A stretch of DNA of 64,000 nucleotides from Bacilli bacterium (GTDB lineage: Bacteria > Bacillota_I > Bacilli_A > RF39 > UBA660), in NCBI GenBank assembly GCA_017541325.1, contig JAFXZI010000010.1, positions 1 through 64,000 of the forward strand, read 5' to 3'. Every line of letters starts with the position of its first letter. The stretch's first letter is position 1. Both the position numbers and the translations under genes were made by a program. A model generated the notes under the pieces. That model saw only the letters and a program-made list of their open reading frames with translations. It was not told the origin of the DNA and ran no database searches. This document shows positions 1 to 64,000 of the stretch, one piece after another.

Positions 1-1
1 A

Positions 2-1168
2 TCATGTACCTTAACTAAGGATGGAACAGTAGGAGTAGAAGAATGGTATCGAAGTAATGTTACACTTTCATTCTCAGATAAGAAAGATAACAATAACTCT
101 AATGGAGTTCAATCAGGACTAGCATACTGGCAAATTAATACTACATCAGGAGATCCATCTAGTTGGACAACTCAAAATTCAAATACACAAACAACAGATA
201 CATCATCTACTGATTGGTATGGGCATGTCAAAGATAAAGCAGGACATACAGCAAGATGTAAAATAAATGTTAAACGTGATACAGTGTCCCCACCAAAATG
301 TGATATTTCACATAGTGGAACATATGGATTGGATAGTTGGTATGTATCTAATGTAAGTATATCAATGACAACTTATTCAGATGAAAGAAGTGGATTATAT
401 TCATATGGTATAGGTGGTTATAACAGTAAAAAATCAGATACACATACAACAGATGGAACAAATCTTGCATATACAGGATATGTAATGGATAAAGCCGGAA
501 ATACAAACAGTTGTACAACATCAACATTTAAACGTGATGCAACACCACCAGAGTGTTCATTAGAAAAAACAGGTATATATTATACAGACGGAATATATGG
601 AAAAGTACATTGTACTGACAACTTAGCTGGTGTTAATACAAGTGAAATAGGAACTTTTGGTGGATATACAAAATCAACAACAATTAATAGGCATGACCTA
701 GCTGGAAACGAAACTCCTGTATATATACCAATATCATCTGGAAAAAGATATAAGACAAATAGTTGTACACAATATACAGGAAAAAGATCTTCTGCTTGTG
801 ATTGTGAAACATGGCATTTAACAACAAATGCTGATTTGTGTGGAAGTTATGATTGCTCTTATGATACATATGAACATGGAATGAAAGCTGAAGGAGCTTA
901 TGATACTTTTGGTCAATGTGAACCAATAGCCCAAGTACCTTGTGGACATGGTACACAATGTACTAATTGTCAAATAACTGTTCATCATACACAATATTGT
1001 GCTAAATCTTGTCCAGATTATTGTTCAACTTATTATTGGTGTAGAGCAAGAGTACACGGATGTGACTCATGGACAGGATACACTGGTAAAGATCATCAAT
1101 ATCCAGATGCTTCATGTAGCTCGTTAGAAAACGATACGCAATGTATGAGTGCTACAGTTTATTATTAA
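2..1168 (+). CDS. Secreted repeat protein with Cys-rich C-terminus (5' end outside window)
   Basis: The frame is open from the first bases of the window to a TAA, so this is the last ~388 codons of a longer gene; a GTG at 284 lies inside the repeats and is not the start. Three repeat units of ~90 residues are visible, each opening with a Cys and a W-Y-x-S-N-V or similar segment and closing with an 'DKAG' loop and a K-R-D-[AT]-x-P-P motif. This layout is typical of bacterial Ig-like surface repeats. The last ~145 residues hold about 16 cysteines and many Tyr/Thr, suggesting a disulfide-rich extracellular module. No sortase motif or C-terminal membrane segment is visible. Function unknown; surface adhesion or envelope binding would be a guess. 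A terminator follows at once. Confidence 0.75.
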   Translation, partial: SCTLTKDGTVGVEEWYRSNVTLSFSDKKDNNNSNGVQSGLAYWQINTTSGDPSSWTTQNSNTQTTDTSSTDWYGHVKDKAGHTARCKINVKRDTVSPPKCDISHSGTYGLDSWYVSNVSISMTTYSDERSGLYSYGIGGYNSKKSDTHTTDGTNLAYTGYVMDKAGNTNSCTTSTFKRDATPPECSLEKTGIYYTDGIYGKVHCTDNLAGVNTSEIGTFGGYTKSTTINRHDLAGNETPVYIPISSGKRYKTNSCTQYTGKRSSACDCETWHLTTNADLCGSYDCSYDTYEHGMKAEGAYDTFGQCEPIAQVPCGHGTQCTNCQITVHHTQYCAKSCPDYCSTYYWCRARVHGCDSWTGYTGKDHQYPDASCSSLENDTQCMSATVYY

Positions 1169-1196
1169 AGAAGTTTATAAATTAAACTTCTTTTTA
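1167..1196 (+). terminator. Rho-independent terminator
   Basis: Ten-base-pair stem (1167-1176 with 1184-1193) overlapping the stop codon of the preceding gene, 7-nt loop, then a T-rich tail. Confidence 0.8.
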
Positions 1197-1252
1197 TTTT
1201 GTATTATTTATTATATAATAATACATATACATATCATTTTAGGGGGGATTAT

Positions 1253-3178
1253 ATGGAAGATGAATTATACTGTGCAGTATTATATACTCCACTTGAAGTA
1301 AATGGTATTTTTATTGCCTATCAACCAATTGGTGTAATAAAGGGTTCGTATGATGCGAAAAGAAGAATTATAACATCATCTGCTTCTAAACGTGAATATG
1401 AAATGGTAGATGCTGGTATTCTTCATATGGAAGATTTACAAAACATAGATGTTACTGGACTTTCTGATGTAGAAGCTGGTTTATTAAAAAACGGGTTGTT
1501 TTTTGCTTTTCCAATTACTGAAGCAGAATTAAATGCAAAATTGCAATACGAAAGATCAACAGAAGAAGGAGGAAAAGCTATTGAACTTGGAACAGCGGAT
1601 GAAGATGATGAAGTTTTATATGAAACTGCTGCGGCATACTACAATCTTTTTTCTGTTTATAGTGCCACTGATCAGATGAATAATTTTTATATGGTAGATG
1701 GGGATTCTAAAAGTGTATTAATGGTAAATGATCTTGGAAAAGATTTAGATACTGTTTTAGATGAAGCAGAAAATCATACTATTAATTCATTACCTATGGT
1801 ATCCGTAGATATACCTATATTAAATGAATTAGTTTATAGCTTAAGGAATTTTTTGTATGGTTCTGATGAAGAGGTATCAAATCAAGAAAAAGAGGAAGAG
1901 CAAACAGAAACAAATAAAAAACTAGATCCTTTTAATTTTGATCCAGATGAATTAGAACGTTTGGTTTGTTCAGAAGTAATTGGACAAGAAGAAGCGATAA
2001 GTAGTGTAGTAACTACTCTTTACAACAATTATACTTATTGTATGGATGCTCCAGGTTCAAGATCAAATATTTTAATTGTTGGACCAGCTGGTTGCGGTAA
2101 AAGTGAAATTGTAGAATCAATTAGAAGACATCTTGATGTACCGGTTGCAATATTTGATATGAGTAATTCTTCTAAAACAGGTCTTGTAGGTAATTCAGTT
2201 ATACAAGCTATTAGAAATTTAGTAAAAGCAGCTGGTGGAGATATAGAAAAAGCTCAAAATGGTGGAATAATAGTTTTTGAAGAAATTGATAAAATTAAAT
2301 TAACTACTGCAAATGAAGCTAATCAAGGAGTTCAAGATGAGATTCTTACTATGCTAAGTGGTAAAGATGTTACTGTTCCTGCAGAAGGTGTTTATGACAG
2401 TAGTTTTGTATTTAATACATCTAATGTAACTTTTATAAGTTGTGGCGCATTTAGTGAATTGTTTGAATCAAGAAAAAAAGAAAATAAACATATTGGTTTT
2501 ATGTCCGAAGCTCCTCAAAATGTATTTAGACCTGTAACAACTGAAGATTTTAATAAATCTGGAATTAAACCTGAAGTAATTAGAAGACATGAAGCAATTG
2601 TTACTATAAAGAATCTAGAAGAAAAAGATTTGTATAAAATAACTACTTCTTCAAAAATATCTCATTTATTGATTATGGAAGAAGCATTCAATAAACATGA
2701 TCATGTTGTAGTAAAAAGAGAACCAGAATATGCTCATAAGGTAGCAGAAGTTGCAAAAAAAGAAGATATCGGTGCTAGTGGAATTAAAAGAGTAGTTGAA
2801 AAATCTTTAAGTGTTGCGATTAGAGCGATTCGTATGTTAAACAGAGCTGGAGGAACTCTAGTTCTTAGAAAAGAAACAGTAATAGATTCTTCTGATTTTG
2901 ATTTATATGCATTGGATGGAAGAATAGTTTATAAAAAAGGAATTGTTCCAGCATTAGAAGATAAAACAGTTACTACAACAAGCGAGGAATCGGAAGAGTT
3001 ATATACAGCTAAAACTGTTAGAACTCAAGTTACATCAACATATGATGATAATAATCCAAATCTTGGAACTTCTAGTTCTGGTGAAATTGAAAATAAATAT
3101 GGTACTGAACTATTAGTCGATGATAAAGATAAAGAAAAAGATAGTTCTAAGGTAAAAAGAATAGAGAGGGTAAAATGA
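1253..3178 (+). CDS. AAA+ ATPase, ClpX/Clp-like
   Basis: 641 residues from ATG 1253, which sits behind an AGGGGGG ribosome binding site at 1241; an upstream in-frame ATG at 1199 has no such site. The first ~220 residues match no family I recognise and end in an acidic, Glu/Gln-rich linker. The AAA+ core follows: Walker A G-P-A-G-C-G-K-S near residue 277 and Walker B I-I-V-F-E-E-I-D near 340, then a region like the C-terminal small domain of ClpX/HslU. The spacing resembles AAA_2 unfoldases, but there is no N-terminal zinc finger and no clear ClpP-docking loop, so a substrate-remodelling ATPase is the safest call. It overlaps queH by 4 nt (ATGA), which implies translational coupling. Confidence 0.7.
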   Translation: MEDELYCAVLYTPLEVNGIFIAYQPIGVIKGSYDAKRRIITSSASKREYEMVDAGILHMEDLQNIDVTGLSDVEAGLLKNGLFFAFPITEAELNAKLQYERSTEEGGKAIELGTADEDDEVLYETAAAYYNLFSVYSATDQMNNFYMVDGDSKSVLMVNDLGKDLDTVLDEAENHTINSLPMVSVDIPILNELVYSLRNFLYGSDEEVSNQEKEEEQTETNKKLDPFNFDPDELERLVCSEVIGQEEAISSVVTTLYNNYTYCMDAPGSRSNILIVGPAGCGKSEIVESIRRHLDVPVAIFDMSNSSKTGLVGNSVIQAIRNLVKAAGGDIEKAQNGGIIVFEEIDKIKLTTANEANQGVQDEILTMLSGKDVTVPAEGVYDSSFVFNTSNVTFISCGAFSELFESRKKENKHIGFMSEAPQNVFRPVTTEDFNKSGIKPEVIRRHEAIVTIKNLEEKDLYKITTSSKISHLLIMEEAFNKHDHVVVKREPEYAHKVAEVAKKEDIGASGIKRVVEKSLSVAIRAIRMLNRAGGTLVLRKETVIDSSDFDLYALDGRIVYKKGIVPALEDKTVTTTSEESEELYTAKTVRTQVTSTYDDNNPNLGTSSSGEIENKYGTELLVDDKDKEKDSSKVKRIERVK

Positions 3179-3771
3179 ATTATCAATTAGAAATGGATAA
3201 AATATTAGAAAGTTTAGATAGTAAAAAAAGACTGTTATTACATGCATGTTGTGCACCATGTTCTTCATATGTACTTGAATATTTAACTAATTATTTTGAT
3301 ATTACAATTTTATACTATAATCCTAATATTTATCCAAAAGAAGAATTTGATAAAAGATTTGAAGAGTTAACAAAATTAATAAAAGAATTACCACATAGTA
3401 ATTCTATAGAATTAATTGAAGGACGTTATGATTATAATGATTTTCTAAATATTGCTAAAGGAAGAGAACATATTCCTGAAGGTGGAGAAAGGTGTTTTAA
3501 GTGCTATGAACTTAGAATGAGGGAAGCTGCAGAATATGCTAAAAATAATAATTATGATTACTTTACAACAACTCTTTCTATTAGTCCTTATAAGAATTCT
3601 AATAAGTTAAATGAAATTGGAGAATTATTAGAAAAAGAATTAGGTATTAAATACTTATATGCAGATTTTAAAAAGAAAAATGGATATAAAAGAAGTATTG
3701 AATTATCTAAAGAATATAATTTATATCGTCAAGATTATTGCGGTTGTATATATTCAAAGAAGAATGATTAA
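3175..3771 (+). CDS. queH: Epoxyqueuosine reductase QueH
   Basis: 198 residues. QueH catalyses the last step of queuosine formation, reducing epoxyqueuosine to queuosine in tRNA with an Fe-S cluster. The family hallmarks are present: the N-terminal H-A-C-C-A-P-C-S motif near residue 24, the middle C-F-K-C pair near 105 and the C-terminal Y-C-G-C near 190, together giving the conserved Cys set. Length fits the DUF208/QueH family. It starts within the stop of the AAA+ gene (ATGA) and is followed by a terminator. No other queuosine biosynthesis or salvage gene is in the window. Confidence 0.9.
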   Translation: MNYQLEMDKILESLDSKKRLLLHACCAPCSSYVLEYLTNYFDITILYYNPNIYPKEEFDKRFEELTKLIKELPHSNSIELIEGRYDYNDFLNIAKGREHIPEGGERCFKCYELRMREAAEYAKNNNYDYFTTTLSISPYKNSNKLNEIGELLEKELGIKYLYADFKKKNGYKRSIELSKEYNLYRQDYCGCIYSKKND

Positions 3772-3787
3772 TATTCTTCTTTTTTTG
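3756..3787 (+). terminator. Rho-independent terminator after queH
   Basis: Ten-base-pair stem (3756-3765 with 3773-3782) overlapping the queH stop codon, followed by a run of T. Confidence 0.8.
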
Positions 3788-3813
3788 TTATAATTAGATT
3801 AGAGGTGATTATC

Positions 3814-4554
3814 TTGAAGATAAAGAAATTTACTAAAATGAGAAGAAACAATTTATATAAATTAACTCTTGAAGATGATTCAACTATCTTAGTTCACGAA
3901 GAATTAATATTAAAAAAAGAAATGTTATTAAATAAGGAAATAGATCAAGATACTATTGATAATATAGATAGATTAAATAATAATTTAAATGCTTATGATC
4001 TTGCTATTAAATATATTTCTGGTAGATATCACTCTATTCATGAAGTAAGAGATTATTTGAAAAAGAAAGAAATAGATAAAGAGGTAATAGAAGAAGTAAT
4101 ATCTAAAATGCTTAAACAAAAGTATTTAGATGATAAAGTATTTACTAAAGCATTTATATCAGATCAAATTAATTTTACAAACAACGGACCGTATAAAATT
4201 CGAAGAGAATTAGAAAATTTCTATGTAAGAGATTCTATTATTGATGAAGAATTAGAATTATTTGATTATGCTAAAGAAAAAGAAAGATTAGAAGTGCTAA
4301 TTCCAAAATATGTAAAAACTATAAGAAATAAGAGTTATTCTATGATGAAGAAAAAAGTAGTAGATCATTTCTCCGATTTAGGTTATACCAAAAGTATTAT
4401 TATTAGTTTACTTGATTTAATTGAATATGATGACAAGGATATATATTTAAAAGAATATGAGAAAGTAAAAAAGAGATTATCTAGAAAATATAGTGGTGAG
4501 GAACTAGATTTTAAAGTTAGACAATCGCTATATCAAAAGGGCTTTAGAGAATAA
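3814..4554 (+). CDS. recX: Regulatory protein RecX
   Basis: 246 residues from TTG 3814. An AGAGGTGAT ribosome binding site lies just upstream, and the GTG at 3805 is part of that site, so TTG is preferred. RecX binds RecA filaments and modulates recombination activity. The family core is visible as repeated three-helix units, e.g. the A-x-x-Y-I-S-G-R-Y-H-S segment followed by 'EVRDYLKKK' and later 'LKQKYLDDKVF'. The length is near that of B. subtilis RecX. No recA is in the window; lexA lies far downstream at 44238. It is convergent with prsA and shares a bidirectional terminator with it. Confidence 0.85.
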   Translation: MKIKKFTKMRRNNLYKLTLEDDSTILVHEELILKKEMLLNKEIDQDTIDNIDRLNNNLNAYDLAIKYISGRYHSIHEVRDYLKKKEIDKEVIEEVISKMLKQKYLDDKVFTKAFISDQINFTNNGPYKIRRELENFYVRDSIIDEELELFDYAKEKERLEVLIPKYVKTIRNKSYSMMKKKVVDHFSDLGYTKSIIISLLDLIEYDDKDIYLKEYEKVKKRLSRKYSGEELDFKVRQSLYQKGFRE

Positions 4555-4587
4555 AAAAATATCCACAATTAATGTGGATATTTTTTA
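4553..4587. terminator. Bidirectional terminator between recX and prsA
   Basis: Near-perfect 14-bp stem (4554-4567 with 4573-4586) with a 5-nt loop. It has an A run on the left and a T run on the right, so it can end transcription from both convergent genes. Confidence 0.85.
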
Positions 4588-5592
4588 TTTTGTATTTGTT
4601 TCAATATAAGTTTTATATTGATTTTTTAATGAAGCATCTTGAATTTCTACTTTGTTTTTCTTTCTTAATTCTATTAGAGCTTTAATTTGAATTTTTTCAT
4701 CTGATTCTTTCTTTTTAGTAACTAATGCATCGATAATTTTGTCTTTTACTTTATCTAGTTTTTCTTTATCTTTTTCATCAGTTTTTAGAATTATATGATA
4801 TCCATAAGCAGATTCAACTGGAGTTTTAGTATATTCTCCAACTTTTAAATCATAAGCAGCTTTTTCAAATGAAGCATCCATTTCTCCTTTATTGAAGAAA
4901 TCTACATCTCCACCTTTACTAGCAGAACCTTCATCTTCAGAATTCTTTTTAGCTAGTTCGGCAAATTTATCTTTAACATTTTTCTTATCTTCTTTATTTA
5001 ATTCTTTAATAAGTTTTTCTGCTTTTTCTTTAGCTTCAGTTTTAGCTTTTTCTATAGTTTCTTCATCAGCACCATCTTCATAGTTTGCTTTAATTAATAT
5101 GTGACTAACTCTAATATCACCAACTATTTCATCATCATAATAGTTTTTAATTTCTTTATCAGTTAGATTGTCTTTTATATAGTCATCAGTAGCTAGACCT
5201 CTTTTATAATCTAATGTTAGTAATTCTCTTAATTCTTTTTCAGAACTAACTCCGTATGCTTGAGTTAACATTTCTTCAAAACTGGCATATGTACTACTAT
5301 AATATGCATCAAAGTAATATTTTAATTGTTTAACTTGTCCATCTACATAATCTTTAACTTCATCATTTGTTTTATATGCTTTATTTAATAATTGAGAATC
5401 GATCATATCAAGTAAAACAGATAATGCATATTTTTCTTTCATTTCGTTATATAAATCGTCTACTGCTATGTCGTCTCCTTTACCTATAGTTACTACTGCT
5501 TCTTTTCCATTTTCAAGTTTTGGTACTTTTCCACATCCTGTTACTAGTGCAGGAATTATAAGTAATCCAACTAATATTTTCCAATTCTTCAT
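4585..5592 (-). CDS. prsA: Foldase lipoprotein PrsA (parvulin-type PPIase)
   Basis: 335 residues. A lipoprotein signal peptide ends in the lipobox V-T-G-C (Cys near residue 20). It is followed by a helical N-terminal chaperone region and one parvulin domain (about residues 160-275) with the V-S-H-I-L-I-K opening, the G-G-D-V-D-F-F segment and the G-Y-H-I-I-L closing strand. PrsA acts on the outer face of the membrane, folding proteins that leave the Sec channel. Two single-domain features (lipid anchor and one PPIase domain) match Bacillus PrsA. AGGAGG lies ahead of the ATG. A HIT protein gene lies upstream on the same strand with about 60 nt between. Confidence 0.92.
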   Translation of the reverse strand: MKNWKILVGLLIIPALVTGCGKVPKLENGKEAVVTIGKGDDIAVDDLYNEMKEKYALSVLLDMIDSQLLNKAYKTNDEVKDYVDGQVKQLKYYFDAYYSSTYASFEEMLTQAYGVSSEKELRELLTLDYKRGLATDDYIKDNLTDKEIKNYYDDEIVGDIRVSHILIKANYEDGADEETIEKAKTEAKEKAEKLIKELNKEDKKNVKDKFAELAKKNSEDEGSASKGGDVDFFNKGEMDASFEKAAYDLKVGEYTKTPVESAYGYHIILKTDEKDKEKLDKVKDKIIDALVTKKKESDEKIQIKALIELRKKNKVEIQDASLKNQYKTYIETNTK

Positions 5593-5653
5593 ATTTTCCT
5601 CCTGTCTAATAAAATAATAACAAATTAGTTTTTAAAATACAATAATTTGGACT

Positions 5654-6040
5654 TTATTGCATTAATTTAAATACTTCTTCGGCACTTTTAACTCCGTGTT
5701 TATCTTTAGATAAATTCATTTCATCATCAACTGTTCTTGGAACAAGATGCAAATGAAAATGTTTAATTGCTTGTCCATATCCATTATTTTGAATTAAAGT
5801 GCATCCATCAATATTTAGTTTTTCTGTTAATTGCTTTTTAATAATCTTAGCAACTTTAAATACTTCTAATAGAGTATCTTGATCAATAGAATCTATATCT
5901 TGTGTATGTTCTTTTGGTAAAACTAAAGCATGACCACTACTAAATGGTTCAATATCTAATATTACTTTTACTTTTTCATTTTCATACAAAGTATAACTAG
6001 GAATTTCTCCTTTTATTATTTTACAAAAAATACAATCCAT
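5654..6040 (-). CDS. HIT-family nucleotide hydrolase
   Basis: 128 residues, the usual size of Hint/HinT-type proteins. The catalytic histidine triad is visible near residue 100 as H-F-H-L-H-L-V-P, and the N-terminal C-x-x-C (residues 3 and 6) fits a zinc site found in many HIT proteins. These enzymes hydrolyse purine nucleoside phosphoramidates or related adenylylated compounds in the cytoplasm. AGGAGG-type site just upstream. It is divergent from the suf operon and followed on the same strand by prsA, a pairing common in Firmicutes. The exact substrate cannot be read from sequence. Confidence 0.88.
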   Translation of the reverse strand: MDCIFCKIIKGEIPSYTLYENEKVKVILDIEPFSSGHALVLPKEHTQDIDSIDQDTLLEVFKVAKIIKKQLTEKLNIDGCTLIQNNGYGQAIKHFHLHLVPRTVDDEMNLSKDKHGVKSAEEVFKLMQ

Positions 6041-6079
6041 ATTTTCTCCTCCTATATAGAATTATATAAGTAAAAAATG

Positions 6080-6109
6080 TTAACTTCAAGTATATTATTA
6101 TGATATAAT
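6080..6109 (+). promoter_or_regulatory. Sigma-A-type promoter of the suf operon
   Basis: TTAACT at 6080, 18-nt spacer, TATAAT at 6104 with a TG extension. Transcription would start near 6116, which rules out the ATG at 6113 as the sufC start. No Fe-S repressor site was recognised. Confidence 0.7.
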
Positions 6110-6136
6110 ATTATGCAGGAAGAGACGGGTGTTAGT

Positions 6137-6871
6137 ATGCTTAAAATAGATAAATTAACTGCTAAAATTGGAGATAGAAAAATACTAGATAAATTTGATC
6201 TTGAAATACAAGACGGAGAAATTCATGCCATTATGGGACCTAATGGAACAGGTAAAAGTACTTTATCTAAAATTATTATGGGAAGTAATGATTATGATAT
6301 AAAAAATGGTTCTATTATTTTTAATGGTGAAGATATAACGAATTTGGAAGTAGATGAAAGAAGTAGAAAAGGCATTTTTTTATCAATGCAAAGTCCAATT
6401 AGTGTAGAAGGAGTTACTAATAGAGAGTTTTTACGTACAGCATTAAATGCTAGAAGTAATGAACCTTTAGGCTTATTTGATTTTATTAAAAAAACAGAAC
6501 AAAATATAAAAGATTTAGATATAAAAAATGATATTTTAACTCAAAATATTAATGATGGTAGTAGTGGAGGAGAAAGAAAAAAGAATGAAGTTCTTCAAAT
6601 AAAAGTATTAGAGCCATCATTTATAATTCTTGATGAAATAGATAGCGGACTTGATGTAGATAGCTTAAAAATAGTATGTGATAACTTAAATAAATATAAG
6701 GAAGAACATCCTAAAACATCTATTTTGATAATTACTCATTATTCTAGACTTCTTGATTATATAAAACCAGATTTTGTACATAAAATGATGGATGGACGTA
6801 TAGTTGAAACAGGAGATGTTTCTTTGGCATATGAAATAGATAAATCGGGTTATGGAGAAATAGATGCTTAA
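6137..6871 (+). CDS. sufC: Fe-S assembly ATPase SufC
   Basis: 244 residues from ATG 6137; the in-frame ATG at 6113 overlaps the predicted transcription start. SufC is the cytoplasmic ABC-type ATPase that drives the SufB-SufD scaffold. The Walker A motif is G-P-N-G-T-G-K-S near residue 34, the signature is S-S-G-G-E-R-K-K near 140, and Walker B is F-I-I-L-D-E-I-D-S-G. The sequence 'GEIHAIMGPNGTGKST' is characteristic of SufC rather than other ABC proteins. First gene of the operon; it overlaps sufD by 8 nt. Confidence 0.95.
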   Translation: MLKIDKLTAKIGDRKILDKFDLEIQDGEIHAIMGPNGTGKSTLSKIIMGSNDYDIKNGSIIFNGEDITNLEVDERSRKGIFLSMQSPISVEGVTNREFLRTALNARSNEPLGLFDFIKKTEQNIKDLDIKNDILTQNINDGSSGGERKKNEVLQIKVLEPSFIILDEIDSGLDVDSLKIVCDNLNKYKEEHPKTSILIITHYSRLLDYIKPDFVHKMMDGRIVETGDVSLAYEIDKSGYGEIDA

Positions 6872-7580
6872 ATTAAATGTTACAAGAGATGATAAATTAG
6901 ATGACATTATTATTACAGAAGATACTTCAATTGAATTAAATTTAGTTAATTGTAATAAAGATATAAATATTGATGTAATGGATAATATGTGTCTAGAAGT
7001 ATTTGAATTAGATATTAATACTAAGAATAAGATTAATTATAATTTAAGAGAGAATAGTAGAGTAATTGTTAATAAATTAGCTAGAGATAATAGTGATATT
7101 ACTACAGTTAAAATAGATGGAGAAAATGCAAGTTTAAAATATTATAGTAGTATTATGAATTATAAAAATAATGAATATACTTTTAAAACAATTCAAAGTA
7201 AAGATAATACTGAAAGTATAGTAGTAAATCATTGTATTAATTTTACTAATAATACTTTTAAGTTTTTAGTAGATTCTAAAATTAATAAAAAAATGCATAA
7301 TTGTTATTCTATGCAAGATAATAAAATTATAGATTTAGGTAATGGTCATAATTATATAACTCCAAATTTACTTGTTGATAGTGAAGATATTGAGGCAGAA
7401 CACTCTGCATATATTGGTAAGTTTAAAAAAGATGTGCTTTTTTACTTAATGAGTAGAGGAATAAAAAAGGAAGATGCTGAAATGTTGCTTACAAAGGGAT
7501 TTTTATTACATAATATGATACTTACTGGAGGAGAAGAGACAGATTTTAATAGTTTTATAGATAACAATTATAATAATTAG
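6864..7580 (+). CDS. sufD: Short SufD-like Fe-S scaffold subunit
   Basis: 238 residues, about half of a typical SufD (~430). The N-terminal half has diverged into a beta-rich, Asn/Lys-rich stretch; the C-terminal ~60 residues keep the SufB/SufD signature, with A-E-H-S-A-Y-I-G-K and a D-V-L-F-Y-L-M-S-R-G segment followed by the closing helix. SufD pairs with SufB and contacts SufC. Position between sufC and sufS and the 8-nt overlap with sufC support the call. The missing part is most of the N-terminal domain and some beta-helix rungs. There is no frameshift or extra open frame upstream, so it appears to be a shortened but intact gene. Confidence 0.8.
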   Translation: MLKLNVTRDDKLDDIIITEDTSIELNLVNCNKDINIDVMDNMCLEVFELDINTKNKINYNLRENSRVIVNKLARDNSDITTVKIDGENASLKYYSSIMNYKNNEYTFKTIQSKDNTESIVVNHCINFTNNTFKFLVDSKINKKMHNCYSMQDNKIIDLGNGHNYITPNLLVDSEDIEAEHSAYIGKFKKDVLFYLMSRGIKKEDAEMLLTKGFLLHNMILTGGEETDFNSFIDNNYNN

Positions 7581-7594
7581 AAAGATGGTGTTTT

Positions 7595-8791
7595 ATGAGA
7601 TTAGAAGATTTTCCAATATTAAAAAATAATATTATATATTTTGATAATGGTGCAACAACTTTTAAACCACAAAAAGTAATAGATAAAATTAATGAATATT
7701 ATAAAGAGTATACTTCTAATGCTCATAGAGGAGACTATGATTATAGTTTAAAAGTTGATACTGAATATGAGAATGTTAGAGTAAAAATTAAGGATTTTAT
7801 CAATGCAAAACAAAAAGAGGAAATAGTTTTTACTAGTGGTACAACTCATTCTTTAAATCAAGTTATATTTGGTTATTGTAGTAAGATTTTAAAAGAAGGA
7901 GACGAGGTGCTAATATCAAAAGCTGAACATGCATCTAATGTTCTTCCTTGGATGATTTTATCCGAAAAAATAGGATTTAATATTAAATATATTCCGTTAG
8001 ATAGTAATTATGAAATAAATATAGAAGATGTTAAAAAAAGTATTACTGATAAAACTAAAATAATATCTCTTGCACATGTATCTAATGTAATAGGAGATAT
8101 TAGACCAATTAAAGAAATTGGATCTATTTGTAAAGAAAGAAACATTTTATTTATTGTTGATGCAGCTCAAAGCATAGGTCATTTAAAAATAGATGTAGAA
8201 GATATGAACATAGATTTTCTAGCTGCTTCTGCCCATAAGATGTTAGGTCCTACTGGAACAGGATTCTTATATGGTAAAATGGATTATTTAAAAGAAACCG
8301 ATCCACTTATGTATGGTGGAGGAATGAATTCATATTTTGAAAGTGATTTTACTTATGAACTTAAAAATGTTCCGTTAAAATTTGAAGCAGGAACACAAAA
8401 TATTGCTGGTGTACTTGGAATGGGTGCAGCGATAGATTATTTAAAAGAAATAGGATTAGATAAAATACATGAATATGAATATGAGTTAAAAAAATATGCT
8501 GTTTCAAAATTAAAAGAAGTACCTAATATTATTATTTATAATGAAAAAAGTAAGAGTGGATGCTTAACTTTTAATATTGATAAAGTATTTAGCCAAGATA
8601 CTGCAGTATTTTTAAATAATTATAATATTTGTGTTAGAAGCGGTAATCATTGTGCTAAAATTCTAAAAGATGAAATTGGTGCTACAAATACTTGTAGAGC
8701 AATATTTTACTTATATAATACTAAAGAAGAAATAGATAAATTTGTAGAAGTATTAAAAATGCAAGATAAAATTTATGATAATATAGTGTAG
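7595..8791 (+). CDS. sufS: Cysteine desulfurase SufS
   Basis: 398 residues. This PLP enzyme removes sulfur from L-cysteine and passes it to SufU. The N-terminal 'NAHRGDYDYS' and 'FTSGTTHSLN' segments match SufS/CsdA. The PLP lysine is in S-A-H-K-M-L-G-P-T-G (K215), and the catalytic Cys is in R-S-G-N-H-C-A (C353), the group II pattern that works with SufU or SufE. Length is normal (~405). 14 nt after sufD, 8 nt before sufU, all one transcript. Confidence 0.95.
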   Translation: MRLEDFPILKNNIIYFDNGATTFKPQKVIDKINEYYKEYTSNAHRGDYDYSLKVDTEYENVRVKIKDFINAKQKEEIVFTSGTTHSLNQVIFGYCSKILKEGDEVLISKAEHASNVLPWMILSEKIGFNIKYIPLDSNYEINIEDVKKSITDKTKIISLAHVSNVIGDIRPIKEIGSICKERNILFIVDAAQSIGHLKIDVEDMNIDFLAASAHKMLGPTGTGFLYGKMDYLKETDPLMYGGGMNSYFESDFTYELKNVPLKFEAGTQNIAGVLGMGAAIDYLKEIGLDKIHEYEYELKKYAVSKLKEVPNIIIYNEKSKSGCLTFNIDKVFSQDTAVFLNNYNICVRSGNHCAKILKDEIGATNTCRAIFYLYNTKEEIDKFVEVLKMQDKIYDNIV

Positions 8792-8799
8792 GTGATAAT

Positions 8800-9222
8800 A
8801 TGGATGATAAGTTAAAAAGGGATATTATATTAGAACACTATCAAAATCCAATTAACCGTGGTTTTATTGATAATAATAATTATATTAAGGTAAATAGTCG
8901 TAACGAATCATGTGTTGATAATATTACAGTAGCGCTTTTACTTGACAAAGATGTTATAATAGATGCTAGATTTGAAGGTGAAGCATGCGCAATTTGTACA
9001 TCAGCTACATCGGTTATGATAAAAACACTTATAGGAAAAACGGTTGAAGAAGCAAGAGAGATTATAAAAAACTTTAATAACATGATAAATGAAGAAGAAT
9101 ATGATAGTAGTATCTTAGAAGAATTAAATGTATATGATACTGTATATCGTCAACCAAATAGAAAAAATTGTGCACTACTTCCTTTCAAAGCTGTTAAAGA
9201 CATTTTGGGGGAAAGAGAGTAG
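8800..9222 (+). CDS. sufU: SufU sulfurtransferase
   Basis: 140 residues, normal for SufU. Zinc-dependent sulfur acceptor for SufS. Three conserved Cys lie in an N-E-S-C-V-D segment (~residue 38), an A-C-A-I-C segment (~65) and R-K-N-C-A-L-L-P near the end; they and an Asp bind zinc, and one carries the persulfide. The H-Y-Q-N-P-x-N-R-G motif near residue 13 is diagnostic of the IscU/SufU fold. The SufU-specific insert around residues 90-110 is present. An unknown gene, not sufB, follows after 6 nt. Confidence 0.92.
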   Translation: MDDKLKRDIILEHYQNPINRGFIDNNNYIKVNSRNESCVDNITVALLLDKDVIIDARFEGEACAICTSATSVMIKTLIGKTVEEAREIIKNFNNMINEEEYDSSILEELNVYDTVYRQPNRKNCALLPFKAVKDILGERE

Positions 9223-9228
9223 ATTAAA

Positions 9229-9912
9229 ATGAAAAAAACATATCGCGCTGAAGATTTAAGATTAGTATATTTATTAAAAAGTGATTCAACATTTTTAGGA
9301 TATGACATCGTCGAAGTAAGAGATTATAATAAAGATTGGTGTTATAGTGTATTTGATGAGACTAAACAATATCCTTATTCAGATAGGATGATAATTTCTG
9401 GAAGAGTTACTGCTGTTGAAACAACTCATGAAAAATTCAGTATGGATAGATTAAAATCTGAAGATGGAATGGTTTCTTTTGATAATATTAGAGAGTTTGC
9501 GCTAGCAAATGGTACTAATCAATATGGGCAATTTTATTTAGTTAATTTTGATCAATATAGAAAATATTTTGATATTAGTAATTTAAGACTAGTATCTTTA
9601 ATGAGAGATGACGCAGCTTTTATTGGATATGATATTGTTAGATTAGAAGAAGGACAAAAGATGTGTGTTAGCGCCTTTGATGAAAGTAAAAGATATCCAT
9701 ATGCTGAAGGCCTAGAAAAATTAGGATATATTACAGCGCTAAAAGCATCTCATTATAAATATGATTTAGATCATTTTACAATAAATGATAGAATTTCTAA
9801 AGAAGCGTTAGAAAGATTTGTTTTAAGTAGAAAAACAGATAAATATGGAAGATTTTATTTTCCTAATTATGAAGGAGCTAAAGTAAAGAAATATGGAACT
9901 AGTAGGTCTTAA
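9229..9912 (+). CDS. Unknown two-repeat protein embedded in the suf operon
   Basis: 227 residues, no family recognised. It is built from two copies of a ~110-residue unit: copy 1 has L-R-L-V-Y-L-L..F-L-G-Y-D-I-V, F-D-E-T-K-Q-Y-P-Y and Y-G-Q-F-Y; copy 2 has L-R-L-V-S-L-M..F-I-G-Y-D-I-V, F-D-E-S-K-R-Y-P-Y and Y-G-R-F-Y. No signal peptide, membrane helix or paired cysteines, so a soluble cytoplasmic protein is likely. It starts 6 nt after sufU and overlaps sufB by 20 nt, so it is co-transcribed and probably translationally coupled to sufB. Whether it serves Fe-S assembly or is only carried along cannot be told from sequence. Confidence 0.75.
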   Translation: MKKTYRAEDLRLVYLLKSDSTFLGYDIVEVRDYNKDWCYSVFDETKQYPYSDRMIISGRVTAVETTHEKFSMDRLKSEDGMVSFDNIREFALANGTNQYGQFYLVNFDQYRKYFDISNLRLVSLMRDDAAFIGYDIVRLEEGQKMCVSAFDESKRYPYAEGLEKLGYITALKASHYKYDLDHFTINDRISKEALERFVLSRKTDKYGRFYFPNYEGAKVKKYGTSRS

Positions 9913-11203
9913 TAAAGAAAATATATTAAAGATTTCAGAAATTAAAGAAGAAGATAGTTGGGTAAAAGACTATCGTCTTCAAAGTTATAAAAATTTTTGT
10001 AATTTAGATATGCCTTCATTTGGACCAAAGTTTGATATAGACTTTGATAAAATTATTTATTATAAAAACGATGGAACGACAGGAATAAAAACTGATTGGG
10101 ATAGTGTTAAGAATGATATTAAATGTGAATTACAATGTTTAGGGGTTCTTGAAAGTGAAAAGCATTTAGATGGTATGGGAGTTCAATATGAAAGTGAAGT
10201 AATATATCATAATATGCTTGATGAATTAAAAAATAAAAATGTAATATTTACATCTATTGAAGAAGGAATAAAAAAATATCCTGATATTGTAAAGAAATAC
10301 TTTGGAAAAATAGTTAGTAATAATGAAAATAAATTTGCCGCTTTAAACGGAAGTGTATTTAGTGGAGGAAGTTTAATATATATTCCACCTAATACGAAAC
10401 TAGATCGACCTTTACAAAACTATTTTAGAATTAATTCTAAAGGTATGGGTCAATTTGAAAGAACTTTAATTATTGTTGATGATAATTCAGAACTTCATTA
10501 TGTAGAAGGATGTACTGCTCCGACTTATACAGATTCATCACTTCATGCTGCAGTAGTTGAAATATATGTTGGTAAGAATAGTAAATGTCGTTATTCTACA
10601 GTTCAAAACTGGGCTCATAATGTACTTAATTTAGTTACTAAAAGAGCGTTAGTAGACGAAGGTGGAGTTATGGAATGGATTGATGGTAATATAGGTAGTC
10701 GTGTTACTATGAAGTATCCTTGTTGTGTATTAAAAGGAGATTATAGTAGTGGTACTTGTATTACTATTAGTGTCGCATCAAATGGGCAACAACAAGATAG
10801 TGGTGCTAGAATGATTCATTTAGGAAAATATACAAAAAGTAATATTATTTCTAAAAGTATAGCTCGTAATGGAGGAGATGCATCATATCGTGGTAAAGTA
10901 GATATTAAACCAGGAGCTTTATATAGTGAGGCTATGGTTAAATGTGATACTTTAATTATGGATAAAGATTCTAAAAGTGATGCTTATCCTACCAATATAG
11001 TAGAAAATACCTCTAGTAGTTTAGAACATGAAGCAACTGTATCTAAAATTAGTGAAGATAAATTATTCTATTTAATGAGTAGAGGAATTCCTAAAGAAAA
11101 AGCAATAGAATTAATACTATTAGGATTTATAGAAAGATTTAGAGAAGAACTTCCTATGGAATATGCAGTTGAACTTAATCAATTATTAAAAAATAATTTA
11201 TAG
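9893..11203 (+). CDS. sufB: Fe-S cluster scaffold SufB
   Basis: 436 residues, slightly shorter than B. subtilis SufB (465). The core scaffold on which the cluster is built, together with SufC and SufD. Strong family signatures: 'DNKFAALNGSVFSGGS'-like segment near residue 150, F-R-I-N-S-x-x-M-G-Q-F-E-R-T, H-Y-V-E-G-C-T-A-P, A-T-M-E-W-I-D-G-N-like and the C-terminal S-L-E-H-E-A-T-V-S-K with the M-S-R-G closing motif. The start at 9893 lies inside the end of the preceding unknown gene and has only a distant GGAG site, which fits translational coupling. The N-terminus is about 25 residues shorter than usual. Last gene of the operon. Confidence 0.95.
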   Translation: MELVGLNKENILKISEIKEEDSWVKDYRLQSYKNFCNLDMPSFGPKFDIDFDKIIYYKNDGTTGIKTDWDSVKNDIKCELQCLGVLESEKHLDGMGVQYESEVIYHNMLDELKNKNVIFTSIEEGIKKYPDIVKKYFGKIVSNNENKFAALNGSVFSGGSLIYIPPNTKLDRPLQNYFRINSKGMGQFERTLIIVDDNSELHYVEGCTAPTYTDSSLHAAVVEIYVGKNSKCRYSTVQNWAHNVLNLVTKRALVDEGGVMEWIDGNIGSRVTMKYPCCVLKGDYSSGTCITISVASNGQQQDSGARMIHLGKYTKSNIISKSIARNGGDASYRGKVDIKPGALYSEAMVKCDTLIMDKDSKSDAYPTNIVENTSSSLEHEATVSKISEDKLFYLMSRGIPKEKAIELILLGFIERFREELPMEYAVELNQLLKNNL

Positions 11204-11222
11204 ACCATAAGGTCTTTTTTTA
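11201..11222 (+). terminator. Terminator at the end of the suf operon
   Basis: Short 5-bp stem (11202-11206 with 11211-11215), 4-nt loop, followed by seven T. Weak stem but well placed. Confidence 0.6.
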
Positions 11223-11248
11223 TGATATTATTATAATAGGTGAATTAT

Positions 11249-11578
11249 ATGACAATGATATTTGCAATTATTGTTTTAGTAATAATGTATTTATCTATTA
11301 CTGTAATAATAATAAAAGATAGTGATAAAAAACTATTTTGTTTAATACCTGGAGTTAATATATACTTGTTTTTAAAAATGCTTGGATTATCTAATTTGGA
11401 TATGCTTGTTCTATTAGTTGGAATAATAATACCTTTTACTAGACCATTTATGATACCTTTTGCATACATCTTAATATCATTTATGGTTCCTTATGCAATG
11501 GAAAAAGGTGCTATCTTTGGATTCTTATTTTTAATACTTCCTTTTATTTCATATCCAATTTTAGCTTTATATAGGTAG
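11249..11578 (+). CDS. Small membrane protein, three to four helices
   Basis: 109 residues from ATG 11249 behind ATAGGTGA; an in-frame GTG at 11240 belongs to that site. Nearly all hydrophobic, with segments at about residues 3-22, 30-45, 47-75 and 85-108. The 'CLIPGVNIYLFLKMLG' segment between helices resembles the short amphipathic stretch of small DUF5684-like membrane proteins. Function unknown. It is followed 8 nt later by a transglutaminase-like protein, and the two probably form an operon. Confidence 0.7.
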   Translation: MTMIFAIIVLVIMYLSITVIIIKDSDKKLFCLIPGVNIYLFLKMLGLSNLDMLVLLVGIIIPFTRPFMIPFAYILISFMVPYAMEKGAIFGFLFLILPFISYPILALYR

Positions 11579-11586
11579 GTGATAAT

Positions 11587-12483
11587 ATGAATTTTATGTT
11601 AAAACACAAAGTATTATCAATATTTATTATTGTACTTACTGCTTATATTTATTTTAATTTTACATCACCAACTTCTCCTAATCCAAAAGTAGATAAGAAT
11701 AGTAAGTATTATGTAAATGATTTATATATGTCAAATAATACTGCGTATAAAAAATTAAGTAAAAATGAACAAAAAATGTATGATTTAATATTTGAATCTA
11801 CAAAAAAATATAAACAAAAAATAAAAGTAGATTTAAATAAACAAGGATGTCGCGATATAAATGAATGTATAGATTATGCTAAAAAAGCGACTTCTGCTAT
11901 ATGGATTGATCATCCTGAATTATTACAATTTGGTTGGATTACATGGACTTATACAGAAACGGATTTAACTTTAAAAATTAATTATGCAGTTTCATCTGAA
12001 ATAGAAACAGATATTGGAATAGCTTATATAAAACATCAGATAGAATCTATTAAGAAAGCTACTAAAAATTTAGATGAAAGAGAAAAAATAATGTATGTAT
12101 ATGAGTGGATAGGACATCATGCAAAATATGATAAAGTATTTACTGGACTATCTAAGAATCAGTCTGCATATAATGTTTTTGTAAAGAAAAATGCAGTATG
12201 TGCTGGTTTTGCAAAAGCTAGTCAAATAATCTTTCAAAATTTAGGAATAGAATCAGAATGTATAGAAGGAGATTCTGGTGGAGGAGCTCATATGTGGAAT
12301 GTAGTTACTGTTGGTGGTAAAAACTATTATTATGATTCTACTTATGCGGCATCTATAAATAAAAATAGTAAATATTATTATTATGGATTATATCAATCTA
12401 ATATGAATAAATATGGTTCTTATTTTCCAGAATGGTATGGAACAATTGAAAAAGATGAATTATTTGAAGTTGTAAAAGATTAA
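11587..12483 (+). CDS. Membrane-anchored transglutaminase-like protein
   Basis: 298 residues. An N-terminal membrane segment (about residues 8-25) anchors an extracytoplasmic domain. The catalytic triad of the transglutaminase/papain-like fold is visible: Cys in N-A-V-C-A-G-F-A-K (~residue 205), His in G-A-H-M-W-N-V-V (~237) and Asp in Y-Y-Y-D-S-T-Y (~253). The spacing between Cys and His, with the intervening 'GIESECIEG', fits the Transglut_core family. Such secreted proteins are often peptidases or cross-linking enzymes at the wall; the substrate is unknown. Clear ribosome binding site (TAGGTGATAAT); terminator after. Confidence 0.85.
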   Translation: MNFMLKHKVLSIFIIVLTAYIYFNFTSPTSPNPKVDKNSKYYVNDLYMSNNTAYKKLSKNEQKMYDLIFESTKKYKQKIKVDLNKQGCRDINECIDYAKKATSAIWIDHPELLQFGWITWTYTETDLTLKINYAVSSEIETDIGIAYIKHQIESIKKATKNLDEREKIMYVYEWIGHHAKYDKVFTGLSKNQSAYNVFVKKNAVCAGFAKASQIIFQNLGIESECIEGDSGGGAHMWNVVTVGGKNYYYDSTYAASINKNSKYYYYGLYQSNMNKYGSYFPEWYGTIEKDELFEVVKD

Positions 12484-12484
12484 T

Positions 12485-12515
12485 AAAAAAAGAACAAATG
12501 TTAGTTCTTTTTTAA
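12485..12515 (+). terminator. Rho-independent terminator
   Basis: Stem AAAAAGAAC-type (12485-12494 with 12504-12513), 9-nt loop, with a T run. Confidence 0.8.
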
Positions 12516-12578
12516 TTTATATATATTTTATATATTAAATTGTTTTAGAAAAATAAAAATTATAAATCTATAAATGAA

Positions 12579-12608
12579 TATATGTTTTTATAAAGATTAA
12601 AACATATA
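12579..12608 (+). other. Inverted repeat in the ssb leader region
   Basis: Perfect 10-bp arms (12579-12588 and 12599-12608) around a 10-nt loop, lying in the 160-nt AT-rich gap before ssb. There is no T run directly after it, so it does not look like a terminator. It could be a leader hairpin or a protein site, or chance in very AT-rich DNA. Nothing else was recognised in the gap. Confidence 0.3.
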
Positions 12609-12677
12609 AAACTACTTTTTAGTCATTTGTTTACTTCTTTTTTTGATGATAAAGTACATCGCGAAAGGAGGGAATAA

Positions 12678-13013
12678 ATGTTAAATCAAGTAGTTTTAGT
12701 TGGAAGACTAGTAAGAGATCCTGAACTAAATACAACAGATAGTAAGAAATCAGTAACAACTGTAACTTTAGCAATCCCCAGAAGTTTTAAAAATGCAAAT
12801 GGTGAATATGATACTGATTTTATAGACTGTATTCTTTGGGAAAATACTGCTAAAGCAACTGCAGAGTATTGTCATCAAGGAGATATAGTTGGAATTAAAG
12901 GAAGATTACAAAGTAGAGTATACGAAAAAGAAAAAGAGAAGAAATATGTTGTTGAAATAATAGCTGAAAAAATAACTTTCCTTACATCTAAAAAAGAAGA
13001 TGAAAAAGAATAA
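12678..13013 (+). CDS. ssb: Single-stranded DNA-binding protein (short form)
   Basis: 111 residues. A single OB-fold opens with M-L-N-Q-V-V-L-V-G-R-L and contains D-F-I-D-C-I-L-W-E-N and the G-D-I-V-G-I-K-G-R-L strand, all typical of bacterial SSB. It stops at 'KKEDEKE', lacking the long linker and the acidic D-D-I-P-F tip that recruits partners. In length and in lacking the tip it resembles Bacillus SsbB rather than SsbA. It is not beside rpsF/rpsR as the main ssb gene usually is, so it is probably a second SSB; a main copy elsewhere is inferred. AGGAGG site just upstream. Confidence 0.92.
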   Translation: MLNQVVLVGRLVRDPELNTTDSKKSVTTVTLAIPRSFKNANGEYDTDFIDCILWENTAKATAEYCHQGDIVGIKGRLQSRVYEKEKEKKYVVEIIAEKITFLTSKKEDEKE

Positions 13014-13090
13014 TAATTGTTTATATTTTTAATTATGTGGATTTTTTTTATTAATTATGATACAATTCACTTGAATATGAGGAGGGCCTT

Positions 13091-13738
13091 ATGATAGATG
13101 AAAATAGAATAGTTGGTGAATTAAAAAAGCAACATACTAATTTGTTAGATTTTATAGATAAATTAGAATTATCTCATGAAGTTAAAATGGAATTACTTGA
13201 AGGGCTTCAAAGTGAATTGAGTAAAAGAAGTTTAAAAGCAGCATATGAATATGGTGTGAAAGTTGGAATCAATAATAAAGAAATAGCAACTCCAACAGCA
13301 ACTCCTGATACACCAAGTTTTAGTGAAGCTGAGGAGTCAGTTATAAAAAAATATGTTGATTATTTTAAACAAAATGGTCTTGAAACTTCAATACCATCAG
13401 TTTCAGAATTGTCACCAAGAGATAAAGAACTAATTGAAGAAGCAACTAGAAGAGTAAATGAAGAGTATGCTGATACTTTTGCACAATATGTAAGTCCTGA
13501 AACAGATAATGTTGGAGAAGTTGATTCTAGTATTTTAAGTGATGCAGCATCTTCTGAAGATAAACCTATTTTTACTGATGAAGAGGAAAACTTTATAAGC
13601 GTATATACTAATTATTTTAGAGAAAATGGTTTGGATGCGCCAATTCATTCTGTTACTAAATTACCAGAAAGAACTAAAGAATTAATTAATGAAGCAATGA
13701 ATAGAGTAGCTAAAGAAAACGAAGGTCCACATAAATAA
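13091..13738 (+). CDS. Unknown protein with two helical repeats
   Basis: 215 residues, family not recognised. A helical N-terminus (~60 residues) and a Pro/Thr linker precede two related ~50-residue units: F-S-E-A-E-E..Y-V-D-Y-F-K-Q-N-G-L-E..L-I-E-E-A-T-R-R-V-N-E-E and F-T-D-E-E-E..Y-T-N-Y-F-R-E-N-G-L-D..L-I-N-E-A-M-N-R-V-A-K-E, joined by an acidic linker. No signal peptide or membrane segment. Strong GAGGAGGGC site upstream of ATG 13091. It stands alone between ssb and a convergent deacetylase gene. Confidence 0.7.
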   Translation: MIDENRIVGELKKQHTNLLDFIDKLELSHEVKMELLEGLQSELSKRSLKAAYEYGVKVGINNKEIATPTATPDTPSFSEAEESVIKKYVDYFKQNGLETSIPSVSELSPRDKELIEEATRRVNEEYADTFAQYVSPETDNVGEVDSSILSDAASSEDKPIFTDEEENFISVYTNYFRENGLDAPIHSVTKLPERTKELINEAMNRVAKENEGPHK

Positions 13739-13796
13739 TTATATTTTATTATGTAGAAACTGAATAATACCATCAAACCTATTTATGATAATATCA

Positions 13797-13825
13797 AAAA
13801 AGAACACAATGTGTTCTTTTTATTT
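13797..13825. terminator. Bidirectional terminator
   Basis: Eleven-bp perfect stem (13797-13807 with 13811-13821), 3-nt loop, A run on the left and T run on the right, between convergent genes. Confidence 0.8.
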
Positions 13826-15067
13826 TAAATAAGATTTAAATTTTTCTAGAGAATCTGTAGCAAAAATAGTTTTTCTTCTTATTTTAAATCTGTCGGTATT
13901 ATAAGTACTATAACCATCTGAATTTGCTTGCCCAACAAAGGCTAGATGAAAACCGCTTTTTTTAAGTAGATTTATCGCTCTATCATTATAATCAAAAAAT
14001 GGATATGAAATATATTTTGATCCACCTAATTTTTCTTGAGATGTTTTTAAGTCATTTAATATTACGTCTTCTTTTTCGCATAATAATTGTCCTCCTTGAT
14101 TACCTCCAGGACATTTATAATTATTATGTAAATTATCTGTATGTGATTCATAATCAACATATTTAGTTTTTAATTTATATGAATCATATCTTCCAGTAAT
14201 AATAAAATAAGTAGCATTTAATTCATATTTATCTAATATTTCAATTGCATTTTGAGCAAGATTCCCATCATCTAAAGTAATAACGATAGATTTATTAGGA
14301 ATATTAATTTTTTTATCTAGAAACATTTCTAATTCTTCCATAGTTAGAGTTAAATAATTATTATCTTTTAAATATTTCATATGCTCATTAAATTGTTTAT
14401 ATGGATGACAAATACTTTTATTTTTACATTCTTCACCATCTTTATAAATTGCATGATATGTTAAAGTTCTAATATTTGTTCTTGTCTTTTCTTTTGTATT
14501 ATTAGAATCAACTAGAGATGAATCATCTTTTTTTACATATAATAATTCATTATTAAATTCTACATAGTATTTATCATCATCTTTTATTATTAATGGTAGA
14601 TTTATACTTTTATTTATTTTATAAGCATATCCATTTTCGTTATAAAAAGTAGTTTTATCTTTAGTAGTAACATTTTTATTAAACACAATATATTTTTTAA
14701 ATCGCTTATTTTTATTAAATTCGCTTATTTTTTCTATATTAGATGGTTCAATATAATAGTTTAGATTTTTAATTCTAAAAAACATTTTATTATTATTTAA
14801 AAATACATTATCTAATTCTAAGTCTACATTCTTGTTTATCGTACCGATTACTTTAATATTTTCATCATATATTGGTATTTCTTCTTTAGTTTTTACATAA
14901 TTATTATAATTAAAAATATATGTTAATTCTTTTGGATAATTATTCCAATCCATTTTTATTGGAGTGATTTTTTTAGGTAGTTTAAATGAAAAATTAAAAG
15001 TAATAACTGATATAAATAATAATATTATATATAAACCACTTTTTTTAAGTTTTAATTTCTTTTTCAT
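13820..15067 (-). CDS. Membrane-anchored polysaccharide deacetylase
   Basis: 415 residues. The N-terminal membrane segment (about residues 10-28) is followed by ~170 residues of beta-rich sequence resembling no domain I can name, then a carbohydrate-esterase 4 domain from about residue 195. The catalytic motifs are V-I-T-L-D-D-G (first Asp as base) and E-S-H-T-D-N-L-H, the S-H-T-x-x-L-H form seen in IcaB/PgaB-type poly-N-acetylglucosamine deacetylases; the later S-Y-P-F-F-D-Y matches the P-[FY]-G motif loosely. An insert with C-P-G-G...C could form a disulfide. It probably removes acetyl groups from a wall or capsule polymer outside the cell. Alternative: peptidoglycan deacetylase. Confidence 0.88.
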   Translation of the reverse strand: MKKKLKLKKSGLYIILLFISVITFNFSFKLPKKITPIKMDWNNYPKELTYIFNYNNYVKTKEEIPIYDENIKVIGTINKNVDLELDNVFLNNNKMFFRIKNLNYYIEPSNIEKISEFNKNKRFKKYIVFNKNVTTKDKTTFYNENGYAYKINKSINLPLIIKDDDKYYVEFNNELLYVKKDDSSLVDSNNTKEKTRTNIRTLTYHAIYKDGEECKNKSICHPYKQFNEHMKYLKDNNYLTLTMEELEMFLDKKINIPNKSIVITLDDGNLAQNAIEILDKYELNATYFIITGRYDSYKLKTKYVDYESHTDNLHNNYKCPGGNQGGQLLCEKEDVILNDLKTSQEKLGGSKYISYPFFDYNDRAINLLKKSGFHLAFVGQANSDGYSTYNTDRFKIRRKTIFATDSLEKFKSYLK

Positions 15068-15141
15068 AAAATCACCATCTAATTACATTATACATTATAT
15101 TAATTAAAATTATGTTATAATTTATTTAGGATGTGATACTC

Positions 15142-15753
15142 ATGATAGAAGTTAATGTTCAAAGTAGTATAAAAATTACTGGTTCTAAAATTATCTATTT
15201 TGATCCTTTAATGATGGATAATAATCATGATGCAGATTATATTTTTATTACACATACGCATTATGATCATTTAGAATTAGTTAGTATTAAAAAAATATTA
15301 AAAGAAGATACAATTATTATTGGGCCAGAAGATATAAAGGATAAATTAGAAGGTATCAGTAATAAGATTATTTGTATTAAGCCATTAGATGAATTATCTC
15401 TTCCTGGTATAAAGGTTAAAGGATTATTATCCTATAATACAAATAAATCTTTTCATAAAAAAGAATTTAATTGGTTAGGTTATTATTTAGAATTTGATAA
15501 TAAAAAATATTATATTGCTGGAGATACAGATGCAATAGATGAGAATAAAAAGTTAGATGTTGATATAGCTTTTGTTCCAATTGGTGGAACTTATACTATG
15601 GATTATAGTGAAGCAGCAACTTTTGTAAATGAAATGAAGCCTAAAGAAGTAATACCAATTCATTATGGAATGGTAGTTGGTGATAGAGAAGATTTCTTAT
15701 ACTTTAAAGATTTAGTAAAAGAATCAATTGTAAGTGAATATATAAAATTATGA
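15142..15753 (+). CDS. Metallo-beta-lactamase fold hydrolase (UlaG/YtkL-like)
   Basis: 203 residues from ATG 15142; the GTG at 15133 lies in the ribosome binding site. Metal-binding motifs of the MBL fold are present: T-H-T-H-Y-D-H-L near residue 47, the I-A-G-D-T-D segment near 130 and I-P-I-H-Y-G-M near 175. The short size and the E-F-N-W-L-G-Y-Y-L strand match the small cytoplasmic 'metal-dependent hydrolase' group (UlaG/YtkL type), whose substrates are mostly unknown. Downstream gene begins after 21 nt and carries its own binding site. Confidence 0.82.
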   Translation: MIEVNVQSSIKITGSKIIYFDPLMMDNNHDADYIFITHTHYDHLELVSIKKILKEDTIIIGPEDIKDKLEGISNKIICIKPLDELSLPGIKVKGLLSYNTNKSFHKKEFNWLGYYLEFDNKKYYIAGDTDAIDENKKLDVDIAFVPIGGTYTMDYSEAATFVNEMKPKEVIPIHYGMVVGDREDFLYFKDLVKESIVSEYIKL

Positions 15754-15774
15754 TATAATAAGTATGGTGATAAA

Positions 15775-16395
15775 ATGGGGAACTACAAAATAGTTGATGC
15801 TAGGACAACTTATATCGGAGAAGATGTAAAAATAGGTGCTGGTACTGTAATATATCCTAATGTTACTATTATGGGAAAAACAGTTATTGGTAAAAACAAT
15901 GTAATAGAATCAAATACAGTTATTAATAATTGCGATATAGGAGATTCTAATAAAATTATTTCTTCTTATTTAAAAAGTGTTAGTATTGGAAATGATAATA
16001 CTATAGGACCTTTTGCACATCTAAGAGACAATGTAAAAATTGGTAATAATAATTATATAGGTAATTATGTAGAAATAAAAAATAGTAAATTAGATGATAA
16101 TAACTTTGCTAAACATTTAAGTTATATAGGAGATGCTAGTGTTGGATCTAATGTTAATTTTAGTGCTGGATCTATTATTGCTAACTACGACATGAAAACT
16201 AAAGAGCATCATGAAACAGTTATTGGTAACAATGTAATGATAGGTGCTAATTCAGTTTTAGTTTCTCCAATTAAATTGAGTAGTAATTGTTTTGTAGCTG
16301 CTGGTTCTGTAATAACTAAGAATGTTAAAAAAGGAGACTTGGCAATTGCAAGAACAAGAGAAGAAAGAAAAAAGAATTATATAAAGGGTGAATGA
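15775..16395 (+). CDS. GlmU C-terminal domain alone: glucosamine-1-phosphate N-acetyltransferase-like
   Basis: 206 residues made up almost wholly of left-handed beta-helix hexapeptide repeats (I-G-x-x-x-x-I). The sequence tracks the acetyltransferase half of GlmU: G-P-F-A-H-L-R, N-Y-V-E-I-K, the catalytic His in A-K-H-L-S-Y-I-G-D (H114), S-A-G-S-I-I-A-N-Y-D and the C-terminal A-R-T-R-E-E. The N-terminal uridylyltransferase domain (~230 residues with the L-A-A-G-x-G-T motif) is missing, and no frame upstream supplies it. The protein would acetylate GlcN-1-P with acetyl-CoA on the route to UDP-GlcNAc, leaving uridylylation to another protein; this is inference. Probably co-transcribed with the phosphorylase gene. 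Confidence 0.82.
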   Translation: MGNYKIVDARTTYIGEDVKIGAGTVIYPNVTIMGKTVIGKNNVIESNTVINNCDIGDSNKIISSYLKSVSIGNDNTIGPFAHLRDNVKIGNNNYIGNYVEIKNSKLDDNNFAKHLSYIGDASVGSNVNFSAGSIIANYDMKTKEHHETVIGNNVMIGANSVLVSPIKLSSNCFVAAGSVITKNVKKGDLAIARTREERKKNYIKGE

Positions 16396-16396
16396 T

Positions 16397-17626
16397 GTGA
16401 ATATTATTGAAATTATTGATAAAAAAAGATTAAAAAAAGAACTTAATTATGATGAGATTAATTATGCTTTCATGGGATATTTAAATGGAGATATAGAATC
16501 ATATCAAATGTCAGCTCTTCTTATGGCTATAGTTCTTAATGGAATGTCTGATGAAGAAGTATATCATTTAACAGATGTTTTTATTAATAGTGGAGATATA
16601 TTAGATTTAAGTAAAATAAATGGAGTTATTGTCGATAAACACTCAACTGGTGGAATAGGGGATAAAACAACTTTAATAATTGCTCCTATAGTGGCTTCTT
16701 TAGGTGTTAAAGTATGTAAGATGAGTGGAAGAGGTTTAGGATATACTGGTGGTACTATTGATAAGCTAGAAAGTATTCCTGGTTTTAATGTTAATTTGAC
16801 CGATGAAGAAATTATTAAAGAAGTAAATACTATTGGTATGGCTATAACTAGTCAAACTAAAAATTTAACTCCTCTTGATAAAGTTGTTTATGCTTTGCGT
16901 GATGTAACAGGAACTGTTGAAAGTATTCCTTTAATCGCCTCTTCTATAATGAGTAAAAAAATAGCAAGTGGTGCTAGTAAAATATTGATAGATATTAAAG
17001 TAGGAGAAGGTGCTTTAATTAAAACAAAAGAAGATGCTCTTAAATTAAGTGAATTAATGAAAAATATAGGAAATCATTATAATCGAGAAGTAAGAACACT
17101 TATTACTGATATGGATCGTCCTTTAGGAAGAACTGTTGGTAATCTATTGGAAGTTGTTGAAGCTGCTAGTATATTGAAAGGTTATGGAAAAGATACATAT
17201 TTATATAAAGTATGTATAGATATTGCATCTAATATGGTAAGTATGGCTTTAAATACTCCTATAGATGATTCTATTACATTAGTAGAAAAAGTTATTTCAA
17301 ATGGAGAAGCTTATCGTAAATTCTTGGAATTTATTAAATATCAAGGTGGAAGATTAGAAGATGCAGCTTTAAGTAAAAAGACAAGAGTAATTAAAAGTGA
17401 TAGAATGGGTGAAATAAAAGAGATTAATGCCTTGAAGATAGGTATGTTATCTGCCTCTTTAGGAAGTAGTAAATTTAGTGTAGATGACCAAATAGATTAT
17501 GGAGTTGGAGTCGTTTTAAATAAAAAGGTTGGAGATGTTGTAAAATTTGGAGACCCTTTATGTACTATATATATTGGAGATAAAGAAGATTATCCAAATC
17601 CGCTTGACGCTTTTACAATAGAATAA
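16397..17626 (+). CDS. Pyrimidine-nucleoside (thymidine) phosphorylase
   Basis: 409 residues from GTG 16397, placed behind AAAGGGTGA and one base after the previous stop; a GTG at 16388 overlaps that site and is less likely. The enzyme splits pyrimidine nucleosides with phosphate. Family signatures are clear: D-K-H-S-T-G-G-I-G-D near residue 80, K-M-S-G-R-G-L-G-Y-T-G-G-T near 107, L-Y/V-A-L-R-D-V-T-G-T-V near 163 and I-P-L-I-A-S-S-I-M-S-K-K. It is slightly shorter than Bacillus Pdp (433). No other deoxynucleoside salvage gene lies nearby. Confidence 0.93.
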   Translation: MNIIEIIDKKRLKKELNYDEINYAFMGYLNGDIESYQMSALLMAIVLNGMSDEEVYHLTDVFINSGDILDLSKINGVIVDKHSTGGIGDKTTLIIAPIVASLGVKVCKMSGRGLGYTGGTIDKLESIPGFNVNLTDEEIIKEVNTIGMAITSQTKNLTPLDKVVYALRDVTGTVESIPLIASSIMSKKIASGASKILIDIKVGEGALIKTKEDALKLSELMKNIGNHYNREVRTLITDMDRPLGRTVGNLLEVVEAASILKGYGKDTYLYKVCIDIASNMVSMALNTPIDDSITLVEKVISNGEAYRKFLEFIKYQGGRLEDAALSKKTRVIKSDRMGEIKEINALKIGMLSASLGSSKFSVDDQIDYGVGVVLNKKVGDVVKFGDPLCTIYIGDKEDYPNPLDAFTIE

Positions 17627-17710
17627 GTGTAAAATAATAGTAAATATACAAAAAATTTACACATATTCTGTTTTCTTTTTGTTATAATGTATTTACGTGT
17701 GAGGTGCATT

Positions 17711-18085
17711 ATGAACAAAATAAAGATAGTTGTCGCACTTATTGAACATAATGATAAAGTATTAATTACTCAAGTATCTAAAACTGGATCATGGGAACTT
17801 CCTGGTGGTGTAGTAAAGAAACAAGAAGATGAGAAAGATGTAATTAAAAAATATATTTATGACAATATGAACATATCTGTTAAGTGTGATTATGAAATGA
17901 TAAGAAGAACATATCAAGATGGAGAAAAAGAAATAGAATTAGTTATGTATCATTGTAGTTATCTTGCTGGTGAAGTAAGATTACATAATTACAGCAATCA
18001 CATTTATGTTGATAAAACCATCTTGCACAAATATCAATTTAATCCTATGGATATGCCATTAATTAATTATATAACGAGTAGATAA
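17711..18085 (+). CDS. Nudix-like protein with degenerate Nudix box
   Basis: 124 residues from ATG 17711 behind GAGGTG. The fold region 'VVALIEHNDKVLITQ' and W-E-L-P-G-G-V match the start of a Nudix hydrolase, but the box that follows is broken: G-G-V-V-K-K-Q-E is fine, whereas the metal-binding R-E-x-x-E-E is K-Y-I-Y-D-N and the closing G is N. Without these glutamates hydrolysis of nucleoside diphosphate derivatives is doubtful, so a binding or structural role is possible. Spacer to the previous gene is 84 nt, with a TATAAT at 17683 but no well-spaced -35. Confidence 0.72.
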   Translation: MNKIKIVVALIEHNDKVLITQVSKTGSWELPGGVVKKQEDEKDVIKKYIYDNMNISVKCDYEMIRRTYQDGEKEIELVMYHCSYLAGEVRLHNYSNHIYVDKTILHKYQFNPMDMPLINYITSR

Positions 18086-18097
18086 CTCGTTTTTTTA
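18073..18097 (+). terminator. Rho-independent terminator
   Basis: Seven-bp stem (18073-18079 with 18085-18091), 5-nt loop, seven T; it overlaps the end of the Nudix-like gene. Confidence 0.85.
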
Positions 18098-18108
18098 TTT
18101 TGCTTATA

Positions 18109-18137
18109 TTGACTACCAAAAACAATAAGAGTAAAAT
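18109..18137 (+). promoter_or_regulatory. Promoter of the marR-ABC exporter operon
   Basis: TTGACT at 18109, 17-nt spacer, TAAAAT at 18132. Predicted start near 18144, inside the operator. Confidence 0.75.
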
Positions 18138-18141
18138 TAAT

Positions 18142-18159
18142 TTGTTAGTTACCTAACAA
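18142..18159 (+). promoter_or_regulatory. Probable MarR operator
   Basis: Perfect inverted repeat TTGTTAG-N4-CTAACAA, 13 nt ahead of the marR start and covering the predicted transcription start. The GTTAG..CTAAC core resembles operators of MarR-family repressors of exporters such as MepR (family knowledge). Binding here would block initiation, so negative autoregulation of the whole exporter operon is the likely logic. Confidence 0.7.
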
Positions 18160-18171
18160 GAGGTGTTGCAT

Positions 18172-18609
18172 ATGGAAAGAATGGTAGGAATTGCAGTAAA
18201 AAAAATAGATAATATGATATCTAGAGAAGTAATAAAAGAGACAAAAGAAAATGAATTATTGCTTTCTCCTATACAAGTAAGAATTATTAAATTAATAAAA
18301 AAGAATAGTAGAAATGGAAAAGAAGTTTTTCAAAGAGATATAGAAAATAAATTTGAAATTAGAAGATCTACTACTTCTGGAATTTTAAATACTATGGAAA
18401 AAAATGGATTAATAAAAAGAGAAAATTCTAGTATTGATAAAAGACAAAACAAAATAATTATTACAGAGTATGGAGAAGAGATTTTTTTAAAGATAAAAAG
18501 AAATATGTCTAAATTAGAAAAAAGAATAATTAAAAACATTTCTGAAGATGAATTAAATACTTTTTTTAATGTTATAGATAAAATGAAAGACAACTTGGAA
18601 GGAGATTAA
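18172..18609 (+). CDS. MarR-family transcriptional regulator
   Basis: 145 residues from ATG 18172 with AAGAGGTG upstream; an in-frame TTG at 18163 lies in the site. A winged helix-turn-helix spans about residues 35-110: recognition helix region 'RRSTTSGILNTMEKNGLI' and wing 'SIDKRQNKIIITEYG', the D-x-R pattern typical of MarR. Flanking helices form the dimer interface. The operator at 18142 and the directly following two-gene ABC exporter suggest it represses its own operon and responds to a small, probably toxic, ligand. The ligand cannot be inferred. Confidence 0.9.
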   Translation: MERMVGIAVKKIDNMISREVIKETKENELLLSPIQVRIIKLIKKNSRNGKEVFQRDIENKFEIRRSTTSGILNTMEKNGLIKRENSSIDKRQNKIIITEYGEEIFLKIKRNMSKLEKRIIKNISEDELNTFFNVIDKMKDNLEGD

Positions 18610-18610
18610 T

Positions 18611-20374
18611 ATGTTTAGATTGTTTAAAAGAATAGTTAGAACAGAAGCAATATTTGCTTTTGCATGTTTAATATTTACAATAGGACAAGTTTGGTTAGAA
18701 TTAAAAATTCCTGATTATATGACAGATATTACTAGACTTATTCAAACTGATGGAAGTACTATGACAGAAATTATTAAAACTGGTGGATGGATGTTATTAT
18801 GTGCACTTTTAAGTTTAATATGTGCAGTTATAGTCGGTTATATTTCTGCGACTTTATCTTCTAAATTCTCTTATAAAGTTCGTAATAGAATATTTAGTAA
18901 AGTAGAGAGATTTGGATTGAATGAAATAAAAACGTTTTCAACTAGTAGTTTAATTACTCGTACTACAAACGATGTTAGTCAAATTGAAATGTTTATTGCA
19001 ATGGGACTTTCTGGTATGTTAAGATCTCCTGTTATGGCTGTAATGGCAATTAGTAAAATCTTAAATAAAGGACTTGAATGGACTACTCTTGTTGCATTAG
19101 AAGTTGCATTTTTGCTTACAGTAATTATAATTCTTATGTGTTTAGTTGTTCCTAAATTTAAAATAATGCAAAAACTAATTGATAGAGTAAATGGAGTAAC
19201 TAGAGAGAACTTAACTGGTATTAGAGTAATTAGAGCTTTTAATGCTGAAAAATATCAATTAAATAGATTTGAAAAAGAAAATAATAAATTGACAAAAACA
19301 CAAATGTTTAATCAAAAAGTATTATCTTTGATTGGTCCTACTATGAATATAGTAATGCATTCTTTAATGTTAGGTATTTATATTATTGGTGCTATCTTAA
19401 TTAATAAAGCAGGTATGATGGATAAAATTAATTTATTTAGTAATATGATTGTATTCAGTAGTTATGGTATGCAAGTAATAATGTCATTTATGATGCTTTC
19501 AATTATATTTATGATGTGGCCAAGAGTATCTGTTTCTGCTGGAAGAATCAATGAAATATTAGATACTGAATCTAGTATAGTAGAAGGTACTTTTTCTGGT
19601 AAAACTGAAGAAGTTGGTGTAGTTGAATTTAAAAATGTATCATTTAAATATCCAGATGCAGATGAATATATTTTAAAGGATATTTCATTTAAAGCAGAAA
19701 AAGGAGAAACAGTTGCATTTATTGGCTCAACGGGTTCTGGAAAGTCTACACTTATTAATCTTGTCCCTAGATTTTATGATGTTACTGAAGGAACAGTTTA
19801 TGTAGATGGAGTAGATGTAAAAGAATATAAAGAAGAAGCTTTATATAATAAGTTAGGTTATGTATCTCAAAAAGCATTTATGTTTACTGGTACAGTAAAA
19901 GATAATGTATCTTTTGGTAAAATAAACAAACGTAAAGCAACTACAGACGAGATTAAAAAAGCTGTAAAAATAGCTCAAGGAAAAGATTTTGTAGAAGAAA
20001 TGGATAAACAATATAATGCTCATATTGCTAGAGGTGGAACTAATATATCTGGTGGACAAAAACAAAGATTATCTATTGCTAGAGCTATAGCTCGTAATCC
20101 AGAAATATATATATTTGATGATTCATTTAGTGCACTTGATTATAAGACTGATTCAATACTTAGAAAAGAATTAAAAAAATATACAAAAGATGCTACTAGT
20201 TTAATAGTTGCTCAAAGAATAGGTACTATTATTAATGCAGATAAAATAATTGTTTTAGATAAAGGAGAATGTGTTGGTATTGGTACTCATAAAGAATTAT
20301 TAAAAAATTGTGAAGTGTATAAAGAAATTGCACTTTCTCAATTATCAAAGGAGGAATTAGAAAATGCCGCCTAG
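18611..20374 (+). CDS. ABC exporter half-transporter, subunit 1 (degenerate ATP site)
   Basis: 587 residues: six membrane helices (residues ~15-310) fused to an ATPase domain. Walker A G-S-T-G-S-G-K-S near 372, signature I-S-G-G-Q-K-Q near 479 and Walker B I-Y-I-F-D-D-S near 500. The catalytic Glu after Walker B is Asp, as in one partner of heterodimeric exporters (BmrC/BmrD, TM287/288). Start ATG 18611 follows GGAAGGAG and lies one base after the marR stop. It overlaps the next subunit by 11 nt. Drug or peptide export across the membrane is likely; the substrate is unknown. Confidence 0.92.
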   Translation: MFRLFKRIVRTEAIFAFACLIFTIGQVWLELKIPDYMTDITRLIQTDGSTMTEIIKTGGWMLLCALLSLICAVIVGYISATLSSKFSYKVRNRIFSKVERFGLNEIKTFSTSSLITRTTNDVSQIEMFIAMGLSGMLRSPVMAVMAISKILNKGLEWTTLVALEVAFLLTVIIILMCLVVPKFKIMQKLIDRVNGVTRENLTGIRVIRAFNAEKYQLNRFEKENNKLTKTQMFNQKVLSLIGPTMNIVMHSLMLGIYIIGAILINKAGMMDKINLFSNMIVFSSYGMQVIMSFMMLSIIFMMWPRVSVSAGRINEILDTESSIVEGTFSGKTEEVGVVEFKNVSFKYPDADEYILKDISFKAEKGETVAFIGSTGSGKSTLINLVPRFYDVTEGTVYVDGVDVKEYKEEALYNKLGYVSQKAFMFTGTVKDNVSFGKINKRKATTDEIKKAVKIAQGKDFVEEMDKQYNAHIARGGTNISGGQKQRLSIARAIARNPEIYIFDDSFSALDYKTDSILRKELKKYTKDATSLIVAQRIGTIINADKIIVLDKGECVGIGTHKELLKNCEVYKEIALSQLSKEELENAA

Positions 20375-22325
20375 ATTTGGTCCTCATGGAGGAAGAGATT
20401 TAGAAAAGTCTAAAGACTTTTTTGGAACTATAAAAAGATTAATTAAAGATTTAAAAAAGTTTCATTTGTTTTTAATTGTTGCTATTTTATTAGCAGCATT
20501 AAGTTCGGTGTTTTCTATAATAGCACCTGATAGATTATCTAATCTAACAGATGAAATAACTAAAGGAATAACTCCTAATATTACAGAAGAAAAAATAACT
20601 GATATTTTTAGTAATCCAAATATTAGTGATAAAGATAAACAAGAGTTTTCGGCTTTACTCAGTGAAGCTAAAGATAGTGATGATAAGAGTGAATTATTAT
20701 CTAAAATGGATCAATTACCTAAAAGTGTTTATGATGAAATAAAACCAGTAATAAATATGGATAATGTAAAAAATATTGCTATATTTTTAGCTATTATATA
20801 TTTAATAGGTGCTGTATCTAATCTCTTTCAAGGACTTCTTATGGCAACTATTGCTAATGGATATGCAAGAGATTTAAGACAAGATATTAGTAAAAAAATA
20901 AACAAATTACCACTTAGATATTTTGATACTCATGAAACAGGAGATATTTTATCTCGCATTACTAATGATGTTGATACTGTTGCTCAAAATCTAAATCACT
21001 CTTTAGCATCATTAGTTATGAATATTACAATGTTTATTGGATGTTTAATAATGATGTTTAAAACTAATTGGATTATGGGTGCGTCTGCAGTTGGTGCAAG
21101 TTTAATTGGTTTTTCTCTAATGGCTGTTATTTTAAGTAAGAGTCAAAAGTACTTTATTAGAAAACAAAAACAATTAGGAGATTTAAATGGATATATAGAA
21201 GAAATATATTCAGGACACACTGTAGTTAAAGCTTATAATGGAATAGAAGAAGCAGAAGATAGAATGGATACTTTAAATAAGAAGTTATATTCATCTAATA
21301 AAAATAGTCAATTCTTATCGGGACTTATGGGTCCTATCATGGGATTTTGTGGTAACTTTGGATATTTAGTTGTTTGTATAGTTGGTGCTTTACTTGTAAT
21401 GAATAATAGTATTACATATGGTGTAATAGTTGCTTTTATGATATATGTAAGAATTTTTTCAAATCAATTATCACAAATGGCACAAGCAGCAACTTCTCTT
21501 CAATCAACTGCCGCTGCTGCAGAAAGAGTATTTGAGTTCTTTGATGAAGAGACAATGCCAAAGGAAGATGCAAAACACGTGTTATATAAAGAAGATGTAA
21601 AAGGAAATATTTGCTTTAAAAATGTTAAATTTGGATATAGAGATGATCATACTATAATTAAAAACTTTAGTGCAGAAGCACTTGCTGGTCAAAAGATTGC
21701 AATTGTTGGACCTACTGGAGCTGGAAAAACAACTATGGTTAATCTTTTAATGAGATTTTATGATATTAAAAATGGAGATATTACAGTAGATGGAATATCT
21801 ACTCGTGATTTAAGTAGAGAAAATATTCATGATTTATTTATAATGGTTCTTCAAGATGTTTGGTTATTTGAAGGAACGGTTCGTGACAATTTAAAATTTA
21901 ATAATGAAAATGTTACAGATGAAGAAATATGGGAGGCATGTAGAGTAGTTGGAATTGATCACTTTATTAAAACACTTCCTGGTGGATTAGATGCAAAGAT
22001 TGATGATGGAGATTCAATTAGTCAAGGCCAAAAACAATTACTTACTATTGCTCGTGCAATGATTGCAAACAGACCTCTTCTAATACTTGATGAAGCTACT
22101 TCTAATGTTGATACTAGAACAGAAGAATTAGTTCAAAAAGCAATGGATAAATTAACTAAAGGAAGAACTTCATTTATAATTGCTCATAGATTATCAACTA
22201 TTAGAAATGCAGATTTGATTCTTGTAATGAAAGATGGTAACATAATAGAGCAAGGAAATCATGATTACTTAATTAAGAAAAATGGTTTTTATGCAGAATT
22301 ATATAACTCACAATTCCAAAATTAG
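20364..22325 (+). CDS. ABC exporter half-transporter, subunit 2 (consensus ATP site)
   Basis: 653 residues. After a short Gly/Pro/Arg-rich N-terminus (M-P-P-R-F-G-P-H-G-G), the membrane domain carries an ~80-residue charged insert between helices 1 and 2, facing outside, a feature of this exporter group. ATPase domain: Walker A G-P-T-G-A-G-K-T near 449, Walker B L-I-L-D-E-A-T near 573 with the intact catalytic Glu. The signature is S-I-S-Q-G-Q-K-Q, with Gln for the usual second Gly. Together with subunit 1 it forms a heterodimer with one working ATP site. An AAAGGAGG site lies within the end of subunit 1. Confidence 0.92.
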   Translation: MPPRFGPHGGRDLEKSKDFFGTIKRLIKDLKKFHLFLIVAILLAALSSVFSIIAPDRLSNLTDEITKGITPNITEEKITDIFSNPNISDKDKQEFSALLSEAKDSDDKSELLSKMDQLPKSVYDEIKPVINMDNVKNIAIFLAIIYLIGAVSNLFQGLLMATIANGYARDLRQDISKKINKLPLRYFDTHETGDILSRITNDVDTVAQNLNHSLASLVMNITMFIGCLIMMFKTNWIMGASAVGASLIGFSLMAVILSKSQKYFIRKQKQLGDLNGYIEEIYSGHTVVKAYNGIEEAEDRMDTLNKKLYSSNKNSQFLSGLMGPIMGFCGNFGYLVVCIVGALLVMNNSITYGVIVAFMIYVRIFSNQLSQMAQAATSLQSTAAAAERVFEFFDEETMPKEDAKHVLYKEDVKGNICFKNVKFGYRDDHTIIKNFSAEALAGQKIAIVGPTGAGKTTMVNLLMRFYDIKNGDITVDGISTRDLSRENIHDLFIMVLQDVWLFEGTVRDNLKFNNENVTDEEIWEACRVVGIDHFIKTLPGGLDAKIDDGDSISQGQKQLLTIARAMIANRPLLILDEATSNVDTRTEELVQKAMDKLTKGRTSFIIAHRLSTIRNADLILVMKDGNIIEQGNHDYLIKKNGFYAELYNSQFQN

Positions 22326-22333
22326 GAGGTTAT

Positions 22334-23095
22334 ATGAAAAGATTTGACGATTTCTATAGAAGAGTTTTAGCTTATGCATTTGACTTTTTATTAATACAAT
22401 TATTTGTAAGTATTTTAGTTGACTCTAGTGTAATTAATTTTCAACATAATGATTATAGTAAAACTTATAAAGAATATGAAAATAATTACGAAGAATATTA
22501 TTCATATAAAGATATAGAAGTTAAAGATTGTGAAGATTTAAGAACTCAAATAGAAAATAAAAAAATAAAATTAGATGAAATCACAACAGCTTTTTCTGAA
22601 GTAAGTGATGAAGATGAATGTGACAAATTAATAGAAACTATTAATTCTAAAAAGTTATCAGAAGAAGAATTCGATAAAAGAACTAATAATCTGTTTTATA
22701 AGCTACAAAGATTTAGTACTTTTAAATATGTTATGATGGTAATTATTACATATTTATATTTGGTATTATTTCAAGGATTTACTAGAGGTAAAACATTAGG
22801 CAAAAAGATAATGCGTGTTAGAGTAAGTTCAAAAGATGATAAAGATGTAACATATAAACAACTTGCTATTAGAACACTTTTCTTAGGAAATGTAATTTAT
22901 TATTCATTAAATGCCATTCTTCCATGGACAATAGATAAAAATGTTTATTTACTTATTGGAAACGGAATATATGTTTTAAATAATTTATTCTATATAGTAA
23001 TGATTGTAGTAGCTTATTCAAGTAAAGATATGATAGGAATTCATGATAAAATTGCTGGCACAAAAGTAATAATAGAAGAGAGACTAAAAAAATAG
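22334..23095 (+). CDS. RDD-family membrane protein
   Basis: 253 residues. The RDD pattern opens the protein (F-Y-R-R-V-L-A-Y-A-F-D, residues ~7-17), followed by the first helix, a long charged, coiled-coil-like loop (~residues 45-125) that is unusual for the family, then two or three further helices with 'RGKTLGKKIMRVRV', the second family hallmark. Starts 8 nt after the exporter with AGGAGG and shares its operon, so it may support the same process. RDD proteins are often linked to transport; the molecular role is unclear. Confidence 0.85.
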   Translation: MKRFDDFYRRVLAYAFDFLLIQLFVSILVDSSVINFQHNDYSKTYKEYENNYEEYYSYKDIEVKDCEDLRTQIENKKIKLDEITTAFSEVSDEDECDKLIETINSKKLSEEEFDKRTNNLFYKLQRFSTFKYVMMVIITYLYLVLFQGFTRGKTLGKKIMRVRVSSKDDKDVTYKQLAIRTLFLGNVIYYSLNAILPWTIDKNVYLLIGNGIYVLNNLFYIVMIVVAYSSKDMIGIHDKIAGTKVIIEERLKK

Positions 23096-23105
23096 TCTCT
23101 TTTTT
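23079..23105 (+). terminator. Terminator of the marR-exporter-RDD operon
   Basis: Eight-bp stem (23079-23086 with 23093-23100), A-rich 6-nt loop, six T. Confidence 0.85.
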
Positions 23106-23148
23106 GTGTAAATATATATATAAATCTATGTAAACTGGTGCATTAATT

Positions 23149-23167
23149 TTTGTAAAGAGTTTACAAA
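23149..23167 (+). promoter_or_regulatory. Palindrome upstream of the 23205 gene, possible operator
   Basis: Perfect inverted repeat TTTGTAAA-GAG-TTTACAAA with related half-sites (GTAAA) at 23107 and 23130. Lies ~40 nt upstream of the next start. No repressor assigned; AT-rich background makes chance possible. Confidence 0.35.
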
Positions 23168-23204
23168 TATTAACAATAAATATATCATATAATTAGGTGA
23201 TATT

Positions 23205-23753
23205 ATGAAAGGAAAATATTTGATTAAGATAGGTATTTTCTTAATAGTTATCGGGTTCCTTGTTACTTCATTTGAAACTGTAAATGGATTAGTAAAAGGA
23301 TACTTAGATGATGTAAATCTATCAAAAGAAGTTGTAACATCTATTAATTCTAAGTATGAAGTGTTTTCAGACGATATTGATAGATATAAAGATAACTTAA
23401 AAGATCTATATGGTTCTTATGATATCTATTTAGAAGAATTAATTGATAGTAAAGCTAATATTAATAATAATATCGCCATTATAAACGTTAATTTAGTTGA
23501 GTTATTTAATACTGCTAAATCTTTAAAAGAGTATTGTGATTATGATATAGGTGGGACTGTTAAAGAAGAAAAATGTGAAATTTTTAAAAAGAATTATAAA
23601 AGTTCTGTAGATTCATATCATAAAGCAATTAATGAATACAATAGAATTATAAGTTTATATAATTCTAGAGTACTTAATCATAAAAATAATTTATTGGAAT
23701 ATTATACAAGTCCAATAGATAAAGAATTAAATAAATTATATGAAGAATTGTAG
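23205..23753 (+). CDS. Single-pass membrane protein with helical ectodomain
   Basis: 182 residues, no family recognised. One membrane helix (residues ~7-25) then ~155 charged residues predicted to be mostly helical, with heptad-like patterns and one Cys pair (residues ~112 and ~125, spaced by D-I-G-G) that could form a disulfide. TAGGTGATATT site before ATG. Followed after 11 nt by the glycosidase-family gene, so probably co-expressed. Confidence 0.65.
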   Translation: MKGKYLIKIGIFLIVIGFLVTSFETVNGLVKGYLDDVNLSKEVVTSINSKYEVFSDDIDRYKDNLKDLYGSYDIYLEELIDSKANINNNIAIINVNLVELFNTAKSLKEYCDYDIGGTVKEEKCEIFKKNYKSSVDSYHKAINEYNRIISLYNSRVLNHKNNLLEYYTSPIDKELNKLYEEL

Positions 23754-23764
23754 GAAGGGATAAT

Positions 23765-25021
23765 ATGATAAGAAAAATAATTAAGAAAATTGATTTTTTA
23801 AAAATTATTACAATTATAAGTCTTATCATTGTTCCTTTTTTATTTGTAGCTTTAACTGTTGTAAAAAATAATTCAGATAAATTTGGAGAAGAATTTGGAA
23901 TTATTAGTTATGTTATGTTCTTTGTATACTTATTCATTTTATTATTTGGATTATTTGAACTAATATACAAAAAAAGAATATTTAGAAACAATCTATGTAG
24001 ATCATATTCATTTTTATTCTTTGCTTTATTTTATATTTTTGAAGTAGTTGGATTAGTTGGATTTGTTTACTATGATAATAATTTTAAAGAATGGTTAATA
24101 ACTAGTAGTGCTAGTTCAGTTAATTATAAAAATCTAGCAAATTATTTATACGATAGTGAAACTATTAATAATATATTAAATGAAATAGATAAAGATGTAG
24201 ATTTAAGTAATGATATTGAAAATTTTGATATTGAATATGAAACAACTATTTATACTAATGAAGCAGAAGAACAAGTACTTAAACATGAAGAAGGAGAATT
24301 ATATAAAATAGTTAAAATAAATGGTACATGTATTGGTTCTGATTACCCATATCAAGGATATATGGTAATAGTATATGATGTAGATCATTTAAAATTAGCA
24401 AAAAGCAGAGGAGCTGGTATGACTGCTACTTCATTCGGACAAACTCTAGATGTAATTGCAAAACAAAGTGATGCAGCAGTAGCTATTAATGGTGGTGGAT
24501 TCTATGATCCAGGATGGAGAAGTAATGGTGGAATTCCTGCTGGTCCAATGGTAATAGATGGAGAACTAGTAACAAACTTTAGAAGAGGAAATCATGGTGG
24601 AGGACTAATCGGAATTGATAATGATAATAAACTAGTTCTTAAAACAATAACTGAAGATTTAGATCCAACAGAAAATATGAAATATGCAGTTGATTTTGGA
24701 CCATTCTTAATTGTTGATGGTAAAAATAAATTTAAAAATGTTAAATCTTATACATGGGCTACTTCTAGAACTGCTATTGGACAAAGAGAAGATGGAACAA
24801 TTCTTTTCTTGGTAATTGAAGGTGGAAGAGCGCATACTAAAGGTGCAAGTTATGCTGACTTAGCTGCTATCTTTGAAAAGTATGGTGTAGTTAATGCAGC
24901 TAACCTAGATGGAGGAACATCTACATCGCTAGTTGAAAATAATAAATTTGTAAATGTTCCATGGAATGGAAAAAAAGAAACACATAGAGGATTACCTAAT
25001 GCTTGGATAATTACAAAATAA
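23765..25021 (+). CDS. Phosphodiester glycosidase family protein (NAGPA/DUF2233-like), membrane-anchored
   Basis: 418 residues. Three N-terminal hydrophobic segments (residues ~12-32, 45-62, 75-98) then an outer domain from ~180. The catalytic fold is recognised by V-A-I-N-G-G-G-F-Y, the P-A-G-P-M-V-I-D-G strand, A-V-D-F-G-P-F-L-I, S-R-T-A-I-G and the near-terminal N-L-D-G-G-T-S-T-S motif, all typical of the NAGPA family that hydrolyses sugar phosphodiesters. In Firmicutes such proteins act on wall-linked glycans (for example teichoic-acid-type linkages), but the substrate here is unknown. A terminator overlaps the stop. Confidence 0.85.
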   Translation: MIRKIIKKIDFLKIITIISLIIVPFLFVALTVVKNNSDKFGEEFGIISYVMFFVYLFILLFGLFELIYKKRIFRNNLCRSYSFLFFALFYIFEVVGLVGFVYYDNNFKEWLITSSASSVNYKNLANYLYDSETINNILNEIDKDVDLSNDIENFDIEYETTIYTNEAEEQVLKHEEGELYKIVKINGTCIGSDYPYQGYMVIVYDVDHLKLAKSRGAGMTATSFGQTLDVIAKQSDAAVAINGGGFYDPGWRSNGGIPAGPMVIDGELVTNFRRGNHGGGLIGIDNDNKLVLKTITEDLDPTENMKYAVDFGPFLIVDGKNKFKNVKSYTWATSRTAIGQREDGTILFLVIEGGRAHTKGASYADLAAIFEKYGVVNAANLDGGTSTSLVENNKFVNVPWNGKKETHRGLPNAWIITK

Positions 25022-25052
25022 AAGAAATATATTTACTATATTTCTTTTTTTA
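25021..25052 (+). terminator. Rho-independent terminator
   Basis: Eleven-bp perfect stem (25021-25031 with 25037-25047), 5-nt loop, long T run. The stem is almost the same as that at 25952-25985. Confidence 0.85.
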
Positions 25053-25057
25053 TATTT

Positions 25058-25288
25058 TTATCCTTGAAAATTGTTTTTAAAATCTAAAAGTAATTTTTCA
25101 ACTAATTTAGGATCAACTACTTCTTGTAGTTGATTATTTTTATCAAAAGAACAGAACATATTATTTCCTATATCATTTCTATCTATTAAATATACATAAT
25201 TGATAGAATCTAATTCAGTTGAATAAACAACTGTATATGTTTTATTATCGTCTAAAGTTAGAATTTCACCTTGCGTTAGCATGTCCAT
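25058..25288 (-). CDS. Small DUF1292-like protein
   Basis: 76 residues. The pattern I-L-T-L-D-D-N-K-T-Y-T-V-V-Y-S-T-E followed by Y-V-Y-L-I-D and 'VDPKLVEKLL' resembles DUF1292 proteins, which are small beta-rich proteins of unknown function. Its start overlaps the end of the next minus-strand gene by 23 nt, and AGGAGG sits just ahead of its ATG, so the two are translationally linked. Confidence 0.65.
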   Translation of the reverse strand: MDMLTQGEILTLDDNKTYTVVYSTELDSINYVYLIDRNDIGNNMFCSFDKNNQLQEVVDPKLVEKLLLDFKNNFQG

Positions 25289-25880
25289 TTCCTCCTAATC
25301 CTTCAAAACCAACTTGTCCTTCTTGTTGTTCTTCTTGTGGATCTTCCCAGTTTATAGGTCCATTTCCTCCAAATTCATCACGATGAACCCTTCTTCTTGC
25401 TTCTTCAGCATCCTCAGCCTCATGTGAAGCGTTGGTGTATTGTTCATGATGTCTTAAAACCCTTCTTAGCATTCCTGTTGCAGCACCAATCAAAGCAGTA
25501 GGTACTAATCCTACATCTACAAAATATTTTAAGAATTCTCCCCATGAGTTTGTTGTTGATAATATTTCTGCACCATGTTCTATTGCTTGTAGAACTGTAG
25601 TATCTTTAGAATATAAATAAAGTGCAGCACCTAACATAAATCCTCCTACCGCTATTAAAGCTGCATTTCTTCTTCTTTCTTCTTCAGTGATTGCTCTTTC
25701 TCTTTGTAGGACTGTAAATGTTCTAGCTACTCTTTGTTCTCTTATCTCTTCTCGAGCTATTTCAGTTCTTTCTCTTTCTAGTTGTAGTCTTTCTCTTTCT
25801 AATTTTAATCTTTCTTTTTCTACATCTAATAATTCATCTAATGTATCTTCCTCATCATCAAACCAATCGTCTTTGCTCAT
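25266..25880 (-). CDS. Coiled-coil membrane protein of unknown function
   Basis: 204 residues. Acidic N-terminus (M-S-K-D-D-W-F-D-D-E-E), then a long Arg/Glu coiled coil (residues ~20-72, repeats of L-x-x-E-R-E-R), a membrane helix (~75-92), a second hydrophobic stretch (~120-137) and a hydrophilic tail with Gly/Gln-rich ends. The Arg content is high for this window, which otherwise prefers Lys; this hints at a different origin, though weakly. AGGAGG upstream of ATG. No family recognised. Confidence 0.65.
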   Translation of the reverse strand: MSKDDWFDDEEDTLDELLDVEKERLKLERERLQLERERTEIAREEIREQRVARTFTVLQRERAITEEERRRNAALIAVGGFMLGAALYLYSKDTTVLQAIEHGAEILSTTNSWGEFLKYFVDVGLVPTALIGAATGMLRRVLRHHEQYTNASHEAEDAEEARRRVHRDEFGGNGPINWEDPQEEQQEGQVGFEGLGGNGHANAR

Positions 25881-25951
25881 AACTATCCTCCTAATAATAT
25901 AATATCATATTTTATTATTATAAAAGAATAATTTTTATTATATAATTTTTT

Positions 25952-25985
25952 AAAAGAAATATGTCTATTATATTTCTTTTTTTTA
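25952..25985 (+). terminator. Terminator-like hairpin upstream of the 26023 gene
   Basis: Eleven-bp stem (25952-25962 with 25970-25980), 7-nt loop, T run, reading rightwards. It sits between divergent genes, where no rightward gene ends, and duplicates the terminator at 25021-25052. Possible relic of the junction left when the minus-strand pair was inserted. Confidence 0.6.
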
Positions 25986-26022
25986 TGATAATATTTATTT
26001 ATAGAATAGGATGGGTGATTAA

Positions 26023-28311
26023 ATGAATAAAAATGTAAAACTATTTGCAATAATAATATTAAATATATTAAGTATTCTAATTGGATTAGTAGTAAAAATA
26101 TATTTAGTAGTAACAATTGCTAACATAGTTCTATCTATTTATTATCTTAATACTGAAGATAGAACAATTATTTCAGATAGAAAGTTTCTGATATTAGTAG
26201 GACTAATAAATATCTTTTGTCTAAAATGGGTAACAGCATTATTAGATTTCCTTCTATATGATGAAGCTTCTACAATGGCTCTTATGGATAAAAATAAAGA
26301 TAAATCTTTAGAAGAAGAGGAATTAGAACTTATTAAAAAAGAAAAGATTAAACCGAAAGTTGATCCTAGAGTAAGAAAAATAGATCTTACTATAAAATTA
26401 GGTGTATTTATGGTTTTAGTTGCTGGATTTATTTTTGCAACAACTGGATGGGAAAGTCTAAATATTATTATTAAAGGATTAATATTTATAGCTATATCAG
26501 TATTTTTTATTGTATTATCTAAATTTGCTGAAAAAAACATTAAGATTAAATCAACTATTTATTTATATTGGTTCCTAGGAATGGCTTTTATAACATTTAC
26601 TTATATAGCAGCGGGATTAAATAATATATTTGGAACTTATTTTTCTTTAAAAGGAGCTGGAAACTATTTATACATGTCTTCAATTTTTGGAGTAGTAGCT
26701 CTTTTAGCTTATATAAGTTACAAAAACTTTAAAGCAATTAGTAATTTATATATATTATATTTTTCAATCGTATTATCAATTACAGAATTAATAGTTTACT
26801 TTAATTTATTATTAGAATCTGGACTTGCTATAATACTTGGTTTATTTACATTGCTTGAATTATTTAAGTATAAAGAAGGTAGTGACTTAGTTACACTAAA
26901 GGATTTTAGTGAAGCAGGTGCAATAATAACAATAGGTATTTTTGCATTATTCTCAAGAACTTATACAGATATTTTATCTACTATATTATTATCACTACTT
27001 GCGTTAATAAATATTTACTTATTAAGTATGAAACATCAAGATAAAACAATCTCAAATTATGTATCAATAGGATATTTTCTAGCATTGATACCATCATTTT
27101 CATTAGTTGAAAATCAAAAAACATTTGTAATTCTTTTACTAGTATTTGTAGTTATTAATTATATTTTGTCATTAACTTATAAAAATGAATCTTCAAAAAA
27201 TGTTTCATTAGTAGTAAGTGATGTTCTTTTATGTATGACTTTCTTTGTATCATATCCAGAAGGATATTTAATGTCTGCTTTAGTTACAGCAGTTGCATTA
27301 TATATAACTGGTATGACGTTTACAAAAGAAGGAAGGAATGAAATAGAGTTTCAATTTATTCCTGCAAAATTATTATTAATAATTATTTCATTACTATTAT
27401 TAGTAGAAAAATATATATTTGATGTTAATGTAATTGGTACAGCTTTAACTCTTACATTTTTAATAATTGCCTTTGTATATTTTGTTACTACTAACGAAAC
27501 TACTAAAAAGGTATTTAAATTCTATTCTGGAATTCTTCCAGTAGTATCACTAGTTTATTTATTATCTTATGAATTGATAGATGATACAAGTTTAATAGCG
27601 ATTTCACTTGCATCTTTTGTTGCAATGTTAATTTTGTATTTTGGGTCTAATATGTATACAAAAGATGAGACTCCATCATTTAAAGAATATACATTTATCT
27701 TATTATTAGTATACTTATATGTAATACCAAAAATATATGGATATATGTATTTACCGACAGATTATGTATTATATAGTGGAATAATATCTATGTTCTTCTA
27801 CATAGGACTAGCTTTATTAAATATTAATGATGAATACAATTATAATATATCTTTATTGGCAGTAGGGGTACCATTCTTTACGATATTGAATGGAACAACA
27901 CTCGATCCAGTAGTTAGTCTAGTTTTATTCTCGTTATTACTATATTATTTAACATTTACTATTGCTCATATGTGTAGTAGTGATTTTGCTAAAAACTTTG
28001 TTGGTTATATAGGATATTCAATCTCATTCTTGATGGTATTATTTGAAAGTAATCCATATGTCATCTTATATACGATTGTATTAGCATCTGCATCTATTAT
28101 TATGGGATTTATGAATAAGAGAAGTGATTGTAAATTCTTTATTGGTTTAGGTGCAATCATAGTAGAAATAATTGTTGGATTTGGTGATTTATGGCGAGTA
28201 ATACCAATATGGGCATATATATTAGTATTTGGTATTCTATTAATAGTAATTGCAACTTATGCTCAACTTAAAGATGTTAAAAATAAAGAAACAGATGATA
28301 AAAAAGAGTAG
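26023..28311 (+). CDS. Large polytopic membrane protein
   Basis: 762 residues, mostly hydrophobic, with at least 18 likely membrane helices after a charged cytoplasmic loop at residues ~88-122. The layout (a few helices, a charged loop, then long evenly spaced helices of Leu/Ile/Tyr) resembles DUF2157/DUF2339-type membrane proteins, but no motif secures that. No ATP-binding or enzymatic motif seen. Preceded by GATGGGTGAT; terminator directly after. Confidence 0.7.
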   Translation: MNKNVKLFAIIILNILSILIGLVVKIYLVVTIANIVLSIYYLNTEDRTIISDRKFLILVGLINIFCLKWVTALLDFLLYDEASTMALMDKNKDKSLEEEELELIKKEKIKPKVDPRVRKIDLTIKLGVFMVLVAGFIFATTGWESLNIIIKGLIFIAISVFFIVLSKFAEKNIKIKSTIYLYWFLGMAFITFTYIAAGLNNIFGTYFSLKGAGNYLYMSSIFGVVALLAYISYKNFKAISNLYILYFSIVLSITELIVYFNLLLESGLAIILGLFTLLELFKYKEGSDLVTLKDFSEAGAIITIGIFALFSRTYTDILSTILLSLLALINIYLLSMKHQDKTISNYVSIGYFLALIPSFSLVENQKTFVILLLVFVVINYILSLTYKNESSKNVSLVVSDVLLCMTFFVSYPEGYLMSALVTAVALYITGMTFTKEGRNEIEFQFIPAKLLLIIISLLLLVEKYIFDVNVIGTALTLTFLIIAFVYFVTTNETTKKVFKFYSGILPVVSLVYLLSYELIDDTSLIAISLASFVAMLILYFGSNMYTKDETPSFKEYTFILLLVYLYVIPKIYGYMYLPTDYVLYSGIISMFFYIGLALLNINDEYNYNISLLAVGVPFFTILNGTTLDPVVSLVLFSLLLYYLTFTIAHMCSSDFAKNFVGYIGYSISFLMVLFESNPYVILYTIVLASASIIMGFMNKRSDCKFFIGLGAIIVEIIVGFGDLWRVIPIWAYILVFGILLIVIATYAQLKDVKNKETDDKKE

Positions 28312-28328
28312 TAGTACTCTTTTTTTTT
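28304..28328 (+). terminator. Rho-independent terminator
   Basis: Seven-bp stem (28304-28310 with 28315-28321), 4-nt loop, eight T. Confidence 0.8.
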
Positions 28329-28372
28329 AGGTTTTTATTAATCTACTAGTAATTATATTAGTAGGTGATAAT

Positions 28373-28612
28373 ATGCTTAAAGTAAATTATGAATATAAAA
28401 AAGGATTTTTAGTAGTTAATTTAGAAGGTATACTTGATAGTAGAAATATGTATGAATTAATTAATTCTATAAAAGTAATAACTACATGGAATGGAATAAA
28501 TAGAGTAATTTTAGACATAGAAAAAGTTATAGCCTTATCAGATAAATATATCAAATATATTATTGAAGATATGTCTGATATAAGTATTGATCTTAAGGGC
28601 TATAACTTTTAA
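28373..28612 (+). CDS. Short STAS-like protein
   Basis: 79 residues. The order strand-strand-helix-strand-helix, with G-F-L-V-V-N-L-E-G-I-L-D-S-R-N and R-V-I-L-D-I-E-K-V, resembles STAS domains (anti-sigma antagonists, transporter tails), but it is ~20 residues short at the C-terminus and lacks the D-S-S-G phosphorylation loop: the site reads I-A-L-S-D. Its TAA overlaps the stop of the convergent gene by 3 bases. TAGGTGATAAT site present. Function unknown. Confidence 0.6.
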   Translation: MLKVNYEYKKGFLVVNLEGILDSRNMYELINSIKVITTWNGINRVILDIEKVIALSDKYIKYIIEDMSDISIDLKGYNF

Positions 28613-29577
28613 GTATTAGGATTATTATCAGTAGGAGTAGTTCCATCAACAGATGGTATCATTACTTCTGATATATCATTTGGTTTATAATTCTTATTAA
28701 TAACTGGTTCTGAAAATTCTTCTTCATCAGGTATTATATCATCTGCTTGATGTGGAATAATTTTTCTAGGTTCATTTTCCCTTTCAACAGCAACTCCATT
28801 ATCATTACTTTGTGGATTAACAGGTATAGTTGGTTGAGCGTTAGGATCTACTGCAGGTTTATCTAGGTAACTATTATTAGTATGAACTTTTCCCATATCA
28901 TTTACTGTAAGCTGAGTAGGTGTATTTTCTACATCATATATATCTCTTGCATTGTAATAATCTTTATCTATCCACCAAACTCTTAGCATAGGATTTATAA
29001 AGAACATTGCAACACATCCATAAGTAATAATTTTCATCAAGTCTTCACTTGTTTCATTAGTATTTTCTTCATATATAGTTGTTGAATAGTATTTAGTAAA
29101 ACTATCATTCTTTTCACCTTGAGCAAAACTAATAATTAATAATATTGATATAATTCCAGCGATTACATATTGTATTTTTTTATGGGTATCATTTACATAT
29201 GGTATTTCAAATACTAATACATTTACTAGAACGAACATTTCTACTTTTTCAAAGAAAGCCATTATATCCATCATGTTCTTTAATGCATCATAACTTTCTG
29301 TTGCAATTAATATAATATACAATATGACTAATAACATATATATCAAAGTTATAAAAGCACTTAAGTATCCAACAAATAAGTTTTGCCTATTACCAAATAT
29401 ATTAGCAATTCTCGACATTATAAGAAGTCCAACCATTAATTCTGTTGCAAGTAAAAACATAATTGAACCAGTTTCGCCATATTGAGAAATTGTACCAGTA
29501 TCAACTAAAGCGATTGTTCCAAATGCAAAAACAGTTAATACTATCATAATTAAATAAATCTTTTTAAAAGTATCCAT
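28609..29577 (-). CDS. Membrane protein with long disordered C-terminus
   Basis: 322 residues. Five to six membrane helices in residues ~6-205, then a ~110-residue cytoplasmic-looking tail rich in Asp, Asn and Pro with no fold visible. No family recognised. Start has ACCTCC on the plus strand (AGGAGG on the gene strand) at good spacing. Its last codon overlaps the convergent STAS-like gene, with no terminator between them. Confidence 0.65.
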   Translation of the reverse strand: MDTFKKIYLIMIVLTVFAFGTIALVDTGTISQYGETGSIMFLLATELMVGLLIMSRIANIFGNRQNLFVGYLSAFITLIYMLLVILYIILIATESYDALKNMMDIMAFFEKVEMFVLVNVLVFEIPYVNDTHKKIQYVIAGIISILLIISFAQGEKNDSFTKYYSTTIYEENTNETSEDLMKIITYGCVAMFFINPMLRVWWIDKDYYNARDIYDVENTPTQLTVNDMGKVHTNNSYLDKPAVDPNAQPTIPVNPQSNDNGVAVERENEPRKIIPHQADDIIPDEEEFSEPVINKNYKPNDISEVMIPSVDGTTPTDNNPNT

Positions 29578-29687
29578 ATAAATACCTCCTACTATAATAA
29601 TTTTATCATAAATAGCCGAATCTATAATAATAAATTAGTGCATAATGTAAAGTAAATATGTTATTATAATTATTGGGAGGATATCTT

Positions 29688-30398
29688 ATGGACTATACTT
29701 TAACAATAGAAAATTTCGAAGGACCATTAGATTTGTTATTACATTTAATAAAAGAATCTAAAATGGATATCTTTGATTTAAAAATAGAAGATATAACTAA
29801 GCAATATTTAGATTATATTCATAAAATGGAAGAGATGAATTTAAATGTAGCTAGTTCATATTTGGTTATGTCTGCAGAATTGTTAGAAATAAAGTCAAAG
29901 ATGTTACTTCCTAAACATGAAGATGATGAAGAAGAGGAAGAAGATCCTCGCGAAGAGTTAGTTAATAGATTAATTGAATATCAAAAATATAAAGAATTAA
30001 CTAATGATTTTAAAGATTTAGAAAATAATAGAAAACAAATAATTACTAAATTACCCGAAAATATAAAAGAATATAGTGATAATATTGTTAATAATGGAGA
30101 TGTTACTTTAAACGATTTAATTGATGCGTTTCAAAAGTTTTTAGAAAGAGAAAAAGAAAAACAACCTATTCATACAAAAGTAACTACTAAAGAATTAAGT
30201 GTAGAAAAAAGAAGATCTAATATTAGAAAAATATTATCTATTAAAAAGAGAGTTAATTTTATTGAATTATTTGAAACAATTAATAAAGAATATGTAATAG
30301 TTACATTTTTAGCAATACTAGAAATGGCAAAAGATAACGAAATAAGACTTTATCAAGATAAGAATTTTGACAATATAATATGTGAGGTGAGTCAATGA
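29688..30398 (+). CDS. scpA: Segregation and condensation protein A
   Basis: 236 residues from ATG 29688 with GGGAGG at 29675. ScpA is the kleisin that bridges the SMC dimer in chromosome segregation. The N-terminal domain has the family's F-E-G-P-L-D-L-L-L-H-L-I and M-D-I-F-D-L segments and Y-L-V-M-S-A-E-L-L-E-I-K-S-K-M-L-L-P; a Glu-rich linker and the C-terminal winged helix follow. Normal length. It overlaps scpB by 4 nt (ATGA). No smc gene in the window. Confidence 0.95.
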   Translation: MDYTLTIENFEGPLDLLLHLIKESKMDIFDLKIEDITKQYLDYIHKMEEMNLNVASSYLVMSAELLEIKSKMLLPKHEDDEEEEEDPREELVNRLIEYQKYKELTNDFKDLENNRKQIITKLPENIKEYSDNIVNNGDVTLNDLIDAFQKFLEREKEKQPIHTKVTTKELSVEKRRSNIRKILSIKKRVNFIELFETINKEYVIVTFLAILEMAKDNEIRLYQDKNFDNIICEVSQ

Positions 30399-30964
30399 AT
30401 AAACAAGCAATACTAGAGGGATTATTATTTGTTGTTGGAGATGAAGGACTTACATTAAATCAAATAGAAGAAATACTTGAAGTATCTCCTGAAGAAGCCA
30501 ATAAAATAATAAGTGATTTAAAACAAATTTATTCAGATGAATCCCGTGGAATAATGATTAATATTTTAGGTGATAGATTTAAATTAAGTACTAAAAAAGA
30601 ACATCGTGAGTATTATAAAAAATTATTAGAAGATGAAGATAGTAATCTATCACAAGCAGCTTTAGAAACACTGGCTATTATCGCTTATAATGAGCCATTA
30701 ACTCGTATAATGGTTGATGAAATTAGAGGAGTAAACTCTCGTGAAATGATTCATAAACTTGTTGCGAAAGGACTAGTAAAAGAAGTTGGTAGAAGTGATC
30801 TTCCTGGTAGACCAATTCTTTATGCAACTACAAGTGATTTTCTAGATTATTTTGGATTAGCATCTAAAGAAGAATTACCTAAATTTGATATGATTGTTAA
30901 TAATAATGAAGATATAGATGAAGAAGATTTATATCATTCGAGATATACAGAAGATGAAGAATAG
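30395..30964 (+). CDS. scpB: Segregation and condensation protein B
   Basis: 189 residues. ScpB dimers bind ScpA to form the SMC accessory complex. Two winged-helix domains: the first with 'ILEGLLFVVGDEGLTL', the second with A-L-E-T-L-A-I-I-A-Y-N-E-P-L-T-R and L-V-A-K-G-L-V-K-E-V-G-R-S-D-L-P-G-R-P. The D-L-P-G-R-P segment is diagnostic. Starts in the scpA stop and overlaps the next gene by 11 nt, a tight operon. Confidence 0.95.
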   Translation: MNKQAILEGLLFVVGDEGLTLNQIEEILEVSPEEANKIISDLKQIYSDESRGIMINILGDRFKLSTKKEHREYYKKLLEDEDSNLSQAALETLAIIAYNEPLTRIMVDEIRGVNSREMIHKLVAKGLVKEVGRSDLPGRPILYATTSDFLDYFGLASKEELPKFDMIVNNNEDIDEEDLYHSRYTEDEE

Positions 30965-31796
30965 ATTACTTTTTGCATTATCATTATTGTTATTCATATT
31001 TATAATTCTTTCTGATTTAACTGTACCAAGAGATATTAAAAAAATAGAAAAAAAAGTAAAAGAATATTTAAAAGAAAAATATCATGAAGAGTTTAATATA
31101 GATAGTATTAATGTAGATAAATATGTTTATGATGAAGAAGAACTAGATGATGCATATATATATGAATTTGATGTTTCTTCAAGTAGATTAACAAAATTTA
31201 AATTGTACTATTATGAATATGATAATAATTCATTTGAAAAAAATAATATAGAAGATTTAGTAGAACCAGGAATATATGAAAATTATATTTATGAATATAA
31301 AATAAAAGAAATTGAGAATAAGTATTATAAAGATATTTTAAATATTATAGATAAGTCTAGTAATATAGAATTTAGTTTAGATAATATGCAAGTTGGATTA
31401 TATAATATTTTGTTACTATATAAAAATAGTTCAAAAGAAGATAAAGAATTATTTGATAAATATTATGGATTTAATAAAAGAGTAAGTGATAAAGAATTCT
31501 TAGATACTTATTTTGAAATATCTAAAACAAATGAATTAATAATTAATATGGATGTAAATAAAGAAATAAATGATGGTAATATAGAATCTTTTAAAAATGA
31601 TATAAGAAATCTAGTTTTATTTTTAAAAGAAAATAATATAGATTACTATGATATTAATATGAATCTAAATGGTTATGTTAATGCACGAGCTACTAGATAT
31701 ACTGATAATAATAAAGAACAGATTTATTTAGTATTTGATTATCCATCATATTTTGATATAAAAGATAGTTTTAATGTAATTGTTTTTGATTTATAA
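30954..31796 (+). CDS. Membrane-anchored or secreted protein following scpB
   Basis: 280 residues from ATG 30954, within the scpB end; this start puts a signal/anchor helix (residues ~5-22) right at the N-terminus, unlike the upstream ATG at 30918. The rest is charged, Tyr/Asn/Lys-rich, alternating helix and strand, with no Cys and no motif recognised. Ribosome binding site is weak, so coupling to scpB translation is likely. Function unknown. Confidence 0.6.
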   Translation: MKNRLLFALSLLLFIFIILSDLTVPRDIKKIEKKVKEYLKEKYHEEFNIDSINVDKYVYDEEELDDAYIYEFDVSSSRLTKFKLYYYEYDNNSFEKNNIEDLVEPGIYENYIYEYKIKEIENKYYKDILNIIDKSSNIEFSLDNMQVGLYNILLLYKNSSKEDKELFDKYYGFNKRVSDKEFLDTYFEISKTNELIINMDVNKEINDGNIESFKNDIRNLVLFLKENNIDYYDINMNLNGYVNARATRYTDNNKEQIYLVFDYPSYFDIKDSFNVIVFDL

Positions 31797-31829
31797 TATA
31801 ATTATGATTAGAATAAGGAAGGTGTAGAT

Positions 31830-32837
31830 ATGTTTCTAAATACTTGTGAAAATTATTCTTTTTTATCTAGTATTTTATTGATAAAAAGAGTAATTGAAGT
31901 TGTTTGTCTATTAGTACCAGTAATACTAGTATTAGCAGCTGGAATAGCTCTTGCTAAAATTGTATTTAATCCAAATATTCAAATGACTAAAAAAGATGTT
32001 AAGAAAATTGCTAATAAATTTATTGCAGCAGCAGCAGTATTCTTTGTACCGTTGTTAGTAAGTTTATTAATGACTTTATTAGGTGAAACCAGTGTTCTTG
32101 AAACAGAATGTTGGACTAATGCTAATAATGAAGCAATAGCAGTTTATAAGAGTAACAAAGAAGTCGAAGATCAAGTACAACGAGAATTAGATGATTCTAA
32201 GCATGCAGAAGCAGAAAAAGTTAGAAAAGATGTAGAAGCAGCTCGTGAAAAAGCAAGAGAAGAAAACGAAAAGAAAAATGAAGATGAGATTAAGAAATAC
32301 CAAGGTACTGGTGGAATATTAATTGGTGATGTTGTTTATTATAATCAAGGTGATTATGGCGGAAGTCCATATGGTTCATATGGAACTATTGCATCTCATG
32401 GATGTGGGCCAACATCAGCTGCTATAGTAGCATCAACATTCTTAAAACCAGAAGTTCATGATCCTATAGAAGCTACTAATTGGGTTTGTGCTCATGGTGG
32501 ATGTACTTCATCTGGTTCTTATTTTGGAACTCTTGCTGAATATTTAAAAAGTTTAGGTATTCAAGGAAGTGAATTGTATAGTTGGAATGATGCTAATATT
32601 GAAAAACTTAATGAAGCATTATTAACTGGTGATAGCCTAGCAATAATCTTGGTTCATGAACCAGGAAATAGTTGTCCATTTACTAATGGAGGACACTTCT
32701 TAGTTATTACAGGAATGCAAAATGGTGAATATACAATTGCTGATCCAGCAAGTAGAGATAGAACTAAAAACACTTGGCCAGCAAGCGCGTTCTCATCTTG
32801 TTCAGGACCAACATTCTATATATTCAATAGGCCATAG
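31830..32837 (+). CDS. Two-helix membrane-anchored C39-type cysteine peptidase
   Basis: 335 residues. N-terminus without a classical signal: M-F-L-N-T-C-E-N then S-S-I-L-L-x-K-R and two membrane helices (~residues 24-46, 63-87), an arrangement like VirB2/TrbC-type pilin-like proteins, followed by E-C-W-x-N-A-N. A charged helical Glu/Lys linker (~105-155) leads to a papain-like C39 domain: Cys192 in H-G-C-G-P-T-S, His289 in G-G-H-F-L-V-I, Asp305 in I-A-D-P-A-S. The enzyme domain likely lies outside and cuts a peptide or wall bond. The same N-terminus recurs at 62250 and 63952 with another enzyme domain. A lipoprotein gene follows after 9 nt. Confidence 0.82.
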   Translation: MFLNTCENYSFLSSILLIKRVIEVVCLLVPVILVLAAGIALAKIVFNPNIQMTKKDVKKIANKFIAAAAVFFVPLLVSLLMTLLGETSVLETECWTNANNEAIAVYKSNKEVEDQVQRELDDSKHAEAEKVRKDVEAAREKAREENEKKNEDEIKKYQGTGGILIGDVVYYNQGDYGGSPYGSYGTIASHGCGPTSAAIVASTFLKPEVHDPIEATNWVCAHGGCTSSGSYFGTLAEYLKSLGIQGSELYSWNDANIEKLNEALLTGDSLAIILVHEPGNSCPFTNGGHFLVITGMQNGEYTIADPASRDRTKNTWPASAFSSCSGPTFYIFNRP

Positions 32838-32846
32838 GAGGTTATT

Positions 32847-33482
32847 ATGAAGAAGAAATTATTATTACTATTTAGTTTATTATTTATATTAACTGGTTGT
32901 ACTGCAAACTATGAATTAACTTATAAAAAAGGAGTATTTACAGAAGATATAACTCTTTATGAAGAAAAAGATGTAGCTCAACATGAAGAATTACCTTCTA
33001 TTACTAAAATTGAAGAAAATTCAGATAGAGTTAAACTAGCTGATGGTGAGTATTATAAAATAGAACATACAACAGAAGGAAATAATAATGTTTTAAAAGC
33101 ATCTTATAAATATGACAAATTATCATTAAAAGAATCTTTAATATATAAAGAATGCTTTACTGAAAAAAGTATAGTAGAGGGAGAAAATAGTATATATATT
33201 AAATTGACTGGTGATATAAAATGTGAATATTTAGGAGATACTACTGTTACATTTAAAACAGATAAAAAAGTATTAACAACAAATGCTACTAAAAAAGATG
33301 AAAAGAATGGCGTTTATACTTGGGATAAATTAACTAAAGATGGAATTGTTATAGAAGTAAGTAAAAAAGATCTTACTAAAGATGCTAATATTATTCCACC
33401 AATAGTTAGAATAGTTATTGTTCTATTACTTTTAGGAACAGGAATCTATATATTAAAAAGATACAATGGTGTTAAAGAATAA
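32847..33482 (+). CDS. Lipoprotein with C-terminal membrane helix (module partner)
   Basis: 211 residues. Signal peptide ends at lipobox L-T-G-C (Cys ~18), then 'ANYELTYKKG' opens a beta-rich outer domain of ~150 residues with one Cys pair (residues ~113 and ~133). A final hydrophobic helix (~188-203) and a basic tail follow, so the mature protein would be held by both a lipid and a helix. It is the homologue, by layout and opening sequence, of the protein at 63281, and both follow an anchored hydrolase gene. Function unknown. Confidence 0.8.
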   Translation: MKKKLLLLFSLLFILTGCTANYELTYKKGVFTEDITLYEEKDVAQHEELPSITKIEENSDRVKLADGEYYKIEHTTEGNNNVLKASYKYDKLSLKESLIYKECFTEKSIVEGENSIYIKLTGDIKCEYLGDTTVTFKTDKKVLTTNATKKDEKNGVYTWDKLTKDGIVIEVSKKDLTKDANIIPPIVRIVIVLLLLGTGIYILKRYNGVKE

Positions 33483-33483
33483 T

Positions 33484-33511
33484 TTGCATATTTATAATAC
33501 TGTGGTATAAT
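33484..33511 (+). promoter_or_regulatory. Promoter of yceD-rpmF
   Basis: TTGCAT at 33484, 16-nt spacer, extended TGG-TATAAT at 33503-33511. Followed by GAGGTGATG before the yceD start. Confidence 0.7.
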
Positions 33512-33531
33512 TTATAAACCGAGGTGATGAT

Positions 33532-33990
33532 ATGGAAATTAATTTAGAAAAAGTTATATTAACTGATAATATTAATTTAGATATAGATCAAGATGTTATT
33601 ATTGATTTAGAACTATATCATTTACCAGAATTAGAAGATTTAAAAAATGTACATTTTAAAGGTAGATTATATGAAAATAATTTAGAAGAATTAATACTAA
33701 CTGGTACTTTATCAGGAGATATTATAGTTCTTGATGCTATTAGTTTAGAAGAAAAAACTATTAATTTTTCTAAAATTATTGAAGAAAATCTAACAGAAGA
33801 GGATAAAAGTTCAAAAAATTATATTGATATTCTCGACATTTTGTGGCAAAATATTGTCTTAGAGGTCCCATCTAGGTATACTGATATTACTGATTATAGT
33901 AAATATCAAGGGGATGGTTGGAGATTAATCAGTGAAGAAGAGTTAAAAACAAGTAATAATCCCTTCAATGTACTGAAAGATATAGAATAG
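33532..33990 (+). CDS. YceD/DUF177 family protein
   Basis: 152 residues. DUF177 proteins are nearly always found just ahead of rpmF and have been linked to 23S rRNA/ribosome assembly. Visible features: the V-H-F-K-G-R-L-Y region, L-T-G-T-L-S-G-D-I-I and the late 'LDILWQNIVLEVPSRY' which fits the D-x-x-P/V-x-x-E-x-x-x-L-x-x-P pattern. The Cys pair some members carry is absent. 10 nt ahead of rpmF, one operon. Confidence 0.82.
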   Translation: MEINLEKVILTDNINLDIDQDVIIDLELYHLPELEDLKNVHFKGRLYENNLEELILTGTLSGDIIVLDAISLEEKTINFSKIIEENLTEEDKSSKNYIDILDILWQNIVLEVPSRYTDITDYSKYQGDGWRLISEEELKTSNNPFNVLKDIE

Positions 33991-34000
33991 GAGTGATAAT

Positions 34001-34198
34001 ATGGCAGTACCTGCAAGAAGAATTTCTAAAACAAGTAAAAGAACAAGAAGAAGTCACAATGCTCTTACACCAGCTGGTACAGTAACTTGTCCAGAGTGTG
34101 GAGCTGCTATTAAACCACATAGAGCTTGCCCTAATTGTGGAAGTTATAAAGGTAAAAAAGTAGTAGAGACTAAAGAAACAAAAGAAGAAAATGCTTAA
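34001..34198 (+). CDS. rpmF: Ribosomal protein bL32
   Basis: 65 residues. Large-subunit protein. The start M-A-V-P-A-R-R-I-S-K-T and the zinc-binding pairs C30-x-x-C33 and C43-x-x-C46 identify the zinc (C+) form. Slightly longer than usual because of a Lys/Glu C-terminal tail. Ribosome binding site AGGAGTGAT. The terminator stem begins in the last codons. Confidence 0.96.
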   Translation: MAVPARRISKTSKRTRRSHNALTPAGTVTCPECGAAIKPHRACPNCGSYKGKKVVETKETKEENA

Positions 34199-34212
34199 TA
34201 AGCATTTTTTTA
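34189..34212 (+). terminator. Terminator after rpmF
   Basis: Seven-bp stem (34189-34195 with 34201-34207), 5-nt loop, T run. Confidence 0.8.
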
Positions 34213-34250
34213 TTTGTCTTTTTTTGTGATATAATTATTATGGTGATAAT

Positions 34251-34775
34251 ATGGAGCAACTCATTGATACAAAGAATATGGAAGAAGCGAGAAAAATACT
34301 TCTAAATTTGGTTAGACAAAGTGGTAAATTTGTACTTGGTGGTTATCCATATATTGGAACTTTAGATAGCAGTTATGGATTTGGTAAAAAAATTGGAATG
34401 GTTTCTTTTGATTAGCAAACTCGATGGAGAATAGATTATGATGAAGTAAAAGGGGTACATTTTAATTACGAACATTTTATTGAAGGAGGAGAACCTATAA
34501 AGTATTGTATTACAATTAGAGATATGAGTTTTAAACAATATTGTCGTTATATAGATCAACTTAATAAAGGGTTTCCTAGTTCTAGTATAAAAAAACATAG
34601 AGGACAAACAATTAGACTTCGCAATTATGGAGATCCTGCATTTAGAAATGCAGCATTTGTATTTAGAGAACAGTATAAATTATATCCAAGTCCATATGAT
34701 TCAAAATTTGCTGAAGATTTAAGACTTGCAGATATGGAATATTATAGATTATCTGGAAAAAGAAGATCTGCTTAA
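34251..34775 (+). pseudogene. Gene interrupted by an in-frame TAG at codon 55
   Basis: An ATG at 34251 with TATGGTGATAAT upstream opens a frame that reads 54 codons, meets TAG at 34413-34415, then continues in the same frame for 119 more codons to a TAA at 34773. Upstream part: 'MEQLIDTKNMEEARKILL' and 'GKFVLGGYPYIG'; downstream part includes W-R-I-D-Y-D-E-V-K-G-V-H-F-N-Y-E and a basic C-terminus. Codon use does not change across the stop. A single CAG-to-TAG change would explain it, but readthrough cannot be excluded. The 'D-Y-D..K-G-x-H-x-N' stretch vaguely recalls nuclease-toxin folds; this is not firm. Promoter TATAAT at 34230 and a strong terminator frame it as a single-gene unit. Confidence 0.7.
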
Positions 34776-34783
34776 CACATTTA

Positions 34784-34813
34784 AAAACAGAGTGTATTTA
34801 TACACTCTGTTTT
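34784..34813 (+). terminator. Strong Rho-independent terminator
   Basis: Thirteen-bp perfect stem (34784-34796 with 34801-34813), 4-nt loop, ending in T. The A and T flanks would allow either direction. Confidence 0.85.
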
Positions 34814-34842
34814 ATGATAAAATAATATTATAGGGTGATAAT

Positions 34843-37764
34843 ATGAACGAAATATTAGAAATAATAAACAATAACATCGAAGAAGTATTAAATAATTCCG
34901 AATTATTACAAAGAGTATGTGATTATTTAAATAGTAGTTTTGTACTTAATAGTGATTCTTTAAAAGCTAATCCTAATATTTTAAGAATTAGTTCTTTTAT
35001 CATTCCTAAAATTAAAGAAGATCCAAGTATTGTTTTATCCTTTCCATATAAAGATATGACATCAACAGATAAACAAATATATTTAAGAGAAGCAGCAATT
35101 CAACACTTTATTCCTTCATTTGAACAAATAGAGGATAATCCAGAATTAGGTAGAAATTTACCTATTGGTATATTAGAAAGATTATTAAGAAGTAATCCTA
35201 GAATGCTTATTTATTTTCCAGAAGAGGAGATACTTCCTCATTCTAAAGGAATAGAATTTGTTGCAACTGAAGAAGAACTTAAAAGAATTCCTGCTCTTAG
35301 AAAAATAGATTCTATAATGGAAGCATCAATTATAGAAAATCCGAGCTTAATTAAATATTTAGAAACTAAAATAGATGAATATATTGTAGAAGATGCTTTA
35401 AAAGAAACTAAATTAACAAGAGAAGATTTTTTAAACAACCAATTTCTATGTACAATAGAATATCTTTGTATTGGAGAATATACTCCTTATTATAGATATT
35501 TAAGTAATGAAAAGAAAGCAATAATTGTATCTAATTATTTAGAAGAAGGTAAAATAGATGATTTATTGGAACTTCCTTTTTTACAACATGAATTTAATCC
35601 TTATTTGGATGAATCAATTAATGTAGGAGAAGTAATTGAATTAATTAAGGCTATTAAACCAGATTTAGATAGAGCCGATGAACCAAGTGTTAACAATCAA
35701 AATTGGGAAATACTAAATTCTGTTTTAGACGGAATTGCAGCTTATAGATATAGAACTAATAAGAATACATTTAAGTTCAAAAGTATAGATGCTTTAGCTG
35801 ATAGATTTGAACAATACTTTTATGAGATAGATGATGGAAATAAAGATGATATTCTTGAAATTCTTGCTAATGAATGTATAGATTTCATGGAATCAGATGA
35901 TAGAGAAGAAGTGTCAAATTCTTTAAAGAAGTATTTCTATAGATTTTATGATATTTATTTAAAAAATAATAGATCTCTTCCAGTATCTGGTGAAGATGGA
36001 AAAATAATTGCTGAATTTTGTAATCAAATACTAAATGATCATAGAGATAAATATATAGTTCAAGAAAAAGAAAAATTAAAAAATATAATTAATGATACTT
36101 TTGGATTAAAACCAGATATTATTGATCAAATACTAAGAGAAAAGAAAAGAAATAAAGCTCTTGCTGTTTTAAGAGAAGAAATATATTCTGGAAAACTTGA
36201 TGGTAAAATAGATGAAATTTTCTATAAAGAAGAAATTAGAAAACAATTAAAAAAATCAAATATATTTTTACCAGATGATAAGTTTGATGAAATTTTCAAT
36301 CATTTAGTAAAAATGTTTATAGAAACAGGAAAATTAGATAAAAAAGAACTTCATGATTACTTTGAAGAAAGTGGATATGGATTACCTAGTGCATGTATTA
36401 TTCAAATAGTTAAAAAATTAAATAAAGAACTTAATGCTAGAGCAGAAAAAACAGTTCTTAGTAAATCTGAGGCTATAATAACTTCTGGAGATAGATTTAG
36501 ATATACTAAAACTTTTGTTGCTAAAAACTTTAGTATGACAAATAGAAAACGTACTGATTATGTACTAAGTTCTTTATTAATAGAATTATTAGATAATCCG
36601 AAAAAATGTAAGAAAGCAGTTAATAATATAGATGATTTATTTAGTTTAAAAAGAATAATACCTTTCTTTGGATCAATTAAAGGAACTAAGGAATTATCTG
36701 TCCAAATGTTAATAGATATTTTATCTTATTTTCCAAGAATTAAAGATAGATTAGATATTAGTGATGAAAGAATAGAATTATCTTTTGAAAAACTAGTTGG
36801 ATTTGCAACTGAATATGGTAAATCATCTAGTATATTAAGAACTATTATTTCACCAACTATTACTGATGTAATTGGTGAGTTCAATGTTGGAAAATATGCG
36901 GAGTTTTATTTAGAGAATATGTTTGATAGAAGAGAATCAAGTATACCTATTGTTAGTGGTGAAACTAGAAAATATACTTTTTCATCTGATTTTAGAGATC
37001 AAGATAGATTAATAATAGGAAGAATGTATAGAGATAGTTGTATCGACTTAAATGATTCTTCTGGATATGATACATATTTAGAATGCTTAAAAGGACCAGA
37101 TGGAGATGCAATATTAATAAGAGAAAGAATAAGTAATGAGTTAGCTGGTAGAGTATTAGCGGTTAGAAGAGGAAATGTCGTTCAATTACAATTAAGAAAC
37201 CTAGATAGAAGAATAAGCGAAGAAGAATATAAAAATATAATTAGATTAATTGGAAAACAAATGATAAGAGAATCTGCACAATGTGGAGATAATTTAGATG
37301 TTGTAGTAGTAGCGACTGACCTTCATAAAGGATTAAGAGATGATAGATTAAAAACTAATTTTCCACATGCTGATTGGGGAGGATTCTATGAAGTAGTTGC
37401 AGAAAAAGAAGATGATGTCCAATTCTCTTTTAACGAACCAGTTCAGTTTATTTATACTCCTAAAAGAAAAAGAGTACGTGAAGATGCAACTGATCAAGAA
37501 ATATCTATGATGAAGGCAATTAGTATTAGACTTAATCCTGATCAAAAAGAAAGAGAAGAATTGGAACGTAGTTTTGAACCAGTTATTTTTGAAGAAACTG
37601 AAAATAGTATTTTACTTGGAGAAGACTGGTATATTATACATAGAGATGGAGAAATAATAGAACAAGTAGTTATACCTACTAAAGATAACAGACAAGTTGA
37701 GGAAATAAAAACTGCTATAGAAACATTTGGTTTAGGTAAAGGAAGTGGTGCATATCATGGTTAA
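34843..37764 (+). CDS. Large protein of unknown function (973 aa)
   Basis: No family recognised. Residues ~1-620 are charged and predicted helical, with short repeated leucine-rich helical segments ('PNILRISSFIIPKIKEDPSIVL'-like). The last ~330 residues change to a mixed alpha/beta domain containing R-M-Y-R-D-S-C-I-D-L, A-G-R-V-L-A-V-R-R-G, and 'KGLRDDRLKTNFPHADW', then a beta-rich end. No signal peptide or membrane helix, so cytoplasmic. Strong GGGTGATAAT site. It overlaps the next gene by 8 nt and leads a run of tightly linked genes to 39788. Confidence 0.65.
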   Translation: MNEILEIINNNIEEVLNNSELLQRVCDYLNSSFVLNSDSLKANPNILRISSFIIPKIKEDPSIVLSFPYKDMTSTDKQIYLREAAIQHFIPSFEQIEDNPELGRNLPIGILERLLRSNPRMLIYFPEEEILPHSKGIEFVATEEELKRIPALRKIDSIMEASIIENPSLIKYLETKIDEYIVEDALKETKLTREDFLNNQFLCTIEYLCIGEYTPYYRYLSNEKKAIIVSNYLEEGKIDDLLELPFLQHEFNPYLDESINVGEVIELIKAIKPDLDRADEPSVNNQNWEILNSVLDGIAAYRYRTNKNTFKFKSIDALADRFEQYFYEIDDGNKDDILEILANECIDFMESDDREEVSNSLKKYFYRFYDIYLKNNRSLPVSGEDGKIIAEFCNQILNDHRDKYIVQEKEKLKNIINDTFGLKPDIIDQILREKKRNKALAVLREEIYSGKLDGKIDEIFYKEEIRKQLKKSNIFLPDDKFDEIFNHLVKMFIETGKLDKKELHDYFEESGYGLPSACIIQIVKKLNKELNARAEKTVLSKSEAIITSGDRFRYTKTFVAKNFSMTNRKRTDYVLSSLLIELLDNPKKCKKAVNNIDDLFSLKRIIPFFGSIKGTKELSVQMLIDILSYFPRIKDRLDISDERIELSFEKLVGFATEYGKSSSILRTIISPTITDVIGEFNVGKYAEFYLENMFDRRESSIPIVSGETRKYTFSSDFRDQDRLIIGRMYRDSCIDLNDSSGYDTYLECLKGPDGDAILIRERISNELAGRVLAVRRGNVVQLQLRNLDRRISEEEYKNIIRLIGKQMIRESAQCGDNLDVVVVATDLHKGLRDDRLKTNFPHADWGGFYEVVAEKEDDVQFSFNEPVQFIYTPKRKRVREDATDQEISMMKAISIRLNPDQKEREELERSFEPVIFEETENSILLGEDWYIIHRDGEIIEQVVIPTKDNRQVEEIKTAIETFGLGKGSGAYHG

Positions 37765-37945
37765 AAGAGGAATTATAACTGAATTTAATGGAGAATATGG
37801 AATAATTAAATGTGAATCTGAAATTGTTGATTTTGAAAAAGATGATTTATCAACTCCAGTTAATGTTGGTGATACAGTTGAATATCGAGAAGAAAGAGGA
37901 GATTATTTAATTATTGCTAGAAATATTAAGGTTGTGAAAGAATGA
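37757..37945 (+). CDS. Small beta-barrel-like protein
   Basis: 62 residues from ATG 37757 behind GGTG; the GTG pair at 37745 is earlier in the site. Alternating strands, with G-I-I-T-E-F-N-G-E-Y-G-I-I and V-N-V-G-D-T-V-E-Y near positions expected of a small OB/cold-shock-like barrel, but without RNA-binding aromatic motifs. A nucleic-acid-binding role is only a guess. Overlaps both neighbours (8 nt and 4 nt). Confidence 0.6.
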   Translation: MVKRGIITEFNGEYGIIKCESEIVDFEKDDLSTPVNVGDTVEYREERGDYLIIARNIKVVKE

Positions 37946-38967
37946 AAAATTATACTAAAGAAGAAATAATAGAATTAAAGAATCAGATTAAAGAGTTTGT
38001 TAAAAATGGTGAAAATGCTACTTTCATTACTCCAAATAATTGGTATTTTAGTTCTAGTATTGTTGACGATGTAAAAAAAATAAAACAAGTTACAGTGTGG
38101 GATATAGTTTTAAATACAACTTATAGAACTAATGATAATAATGATGAGTTTGGTAGCTTTATAAAAAAAGTTTTAGATATTATGGACTGTAAAAAAGATA
38201 GTGACTCATATGATTTAACAGTTGCTACTGCAGAATACTTATATACAACGCATTTAGGTTTAGGAATCAAAAGTGCATTAGATATTAATACAAAGGAAGA
38301 AATAATAGAAGAACAAAAACAAGTTCTTGGATTAGTAAAGAATGATAATGGTACACATGAATTCTATAAACTTTTTGGAAACTTCTATATTAGATCAATA
38401 CCCTTATCTGAAAATGAAAGAAATATTATTGAATGGAAACATATTAAAACATCATATTATTGTATAGATAATGAAAAAGATGATTTTAATAATTTCGTTC
38501 TAAATATAATTAAAACATCTGAATGTAATAAAGATGATGATTTATATGATTTAATAGTTGCAGTAGCTGAATACCTATACTTGAAAGAATTAATAAAACC
38601 AACAGATTTTTCTAAACAAAAAGAATTATTAAAAATTGGACTTCAAATTAAGAACTATGAAGATCATGGATGGAATGGGCATAGTTTTACTGCACCTAAT
38701 GGATGGATTTTTAAATTTGTAACAACTTCTGATAATACACATATGCCAAACGGAGGAGAACTTACAGTATATGATGGAGATAAGTTACTAGATCATATTA
38801 CTTATGTACATAATGATAAAAGTGAATTTGAAGTTTTTAAAAATAAAATAATAAATACAATAGATCCTGATAGTGCATATAATTTTCGTCAAACTTATGA
38901 TATGGCTAATGCTGTTGCAGAATATTTATTTATGAAAGAGAAAATAGAAAAAAATGAAAATAAGTAG
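37942..38967 (+). CDS. Unknown protein made of three repeats
   Basis: 341 residues. Three ~110-residue units, each with a beta part (T-P-N-N-W-Y-F-S, G-N-F-Y-I-R-S, A-P-N-G-W-I-F-K) and a helical end with V-A-x-A-E-Y-L-Y/F (about residues 90, 210 and 330). No signal peptide or membrane helix. Starts by ATGA overlap and overlaps the MBL gene by 14 nt, a tight operon with the 973-residue protein. No family recognised. Confidence 0.65.
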   Translation: MKNYTKEEIIELKNQIKEFVKNGENATFITPNNWYFSSSIVDDVKKIKQVTVWDIVLNTTYRTNDNNDEFGSFIKKVLDIMDCKKDSDSYDLTVATAEYLYTTHLGLGIKSALDINTKEEIIEEQKQVLGLVKNDNGTHEFYKLFGNFYIRSIPLSENERNIIEWKHIKTSYYCIDNEKDDFNNFVLNIIKTSECNKDDDLYDLIVAVAEYLYLKELIKPTDFSKQKELLKIGLQIKNYEDHGWNGHSFTAPNGWIFKFVTTSDNTHMPNGGELTVYDGDKLLDHITYVHNDKSEFEVFKNKIINTIDPDSAYNFRQTYDMANAVAEYLFMKEKIEKNENK

Positions 38968-39475
38968 AGTAGTTACAGGATATTTAGAAGAGAATTGTTA
39001 TATTGTAGAAAATAATAATGAAGTTCTTGTTGTAGATCCTGGAGATGATTATGAATTAATAAAAAAAGAAATTGGTAAAAGAAAAGTATTAGCAGTATTA
39101 ATTACTCATTATCATTTTGATCATATTGGTGCATTAGATAATATATTAAATGATTATAAAGTAGATGTTATAGATTATAATAGTTCTTTAGAACAAAAAA
39201 TAGGTAATTTTTCATTTAAAATTATTAAAACTCCTGGTCATAAAGATGATTGTGTTACTTTTTATTTTGAAAAAGATAAAATAATGTTTACTGGAGACTT
39301 CCTTTTTAGAGCATCTGTTGGAAGAACTGATCTAGACTCTGGAGATCAATTTAAAATGAAAGAGAGTTTAAAAAAGATAAAGACTTATCCAGAAGATATA
39401 AAAATATATCCAGGACATGGAGAAAGTTCTACTTTATCTTATGAATTTAAAAATAATATTTTTATGAGGTGGTAA
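38954..39475 (+). CDS. MBL-fold metallo-hydrolase (GloB-like)
   Basis: 173 residues, a compact metallo-hydrolase. Metal-binding motif T-H-Y-H-F-D-H-I near residue 51, His in K-T-P-G-H-K-D-D near 95, F-T-G-D-F-L near 114 and P-G-H-G-E at 155. The order and the G-D-F-L-F-R-x-S-V-G-R-T-D segment match the YqgX/glyoxalase-II-like group. It is shorter than glyoxalase II, having no C-terminal substrate domain. Overlaps the preceding gene; start ATG 38954 with no clear site, so coupling is likely. Confidence 0.85.
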   Translation: MKISRVVTGYLEENCYIVENNNEVLVVDPGDDYELIKKEIGKRKVLAVLITHYHFDHIGALDNILNDYKVDVIDYNSSLEQKIGNFSFKIIKTPGHKDDCVTFYFEKDKIMFTGDFLFRASVGRTDLDSGDQFKMKESLKKIKTYPEDIKIYPGHGESSTLSYEFKNNIFMRW

Positions 39476-39476
39476 T

Positions 39477-39788
39477 ATGTATATAGATTTGATTGTAATA
39501 ATAGTTTTATTAGCATTAGTAATATTTTATTTTAGAAGATTTTCTAATTTTGTTTATGCTTTTGCAATTATAGATATATTTTTAAGAATTCTTAATTTTA
39601 TTGAAAATAATGTAAAAGTACCAGAATTGCAAAAACTAATAAGTAAGTATTTTCCTGATTCAATAGAAGCATTAATTTATCATTATACTGATGGAATTCT
39701 TACAACTATATTGTTGTGGGTGTATGTAGTAATTTTTGCTATATTTTTGGGATATGTATTTAAAATATTTATTAAAAGAAGAAAATAA
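39477..39788 (+). CDS. Small membrane protein
   Basis: 103 residues, two or three helices (residues ~4-21, 24-36 and ~74-97), a short outer loop and a basic tail K-R-R-K. Begins one base after the MBL stop, with GAGGTGGTA inside the end of that gene. No family recognised. Confidence 0.65.
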   Translation: MYIDLIVIIVLLALVIFYFRRFSNFVYAFAIIDIFLRILNFIENNVKVPELQKLISKYFPDSIEALIYHYTDGILTTILLWVYVVIFAIFLGYVFKIFIKRRK

Positions 39789-39841
39789 TTACGATTTTAT
39801 TTGGTTATTTTGTAAAATTGTGTTATTATATAAGTGCATCG

Positions 39842-39865
39842 AGTGGAAGAAGTCTTCCACTTTTT
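39842..39865 (+). promoter_or_regulatory. Attenuator-like hairpin in the rimP leader
   Basis: Nine-bp perfect stem AGTGGAAGA (39842-39850) with 39853-39861 followed by five T, 22 nt before rimP. Comparable hairpin-plus-T structures precede rimP-nusA operons in other Firmicutes (family knowledge), where they may adjust expression of nusA. It could equally act as a simple partial terminator. Confidence 0.55.
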
Positions 39866-39886
39866 ATATTATTTAGAGAGGTGTTT

Positions 39887-40135
39887 ATGGAAGAAAAATT
39901 AAAAAGTATAATTGATCCTAAAATTAAAGATTTAAATGTATGGATTGATTCTATAAAACTAGAAAAAGAAGATGAAGAACAATATTTAAGAATTGCACTA
40001 GATGCTGATTATATAATTGATCTTAATACTGTAGTTAAAGCTACTAGAATAATAAATCCTATTCTTGATAAAGAAGAATTAGATTTTGATAATTATATGT
40101 TGGATGTATATGCAAAACCAAAAGGAGATAAATAA
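39887..40135 (+). CDS. rimP: Short RimP-like ribosome maturation factor
   Basis: 82 residues from ATG 39887 with AGAGAGGTG. It corresponds to RimP by location directly ahead of nusA and by 'YLRIALDADYIIDLNTVVKATRIINPILDKEE', which matches the central R-V-x-I-D-x..I-x-L-x-D-C-x-x-x-S-R-x-I region of the family. Typical RimP has ~150 residues with a C-terminal SH3-like domain, missing here. RimP helps assemble the 30S subunit. The downstream nusA start is one base after its stop. Confidence 0.75.
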   Translation: MEEKLKSIIDPKIKDLNVWIDSIKLEKEDEEQYLRIALDADYIIDLNTVVKATRIINPILDKEELDFDNYMLDVYAKPKGDK

Positions 40136-40136
40136 G

Positions 40137-41210
40137 ATGAACGGAAAAGAATTTTTAAAAGCAGTAGATTTAGTTGTTAAAGAAAAAGGAATAGATAAAG
40201 AAGTAGTATTTGAAGCAATGGAACTTGCTTTAGCAACTGCTTATAAGAAGAATTTTGATTCTTTAACTAATTCTAAAATAGTAATTAATAGAGATACAGG
40301 AGATATAAAAGTATTTTCATATCTTACTGTTGTAGAAGATGATTTTGAAGATATTGATTTAGATACTGAAATTAGCTTAACTGAAGCTAGAAAGATAGAT
40401 AAAACTCTAAATGTAGGAGATACAATTGATACAGAAGTTACTCCAAAAGATTTTGGTAGAGTTGCTGCATCAACTGCAAAACAAGTAATAGTTCAAAAAT
40501 TAAGAGAAGCAGAAAAAAATTCAATAATTGAAGAATTTGGTGATAAAGAAGATGAATTATTAATTGGAACTGTTGAACTAGAAGATGTAGATAATTACTT
40601 CATTAACTTAGGAAGAAGTAATGGTATCCTTCCTAAAAAAGAATGTATTCCTGGTGAAAAAATAGAAATGGGAAAACAAATAAAAGTATATGTTAGTAAA
40701 GTTGATGGTAGTGGTAAGGGAATGCTTATTTTACTATCTAGAAGACATTATGGATTCTTAAAAAGATTATTTGAACTTGAAATTCCAGAACTTTCTGATG
40801 GAACAGTACTTTTATATAGTGTAGCTAGAGATGCAGGAAGCAGATCAAAAGTTGCTGTTTATTCTGAAAGAAGCAATATTGATCCAGTAGGAGCATGTAT
40901 TGGAGAAAGAGGAAATAGAATAGCACGTATAATAGAAGAAGTTAATGGTGAAAGAATAGATGTTGTTAAATATGATCCTGAACCTGAAACTTTTATAGCT
41001 AATGCTTTACAACCAGCTAAAAATTTACATGTAATTATAACTGATCCTAAAAAACAAGAATGTATAGTAGTTGCTGATGATGATAATTTCTCATTAGCAA
41101 TAGGTAAAAAAGGAGAAAACGCTAGACTTGCTTCAAAATTAACTCATTATAAGATTGATGTTAAAAATACTGAACAAGCTAGAGAAATGGGAATTAATTT
41201 TATAAACTAA
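40137..41210 (+). CDS. nusA: Transcription termination/antitermination factor NusA
   Basis: 357 residues from ATG 40137 with GGAGATAA. N-terminal RNA-polymerase-binding domain with A-L-A-T-A-Y-K-K-N-F, then an S1 domain (~135-200) and two KH domains with the signature G-E-R-G-N-R-I near 260 and I-G-K-K-G-E-N-A-R-L-A near 330. Typical Firmicute size; no C-terminal acidic repeats. Acts with RNA polymerase in the cytoplasm. Within the rimP-nusA-rnpM-infB-rbfA operon. Confidence 0.95.
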   Translation: MNGKEFLKAVDLVVKEKGIDKEVVFEAMELALATAYKKNFDSLTNSKIVINRDTGDIKVFSYLTVVEDDFEDIDLDTEISLTEARKIDKTLNVGDTIDTEVTPKDFGRVAASTAKQVIVQKLREAEKNSIIEEFGDKEDELLIGTVELEDVDNYFINLGRSNGILPKKECIPGEKIEMGKQIKVYVSKVDGSGKGMLILLSRRHYGFLKRLFELEIPELSDGTVLLYSVARDAGSRSKVAVYSERSNIDPVGACIGERGNRIARIIEEVNGERIDVVKYDPEPETFIANALQPAKNLHVIITDPKKQECIVVADDDNFSLAIGKKGENARLASKLTHYKIDVKNTEQAREMGINFIN

Positions 41211-41211
41211 T

Positions 41212-41478
41212 ATGAAACAAAGAAAAGAAGTATTAAGAACTTGTATAATTACTAAAGAAAAATTACCTAAAAAGGAATTATTAAGAGTAGTAAGAACTCC
41301 TGAAGGTAATATAGAAGTAGATTTAACTGGTAAATTAAATGGTAGAGGTGCTTATATAAAAAAAGATTTAGAAGTACTTGAAAAAGCCAAAAAAGGAAAA
41401 GCTTTAGAAAGGCATTTGGAAGTTAATATTCCAGATAATGTATATGAGAATATAAAAGAAATAATAGAAGAAAAATAA
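41212..41478 (+). CDS. rnpM: RNase P modulator RnpM (YlxR)
   Basis: 88 residues, DUF448 family. The family core is complete: R-T-C-I-I-T-K-E-K-L-P-K-K-E-L-L-R-V-V-R and N-G-R-G-A-Y-I-K-K. RnpM/YlxR binds RNase P RNA and dampens its activity (knowledge of family). Starts one base after nusA. The L7Ae-like ylxQ that usually follows is absent here, infB coming next. Confidence 0.92.
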   Translation: MKQRKEVLRTCIITKEKLPKKELLRVVRTPEGNIEVDLTGKLNGRGAYIKKDLEVLEKAKKGKALERHLEVNIPDNVYENIKEIIEEK

Positions 41479-41497
41479 GAAAGTAGAGGTGATCTTT

Positions 41498-43633
41498 ATG
41501 ATGAGTATTTTAGAATATTCAGAAGACGTTAGTAAGAGTTTAGAAGAGATAATGGAGTTATGTGATAAGTTGGAGATTTCTTATGAAGATGAAAATTCTA
41601 TGCTTACAGAAGATGATATTATTATTCTAGATAATGAAATTCAAGATATGGAGGATTATATAGTTTCAGATGAAGAAACAGAAGAAGATGAATCATTAGA
41701 AGATCTTGATGAAACCGTTGAAGATCTTATTACTACAAATAATATTAAAATAGATAATAATAGTAATAGAGAGAAATTAAAATCTAAGAAAGATAGAGTA
41801 GAAACTAGTCAAAATAATAATTTTAGAAAAGAAAGAAAAAATATTTATAAACATCGTGATAAATTACAATCTAATGAAGATGAAACTTTAAAAGAAAAAG
41901 TTATATATAAAGAAGATATGACAGTAGCAGAACTTGCTAATGAATTAGATATTTCTAGTATTGAATTAGTTAAAAAATTAATGAAATTAGGAGTTATGGC
42001 TAATGTTAATTATCCTTTATCTTTTGAAGTAGCTGAATTACTTGTAATTGATTATGGTAAAGAAATAGCTAGGGAAGAAACTACTGATATTTCTAATTTT
42101 GAAAATTATGAAATACATGAAAAAGATAAAGACCTAATAGATAGACCACCAGTAGTAACTATAATGGGACATGTAGACCATGGTAAAACATCACTTCTTG
42201 ATGCAATTAGAGAAACTGATGTCGTTAGTAGTGAAGCTGGAGGAATTACTCAAGCAATAGGTGCTTATCAAGTATCAATTAATGGTAAGAAAATTACTTT
42301 TATTGATACTCCAGGACATGAAGCATTTACTGAAATGCGTGCAAGAGGTGCTAGCGTTACTGATGTTGTTGTTATAATTGTTGCTGCAGATGATGGAGTT
42401 AAACCTCAAACTAAAGAGGCAATAGATCATGCAAGAGCTGCTAAAGTACCTATAATAGTTGCTATAAATAAAATAGATAAACCAGAAGCAGATGTTAATC
42501 GTATTATGACTGAACTTACTGAATATGGTCTTACTCCTGAAGAATGGGGAGGAGATATTGTAACTAATAAAATATCTGCTAAAACTCATGAAGGTATTAA
42601 AGAATTACTTGAAAGTATTATTTTAGTAAGTGAAATGGCAGAGTTAAAAGCTAATCCAAATAGATATGCTATGGGTACAGTAATTGAGTCTCGTCTTGAT
42701 AAAAAAGTAGGTACTATTGCAACACTTCTTGTACAAAATGGTACTTTACGACTTGGAGATCCAATTGTGGTTGGTACATCTTTTGGTAAAGTAAGAACTT
42801 TAAAGAATGATAAAGGACAAGATATTATTTCAGCAGCCCCTTCTACTCCAGTAGAAATAACAGGACTTAATGAAGTACCTTCTGCAGGTGATAAATTTAT
42901 GTCTTTTGAAACAGAAAAACAAGCTAAAGCAATTGCTGAACAAAGAAAAGAACGTGCTAAAGCAGCTGATACTAATAAGAGTGGTATGACATTAGAAGAT
43001 TTATTTGGAGCAATTAAAGAAGGTAAAAAAGAAATAAATGTTGTTTTAAAAACAGATGTTAATGGTTCACTTGAAGCTATTAAACAAAGTCTTAATAAGA
43101 TAGATGTAGAAGGAGTTAAAGTAAATATTATTTTAGGTGGAGTAGGTACTATTACTGAAAGTGATGTTACTTTAGCTAATGCCAGTGATGCAATTATTCT
43201 AGGATTTAATGTTCGTCCTTCTACAAATATAATCGATCTTGCTAAAAACTATAATGTCGATATTCGTCTATATGATATTATTTATAAAATGATTGAAGAT
43301 ATAGAAAATTCAATGAAAGGATTATTAGATCCTGTATTTGAAGAAGAAATAATTGGACATGCAGAAATAAGACAAATATTTAAATTTTCTAAAATTGGTA
43401 ATATAGCAGGATGTCATGTTACAGATGGTGTTATGAAAAATAATTATAATGCTAGATTAATTAGAGATGGTATTGTTATATATACTGGAAAAATTAAATC
43501 AATTCAACACGAAAAAGATCAAGTTAAAGAAATGAAAAAAGATATGGATTGTGGAATTACTTTAGAGAATTTCCAAGATATCAAAGAACTTGATGTAATT
43601 GAGTGTTATGAATTAAAAGAGATTAAAAGATAA
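41498..43633 (+). CDS. infB: Translation initiation factor IF-2
   Basis: 711 residues from ATG 41498 (AGAGGTGATC upstream; an adjacent in-frame ATG at 41501 is equally possible). A short acidic/charged N-terminal part, the conserved domain with '[19 protein letters not shown]', and the GTPase with G1 G-H-V-D-H-G-K-T, G3 D-T-P-G-H-E-A-F and G4 N-K-I-D-K, then C-terminal fMet-tRNA-binding domains. Slightly shorter than Bacillus (716). Brings fMet-tRNA to the 30S subunit. Stop overlaps the rbfA start. Confidence 0.95.
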
Positions 43634-43968
43634 TGAGTTTAAAAATAGATAGATATAACAGTACATTTCAAAAAGTAATTAGTCAAATACTTATGGAAGT
43701 AAAAGATCAAAAACTTAAATCAGTTGTGTTAACTGGTGTAGAGATTACAAATGATTTAAGTTATGCCAAAGTATTTTATACAATTTTAGATAATGTTAAT
43801 AAAAAAGAAATAGAAGAATCTCTAGAAAAAAATAAATCGTATATTAGAGGTCAAATTAGTAAAAGAGTAGATATTAGGCACACTCCAGAATTAAGATTTT
43901 ATTTTGATAATTCTATAGAATATGGGGATAGAATAGAAAAAATAATATCTGATATTAACACGAAGTAG
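43633..43968 (+). CDS. rbfA: 30S ribosome-binding factor RbfA
   Basis: 111 residues. KH-like fold with the family's 'VVLTGVEITNDLSYAKVFYT' and R-H-T-P-E-L-R-F-Y-F-D segments. Helps the late 16S maturation of the 30S subunit. Its ATG overlaps the infB TAA (TAATG). End of the rimP operon. truB does not follow, the next element being the RNA at 44022. Confidence 0.93.
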   Translation: MSLKIDRYNSTFQKVISQILMEVKDQKLKSVVLTGVEITNDLSYAKVFYTILDNVNKKEIEESLEKNKSYIRGQISKRVDIRHTPELRFYFDNSIEYGDRIEKIISDINTK

Positions 43969-43989
43969 TGTCAACTGTAATTTAAGATA

Positions 43990-44018
43990 TTGGAAAGCAT
44001 CCTAACTTGTGATATAAT
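43990..44018 (+). promoter_or_regulatory. Promoter of the 6S RNA candidate
   Basis: TTGGAA at 43990, 17-nt spacer, extended TGA-TATAAT at 44010-44018, giving a start near 44024, at the base of the closing stem of the RNA. Confidence 0.7.
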
Positions 44019-44021
44019 AAA

Positions 44022-44200
44022 ATTGTCTAAAGGAAAGGATGTTTTCTTTTAAAACCGACTAAGTTTACGATACGGGAGTTCGGATCATTAACTTGTGTTG
44101 AATGCCATTAATTTTGGAATCCTAATGGTTAAGTATGGACACCCACCTGCTTGTTTAGGGGCGGGTTTTATCGCTAAACATTCTTCTTCTAGACAATATT
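44022..44200 (+). ncRNA. ssrS: Probable 6S RNA (SsrS)
   Basis: About 180 nt, non-coding on both strands, with its own promoter. The two ends pair over a long closing stem: ATTGTCTA (44022) with TAGACAAT (44190), extended by GGATGTTT with AAACATTC. Then comes a large central bubble; its 5' side can form a CCGA..TCGG hairpin, and the 3' side holds G-G-A-C-A-C-C-C-A-C-C..G-G-G-C-G-G-G-T-T-T-T, similar to the 3' side of the 6S bubble. A terminal stem GCCATTA/TAATGGT completes the promoter-mimic fold. 6S RNA binds sigma-A RNA polymerase holoenzyme. This call rests on architecture, not on an alignment. Confidence 0.7.
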
Positions 44201-44208
44201 ATAAAAAG

Positions 44209-44235
44209 AGAAGAGCAAAAGCTCTTCTTTTATTT
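44209..44235. terminator. Bidirectional terminator between 6S RNA and lexA
   Basis: Eight-bp stem (44209-44216 with 44221-44228) with AAAA loop, T run to the right, A run to the left. Confidence 0.75.
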
Positions 44236-44237
44236 TG

Positions 44238-44855
44238 TTAAAATTTTCTATATAATCCAACTACTTTTCCAAGTATTGATACTTTGTCTAAAATAATAGG
44301 ACTCATTGTATCATTTTCTGGTTGTAATCTGAAATGACCGTTTTCTTTGTAATATGTTTTAACAGTTACCTCGTTATCACTTGTCATAGCAACTATTTTA
44401 TCTCCATTATTTGCAGTGTTTTGTCTTTCTACAATAATAATATCACCATCATATATTCCAACGTTAATCATAGATTCTCCGCTAACTAAAAGAGTAAATA
44501 TTTCTTTTTTTCCGTTAATCAGATTAGTTGGAAGAGAAAAATATTCATTTGGAGTTTCGATAGCTTCGATTGGACTTCCTGCAGTAACTTTTCCAAGTAG
44601 AGGAACATTAGTAATATCTTCATTTTTTTCTTCATATTCGTTTTCAACTAATAATTCTAACGTCCTATTTTTACTGTTGTTTTTTCTAATATAACCTTTT
44701 TCTTCAAGTTTATTTAAATGAAATTGAGTAGTTGCAGGTGATGATAAATCAAGACTTGAACCTATTTCTCTAACAGTAGGTGGATATCCATGAGTAGCCA
44801 TAAATTTTTTGATAACAATAAGTATATCATTTTGTCTTTTGGTTAGTTTTTCCAT
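44238..44855 (-). CDS. lexA: SOS repressor LexA
   Basis: 205 residues from the ATG at 44855, with GGAGGGTATT upstream; an earlier in-frame ATG at 44867 lies within the site. N-terminal winged helix with 'THGYPPTVREIG' and the recognition helix S-S-P-A-T-T-Q-F-H-L. Cleavage site A92-G93 and the Ser128 (S-G-E-S-M)-Lys166 (V-T-V-K-T) dyad are all present, so RecA-stimulated self-cleavage should occur. It represses DNA-damage genes. Two operator-like sites lie in its own promoter region (44885 and 44904). Length standard. Confidence 0.95.
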   Translation of the reverse strand: MEKLTKRQNDILIVIKKFMATHGYPPTVREIGSSLDLSSPATTQFHLNKLEEKGYIRKNNSKNRTLELLVENEYEEKNEDITNVPLLGKVTAGSPIEAIETPNEYFSLPTNLINGKKEIFTLLVSGESMINVGIYDGDIIIVERQNTANNGDKIVAMTSDNEVTVKTYYKENGHFRLQPENDTMSPIILDKVSILGKVVGLYRKF

Positions 44856-44876
44856 AATACCCTCCATTCCAAGTAT

Positions 44877-44905
44877 ATAATACTACAAACGTTTGTTTTT
44901 GTCAA
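44877..44905 (-). promoter_or_regulatory. lexA promoter
   Basis: On the minus strand TTGACA (44905-44900), 17-nt spacer, TATTAT (44882-44877): near-consensus sigma-A promoter. The first LexA site lies within the spacer. Confidence 0.8.
44885..44896. promoter_or_regulatory. LexA operator 1
   Basis: Palindrome ACAAACGTTTGT in the lexA promoter spacer; compare the Bacillus-type consensus CGAAC-N4-GTTCG. Occupancy would block the promoter, giving autorepression. Confidence 0.65.
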
Positions 44906-44915
44906 ACAACTGTTC
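44904..44915. promoter_or_regulatory. LexA operator 2 (candidate)
   Basis: AAAC-AACT-GTTC, one base off GAAC-N4-GTTC, upstream of the lexA -35 and 14 nt from the -35 of the divergent promoter, so it might influence both directions. Confidence 0.45.
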
Positions 44916-44928
44916 AATGTTTTTGTGC

Positions 44929-44957
44929 TTGACTTCTTTTTATTATTTTGATACTAT
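44929..44957 (+). promoter_or_regulatory. Promoter of the divergent 45005 gene
   Basis: TTGACT at 44929, 17-nt spacer, TACTAT at 44952. Confidence 0.65.
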
Positions 44958-45004
44958 AACTTCTTAACTAAATTTATACAGTTAAGAGTTTGGGGGAGAT
45001 TTCT

Positions 45005-45835
45005 ATGAGTATGGCAACTCTTGTTTATACGTTTGGAGATCCATTAAATGAAGAAAAATTAATAACTGGATCACTTAGACAAATTGATAATTGTACTCGA
45101 CTATATACTGATGAAGTCGAAATGAGAAATGGCTCTGAGTTCAAATATAGAATAGATAGTTATATTCAAAGAAATTCAGCATCTATTGAAAATTCACCAA
45201 ATACTGGACAATTTAAAATTTATTTCATCGAAGATAATGCAAAAAGAGATGAACTAAGAATAATTTATGATGACCCTAGACCTGTCATTACAAGATTAAA
45301 TAATATCTATGGAGATAACAGTGTAAGCGAAGTAGAAAGAGCTAGAAAATTATTATTTTCAAGCAAAAACAAATTATTCTTAAGACAAAACATGGGGGAA
45401 GATTGGTTTAGAGATACTACTGGTTGTTTAGTTAAATTAAAAACATTAGAAGTTAGAGAATTAATCGGTGCTGGATTTAAACCATTATGTAGAGATGGAG
45501 AATATTATTTAACTATCGAAGATATATTAGAATATAGTTTAGGAAGAGAAAAACTAGGATTCATGAGAGATTTAGTTGAAGATACGTTAGATATTTGGAA
45601 AGAAAAATTAGAAGAGTTAGATGAAGACATTTTATACTATTATTCTAGAAATTTAAGAATGAGCATTAATAGTTATCATAGCAATATGAATGCAAAAAGA
45701 CCAATAGTTAACTTCCGACCTGAAGTTGGTACTTTATCTGCTGTTCTATATACAGGAGGAGTATTAAGTCACAGAAGAAAAGGACTATTTATTTCACAAC
45801 CTAGTAATAAAGTTTTAAAAATGGATGCTGCATAA
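45005..45835 (+). CDS. Unknown cytoplasmic protein divergent from lexA
   Basis: 276 residues from ATG 45005 with GGGGGAG. No family recognised. Mixed alpha/beta protein without signal peptide, membrane helix or cysteine motifs; contains 'VYTFGDPLNEEKLITGSLRQ' and a helix-rich middle ('LVKLKTLEVRELIGAGF'). Ends in a basic stretch ('SHRRKG'). Shares a ~150-nt intergenic region with lexA that holds two operator-like sites, so SOS control is possible but not shown. Confidence 0.65.
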   Translation: MSMATLVYTFGDPLNEEKLITGSLRQIDNCTRLYTDEVEMRNGSEFKYRIDSYIQRNSASIENSPNTGQFKIYFIEDNAKRDELRIIYDDPRPVITRLNNIYGDNSVSEVERARKLLFSSKNKLFLRQNMGEDWFRDTTGCLVKLKTLEVRELIGAGFKPLCRDGEYYLTIEDILEYSLGREKLGFMRDLVEDTLDIWKEKLEELDEDILYYYSRNLRMSINSYHSNMNAKRPIVNFRPEVGTLSAVLYTGGVLSHRRKGLFISQPSNKVLKMDAA

Positions 45836-45883
45836 TAGTATTCATTTTTTTTTTGTGTTATACTCTTTATAGTAGGTGAGAAA

Positions 45884-46921
45884 GTGAATAATGAAAATAA
45901 TAATATAAATGGTTTTGAAGATAATATATCTTTGGGAAACTATGAAGAGAAACAACAAAAACCAGTAGATGTAAGAAAAAAAATAATACCTATTTTAATA
46001 GTAGTTTTAATTTTGTTTGTACTTGCAATAGTTTTTGCTTTTTACTATTTTGGAAAAGATAATAGAAAGAAACTAATATGTGTTGGCACTCAGAGTGGTA
46101 GTGATATGGAAATAACTTTCTTTTTTGACGAGTCCGACAAAATAGAAGAAACAGAAATTGTAATGTCAGTAGATTATAGTTCTGACTCTGAAAAAGAAAA
46201 GTATGAAAAACTAAAAGAAAAAGGAATGGGTATTTGTGATGTATATAAAAAGCAAATAGAAGATGTTACTTGCACCGAAAAAAGTTCTGGAAATTCTGTT
46301 GTAGTAAAAATGTTAGTAAAGGGTAGCATTACTATTAGAGAAGATTTGAAAGATAAAAAAATAGACGAATTAAAAGAAACAGTTGAAAAAGAATTAAATC
46401 TTGAATGTGCTATTAATAGGAAACCAAAAATAAGCAAAAAATCAAGTAAAAATGATATAAAAGATGGAGAATTAGCAAAAAAAGACTCGTTATTAGATAG
46501 TATAGATAGTATCATTATGGCGACCACTACTGGAGTAAATGATAATGAATTTGGTCCATTATCAAATAGTGAAAATTTGTACTATATAAGAGTTGATGGA
46601 AATAAAGCTTGTGTAGAATTAGAAAAAGGAATAACTGATCCTTTTGGAAATTTTGAAGAAGCTTATGTTGTAGTTCATTATGATCCTAATAAATATAGTT
46701 TTGATTACTATTTTACTTTCTATGATGATGCAGGATATGGAATGCCACTGACTAAAAGTGATAACATATCAAAAGATAAAATAGTAGAGAACCATGGTTT
46801 GAATAGTAGTAATGTTTTTCAAACAAGAGTTAATGGAAAAGAAATAGTTTCATCTGATGGTAAGACTCTTAATGTAGTTGTAATATCATCAGACAATAAC
46901 TGTTCAGTAATTAATAAATAA
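45884..46921 (+). CDS. Single-pass membrane protein with large outer domain
   Basis: 345 residues from GTG 45884 (GTAGGTGAG upstream). Asn-rich cytoplasmic N-terminus (~32 residues), one membrane helix (~34-55), then an extracellular region of two parts: ~60-180 with three Cys and a second ~210-345 with two. Topology N-in without signal peptide. The next gene has the same layout, so they may be paralogous or partners. No family recognised. Confidence 0.65.
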   Translation: MNNENNNINGFEDNISLGNYEEKQQKPVDVRKKIIPILIVVLILFVLAIVFAFYYFGKDNRKKLICVGTQSGSDMEITFFFDESDKIEETEIVMSVDYSSDSEKEKYEKLKEKGMGICDVYKKQIEDVTCTEKSSGNSVVVKMLVKGSITIREDLKDKKIDELKETVEKELNLECAINRKPKISKKSSKNDIKDGELAKKDSLLDSIDSIIMATTTGVNDNEFGPLSNSENLYYIRVDGNKACVELEKGITDPFGNFEEAYVVVHYDPNKYSFDYYFTFYDDAGYGMPLTKSDNISKDKIVENHGLNSSNVFQTRVNGKEIVSSDGKTLNVVVISSDNNCSVINK

Positions 46922-46941
46922 AAGGAAAGGAGAAAATAAAA

Positions 46942-47673
46942 ATGGACGAGAATAATCAAATTAATACTGAAGTGAATCAAGTACAAACAGAGGAGGTACA
47001 ACCAGAACCAGTTAAAACTGAAGAACCAGTAGCTGTTCCAAGTGTGGAACCACCTAAGAAAAATACACCAGTTGTAATTATTATCTTAATTATTGTACTA
47101 TGTGCATTAGTTGGAGTAGGTATATGGTATTTTGGAGGAAAGAAAGCAAGTGAAAAGAAGAAGGATGAACCAACAAAGCAAGAACCAACAACACCAAGTA
47201 ATCCAACAGAACCAACTGAGCCAACTGATCCAACTGATCCAACAGATCCAACTGAACCAAGCAATCCAACAAACCCAACAAATCCAACTAAACCAACTGG
47301 AACTGATAAAACTTTATCTTGTTCTATAACTGAAACTGAAGATAATGCAAGTTATATAATGTCATTTAATTTTTATTATAAAAATGGAACATTAACTAGT
47401 GGTGATTCAACATATCTATTTGATTTTTCAGGATATAGTCAACAAGAATTAGCAGCAGTAAAACAATTAAAGATGTGTGATACTGTTACAAATCAAGATC
47501 CAAGTGTTTCTAAAATATTCACTGATTGTAAAGAAAGTTGGTCAAATGATGGAAAACTTACTTTGAAGTTTAATGTATCATTAAGTGGACTTAATACAGA
47601 ATATGACAAGATAGATATTGATTCACTTAATAAAGCATTCACTGATGAAGGAATGACTTGTACAATTAAATAA
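46942..47673 (+). CDS. Single-pass membrane protein with Pro-Thr stalk
   Basis: 243 residues. Acidic N-terminus with E-P/V-K repeats, a membrane helix (~residues 43-65), then a stalk of 11 P-T/S-x triplets (residues ~85-119) and a C-terminal domain of ~120 residues with four Cys. Layout (N-in helix, stretched Pro-rich stalk through the wall, folded outer domain) suggests surface display. GGAAAGGAG site upstream. Paired with the preceding gene; terminator after. Confidence 0.7.
   Translation: MDENNQINTEVNQVQTEEVQPEPVKTEEPVAVPSVEPPKKNTPVVIIILIIVLCALVGVGIWYFGGKKASEKKKDEPTKQEPTTPSNPTEPTEPTDPTDPTDPTEPSNPTNPTNPTKPTGTDKTLSCSITETEDNASYIMSFNFYYKNGTLTSGDSTYLFDFSGYSQQELAAVKQLKMCDTVTNQDPSVSKIFTDCKESWSNDGKLTLKFNVSLSGLNTEYDKIDIDSLNKAFTDEGMTCTIK
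47194..47298 (+). repeat. Nine-nt tandem repeat coding the P-T-x stalk
   Basis: About 11.7 copies of CCAACTGAT-like units encoding P-T/S-D/E/N/K. Slippage could change its copy number between strains. Frames on both strands stay open here because of the repeat and are not genes. Confidence 0.85.
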
Positions 47674-47697
47674 AGTACGTACTAACGTACTTTTTTT
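47672..47697 (+). terminator. Rho-independent terminator
   Basis: Nine-bp perfect stem (47672-47680 with 47685-47693), 4-nt loop, seven T. Confidence 0.85.
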
Positions 47698-47736
47698 ATT
47701 TGTTATATTTTTGTTATAATTGAGTAGAGGGATAAT

Positions 47737-48678
47737 ATGAAAGACTTTAATGAAGAATTAGAAAAAATAATTGATGCGCTTCTTGATATTAAAGGTAAGA
47801 AAGAATTATCTGATTATCTAAAGTTTTTAAAATATCAAAAGAATTATTCTGATTATACTATTATTAATTATGGCGATGATATAAAAGAGTATTTATTATT
47901 TTTAAATGAAAAAAATATAGATCTTTATAAAATTACATATGATGAAATAAGATCTTATCAAATTAGTTTAAATGATAAAAATGATATTAATTCTACTATA
48001 TCTAGAAAGATTAGTGCTTTAAGAGGTTTTTATAAATATTTAGAAAATAATAATAAGATAGAAAATAATCCATTTTCTCTAATAAACTTACCTAAAAAAG
48101 ATAAAAAACTACCTAGATTTTTCTATTATAATGAATTAGAAGAATTATTTAATACTCCTAAGTTAAATACTCCAACCGGACAAAGAGATAGATTAATACT
48201 TGAAATGTTATATGCAACTGGAGTTCGTGTAAGTGAACTTGTTAATATAAAAGTATCAGATATTGGAGATCATACTATTAAAATACTAGGAAAAGGTAAT
48301 AAAGAAAGAATAGTAAGATATGGAGATTATTGTGAAGAAATATTAAATATGTATTTAGGAGATGGACATTATAAATTAAATTCTACTTCCCCATATTTGT
48401 TTTTAAATAATAGAGGGGGAAAATTAACAGATAGAGGGGTTAGATTTATTCTTGATAAGATAATTGAAAAAACTACAATAGAAAAGAAAATATCTCCTCA
48501 TATGTTAAGACATAGTTTTGCAACGCATTTATTAAATGAAGGTTGTGACATTTTAACAGTACAAGAACTCCTTGGACACGAGAGTTTGAGTGCTACTGCA
48601 ATATATACTCATGTTACTAATGATAGATTAAAAGAAGTCTATTATAAGACTCATCCAAGGGCAAAAAAAAATAAGTAA
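47737..48678 (+). CDS. xerD: Tyrosine recombinase XerC/XerD
   Basis: 313 residues. Site-specific recombinase that resolves chromosome dimers at dif. An N-terminal SAM-like domain is followed by the catalytic domain with the R-K-H-R-H-Y set: Arg in T-G-V-R-V-S-E, Lys in G-K-G-N-K-E-R, H-x-x-R in P-H-M-L-R-H-S-F, His in L-G-H-E-S and Tyr in I-Y-T-H-V. It resembles XerD more than XerC, though this is uncertain. AGAGGGATAAT upstream. No mobile-element genes lie beside it, which supports a housekeeping role over an integrase. Confidence 0.9.
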   Translation: MKDFNEELEKIIDALLDIKGKKELSDYLKFLKYQKNYSDYTIINYGDDIKEYLLFLNEKNIDLYKITYDEIRSYQISLNDKNDINSTISRKISALRGFYKYLENNNKIENNPFSLINLPKKDKKLPRFFYYNELEELFNTPKLNTPTGQRDRLILEMLYATGVRVSELVNIKVSDIGDHTIKILGKGNKERIVRYGDYCEEILNMYLGDGHYKLNSTSPYLFLNNRGGKLTDRGVRFILDKIIEKTTIEKKISPHMLRHSFATHLLNEGCDILTVQELLGHESLSATAIYTHVTNDRLKEVYYKTHPRAKKNK

Positions 48679-48697
48679 TAATTACTTATTTTTTATT
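48667..48697. terminator. Bidirectional terminator between xerD and a minus-strand gene
   Basis: Twelve-bp stem (48667-48678 with 48682-48693), 3-nt loop, A and T runs on either side. Confidence 0.75.
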
Positions 48698-49230
48698 TTA
48701 TAATATCCTGTTGTAATTAATCCACAACCTGCCATTAATACTAGAATCATTACAAAGTAATACATTATATTAATTAATTCGTTTGAAAATAATATAAGTA
48801 ATAATCCAAGTACTAAAGTAGATACAGGAACATAACTACCAAATAAAAGTATTTTTATAATTGAATTAAATACTATAAATCCACCAGCAATAACTAATAT
48901 TAAGCTTAATGTTTCTATAGGATTTAGAATAATATATAATGCTATTACAAATGCAAGTATTGCTTGAATTATAAAACTGCTTGCTTGTTTAGGAAACTCT
49001 TTTAATAATGATAAACTAATTGTTAATAAATTAATACCATAACTAATAATTAATAGAGGGAAAATAATAATTCCCATCTTTAATAATAGTTTAGATCCAA
49101 AGAATAATCCTGAAATAGCTATTACTATTAATAATACTCCTAGAATTAGTTCATATACTAATTCTTTTTTATATTGTTTTTTATATTCTTTTTGAAATTT
49201 ATCTCCTTCAATGATAATATTTTTACTCAT
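48682..49230 (-). CDS. DUF308 (HdeD-like) membrane protein
   Basis: 182 residues. After a charged N-terminus of ~25 residues, six membrane helices arranged as two tandem three-helix units, with G-V-L-L-I-V-I-A-I-S-G and I-L-N-P-I-E-T-L-S-L-I-L as in DUF308/HdeD proteins. Function in Gram-positives is unknown. GAGGTGAAT on the gene strand before the ATG. Confidence 0.75.
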   Translation of the reverse strand: MSKNIIIEGDKFQKEYKKQYKKELVYELILGVLLIVIAISGLFFGSKLLLKMGIIIFPLLIISYGINLLTISLSLLKEFPKQASSFIIQAILAFVIALYIILNPIETLSLILVIAGGFIVFNSIIKILLFGSYVPVSTLVLGLLLILFSNELINIMYYFVMILVLMAGCGLITTGYYKIKNK

Positions 49231-49265
49231 AATTCACCTCTTAGTGATTATTATACTTCATTTTT

Positions 49266-50885
49266 TTATTCTTTGAAATTATCTATTAATGAAGTATCTA
49301 CTTTTTTATCTGGATTAGCATCTAAATAAGTTTGATTATAATTTTTAATCATTCTAACTGCTTCTTTTCCAGTATATATAACTTCTCTTCCGGTAGGTTC
49401 TATTACTCTTAAGAAAAGTTTTCCTCTATGGTCAACATCTTCTTGAATTTCAATACCAGTAGTTAATTTAATAAATTGGTCTCTGTCATAGTTTGGATTT
49501 GAATAGTTTCCAATAAATTCATCGCCGAAGCTTGTTCTTGGTGGAATCTCTTCATATGTTGGAATAAATGTATTGTCTTTTTCGGTATAATTTTCTATAA
49601 ATTTCTCCGGTTCAAATGTTTTTGGTGGTTCAACAGGTGCATCTTCTGGAACTGGTGGAATCGGAGGAAGTTCTATTTCTTCAGGAACTGCAACAGGAGG
49701 TGGTTCTGATACGTTCATTGGGACTGTTAAGTCTGACATATCATTTACTTCTTCATTATTGCTTGAAACATCTGGAGTAGATAAAGTGTCATTTTTATAT
49801 TGATTTAAGAAGTTTTTTATCATTTCTTCATTTTCATTCTTAGGTGGTTCTTCTTGGATTATCATTCCAGATGGAGTAGTTAAATTATTAAAATCATCTA
49901 AGTTGTTTTCATATCCACTAGTTGGAGGTGGTAAATCTGGTTGCTTTTCAATAGGAGTTGGATCCATAACTTGAAATGGAGTTGGTTTAATCTCAATAGT
50001 GTTTTCAGTTATAGGAGCACTTAAATCTATTTGCAATCCACTATTAGTAGGTATTTTTAAATAACTTTCATCTGGCCAATTAGAAGTATCAGCTTTTTTA
50101 CCAGGACGACTTGATTCATATAATTGATTATAACTTTTTAATTTTTCTATAGCTTCTGAACCAATTAATTCAGTTTTTTGTCCCATACTGTCAGTAATAC
50201 TTAAAGTAACTTTTCCATTTTTAAATCCTTCATGAATCTCTATATCCATAGTTTCATTTATGAATTTATCTCTATCTTCATTTAAGTATGCACCATTATC
50301 AGAATTATCCATTTGGCCATTAGCAAAACTTATTTCATCACAAATTTTATATAGTTCAGGAAGTTTATCTCTTAAAAATGAATTAATTAAATCATCTGTA
50401 TAGATAGAATAGAATGTACCAATTACATCGTTTAGTATTTGATCTACTTCATATTCATGTCCAACATAATTTGAATTTGTTTGACTAATTAAATAGATGA
50501 TAGTTCCCTTTATTTTTTGAATTAGTTCTACATATTCAGGAATTTTATTAGCTTCGTTAACTGCTTTAGATAAATTTGTAGTTACTTCATTCATATCTTT
50601 AGCAGTATCACTCATGCTTAAATTATTATCGATTCTATGAATTCCGGCATTATCAAAAGATGTCTTCAAAATATTTGAATACATTGGGAATGAATTATCT
50701 ATAACTTGTTTGATTAACTTTTTGTCGATTGTAATATTATACTCAATTAATAATTCTTCAAGTTTTTCAGTAGCATCAACAATAGCACGATCTTTTATAT
50801 CAGAATTACGAGTAATATTATCAACAAAGTCATTTAGATATAATATTAGTAATTCATTATATCTATCAACGCCCTCTTTATTCAT
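49266..50885 (-). CDS. Unknown protein with duplicated domain and Pro-rich linker
   Basis: 539 residues, no family recognised. Residues ~1-195 are helical; then a ~65-residue unit (D-R-D-K-F-I-N..I-E-I-H-E-G..G-K-V-T-L-S-I-T-D..A-I-E-K-L-K-S-Y-N-Q..A-D-T-S) recurs at the very C-terminus (D-R-D-Q-F-I-K..I-E-I-Q-E-D..G-K-L-F-L-R-V-I-E..A-V-R-M-I-K-N-Y-N-Q..V-D-T-S). Between them lies ~220 residues of Pro/Glu/Asn-rich, probably disordered sequence. No signal or membrane helix. GGTGATACT site. Divergent from the 51009 gene. Confidence 0.7.
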   Translation of the reverse strand: MNKEGVDRYNELLILYLNDFVDNITRNSDIKDRAIVDATEKLEELLIEYNITIDKKLIKQVIDNSFPMYSNILKTSFDNAGIHRIDNNLSMSDTAKDMNEVTTNLSKAVNEANKIPEYVELIQKIKGTIIYLISQTNSNYVGHEYEVDQILNDVIGTFYSIYTDDLINSFLRDKLPELYKICDEISFANGQMDNSDNGAYLNEDRDKFINETMDIEIHEGFKNGKVTLSITDSMGQKTELIGSEAIEKLKSYNQLYESSRPGKKADTSNWPDESYLKIPTNSGLQIDLSAPITENTIEIKPTPFQVMDPTPIEKQPDLPPPTSGYENNLDDFNNLTTPSGMIIQEEPPKNENEEMIKNFLNQYKNDTLSTPDVSSNNEEVNDMSDLTVPMNVSEPPPVAVPEEIELPPIPPVPEDAPVEPPKTFEPEKFIENYTEKDNTFIPTYEEIPPRTSFGDEFIGNYSNPNYDRDQFIKLTTGIEIQEDVDHRGKLFLRVIEPTGREVIYTGKEAVRMIKNYNQTYLDANPDKKVDTSLIDNFKE

Positions 50886-51008
50886 AGTATCACCATATTA
50901 TAATTATAATATATATTTTGAAATAAATTAAGTACTATCTTTAAAAATTAAAAAAAGTATACAAATTTAATTAGTTTTATATTATAATCTAATTAGAGAG
51001 GTGAAAGA

Positions 51009-51515
51009 ATGGAAAAGGTAAAAGAAGTAATTTCTAAAAACGGACTTTACGTTAAACTTTGTGCATTAGCAGTAGCTATAATCGGATTCTTTATGGACTT
51101 TTTAAAAGGAACTGCAGAAGTATGGGGAATTAAAGATTCTAAAAAAGTTTCTTATTTCGATTATAAGGATTTAGTTGGAAAGGATAATAAAGGATTAGCA
51201 GTTTTTGTATTAATTCTTATTATAGTAACTATTGTTTGGTTACTTGCAGAAAAATACGCAAAAGAATTATATGAAAAAGTACCAGCAGGTATTGCTAAAT
51301 ACGTTGGAATGGTATTAACTGGTCTTGCTTTATTATTAACATTAATTGATACATTTACTGCTAAATCAAGAATATTAGATGAAGCTGGAAGTTTTGCTAA
51401 ATCAATTAAAATATCAGTTACTCCACAAATTGGATTCTTCTTTATTGCAATTGGTTTAATAGTTGCTATCGCTGTAATGGTATACGAAGAATTCTTTATG
51501 AAAAAAGCAAAATAA
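51009..51515 (+). CDS. Four-helix membrane protein
   Basis: 168 residues, helices at ~15-33, 65-82, 95-115 and 138-160, with a polar loop between the first two. Ends with K-K-A-K. No family recognised. AGAGAGGTG upstream; terminator after. Confidence 0.65.
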   Translation: MEKVKEVISKNGLYVKLCALAVAIIGFFMDFLKGTAEVWGIKDSKKVSYFDYKDLVGKDNKGLAVFVLILIIVTIVWLLAEKYAKELYEKVPAGIAKYVGMVLTGLALLLTLIDTFTAKSRILDEAGSFAKSIKISVTPQIGFFFIAIGLIVAIAVMVYEEFFMKKAK

Positions 51516-51522
51516 TAATTAG

Positions 51523-51543
51523 AAAGGCGTTAAGCCTTTTTTC
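51523..51543 (+). terminator. Rho-independent terminator
   Basis: GC-richer 6-bp stem AAAGGC/GCCTTT (51523-51528 with 51534-51539), 5-nt loop, T run. Confidence 0.75.
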
Positions 51544-51562
51544 TTTTTATCTAATTATTATC

Positions 51563-51591
51563 TTGAATTAAAAAAAACTGTGTGATATATT
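51563..51591 (+). promoter_or_regulatory. Promoter of the ileS T-box transcript
   Basis: TTGAAT at 51563, 17-nt spacer, TGA-TATATT extended -10 ending at 51591; start near 51598. Confidence 0.7.
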
Positions 51592-51597
51592 ATTTTC

Positions 51598-51809
51598 ATT
51601 AAAGCAAGTGCGAAAGACGGAGAATATTAAAGTTTTTAGAGAGTCTACATAGTGGTGAAAGTAGATAAATGGAGATATTCTTAGATCACTTTCAAGTGCA
51701 TTTTATGGATAAGATAAAATCGGTTACGCGTTATAGTATTGAGATAATTTTTATTATGAATTAAGGTGGTACCACGAGACATTCGTCCTTATTGGTATCA
51801 CTTTTTTTA
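51598..51809 (+). promoter_or_regulatory. T-box riboswitch, isoleucine (ATC specifier)
   Basis: Leader of ~210 nt between promoter and ileS. Stem I has the AGAGAG bulge region and GTGGTGAAAGTA near 51650. The specifier loop, bounded by GAAAG/CTTTC and GAATAT/ATATTC pairings, holds ATC at 51685-51687. The T-box AAGGTGGTACCACG at 51763 can pair with uncharged tRNA (TGG-T-ACC, discriminator A, as tRNA-Ile). Alternatively it pairs with GGTATCACT (51794) in a terminator ending in seven T. Uncharged tRNA-Ile should therefore turn on ileS. Confidence 0.92.
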
Positions 51810-51829
51810 TTGAGGGAAGAAGGGATATT

Positions 51830-54800
51830 ATGGAATTTAAAGAATTAAGTAAAAAACCAGTAAATGAAGTTGAAAAAGAAATATTAGAAAGTTGGGGTGG
51901 AGTGGAATCTATCTATAATAGACAACAAGAAATACATAAAGATGATGATAAATTCGTTTTCTTTGATGGGCCAGCTACTGCTAATGGTAATCCAGGACTT
52001 CATCACATGGTTGCTAAATTCTTAAAAGATACTTTTTGTAAGTATAAATCAATGAATAATTATAATGTTGTTCGTAAAATTGGTTGGGATACACATGGTT
52101 TGCCAGTAGAAGTACAAGTAGAAAAAGAATTAGGTTTTACTGATAAGACTGATATTGAAAAGTATGGAATAAAAGAATTTAATGAAAAATGCCGTGAATC
52201 TGTTTGGAAAAATGAAAAAGCATTTAGAAATCTTACAGAAGAAATGGGACAATTTATTGAATTAGATGATGCTTATATAACATATAAAAATGATTATATA
52301 GAAACAGAGTGGTGGATATTAAAGAAATACTTTGATGAAGGATTATTCTATGAAGGTGTTAAAATCGTTCCATGGTGTCCTCGTTGTGGTACTGCTCTTG
52401 CATCACATGAAGTAGCTCAAGGTTATGAAGAAGATACTGCAAATACTGTAATCGTTCCATTTAAGAAAAAAGATGAAGATTGTTATTTCTTAGTATGGAC
52501 TACAACTCCTTGGACACTTTTATCTAACGTTGGTATTTGTGTTAATCCAAATGAGGCTTATGTAAAAGTAGAATCTAAAGGATATAAGTTTATTCTTGCA
52601 AAGGCTTTAGCAAGCGCCGTTCTTGGTGATGAATTTAAAGTTTTAGAAGAGTATACTGGTAAAGATTTAGAATATGTTGAATATGAACAATTAATTCCTG
52701 TACTTAAGTCTGATAAAAAAGGTTTCTTTGTTGTATGTGATGACTATGTTACTATGACTGATGGTACTGGTATAGTTCATATTGCTCCTGCATTTGGAGA
52801 AGATGATAACCGTGTATCTAGAAAGTATGATTTACCTTTCTTTAATCCTGTTGGAGAAGATGGATGCTTTACTGAAGGTCCATGGAAAGGTATGCTTATA
52901 TTTGATGCAGATATCGAGGTTATAAAATATTTAAAAGAAAATGATAAATTATTCAAATCTCAAAAGATGAAACATGATTATCCACATTGTTGGAGATGTC
53001 ATTCACCACTTGTTTATTATTCTCGTCCTAGTTATTATCTAGCGGTTACTAAATATCAAGATAAGACAATAGAGGAAAATAAAAAGGTTAATTGGTATCC
53101 ATCATATGTTGGAGAAAAACGTTTTGGAAATTGGCTTGAGAATATGAATGACTGGGCAATATCAAGAAATAGATATTGGGGTACACCACTACCTTTGTGG
53201 AAATGTAGTTGTGGTCATATGGAAATGATTGGATCTCGTGAAGAACTTGCAAGTAAAGCTATAGAGAAATTAGATCCAAAAGATATAGAATTACATAGAC
53301 CATATGTTGATGATATTCATATTAAATGCCCAGAATGTGGAAAAACTATGGAGAGAACTCCAGAAGTAATAGATTGTTGGTTTGATAGTGGTGCTATGCC
53401 ATTTGCTCAATATCATTATCCATTTGAAAATAAAAAAGTTTGGGAAGAACAATTCCCTGCAGACTTTATTTGTGAAGGAATAGATCAAACTCGTGGTTGG
53501 TTCTATAGTTTATTACAAATAAGTGTATTTGTTACAGGAAAGAGTCCATATAAAAATGTTTTAGTTAATGAACTACTTCTTGATAAAAATGGACAAAAAA
53601 TGCACAAATCTAAAGGAAATGCAATTGAACCATTCTCAATTATAAATGAGTATGGTGCTGATACAGTAAGATTCTATTTACCATACGTATCTCCTGTATG
53701 GACACCGCTTAAATTTGATGTAGATGGTCTTAAAGAAGTATTCTCTAAATTCTTTAATCCACTTAAAAATACTTATTCATTCTTTGCAATGTATGCAAAT
53801 ATTGATGGAGTATCTTTAGAAGATTGTAGTACTAACTTTAAAGTAGATTATAAAGATTTAGAAGAAATAGATAAATGGATGTTATCTAAATACAATAAAT
53901 TAGTTAAAAATGTAAAAGAATCATATGATGAGTACGATTTAAATAAAGTTGTTAAATATCTAGCTGCTTTTGTATCAGATGATTTATCTAACTGGTATAT
54001 TCGTCGTAATCGTGATCGTTTCTGGAGCAGTAATTTAGATAATTCTAAAATGAGTGTATATAAAACAACTTATGATGTTTTAGTAGGACTTACTAAATTA
54101 ATCGCACCAATTACACCTTTTATATCTGAAGAAATGTTCCGTAATCTAACTAATAAAGAATCTGTTCATTTAGAAGAGTTCCCAACATATGATAAGAAAC
54201 TTATAAATGAAAAGATTGAAACTAAGATGGATTTAGTAAGAGATTTAATTACATTAGGAAGAAATGTTAGAGAAAATGTTAAGATAAAGGTACGTCAACC
54301 TATAAGTGAAGTAATATTAGATGGAAAAGTAAAAAAGACTTTAGGAAATTTAGTTTCTTTAATAAAAGAAGAATTAAATGTTAAAGAAGTTATTTTTGCT
54401 GATGATGTATCAGAGTACATGAATTTTGAAGTAAAACCTAACTTTAAAGTATGTGGACCAATTCTTGGAAAAGAAATGGGAGAATTCTCAAAACTTCTTG
54501 CTGGTACTTCTAACGAAGACATAACAAAACTTGAAAATAATCAAGAAATAACATTAGGAAAATATACAGTAACTCCTGAAATGGTAGATATTAGAATATC
54601 TTCTAAAGAAGGATTTGATGTTGCTATGGAAAATAATAACTTTATTATTTTAAATACAACTCTTACAGAAGACTTAATTGAAGAAGGTATTGCTCGTGAA
54701 CTTATCAGTAAAGTTCAACAATTAAGAAAGAATAAAGACTTTAATATTGTTGATAAGATTGATATTTTATATGAAGAAAACGAAGAGTTAGAAAAAGTTC

Positions 54801-54925
54801 TATCTAAATTTGAAAAGTTTATTAAAAAAGAAACACTATGTAAAAATTTTGTTAAAGATAAGAATCTTAGTGAAGTATATAATCTTAATGGAATTGAAGT
54901 TAAATTAGATGTAAATAAAAAATAA
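51830..54925 (+). CDS. ileS: Isoleucyl-tRNA synthetase, type 2 with G-x-H-H signature
   Basis: 1031 residues. Charges tRNA-Ile. Core with A-T-A-N-G-N-P-G-L-H-H (signature residues 56-59 read G-L-H-H instead of H-x-G-H), editing domain with W-T-T-T-P-W-T-L near 223, C-x-x-C zinc-type pairs near 184 and 497, W-F-D-S-G near 520 and the second class I motif K-M-H-K-S-K-G-N near 595. Length and the T-A-N-G-x-P-G-x-H-H pattern match the eukaryote-like IleRS2 group rather than Bacillus IleS1 (~921 aa). IleRS2 enzymes usually resist mupirocin, and the altered signature has been tied to very high resistance in some members. AGAAGGG upstream. Confidence 0.95.
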   Translation: MEFKELSKKPVNEVEKEILESWGGVESIYNRQQEIHKDDDKFVFFDGPATANGNPGLHHMVAKFLKDTFCKYKSMNNYNVVRKIGWDTHGLPVEVQVEKELGFTDKTDIEKYGIKEFNEKCRESVWKNEKAFRNLTEEMGQFIELDDAYITYKNDYIETEWWILKKYFDEGLFYEGVKIVPWCPRCGTALASHEVAQGYEEDTANTVIVPFKKKDEDCYFLVWTTTPWTLLSNVGICVNPNEAYVKVESKGYKFILAKALASAVLGDEFKVLEEYTGKDLEYVEYEQLIPVLKSDKKGFFVVCDDYVTMTDGTGIVHIAPAFGEDDNRVSRKYDLPFFNPVGEDGCFTEGPWKGMLIFDADIEVIKYLKENDKLFKSQKMKHDYPHCWRCHSPLVYYSRPSYYLAVTKYQDKTIEENKKVNWYPSYVGEKRFGNWLENMNDWAISRNRYWGTPLPLWKCSCGHMEMIGSREELASKAIEKLDPKDIELHRPYVDDIHIKCPECGKTMERTPEVIDCWFDSGAMPFAQYHYPFENKKVWEEQFPADFICEGIDQTRGWFYSLLQISVFVTGKSPYKNVLVNELLLDKNGQKMHKSKGNAIEPFSIINEYGADTVRFYLPYVSPVWTPLKFDVDGLKEVFSKFFNPLKNTYSFFAMYANIDGVSLEDCSTNFKVDYKDLEEIDKWMLSKYNKLVKNVKESYDEYDLNKVVKYLAAFVSDDLSNWYIRRNRDRFWSSNLDNSKMSVYKTTYDVLVGLTKLIAPITPFISEEMFRNLTNKESVHLEEFPTYDKKLINEKIETKMDLVRDLITLGRNVRENVKIKVRQPISEVILDGKVKKTLGNLVSLIKEELNVKEVIFADDVSEYMNFEVKPNFKVCGPILGKEMGEFSKLLAGTSNEDITKLENNQEITLGKYTVTPEMVDIRISSKEGFDVAMENNNFIILNTTLTEDLIEEGIARELISKVQQLRKNKDFNIVDKIDILYEENEELEKVLSKFEKFIKKETLCKNFVKDKNLSEVYNLNGIEVKLDVNKK

Positions 54926-54950
54926 GGTCTTAAAATAAGACCTTTTTTTT
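54924..54950 (+). terminator. Terminator after ileS
   Basis: Nine-bp stem (54924-54932 with 54936-54944), 3-nt loop, long T run. Confidence 0.85.
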
Positions 54951-54989
54951 CATATATATGATATACTTGAAATGTTTAGGAGTGATATT

Positions 54990-55679
54990 ATGGAATATCG
55001 TATAAAAGGAGATAATCTACCTGTATTAATATGTAAATTAAATAAAGATGAATCACTAAAAACTGAAAGTGGCGCTATGATATGGATGTCTTCTAATATA
55101 AAGATGAACACAGTAGCTGGAAATGTTAAAAAGATGTTTGGTCGTATGATCACTGGAGAAGCTGCTTTTCAAAATAAATATACAGCATTAGAAGATGGTG
55201 CTGAAATAGCGTTTGGTTCATGTTTTCCTGGTAGTATTATGCCTTTTGAAATTGATGAAGATCACCCAATAATTGTTCAAAAAAGAGGTTTTCTTGCTGG
55301 AACAACAGGAATTGATTTATCTATTTTTGTTAATAAAAAAGTAGGATCTGGATTATTTGGCGGAGAAGGATTTGTAATGCAAAAAATAAGTGGTAAAGGA
55401 CTTGCTTTTGTAGAAATAGATGGTTCTGCTTGTACTTATGACCTTAAAGAAGATGAAAAATTAGTAGTTAACTCTGGATATTTGGCTGTTGTTAGCTCAA
55501 CTTGTAAGCTTGATATTCAATTAATAAAGGGAGTTAAGAATGTTTTATTTGGTGGAGAAGGATTATTCTTTGCAACTGTAACAGGACCAGGAAGAGTTAT
55601 ACTTCAAACGATGCCAATCTCTTCACTTGCAGATTCGGTATATCAATATTTACCAAAAGAAGAACCAAAAGGTGAATAA
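54990..55679 (+). CDS. AIM24/TIGR00266-family protein
   Basis: 229 residues from ATG 54990 behind TTAGGAGTGAT; an earlier ATG at 54972 lacks a site. All-beta protein, with the family's E-S-G-A-M-I-W-M near residue 27, G-S-C-F-P-G-S-I near 72, F-G-G-E-G-F near 123 and F-F-A-T-V-T-G-P-G near 205. TIGR00266 proteins are widespread in bacteria with uncertain role. Isolated gene with its own terminator. Confidence 0.85.
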   Translation: MEYRIKGDNLPVLICKLNKDESLKTESGAMIWMSSNIKMNTVAGNVKKMFGRMITGEAAFQNKYTALEDGAEIAFGSCFPGSIMPFEIDEDHPIIVQKRGFLAGTTGIDLSIFVNKKVGSGLFGGEGFVMQKISGKGLAFVEIDGSACTYDLKEDEKLVVNSGYLAVVSSTCKLDIQLIKGVKNVLFGGEGLFFATVTGPGRVILQTMPISSLADSVYQYLPKEEPKGE

Positions 55680-55692
55680 TCACCTTTTTTTT
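55667..55692 (+). terminator. Rho-independent terminator
   Basis: Nine-bp stem (55667-55675 with 55680-55688), 4-nt loop, T run, overlapping the end of the gene. Confidence 0.8.
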
Positions 55693-55734
55693 ATTAAAAA
55701 GTATGTTTATAATATAGTTAAAGGAGGGAAGAGT

Positions 55735-57036
55735 ATGTCTTATAACATTTTACCTGCGGATACTTATGTAGTTATTAACAAGACTATTATTACTGAAGTT
55801 GATCGTAGAATTATTACGACTTTATATCAACCTATTATTGGATCAAATGCTACTTCCCTATATTTTACTTTAGTGGATGATTTAAATAGAAATGAAATAA
55901 TGTCTAAACAAGAAACTCATCATCATTTAATATCTACAATGCAAATAAAAATGGAAAATTTTGTAATAGCTAGAGAAAAATTAGAAGCTGTTGGATTATT
56001 AAAAACTTATTTAAAAAAAGATGATAATATAAATAATTATGTTTATGTATTATATTCTCCTATGTCAGTAGATGATTTTGTTAATCATCCTATTCTAAAT
56101 GTAGTTTTATATAATAATGTTGGAAAAAATGAATATAATAAAATAATTAATTACTATAAAATGCCAAAAATTAGTTTTAAAGAATATGAAGATATTACAA
56201 GTAACTTTAATAGTGTTTTTGGAAGTGTTAGTGGTAGTATCAATGTCATTTCTGATGATATAGTTAATAAAAATGTAGAAGGGATAAAAATAGATAGTGT
56301 AATAGATTTTAATATGTTAATATCTAGTATTCCAACTAAAATGGTTTCAGAAAGATGCTTTAATGATGAAGTTAAAGAATTAATTAATTCGCTTGCCTAT
56401 GTATATAAAATAGATGATTTAAATATGCAAATGTTAGTACGTGATTGTATAAATGAAAAAGGTTTAATTGATAAAAATGAATTAAGACTAAAATGCCGTA
56501 AGTATTATCAATTTGAAAATGGTGGATCACTTCCAACTCTTGTTTATACAAAGCAACCTGATTATTTAAAGAAACCTTTAGGAGATATGTCTAATAAAGC
56601 AAAACTAATATATACTTTTGAAAATATTACTCCATATGATTATTTAAAAAGTAAATATAATCATGGAGAACCTAGTGCTAGAGAATTAAAAATAATAGAA
56701 GATTTAATTGTTGATTATAAAATGCCACCAGGAGTTGTTAATGTACTTATTTCTTATGTTTTAAAAGTAAATAATCAAAAATTTACTAAGAGTTATGTTG
56801 ATACAGTTGCTTCTCAATGGTCTAGACTTAAGATTGAAACTGTGGAAGAAGCAATGGAAGTAGCTCAAAAAGAACATAATAAGATTAAAAAATTAACAAA
56901 TAAAAATAGTACTAGTAGTAAACCTACTAAAGATAGTGGTACTCTTCCAGATTGGTTTGATAAAAATTTAGATGCAAAAGAGATGACTCCTGAAGAACAA
57001 AAGGAAATAGATAAGTGGTTTAAAGAGTTTAATTAG
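55735..57036 (+). CDS. dnaB: Replication initiation and membrane attachment protein DnaB (DnaD-type)
   Basis: 433 residues from ATG 55735 with AAAGGAGGG. N-terminal winged-helix region with 'ITEVDRRIITTLYQPIIGSNA' matching Bacillus DnaB, and a C-terminal DnaD-like domain (~330-400) with Y-K-M-P-P-G-V-V-N-V-L-I-S-Y-V. In Bacilli this protein helps load the replicative helicase at the origin, with DnaD and DnaI; it is not the helicase called DnaB in E. coli. dnaI, which often follows, is not next to it here; the serS T-box is. Confidence 0.87.
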   Translation: MSYNILPADTYVVINKTIITEVDRRIITTLYQPIIGSNATSLYFTLVDDLNRNEIMSKQETHHHLISTMQIKMENFVIAREKLEAVGLLKTYLKKDDNINNYVYVLYSPMSVDDFVNHPILNVVLYNNVGKNEYNKIINYYKMPKISFKEYEDITSNFNSVFGSVSGSINVISDDIVNKNVEGIKIDSVIDFNMLISSIPTKMVSERCFNDEVKELINSLAYVYKIDDLNMQMLVRDCINEKGLIDKNELRLKCRKYYQFENGGSLPTLVYTKQPDYLKKPLGDMSNKAKLIYTFENITPYDYLKSKYNHGEPSARELKIIEDLIVDYKMPPGVVNVLISYVLKVNNQKFTKSYVDTVASQWSRLKIETVEEAMEVAQKEHNKIKKLTNKNSTSSKPTKDSGTLPDWFDKNLDAKEMTPEEQKEIDKWFKEFN

Positions 57037-57262
57037 TTTACAAAAATAAAATAATATGTTAGTATTAGTCTTGAAATCGGTGATTGAGATAAGTATATAA
57101 AACTTAATATTTAGAGAGTTTGTGGTTGGTGAAAACAAATTATTAATTTTATAGAAATCTACTCATGAGAGGAATTAATAGTTCCCGGGGAAACTCGTTA
57201 TTTAATTAAGTTAACAAAGGATGGTACCGTCTTAAGACTCCTTAAGATACCATTCTTTTTTT
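57037..57262 (+). promoter_or_regulatory. T-box riboswitch of the DUF1653-serS operon
   Basis: Promoter TTTACA 57037, 17-nt spacer, TAGTAT 57060 (weak), RNA start near 57072. Stem I has the AGAGAG bulge and GTGGTTGGTGAAAACAA (57122). A TCT codon (Ser) at 57158 lies in the specifier loop by my manual fold; confidence in the exact codon is moderate. T-box AAAGGATGGTACCG at 57216 competes with a terminator arm (TACCATT, 57247) followed by seven T (57256-57262). Uncharged tRNA-Ser should promote readthrough. Confidence 0.88.
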
Positions 57263-57278
57263 GATTTTAGGAGGATTT

Positions 57279-57521
57279 ATGAGAGAGGTAAAAATAAATA
57301 GCTTATATAAACATTTTAAAGGACATACATATAAAGTTATCGCTATTGGTTTTAACTCGGAAACTTATGATGAAAAAAATCCTTTAAAATCGAAAATGGT
57401 AGTTTATCAAAATATAGATACTAATGAGACATGGATAAGACCGTATGATGTATTTGTATCGGAAGTTGATCATGATAAATACCCTGATATTAAACAAAAA
57501 TATAGATTTGAAGAAATATAG
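57279..57521 (+). CDS. DUF1653 protein in the serS operon
   Basis: 80 residues from ATG 57279 with AGGAGG. Matches DUF1653: Y-K-H-F-K-G-H-T-Y-K-V-I-A-I near the start, M-V-V-Y-Q-N, W-I-R-P-Y-D-V-F and V..D-H-D-K-Y-P near the end. Function unknown. It lies between the T-box terminator and serS (15 nt), so it is under seryl-tRNA control. Confidence 0.82.
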   Translation: MREVKINSLYKHFKGHTYKVIAIGFNSETYDEKNPLKSKMVVYQNIDTNETWIRPYDVFVSEVDHDKYPDIKQKYRFEEI

Positions 57522-57536
57522 AAAGAAGGAAATAAT

Positions 57537-58817
57537 ATGATAGATATTAAATTAATAAGAGAAAACAAAGATTTAGTAAAAGAAAATATTAAGAAAAAAT
57601 TTCAAGATGAAAAGTTACCATTAGTAGATGAAGTTTATGATATGGATAAAGAGGTACGTGAAGTACAAACTAAAGCAGATAATCTAAAAGCTGATAAGAA
57701 TAAGATGTCTTCTGAAATAGGTGCTTTAATGAGAGATGGAAAAAAAGAAGAAGCAGAAGATGTTAAGAAAAAAATTGCTGAAATGGGTAATGAGATTGCT
57801 GAACTTGAAGTAAAAAAAGAAGAACTTGATGCATCTATTAGAGAACGTATGTTAGTAATTCCAAATATTATTGCAGATTCTGTACCAATTGGAAAAGATG
57901 ATACTGAAAATGTAGAATTAGAACGTTTTGGAGAAGCAGTAGTTCCTTCATATGAAATCCCATATCATGCTGATATTATTGAAAGCTTAGGTGGAATGGA
58001 TAAAGATGCTGCAGGAAGAACTAGTGGACAAGGTTTCTATTATCTTCTTGGAGATGTTGCAAGACTTCATGAAGCTATGATTGCTTATGGAAGAGACTAT
58101 ATGATTGATCATGGATTTACTTATGCAATACCTCCATTTATGATTCATGCAGATGTAGTTACTGGAGTTATGTCTTTTCCTGAAATGGAAGCAATGATGT
58201 ATAAAATAGAGAATGAAGATTTATACTTAATTGGTACTTCTGAACATTCTATGATTGGTAGATTTAAAGATCAAATTCTTGATAAATTACCAATTACTAT
58301 GACATCATATTCTCCTTGCTTTAGAAAAGAAGGTGGAAGTCATGGCCTTGAAGAAAGAGGATTATATAGAGTCCATCAATTTGAAAAGCAAGAAATGATA
58401 GTTGTTTGTGAACCAGAAGATTCTATGGATTGGTATGAAAAAATGTGGAGATTTACAGTTGAAATATTTAGAAATATGAACATCCCTGTAAGACAACTTG
58501 AATGTTGTAGTGGAGATTTAGCTGATTTAAAAGTTAAATCATGTGATGTTGAAGCATGGTCTCCTCGTCAACAAAAATATTTTGAAGTAGCTTCATGTTC
58601 AAATTTAGGAGATGCTCAAGCAAGACGTCTTGGTATTCGTAAAAAAGGTGAAAAAGGAACTTATTACTTACATACTTTAAATAATACCGTAGTAGCAACT
58701 CCTCGTGGATTAATTGCTTTAATTGAAAATAATTATAATGCTGATGGAAGCGTAACAATTCCTGAAGTATTAAGACCATATATGGGCGGAAAGGAAATAA
58801 TTGAACCTATTAAATAA
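57537..58817 (+). CDS. serS: Seryl-tRNA synthetase
   Basis: 426 residues. N-terminal coiled-coil arm (~residues 28-105) and class II core. Motif 2 F-R-K-E-G-G-S-H-G..R-G-L-Y-R-V-H-Q-F and motif 3-like H-T-L-N-N-T-V-V-A-T-P-R-G-L differ from Bacillus SerS (H-T-L-N-G-S-G-L-A-V-G-R) and fit a variant found in part of the Firmicutes and other groups. Also L-E-C-C-S-G-D-L-A-D near 320. Charges tRNA-Ser (and tRNA-Sec if present). Terminator follows. Confidence 0.95.
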   Translation: MIDIKLIRENKDLVKENIKKKFQDEKLPLVDEVYDMDKEVREVQTKADNLKADKNKMSSEIGALMRDGKKEEAEDVKKKIAEMGNEIAELEVKKEELDASIRERMLVIPNIIADSVPIGKDDTENVELERFGEAVVPSYEIPYHADIIESLGGMDKDAAGRTSGQGFYYLLGDVARLHEAMIAYGRDYMIDHGFTYAIPPFMIHADVVTGVMSFPEMEAMMYKIENEDLYLIGTSEHSMIGRFKDQILDKLPITMTSYSPCFRKEGGSHGLEERGLYRVHQFEKQEMIVVCEPEDSMDWYEKMWRFTVEIFRNMNIPVRQLECCSGDLADLKVKSCDVEAWSPRQQKYFEVASCSNLGDAQARRLGIRKKGEKGTYYLHTLNNTVVATPRGLIALIENNYNADGSVTIPEVLRPYMGGKEIIEPIK

Positions 58818-58821
58818 GAAT

Positions 58822-58852
58822 AAGAATGATATTTAAAATATCATTCTTTTTT
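58822..58852 (+). terminator. Terminator after serS
   Basis: Twelve-bp stem (58822-58833 with 58837-58848), 3-nt loop, T run. Confidence 0.85.
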
Positions 58853-58875
58853 GATAAAATGAAATAGGTGATACT

Positions 58876-59448
58876 ATGAAAAAAATTAATATCATTTTAT
58901 TAATAGTTATTCTTGCTTTAGTAGTTGGATTAATTCTTTTATTAAAAAACTCAAAAATTGAAGAAAAACCAACTAAAACAAAAAAAGAAGAAATTAATTA
59001 TATAGACTATACTAGTTATGATAAAAACTTTAGTATTAGAACATCTAAAGATTGGAAATTAGTTGATAACAGAAAATTATTAAATAAAGATGCTAATTTA
59101 GAATTATATAATGAAAAATTAAATGCTTATTTTTTACTTGTAGTTAATAATAAAATTGATTATAAGAAAAATTTTAATAATTATAAAGCGGAAGTTTTTA
59201 AACAAAAAATAGAACAATATAATATAAAGATTAAAGAATTTAAAAAAGTAAATGTTAATAATTATAATTGGGAATATATTGAATTTAATTATACTAATGA
59301 AAATGCTATAAATACTTATATTAGATCTTATGCAATAGAAACTAAAAATTATTATGGTCAAATATTAGTTTGGACTATTGCTAGTAATCAAAATGAAGCA
59401 ACAAATGAATTTGATAATATAATTAGTAAATTTAAAGAAATAGAATAA
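58876..59448 (+). CDS. Membrane-anchored protein of unknown function
   Basis: 190 residues. N-terminal helix (~5-23), charged linker, then a beta-rich outer domain of ~140 residues with 'FSIRTSKDWKLVDN' and 'NYNWEYIEFNYTNEN', a layout like PsbP/DUF1795-type domains (S-x-x-x-P-x-x-W..), not proven. No Cys. AATAGGTGATACT before ATG. Confidence 0.65.
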   Translation: MKKINIILLIVILALVVGLILLLKNSKIEEKPTKTKKEEINYIDYTSYDKNFSIRTSKDWKLVDNRKLLNKDANLELYNEKLNAYFLLVVNNKIDYKKNFNNYKAEVFKQKIEQYNIKIKEFKKVNVNNYNWEYIEFNYTNENAINTYIRSYAIETKNYYGQILVWTIASNQNEATNEFDNIISKFKEIE

Positions 59449-59475
59449 AATGATATAATCTTAGTAGGAGGAAAT

Positions 59476-60423
59476 ATGGAACGTATAAAAGTATTCTTGA
59501 GTTATATAATAACTATTGTTTTTACAGTAGAATTAACATATATTGTTTTAAATAGCTTTGTTTATAGTTCTATTAATTATAAAAATATAAATAAGTCTCT
59601 AATGAAAAACAGAATAGAGTATCTTTCTGTAGGAAAAGCAACTATTCGAGATGAATTATATAATTATTTAGATTTAGATGATTTAATAAATGACTATGTT
59701 GCTAATAAAACTATGTATGAATTTGGTATGACTAATGTAGATCCTAAACTAGATAAAAAAATAATTAATAAAAAAGTTAAGAATGGTTTAGATAATTATA
59801 TGGATTATCGTATATCTCAACTAGAAGGTGAGTTAACAGGACTTCTTGATAAAACCGGAGTTAATAAAGAAATAAAAGATAGAGTAATAGAAGAGTTATC
59901 AAAAAAATATGATATAGATTATGAAAATGAAGAAATCGTAAAAGATAAAGATATAAATAAAGTATATGAAAAGATAGATGATACTGTTAAAAAATATAAA
60001 CCATATCTAAATGCTATTAAACTATTAACAAATAAAGAGTATAAAAGAATTGCAATTATTGTAGCAATTGTATCATTACTATTACTTGCAATTATAAACT
60101 TTAATATTATAGCAGTATTTGCTTATGTAATAGTACCTATAATAATAAATCTAATAATATTAATAATTATTGCATTAACTTCATGTAATATAAGGTTTAC
60201 TGGAGTAGATTATGCAAATATTCTAAATGATGTTATGAGACAATTGTTTAGTACTTCAATAGAGTACATAATTATTTTAGCAATAGCATTATTTGTAGAT
60301 ATAATTGTTTATTTTATTATTAAGAATATTAATATTGTAAAATCTCATAAAAAAGGAAAAGCTACTTTAGATACACTTTTTGATGATTATGATAAGGATA
60401 AAAACAATGAAACTAATAAGTAA
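59476..60423 (+). CDS. Membrane protein with central outer domain
   Basis: 315 residues: helix at ~7-27, a ~150-residue charged, helical middle part, then helices at ~192-215, 218-240 and ~260-285 and a charged tail. No family recognised. GTAGGAGG before ATG; overlaps the next gene by 17 nt. Confidence 0.65.
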   Translation: MERIKVFLSYIITIVFTVELTYIVLNSFVYSSINYKNINKSLMKNRIEYLSVGKATIRDELYNYLDLDDLINDYVANKTMYEFGMTNVDPKLDKKIINKKVKNGLDNYMDYRISQLEGELTGLLDKTGVNKEIKDRVIEELSKKYDIDYENEEIVKDKDINKVYEKIDDTVKKYKPYLNAIKLLTNKEYKRIAIIVAIVSLLLLAIINFNIIAVFAYVIVPIIINLIILIIIALTSCNIRFTGVDYANILNDVMRQLFSTSIEYIIILAIALFVDIIVYFIIKNINIVKSHKKGKATLDTLFDDYDKDKNNETNK

Positions 60424-60823
60424 TGATTTAAAAGAAATAGGTATTCTTCTAAATAAATTAAGAGTTGATTCTTATATTGATATTTATAAAGAAACAGAAT
60501 TTTTATCAACAGGTTATTTACTCGATAAAGATCTTAATTTATATAAGTATACTGATAGTTTAAAATTTAATGAAGATACTCATAATTTTGGACATTTTAT
60601 AGAATTATTTAAAAATTCTAGAAAATTGGATTATAATATTGTTAAGACCCATTTATTAGAAGAATTAAATATACTTGAAAAAGAGTATGAAGATGATAGA
60701 ACATCGGAATTAAATACAATAGAATTAATAAAAATAGATTCTAGTGAATGTGAATTTAATAATAGTACTTTGTTTGAAATAATAGAGAACAAATTATTAG
60801 AGTTATCAGAAAGTGAGAGATAA
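60407..60823 (+). CDS. Small acidic cytoplasmic protein
   Basis: 138 residues from ATG 60407, inside the previous gene. Acidic, mostly helical in prediction, no motif recognised. Lies between a membrane protein and a glycosyltransferase, overlapping the former and 1 nt before the latter, so one operon. Confidence 0.55.
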   Translation: MKLISNDLKEIGILLNKLRVDSYIDIYKETEFLSTGYLLDKDLNLYKYTDSLKFNEDTHNFGHFIELFKNSRKLDYNIVKTHLLEELNILEKEYEDDRTSELNTIELIKIDSSECEFNNSTLFEIIENKLLELSESER

Positions 60824-60824
60824 G

Positions 60825-61826
60825 ATGAAAGTTCTTTTATATACAGAAGGTTATAAATTAATTAATAAAAGTGGACTTGGTAAAGCAATTGAGCATCAAA
60901 AGAAAGCTTTAGAATATGCAGGAGTAGATTATACTACTGATGAAAAAGAAGATTATGATATATTACATATAAATACTTATTTTCCTGGAAGTTACTTAAT
61001 GGCCAAGAAGGCTAAAGAAGCTGGAAAAAAAGTTGTATATCATGCTCATTCTACAGAAGAAGATTTTAAAGATGGATTTATTTTCTCTAGACAAATTTCT
61101 TCTCATTTTAAAAAATGGTTAATTAAGTGTTATAGCTTAGGTGATGTGTTAATAACACCTACTGATTATGCAAAAAGAGTGCTTGAAGGTTATGAAGGAC
61201 TAGAAGGTAAAAAGATATATGCTATTTCAAATGGTATAGAAATAGATTATTTTAAAAAAGATAAAGAAGCAGGTAAAAGATTTAGAAAAGACTATGACAT
61301 AAAAAAAGATGAGAAAGTTATTATTGGTATCGGACTATATATTGAAAGAAAAGGTATAGTTGATTTTGTAGAACTTGCTCGTCGTATGCCAGAATACAAA
61401 TTTATATGGTTTGGATATAGTCCATTATCTGCAGCAACGAAACCAGTAAAAGAAGCTGTTTCTACAAAACTAGATAATTTATTATTTGCTGGTTATGTAG
61501 AAAGTTCTGTTATAAAAGATGCTATGAATGGATGCGACTTATATATATTCCCAACATTTGAAGAAACAGAAGGTATTCCTATAATTGAAGCTTGTGCATG
61601 TGAAACAAATGCTATTATAAGAGATATACCTATATTTGAAGATTGGCTTGAAGATGGGGTAAACGTTTATAAAGCTAAAGATGTAGATGATTTTGAAAGA
61701 AAAATAAAAGCTTTTTTAAATGGAGAATTAAAATCAGTTACAAAAGAAGCAAGAAAAGTTGCAGAAGAAAGAGATCTTAGAACAATAGGAGAAAAACTAA
61801 AGGCAGTATATGAAGACTTAATGTAA
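60825..61826 (+). CDS. Glycosyltransferase family 4 (GT-B)
   Basis: 333 residues from ATG 60825 with GTGAGAGATAA. GT-B fold: N-terminal half with G-K-A-I-E-H-Q and Y-H-A-H-S-T-E-E-D, linker with I-S-N-G-I-E near 140, C-terminal donor domain with G-L-Y-I-E-R-K-G near 175 and F-P-T-F-E-E-T-E-G-I-P-I-I-E-A near 245 (the E-x7-E motif). Such enzymes use UDP-sugars, often making glycolipids such as glucosyl-diacylglycerol in low-GC Gram-positives; that acceptor is inference. Confidence 0.87.
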   Translation: MKVLLYTEGYKLINKSGLGKAIEHQKKALEYAGVDYTTDEKEDYDILHINTYFPGSYLMAKKAKEAGKKVVYHAHSTEEDFKDGFIFSRQISSHFKKWLIKCYSLGDVLITPTDYAKRVLEGYEGLEGKKIYAISNGIEIDYFKKDKEAGKRFRKDYDIKKDEKVIIGIGLYIERKGIVDFVELARRMPEYKFIWFGYSPLSAATKPVKEAVSTKLDNLLFAGYVESSVIKDAMNGCDLYIFPTFEETEGIPIIEACACETNAIIRDIPIFEDWLEDGVNVYKAKDVDDFERKIKAFLNGELKSVTKEARKVAEERDLRTIGEKLKAVYEDLM

Positions 61827-61882
61827 TATATTGTCTTTTATTTTAAAAAAAGATATAATTACAAAGAGAAGAGAGTGATAAT

Positions 61883-62203
61883 ATGGATATACAAACTATA
61901 CAATATATAGCTATTTTTATTATAGTTTTAATAATTCTTTTAGCGGTTTTAAAAGCTGGAAAAAAAGATGCTCATCTAGAACTTAATAAACTAGTAGATT
62001 ATTTAGGTGGAAAAGAAAATATTATTAATACTGAGACAAATATGTCTAGATTTATAGTAACTTTAAAGGATGTATCTATTGTTAATAAAGAAGGAATACA
62101 AAAGTTAGGTGCAAAAGGTATTGTTGAAATAGATAATCAATTAAAGATAATATTAGGAGAGAATTCTAAACAATTAAAAAAGTATATAGATGAATTAAAA
62201 TAA
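61883..62203 (+). CDS. Membrane-anchored PTS EIIB-like protein without the phosphorylated Cys
   Basis: 106 residues. One N-terminal helix (~7-25), then a ~75-residue domain that follows the glucose-type EIIB: L-V-D-Y-L-G-G-K-E-N-I, a strand with S-R-F-I-V-T, L-K-D-V-S-I-V, L-G-A-K-G-I-V-E and L-K-I-I-L-G. In real EIIB the loop carries the phospho-Cys just before T-R-L-R; here that position is Asn53 (T-N-M-S-R). So it cannot carry phosphate as EIIB does. No other PTS genes nearby. Ribosome site GAGAGTGATAAT. Confidence 0.75.
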   Translation: MDIQTIQYIAIFIIVLIILLAVLKAGKKDAHLELNKLVDYLGGKENIINTETNMSRFIVTLKDVSIVNKEGIQKLGAKGIVEIDNQLKIILGENSKQLKKYIDELK

Positions 62204-62208
62204 TAATC

Positions 62209-62234
62209 AAGATTACTTTTGGTAATCTTTTTAT
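62209..62234 (+). terminator. Rho-independent terminator
   Basis: Eight-bp stem (62209-62216 with 62222-62229), T-rich loop, T run. Confidence 0.8.
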
Positions 62235-62249
62235 TTAGGAGAGATAATT

Positions 62250-63221
62250 ATGATATTAAGTACATGTACAGATTCAAAATACTTATCATCAATATTATTA
62301 ACAAAAAGATTTATTGAATTAGTAGGAATAATAATACCATCAGTATTAATTATTTCGGTTGCAATAACATTATTTAAAATAGTACTATCGCCTGATATGA
62401 AGAACAATAAAAAACATTTAAAGAATATCTATTCGAAAACAGTCGGAGCTTTAGTAATATTTTTTATACCAACTATGGTAAGTGCATTAGTTGAGGCAAC
62501 AGGTGTACCAGGACTTTCTAGTTCTACTTGTTGGCAAAATGCAAATACAAGTACAATAGAAACATATAAAGAAGCTGAAAAACAAAGAGATGCAGGAGAA
62601 GCTGCAAAGAATAAGTCTGAAACAGAAAAAGCAAAACAAATGAGAAAAATTGTTAATGCTACAAGAGAAGCAGCACGTGCTAAAAATGAAAAAGAAAGTG
62701 ATGAGGCTAAGAAAAAAGCATTTGAAGCATCAGAAGAGGCAAGTTGGAATGGAACAGGAACAGCAAGTGCAACAGCCGCAGAATTAATTAGAATTGCTGA
62801 ATCTAAAGTTGGAATTTCTGGAACTCCAAATGAAATAACTTATGCTTTTGGTTCAGAAGGTGGATCTTATTCATATCAATGGTGTTCAGAATTTGTTTGG
62901 TATGTTTCAAATTTATCAGGAGTTTATCCAAATAAAGTAACAAAAAAAGCAGATAGTAATCAAATATATATACAATATTTTAAAGAAAAAGGACAATATC
63001 AAATATCAGCAGGACACGGAGGAAACTATGTTCCTAAAATGGGAGACTATATTTTCTTTGATTGGAGTGGGAATCCAAATGGTGGAGATCATATAGGACT
63101 TGTAAAGACTGTTTCTGGTAATACAATTTATACAATTGAAGGAAATAGTGGAAACGCTGTTAGAGAAAAAAGTTATAGTCTTGATAACAAGAATGTAATC
63201 GGATATGGAGTATGGGAATAA
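62250..63221 (+). CDS. Two-helix membrane-anchored CHAP-type amidase/peptidase
   Basis: 323 residues. N-terminus M-I-L-S-T-C-T-D..S-S-I-L-L-T-K-R, then two membrane helices (~26-47, 66-86) and C-W-Q-N-A-N, the same module as at 31830. A Lys/Glu/Ala-rich charged helical linker (~105-170) leads to a CHAP domain: Cys212 in Y-Q-W-C-S-E-F-V, His281 in G-D-H-I-G-L-V, then I-E-G-N-S-G. CHAP enzymes cut peptidoglycan amide bonds; acting at the outer face from a membrane anchor is inferred. Terminator in the stop region; a lipoprotein gene follows. Confidence 0.83.
   Translation: MILSTCTDSKYLSSILLTKRFIELVGIIIPSVLIISVAITLFKIVLSPDMKNNKKHLKNIYSKTVGALVIFFIPTMVSALVEATGVPGLSSSTCWQNANTSTIETYKEAEKQRDAGEAAKNKSETEKAKQMRKIVNATREAARAKNEKESDEAKKKAFEASEEASWNGTGTASATAAELIRIAESKVGISGTPNEITYAFGSEGGSYSYQWCSEFVWYVSNLSGVYPNKVTKKADSNQIYIQYFKEKGQYQISAGHGGNYVPKMGDYIFFDWSGNPNGGDHIGLVKTVSGNTIYTIEGNSGNAVREKSYSLDNKNVIGYGVWE
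62268..62298 (+). repeat. 31-nt direct repeat, copy 1
   Basis: Identical to 63970-64000. Encodes the T-D-S-K-Y-L-S-S-I-L part of the anchored-hydrolase N-terminus. Exact DNA identity suggests recent duplication or gene conversion. Confidence 0.9.
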
Positions 63222-63240
63222 TTATGTTATTCCCTTTTTA
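63214..63240 (+). terminator. Rho-independent terminator
   Basis: Eight-bp stem (63214-63221 with 63227-63234) including GGG/CCC, 5-nt loop, T run. Confidence 0.8.
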
Positions 63241-63280
63241 TTTTTATAAAAATATATTATAATTTAAGTTGGTGATGACA

Positions 63281-63940
63281 ATGAATAAGAAGGTATTTAT
63301 TTTAATAATACTAGTCTTACTATTAACTGGTTGTAAGGCAAATTATGTATTAAAATATGAAAATGGAAAATTTAGTGAACATTTAGAGTTTATTAGTGAA
63401 AAAACTAAATATGTAGAAGATGAAGCACATCCTACTTATGAAGCGTTAAAAGAAAATAATGTTCCAGCAGTAGTTGATGGAAGCGAAAAATGGATTGTTG
63501 ATCAAGATAGTGATCAATATGATATAAAAATATCTCATGATCTTAACAATTCGACATTAGATGATTTAACAATTGTAGATGAATGTTTTTCTCTACATAC
63601 TTATAAAGAAGGAGATAAAACTATTTACTATGCCGCGCATGGAGATTATAATTGCGACTTTTTAGATAATGGTAGCACTTTTACTTTAGAAACAAGTTCT
63701 GAAGTAATAGATTCAAATGCAACAGAAGTGGATGGTAACAAATATATTTGGGATTTAAATAGTCAAAAAGTTAAAGAAAATGGAATAGTATTTCAATTAG
63801 TAAAAGAATCTTTCGAAAAAGATAGTAAAAAGAAAAAAACGGATTCTTCATTAATTCCATGGTATGTAAAATTAATTATTTCAGTAATTGTAATAGTTGC
63901 TGTTATAGGTGGAGTTACATATATAAAGAATCATAGTTAG
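63281..63940 (+). CDS. Lipoprotein with C-terminal membrane helix (module partner, copy 2)
   Basis: 219 residues from ATG 63281 with GGTGATG upstream; TTG 63269 is within the site. Lipobox L-T-G-C near residue 18, then K-A-N-Y-V-L-K-Y-E-N-G, matching the A-N-Y-E-L-T-Y-K-K-G of the 32847 protein. Outer domain of ~160 residues with one Cys pair, then a hydrophobic helix (~195-212) and a short end K-N-H-S. Follows the CHAP-type gene and precedes the third anchored-hydrolase copy by 11 nt. Confidence 0.8.
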   Translation: MNKKVFILIILVLLLTGCKANYVLKYENGKFSEHLEFISEKTKYVEDEAHPTYEALKENNVPAVVDGSEKWIVDQDSDQYDIKISHDLNNSTLDDLTIVDECFSLHTYKEGDKTIYYAAHGDYNCDFLDNGSTFTLETSSEVIDSNATEVDGNKYIWDLNSQKVKENGIVFQLVKESFEKDSKKKKTDSSLIPWYVKLIISVIVIVAVIGGVTYIKNHS

Positions 63941-63951
63941 GTGGTGTAAAA

Positions 63952-64000
63952 ATGATATTGGAAGCATGCACAGATTCAAAATACTTATCATCAATATTAT
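63952..64000 (+). CDS. Third anchored-hydrolase copy, cut by the window end
   Basis: Only 16 codons are seen: M-I-L-E-A-C-T-D-S-K-Y-L-S-S-I-L, nearly the start of the 62250 protein. AGGTGGTGTAAAA before ATG. The enzyme domain lies outside the window. Confidence 0.75.
   Translation, partial: MILEACTDSKYLSSIL
63970..64000 (+). repeat. 31-nt direct repeat, copy 2
   Basis: Exact copy of 62268-62298; it may extend past the window end. Confidence 0.9.

Follow-up and report, generated by a model that had tools for sequence, protein, structure and literature searches.

Pilin-like membrane anchors with exchangeable envelope hydrolases and partner lipoproteins: a putative surface-display system derived from T4SS parts in a family of gut Bacilli

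The window analyzed here, a stretch of 64,000 nucleotides from the genome of a Bacilli bacterium, carries a gene for a C39-type peptidase with two N-terminal membrane helices, followed by a gene for a lipoprotein that ends in a membrane helix. The first-pass annotation described this pair as a recurring module, in which a constant membrane platform resembling VirB2/TrbC pilins displays exchangeable cysteine hydrolases. The questions raised by the locus are what this platform is, where its parts come from, and what the enzymes and their lipoproteins would do on it.

Fusion protein 1 (335 aa; ORF at 31830..32837, + strand) consists of a pilin-like N-domain at about residues 1-108, a stalk at residues 93-158 and a C39-like domain at residues 167-333. 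A short N-terminal tail with Cys6 is followed by two hydrophobic helices, an ECWTNAN motif at about residues 93-99 and then a charged helical linker, and the predicted model (pLDDT 83) placed helices at residues 9-46, 54-83 and 93-158. Peptidase_C39_2 (PF13529) matched residues 167-307 with an E-value of 4.9e-10 and a score of 40.6 bits against a cut-off of 24. In the Foldseek comparison, the C39 domain showed a papain-like fold of the C39/ComA/PeiR type, with 3erv, ComA and PCAT1 as the top matches. A catalytic triad of Cys192, His289 and Asp305 had been proposed; every orthologue keeps Cys192 and His289, as well as Gln173, but three of the five (L028, L040 and L046) have Gln in place of Asp305. 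Partner lipoprotein 1 (211 aa; ORF at 32847..33482, + strand), encoded after a spacing of 9 nt, has an LTGC lipobox, an LppM-like beta domain and a C-terminal membrane helix.

The second pair has the same layout. Fusion protein 2 (323 aa; ORF at 62250..63221, + strand) contains a pilin-like N-domain that is 41% identical to that of fusion protein 1, a stalk and a CHAP domain (PF05257; E-value 7e-11, 42.9 bits against a cut-off of 26), and Cys212 and His281 are invariant in the alignment of its CHAP group. Partner lipoprotein 2 (63281..63940, + strand) was listed as an ORF from TTG 63269, and its true start is likely ATG 63281, which gives a protein of 219 aa. Fusion protein 3 (324 aa, CHAP; 63952..64000, + strand) is 80% identical to fusion protein 2; its gene is cut by the window end and runs to 64926 on contig C8 (L001:7953-8927). 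The claimed pair of an anchored hydrolase and a doubly anchored lipoprotein was thus borne out, and the window holds three copies of the N-domain instead of two. A 292-aa secreted or anchored protein encoded upstream of fusion protein 1 (30918..31796, + strand) has kept this position in congeners (L028, L037). The CHAP module is likewise preceded by the gene of a 106-aa protein with an N-terminal helix and a single PTS EIIB-like domain (61883..62203, + strand; PF00367, 6.1e-8), and congeners (L021, L081) share this arrangement. A large uncharacterized protein at 34843-37764 of the window (973 aa) and another at L010:8010-10307 (765 aa), whose gene comes after a fusion gene on contig C10, have C-terminal parts that look alike by eye.

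The N-domain is a repeated element of this genome (1.25 Mb, 15 contigs). It was found at 17 places with E <= 10, most of them with E <= 1.3e-5, a recurrence far above chance. Thirteen are N-terminal fusions, and three further copies are stand-alone or C-terminal pilin-like domains. In the genus, the N-domain was found in all nine genomes with 3-17 copies each, and N-terminal fusions were found in eight; the ninth assembly is 78% complete. In the family, 30 of 31 genomes contain the N-domain, which in most cases makes up a separate protein of 100-150 aa, and N-terminal fusions occur in the same genus and six others. All matches at E <= 1e-12 in a survey of 120 genomes of the class fell within this one family. 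The named relatives with the N-domain are gut assemblies labeled as uncultured Bacilli, Erysipelotrichaceae, Tenericutes and Bacillales, and three of them (1.3-1.5 Mb) carry 20-23 copies each, nearly all fusions. No copy was found in one Lachnospiraceae, one Oscillospiraceae and one Shapirobacteria genome, and the last of these thus gave no direct tie to Patescibacteria pilins. There was also no match among 72,556 plasmids or 50,697 phage records, and among the IMG/VR matches listed the coverage was essentially of the C39 part only; on these results a mobile-element origin of the N-domain was rejected. The total set comprises 105 distinct N-terminal fusions, 79 stand-alone copies and 26 C-terminal copies from related gut Bacilli. 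The C-terminal copies, all collected in the family, represent a second arrangement: on contig C2, at about 42-46 kb, a secreted protein ends in a pilin-like domain (L006:5400-6569), and its gene immediately precedes that of a large polytopic protein of VirB6-like appearance (L006:6608-9253).

The enzymes on this N-domain are varied. Those of the same genome include C39, two CHAP, two VanY, S11, YkuD-like with Big_2, GH99-like and alpha/beta hydrolase domains, and a tandem array of four genes on contig C1 encodes SGNH/GDSL, cysteine-hydrolase-like plus C39, and two CHAP-like enzymes; several of these labels are readings of the sequence by eye. Pfam tallies over 55 and 47 fusions gave nearly all hydrolases, among them CHAP, C39, VanY/M15, NlpC/P60, M23, S11, YkuD, amidase and phage-lysozyme types, and further glucosaminidase, GH99, GH114, NAGPA, GDPD, GDSL and esterases. 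The description of the cargo as cysteine hydrolases was therefore right for most enzymes, but too narrow, since other hydrolase classes occur too.

Exchange of these enzymes is evident at one syntenic site, 3' of a CobW-type gene (68-91% identical), where congeners carry a VanY, an alpha/beta hydrolase or a SleB-like enzyme, the last label being a sequence reading without a Pfam hit. At this site, the N-domain of the VanY fusion shares 55% identity with that of the alpha/beta hydrolase fusion. On the N-domain tree, the six enzyme classes require nine changes (minimum five), and monophyly of the VanY fusions was rejected (p-AU 0.004). Together with the 105 distinct fusions, these results supported the proposal of a constant membrane platform with exchangeable hydrolases. 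For 20 lipoprotein-paired fusions of three enzyme classes, the lipoprotein tree requires two changes, which is the minimum, whereas the N-domain tree requires five. The lipoprotein thus tracks the enzyme better than it tracks the anchor, so that recombination has taken place between the anchor on one side and the enzyme with its lipoprotein on the other; this pattern points to an action of the lipoprotein on the enzyme or together with it. At the CobW site, however, the lipoproteins that accompany VanY and the alpha/beta hydrolase cluster with those of the SleB-like fusions, and enzymes have therefore also been exchanged next to a retained lipoprotein.

Several features of the N-domain are shared between the 105 fusions and the 79 stand-alone pilins, namely a Pro in helix 1, K-x-V before the loop, FF in helix 2, and Cys. 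A Cys is present before helix 1 in 87% of the fusions and after helix 2 in 97%, and this pair flanking the two helices could form a disulfide. A secreted thioredoxin-like protein with a CPHC motif (L002:9302-9832), encoded right after a VanY fusion and its lipoprotein, could serve the conserved Cys pair. The loop between the helices has a net positive charge in 102 of the 105 fusions, which by the positive-inside rule would place both the N- and the C-terminus outside. A profile built from the fusions only (A4) matched the stand-alone pilin of this genome's own T4SS locus at 4.4e-14 and the pilins of another genus at 1e-18 to 3e-19, and it drew no match at 1e-12 from the 105 members of the class that lie outside the family. 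These matches argue that the N-domain is homologous to the stand-alone VirB2-like pilins of the T4SS locus. T4SS_pilin (PF18895, VirB2-like) matched 22 of 47 fusions, with a best value of 9.7e-7, and its cut-off of 26.6 bits was exceeded by one fusion (L130:3907, 27.6) and by the stand-alone pilin encoded immediately ahead of the VirB6-like gene in genus g13 (L222:7142, 29.9). The window fusions scored 11.6 and 17.1 bits, under the cut-off, and most of the 14 control genomes gave sub-threshold matches as well. The N-domain profile matched no solved structure of a pilin. Since the window proteins stay below the cut-off and solved pilins were unmatched, the tie to classical VirB2 runs via the gut Bacilli family. 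The initial comparison with VirB2/TrbC pilins is therefore supported for VirB2, through PF18895 and the stand-alone pilins, but not for TrbC (PF04956), which did not match the N-domain.

VirB4- or VirB6-like genes had been named as neighbors to look for, but none was found in the window; the T4SS lies on another contig (C2:3642-8461). This locus encodes a pilin (3642-4028), TrbL_4/VirB6, a PrgI-like protein and VirB4. Next come the genes for a 728-aa protein with SpoIID and glucosaminidase domains, for a lipoprotein and for VirD4. The assignments were supported by an AAA_10/TraG P-loop in VirB4, T4SS-DNA_transf (2.3e-57) and TrbL_4 (2.2e-6), and the PrgI-like gene was assigned by position and sequence appearance only. 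VirB4, VirD4, VirB6 and VirB3/PrgI-like components of a conjugative T4SS are all present. The stand-alone pilin adjoins VirB6-VirB3-VirB4 on the upstream side in this genome and in L222, L223 and L225. VirB4 was found in all nine congeners (92-97% identical) and in 27 of 31 family genera (66-85% identical), and in 25 of the 27 VirB4-positive family genomes a coordinate comparison put virB4 and a pilin-domain match on one contig, at most about 10 kb apart. VirB4 is consistently split into two adjacent ORFs of about 190 aa and 596 aa (L007:6090-8461, L222:10175-12510, L224:232-2606 and L225:12959-15333). A relaxase of the family searched (PF03432) was present in only two of nine congeners, and the single one in this genome (C5:47006-47389), about 17 kb from a VanY fusion on C5 and away from the T4SS on C2, probably belongs to a separate mobile element. 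As judged from gene content, the T4SS of this lineage appears to be chromosomal, core and usually relaxase-less. In most genera of the family, the T4SS occurs but N-terminal fusions do not.

The T4SS of genera g13 and g26 comes immediately after a set of Tad/Flp pilus genes (RcpC/CpaB, CpaF-type ATPase, TadB/TadC-like), and the pilins lie where the two meet. The hybrid clusters (L222:613-17867 in G020, L225:1544-18306 in G033, and also L223 and L224 in a congener) contain the Tad/Flp set, VirB2-like pilins, VirB6, a PrgI-like gene, VirB4, a hydrolase and VirD4; in the genome studied here, the Tad half is on contig C7 and the T4SS half on C2. In six related assemblies (L110-L113, L116 and L137), genes for SpoIID, M23, CHAP or C39 hydrolases are followed by one or two LppM-like lipoproteins. 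Several of these sets visibly adjoin VirB4 or VirD4, and their hydrolases have no pilin segment. The C39 domains of such T4SS-locus hydrolases are 45-46% identical to that of the window (L111, L112).

The predicted model of partner lipoprotein 1 (pLDDT 85) had M. tuberculosis LppM (2nc8) as its top PDB match, with an E-value of 3.2e-4, a probability of 1.00 and a moderate TM-score of 0.46/0.55. PF21946 (LppM) was not among the Pfam matches of the window lipoprotein; it matched two of the 19 members of the lipoprotein-family alignment (A3), at best 8.8e-5, and a T4SS-locus lipoprotein (L111:5060) exceeded its cut-off (30.0 versus 27 bits). The structural match thus points to an LppM fold for the partner lipoprotein. 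Pfam matches to Lysis_col, Peptidase_C13 and similar families were rejected, being under the cut-off and driven by the signal peptide. Because the signal of a full-length profile might reflect lipobox bias, a profile of the ectodomain only was used. A version ending 45 residues before the C-terminus lost the signal, and a version retaining the N...YTW motif regained it. With this profile, T4SS-locus lipoproteins of related assemblies scored 1.8e-20 and 2.3e-17, and that of the genome's own T4SS locus scored 3.2e-5, with the next ORF at 0.48, marking it by profile score as a weaker but clear relative. The pilin, the hydrolase and the lipoprotein are thus each represented by relatives within T4SS loci, and every one of the three components of the module can be traced to a T4SS part. 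Two points go beyond the first-pass annotation: the T4SS locus also has this lipoprotein among its parts, and the lipoprotein tracks the enzyme rather than the platform.

The lipoprotein is a less constant partner than had been proposed. It co-occurs with the fusions in other genomes, and both it and the N-terminus, which recurs widely, are thus found beyond this genome, contrary to what would have spoken against the module, but it was found beside only about 21 of 44 fusions in the genus, and in three other genomes only two LppM-like lipoproteins lie beside 47 fusions. The VanY fusions are mostly paired instead with a conserved protein of about 220 aa with an N-terminal membrane helix (L004:7481-8143, and downstream genes in L029, L030, L036, L079 and L080), for which no Pfam match was found.

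Our best explanation, to which we give a probability of roughly 0.6, is a surface-display system for envelope hydrolases that derives from T4SS parts, in which the pilin segment serves as the anchor and the lipoprotein as an enzyme-specific partner, likely for envelope remodeling linked to the T4SS/Tad machinery. The first 100 or so residues would form a VirB2-like double-pass anchor with the N-terminal tail outside, the basic loop inside and the C-terminus outside, and the Cys before helix 1 and the Cys after helix 2 may be joined by a putative disulfide. In the predicted model, a charged helical stalk of 65 residues would raise the hydrolase off the membrane. The exchangeable enzyme, C39 or CHAP in the window, would then sit on the outer side of the membrane, where it could act on peptidoglycan or on another polymer of the envelope. 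With its lipid as the tether at one end and its helix at the other, the LppM-fold lipoprotein may be a regulator, inhibitor or presenter of the enzyme. Since a hydrolase-lipoprotein pair also occurs between virB4 and virD4, where it may open or remodel the wall for the T4SS, envelope remodeling linked to the T4SS/Tad pilus machinery is the most likely job of the modules. The link between the window modules and the T4SS is one of homology and not of a shared operon, and these modules have no T4SS gene nearby in the window.

It is possible, though we consider it doubtful, that the pilin segment was simply captured as a convenient double-pass anchor, and that the enzymes today work as housekeeping autolysins and in scavenging, independently of the T4SS. 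The fusion modules are scattered along the chromosome, unlinked to the T4SS locus, their enzymes include the housekeeping types S11, VanY and YkuD, and one genome (G030) bears fusions while no VirB4 was detected at 1e-20 in its 93%-complete assembly, a single such case in a small sample. The common ancestor of RFN20, RF39 and ML615J-28 was inferred to have lost most PBPs and lyt/cwl hydrolases (PMC10868615), and if the present lineage falls in this group, the fused hydrolases could replace the lost ones. However, the hydrolase-plus-lipoprotein pair is also found within the T4SS locus, and fusion repertoires differ strongly between congeners despite the close similarity of their VirB4, which is unlike essential autolysins.

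In a more far-reaching version of the display system, which we put forward only tentatively and regard as rather improbable, the Tad and T4SS gene sets would form one hybrid machine with VirB2-like pilins, many of them bearing interchangeable hydrolases, often with a cognate lipoprotein, that are displayed or delivered against the envelopes of the cell itself or of its neighbors. An unlikely alternative is a polymorphic arsenal, in which enzyme-bearing pilins enter the pilus or are translocated by the T4SS/Tad machinery onto neighboring cells and the lipoprotein provides self-protection. The constant, trafficking-like N-domain, the highly variable C-terminal enzymes, the domain swaps, the tandem arrays of four (L009) and five (L130) genes, and a lipoprotein that tracks the enzyme are consistent with it, as are the Patescibacteria, where a T4SS with VirB2-like arrays and adjacent hydrolases is needed for growth on host bacteria (PMC12102498, PMC12857230). 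However, the C-terminal domains are envelope, carbohydrate or ester hydrolases, and neither nucleases nor pore formers were seen among them. Furthermore, the lipoprotein lies beside only half of the genus fusions and its LppM-like relative is itself a T4SS-locus component, and a C-terminal domain of 200 aa may not fit a pilin helix. Very improbable is a chance resemblance to VirB2 of a generic hydrophobic two-helix hairpin, with fusions unrelated to T4SS pilins, as the low PF18895 scores in the window, the sub-threshold matches in control genomes and the unmatched solved pilins would allow; it was rejected on the A4 matches to T4SS-locus pilins, the empty outside class members and the shared Pro, FF, K-V and Cys columns.

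The proposed display system shares features with several known ones. VirB2 was reported not to be found in Gram-positive T4SSs except those of Patescibacteria (PMC12857230), which have arrays of VirB2, mostly lack a relaxase and have hydrolases encoded close to virB4 (PMC12102498). Like those systems, the one described here has a two-helix pilin segment, tandem arrays near virB4, a small genome, a chromosomal T4SS mostly without relaxase and hydrolases next to virB4, but its host is a member of the Bacilli, its pilin segment is fused to enzymes of 200-500 aa in many dispersed genes, and the T4SS adjoins a set of genes for a Tad-type pilus without a break. The VirB1-type peptidoglycan hydrolases of Gram-positive T4SSs (PrgK, TgaA, CHAP/SLT proteins) are likewise membrane-anchored wall hydrolases with a copy in the T4SS locus, here between virB4 and virD4, whereas the window-type anchor is a pilin segment and not a single helix, many copies are orphans, and an LppM-fold lipoprotein is paired with them. 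The partner lipoprotein resembles LppM (Rv2171) in its C-terminal membrane helix as well as in structure, but it is only about 11% identical to LppM, is paired with hydrolases and also occurs inside T4SS loci. Polymorphic toxin systems have a constant N-domain, swapped C-domains and a small adjacent partner gene as well; in the present module, known from sequence and structure models, the C-domains are envelope hydrolases and the partner is often absent. In the open-access literature subset searched, no pilin-enzyme fusions at this scale (up to about 20 per genome of 1.3-1.5 Mb) were found.

This family of small-genome gut Bacilli is apparently the second Gram-positive lineage with VirB2-like pilins, encoded directly upstream of VirB6. 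The fusions look like a holder that takes exchangeable tools for cutting material of the cell envelope, and the pairing of lipoprotein and enzyme gives a concrete experimental handle on this arrangement. They pose a testable question, namely whether T4SS-type pilins serve these bacteria as a general enzyme anchor or as parts of an enzyme-decorated pilus or secretion machine.
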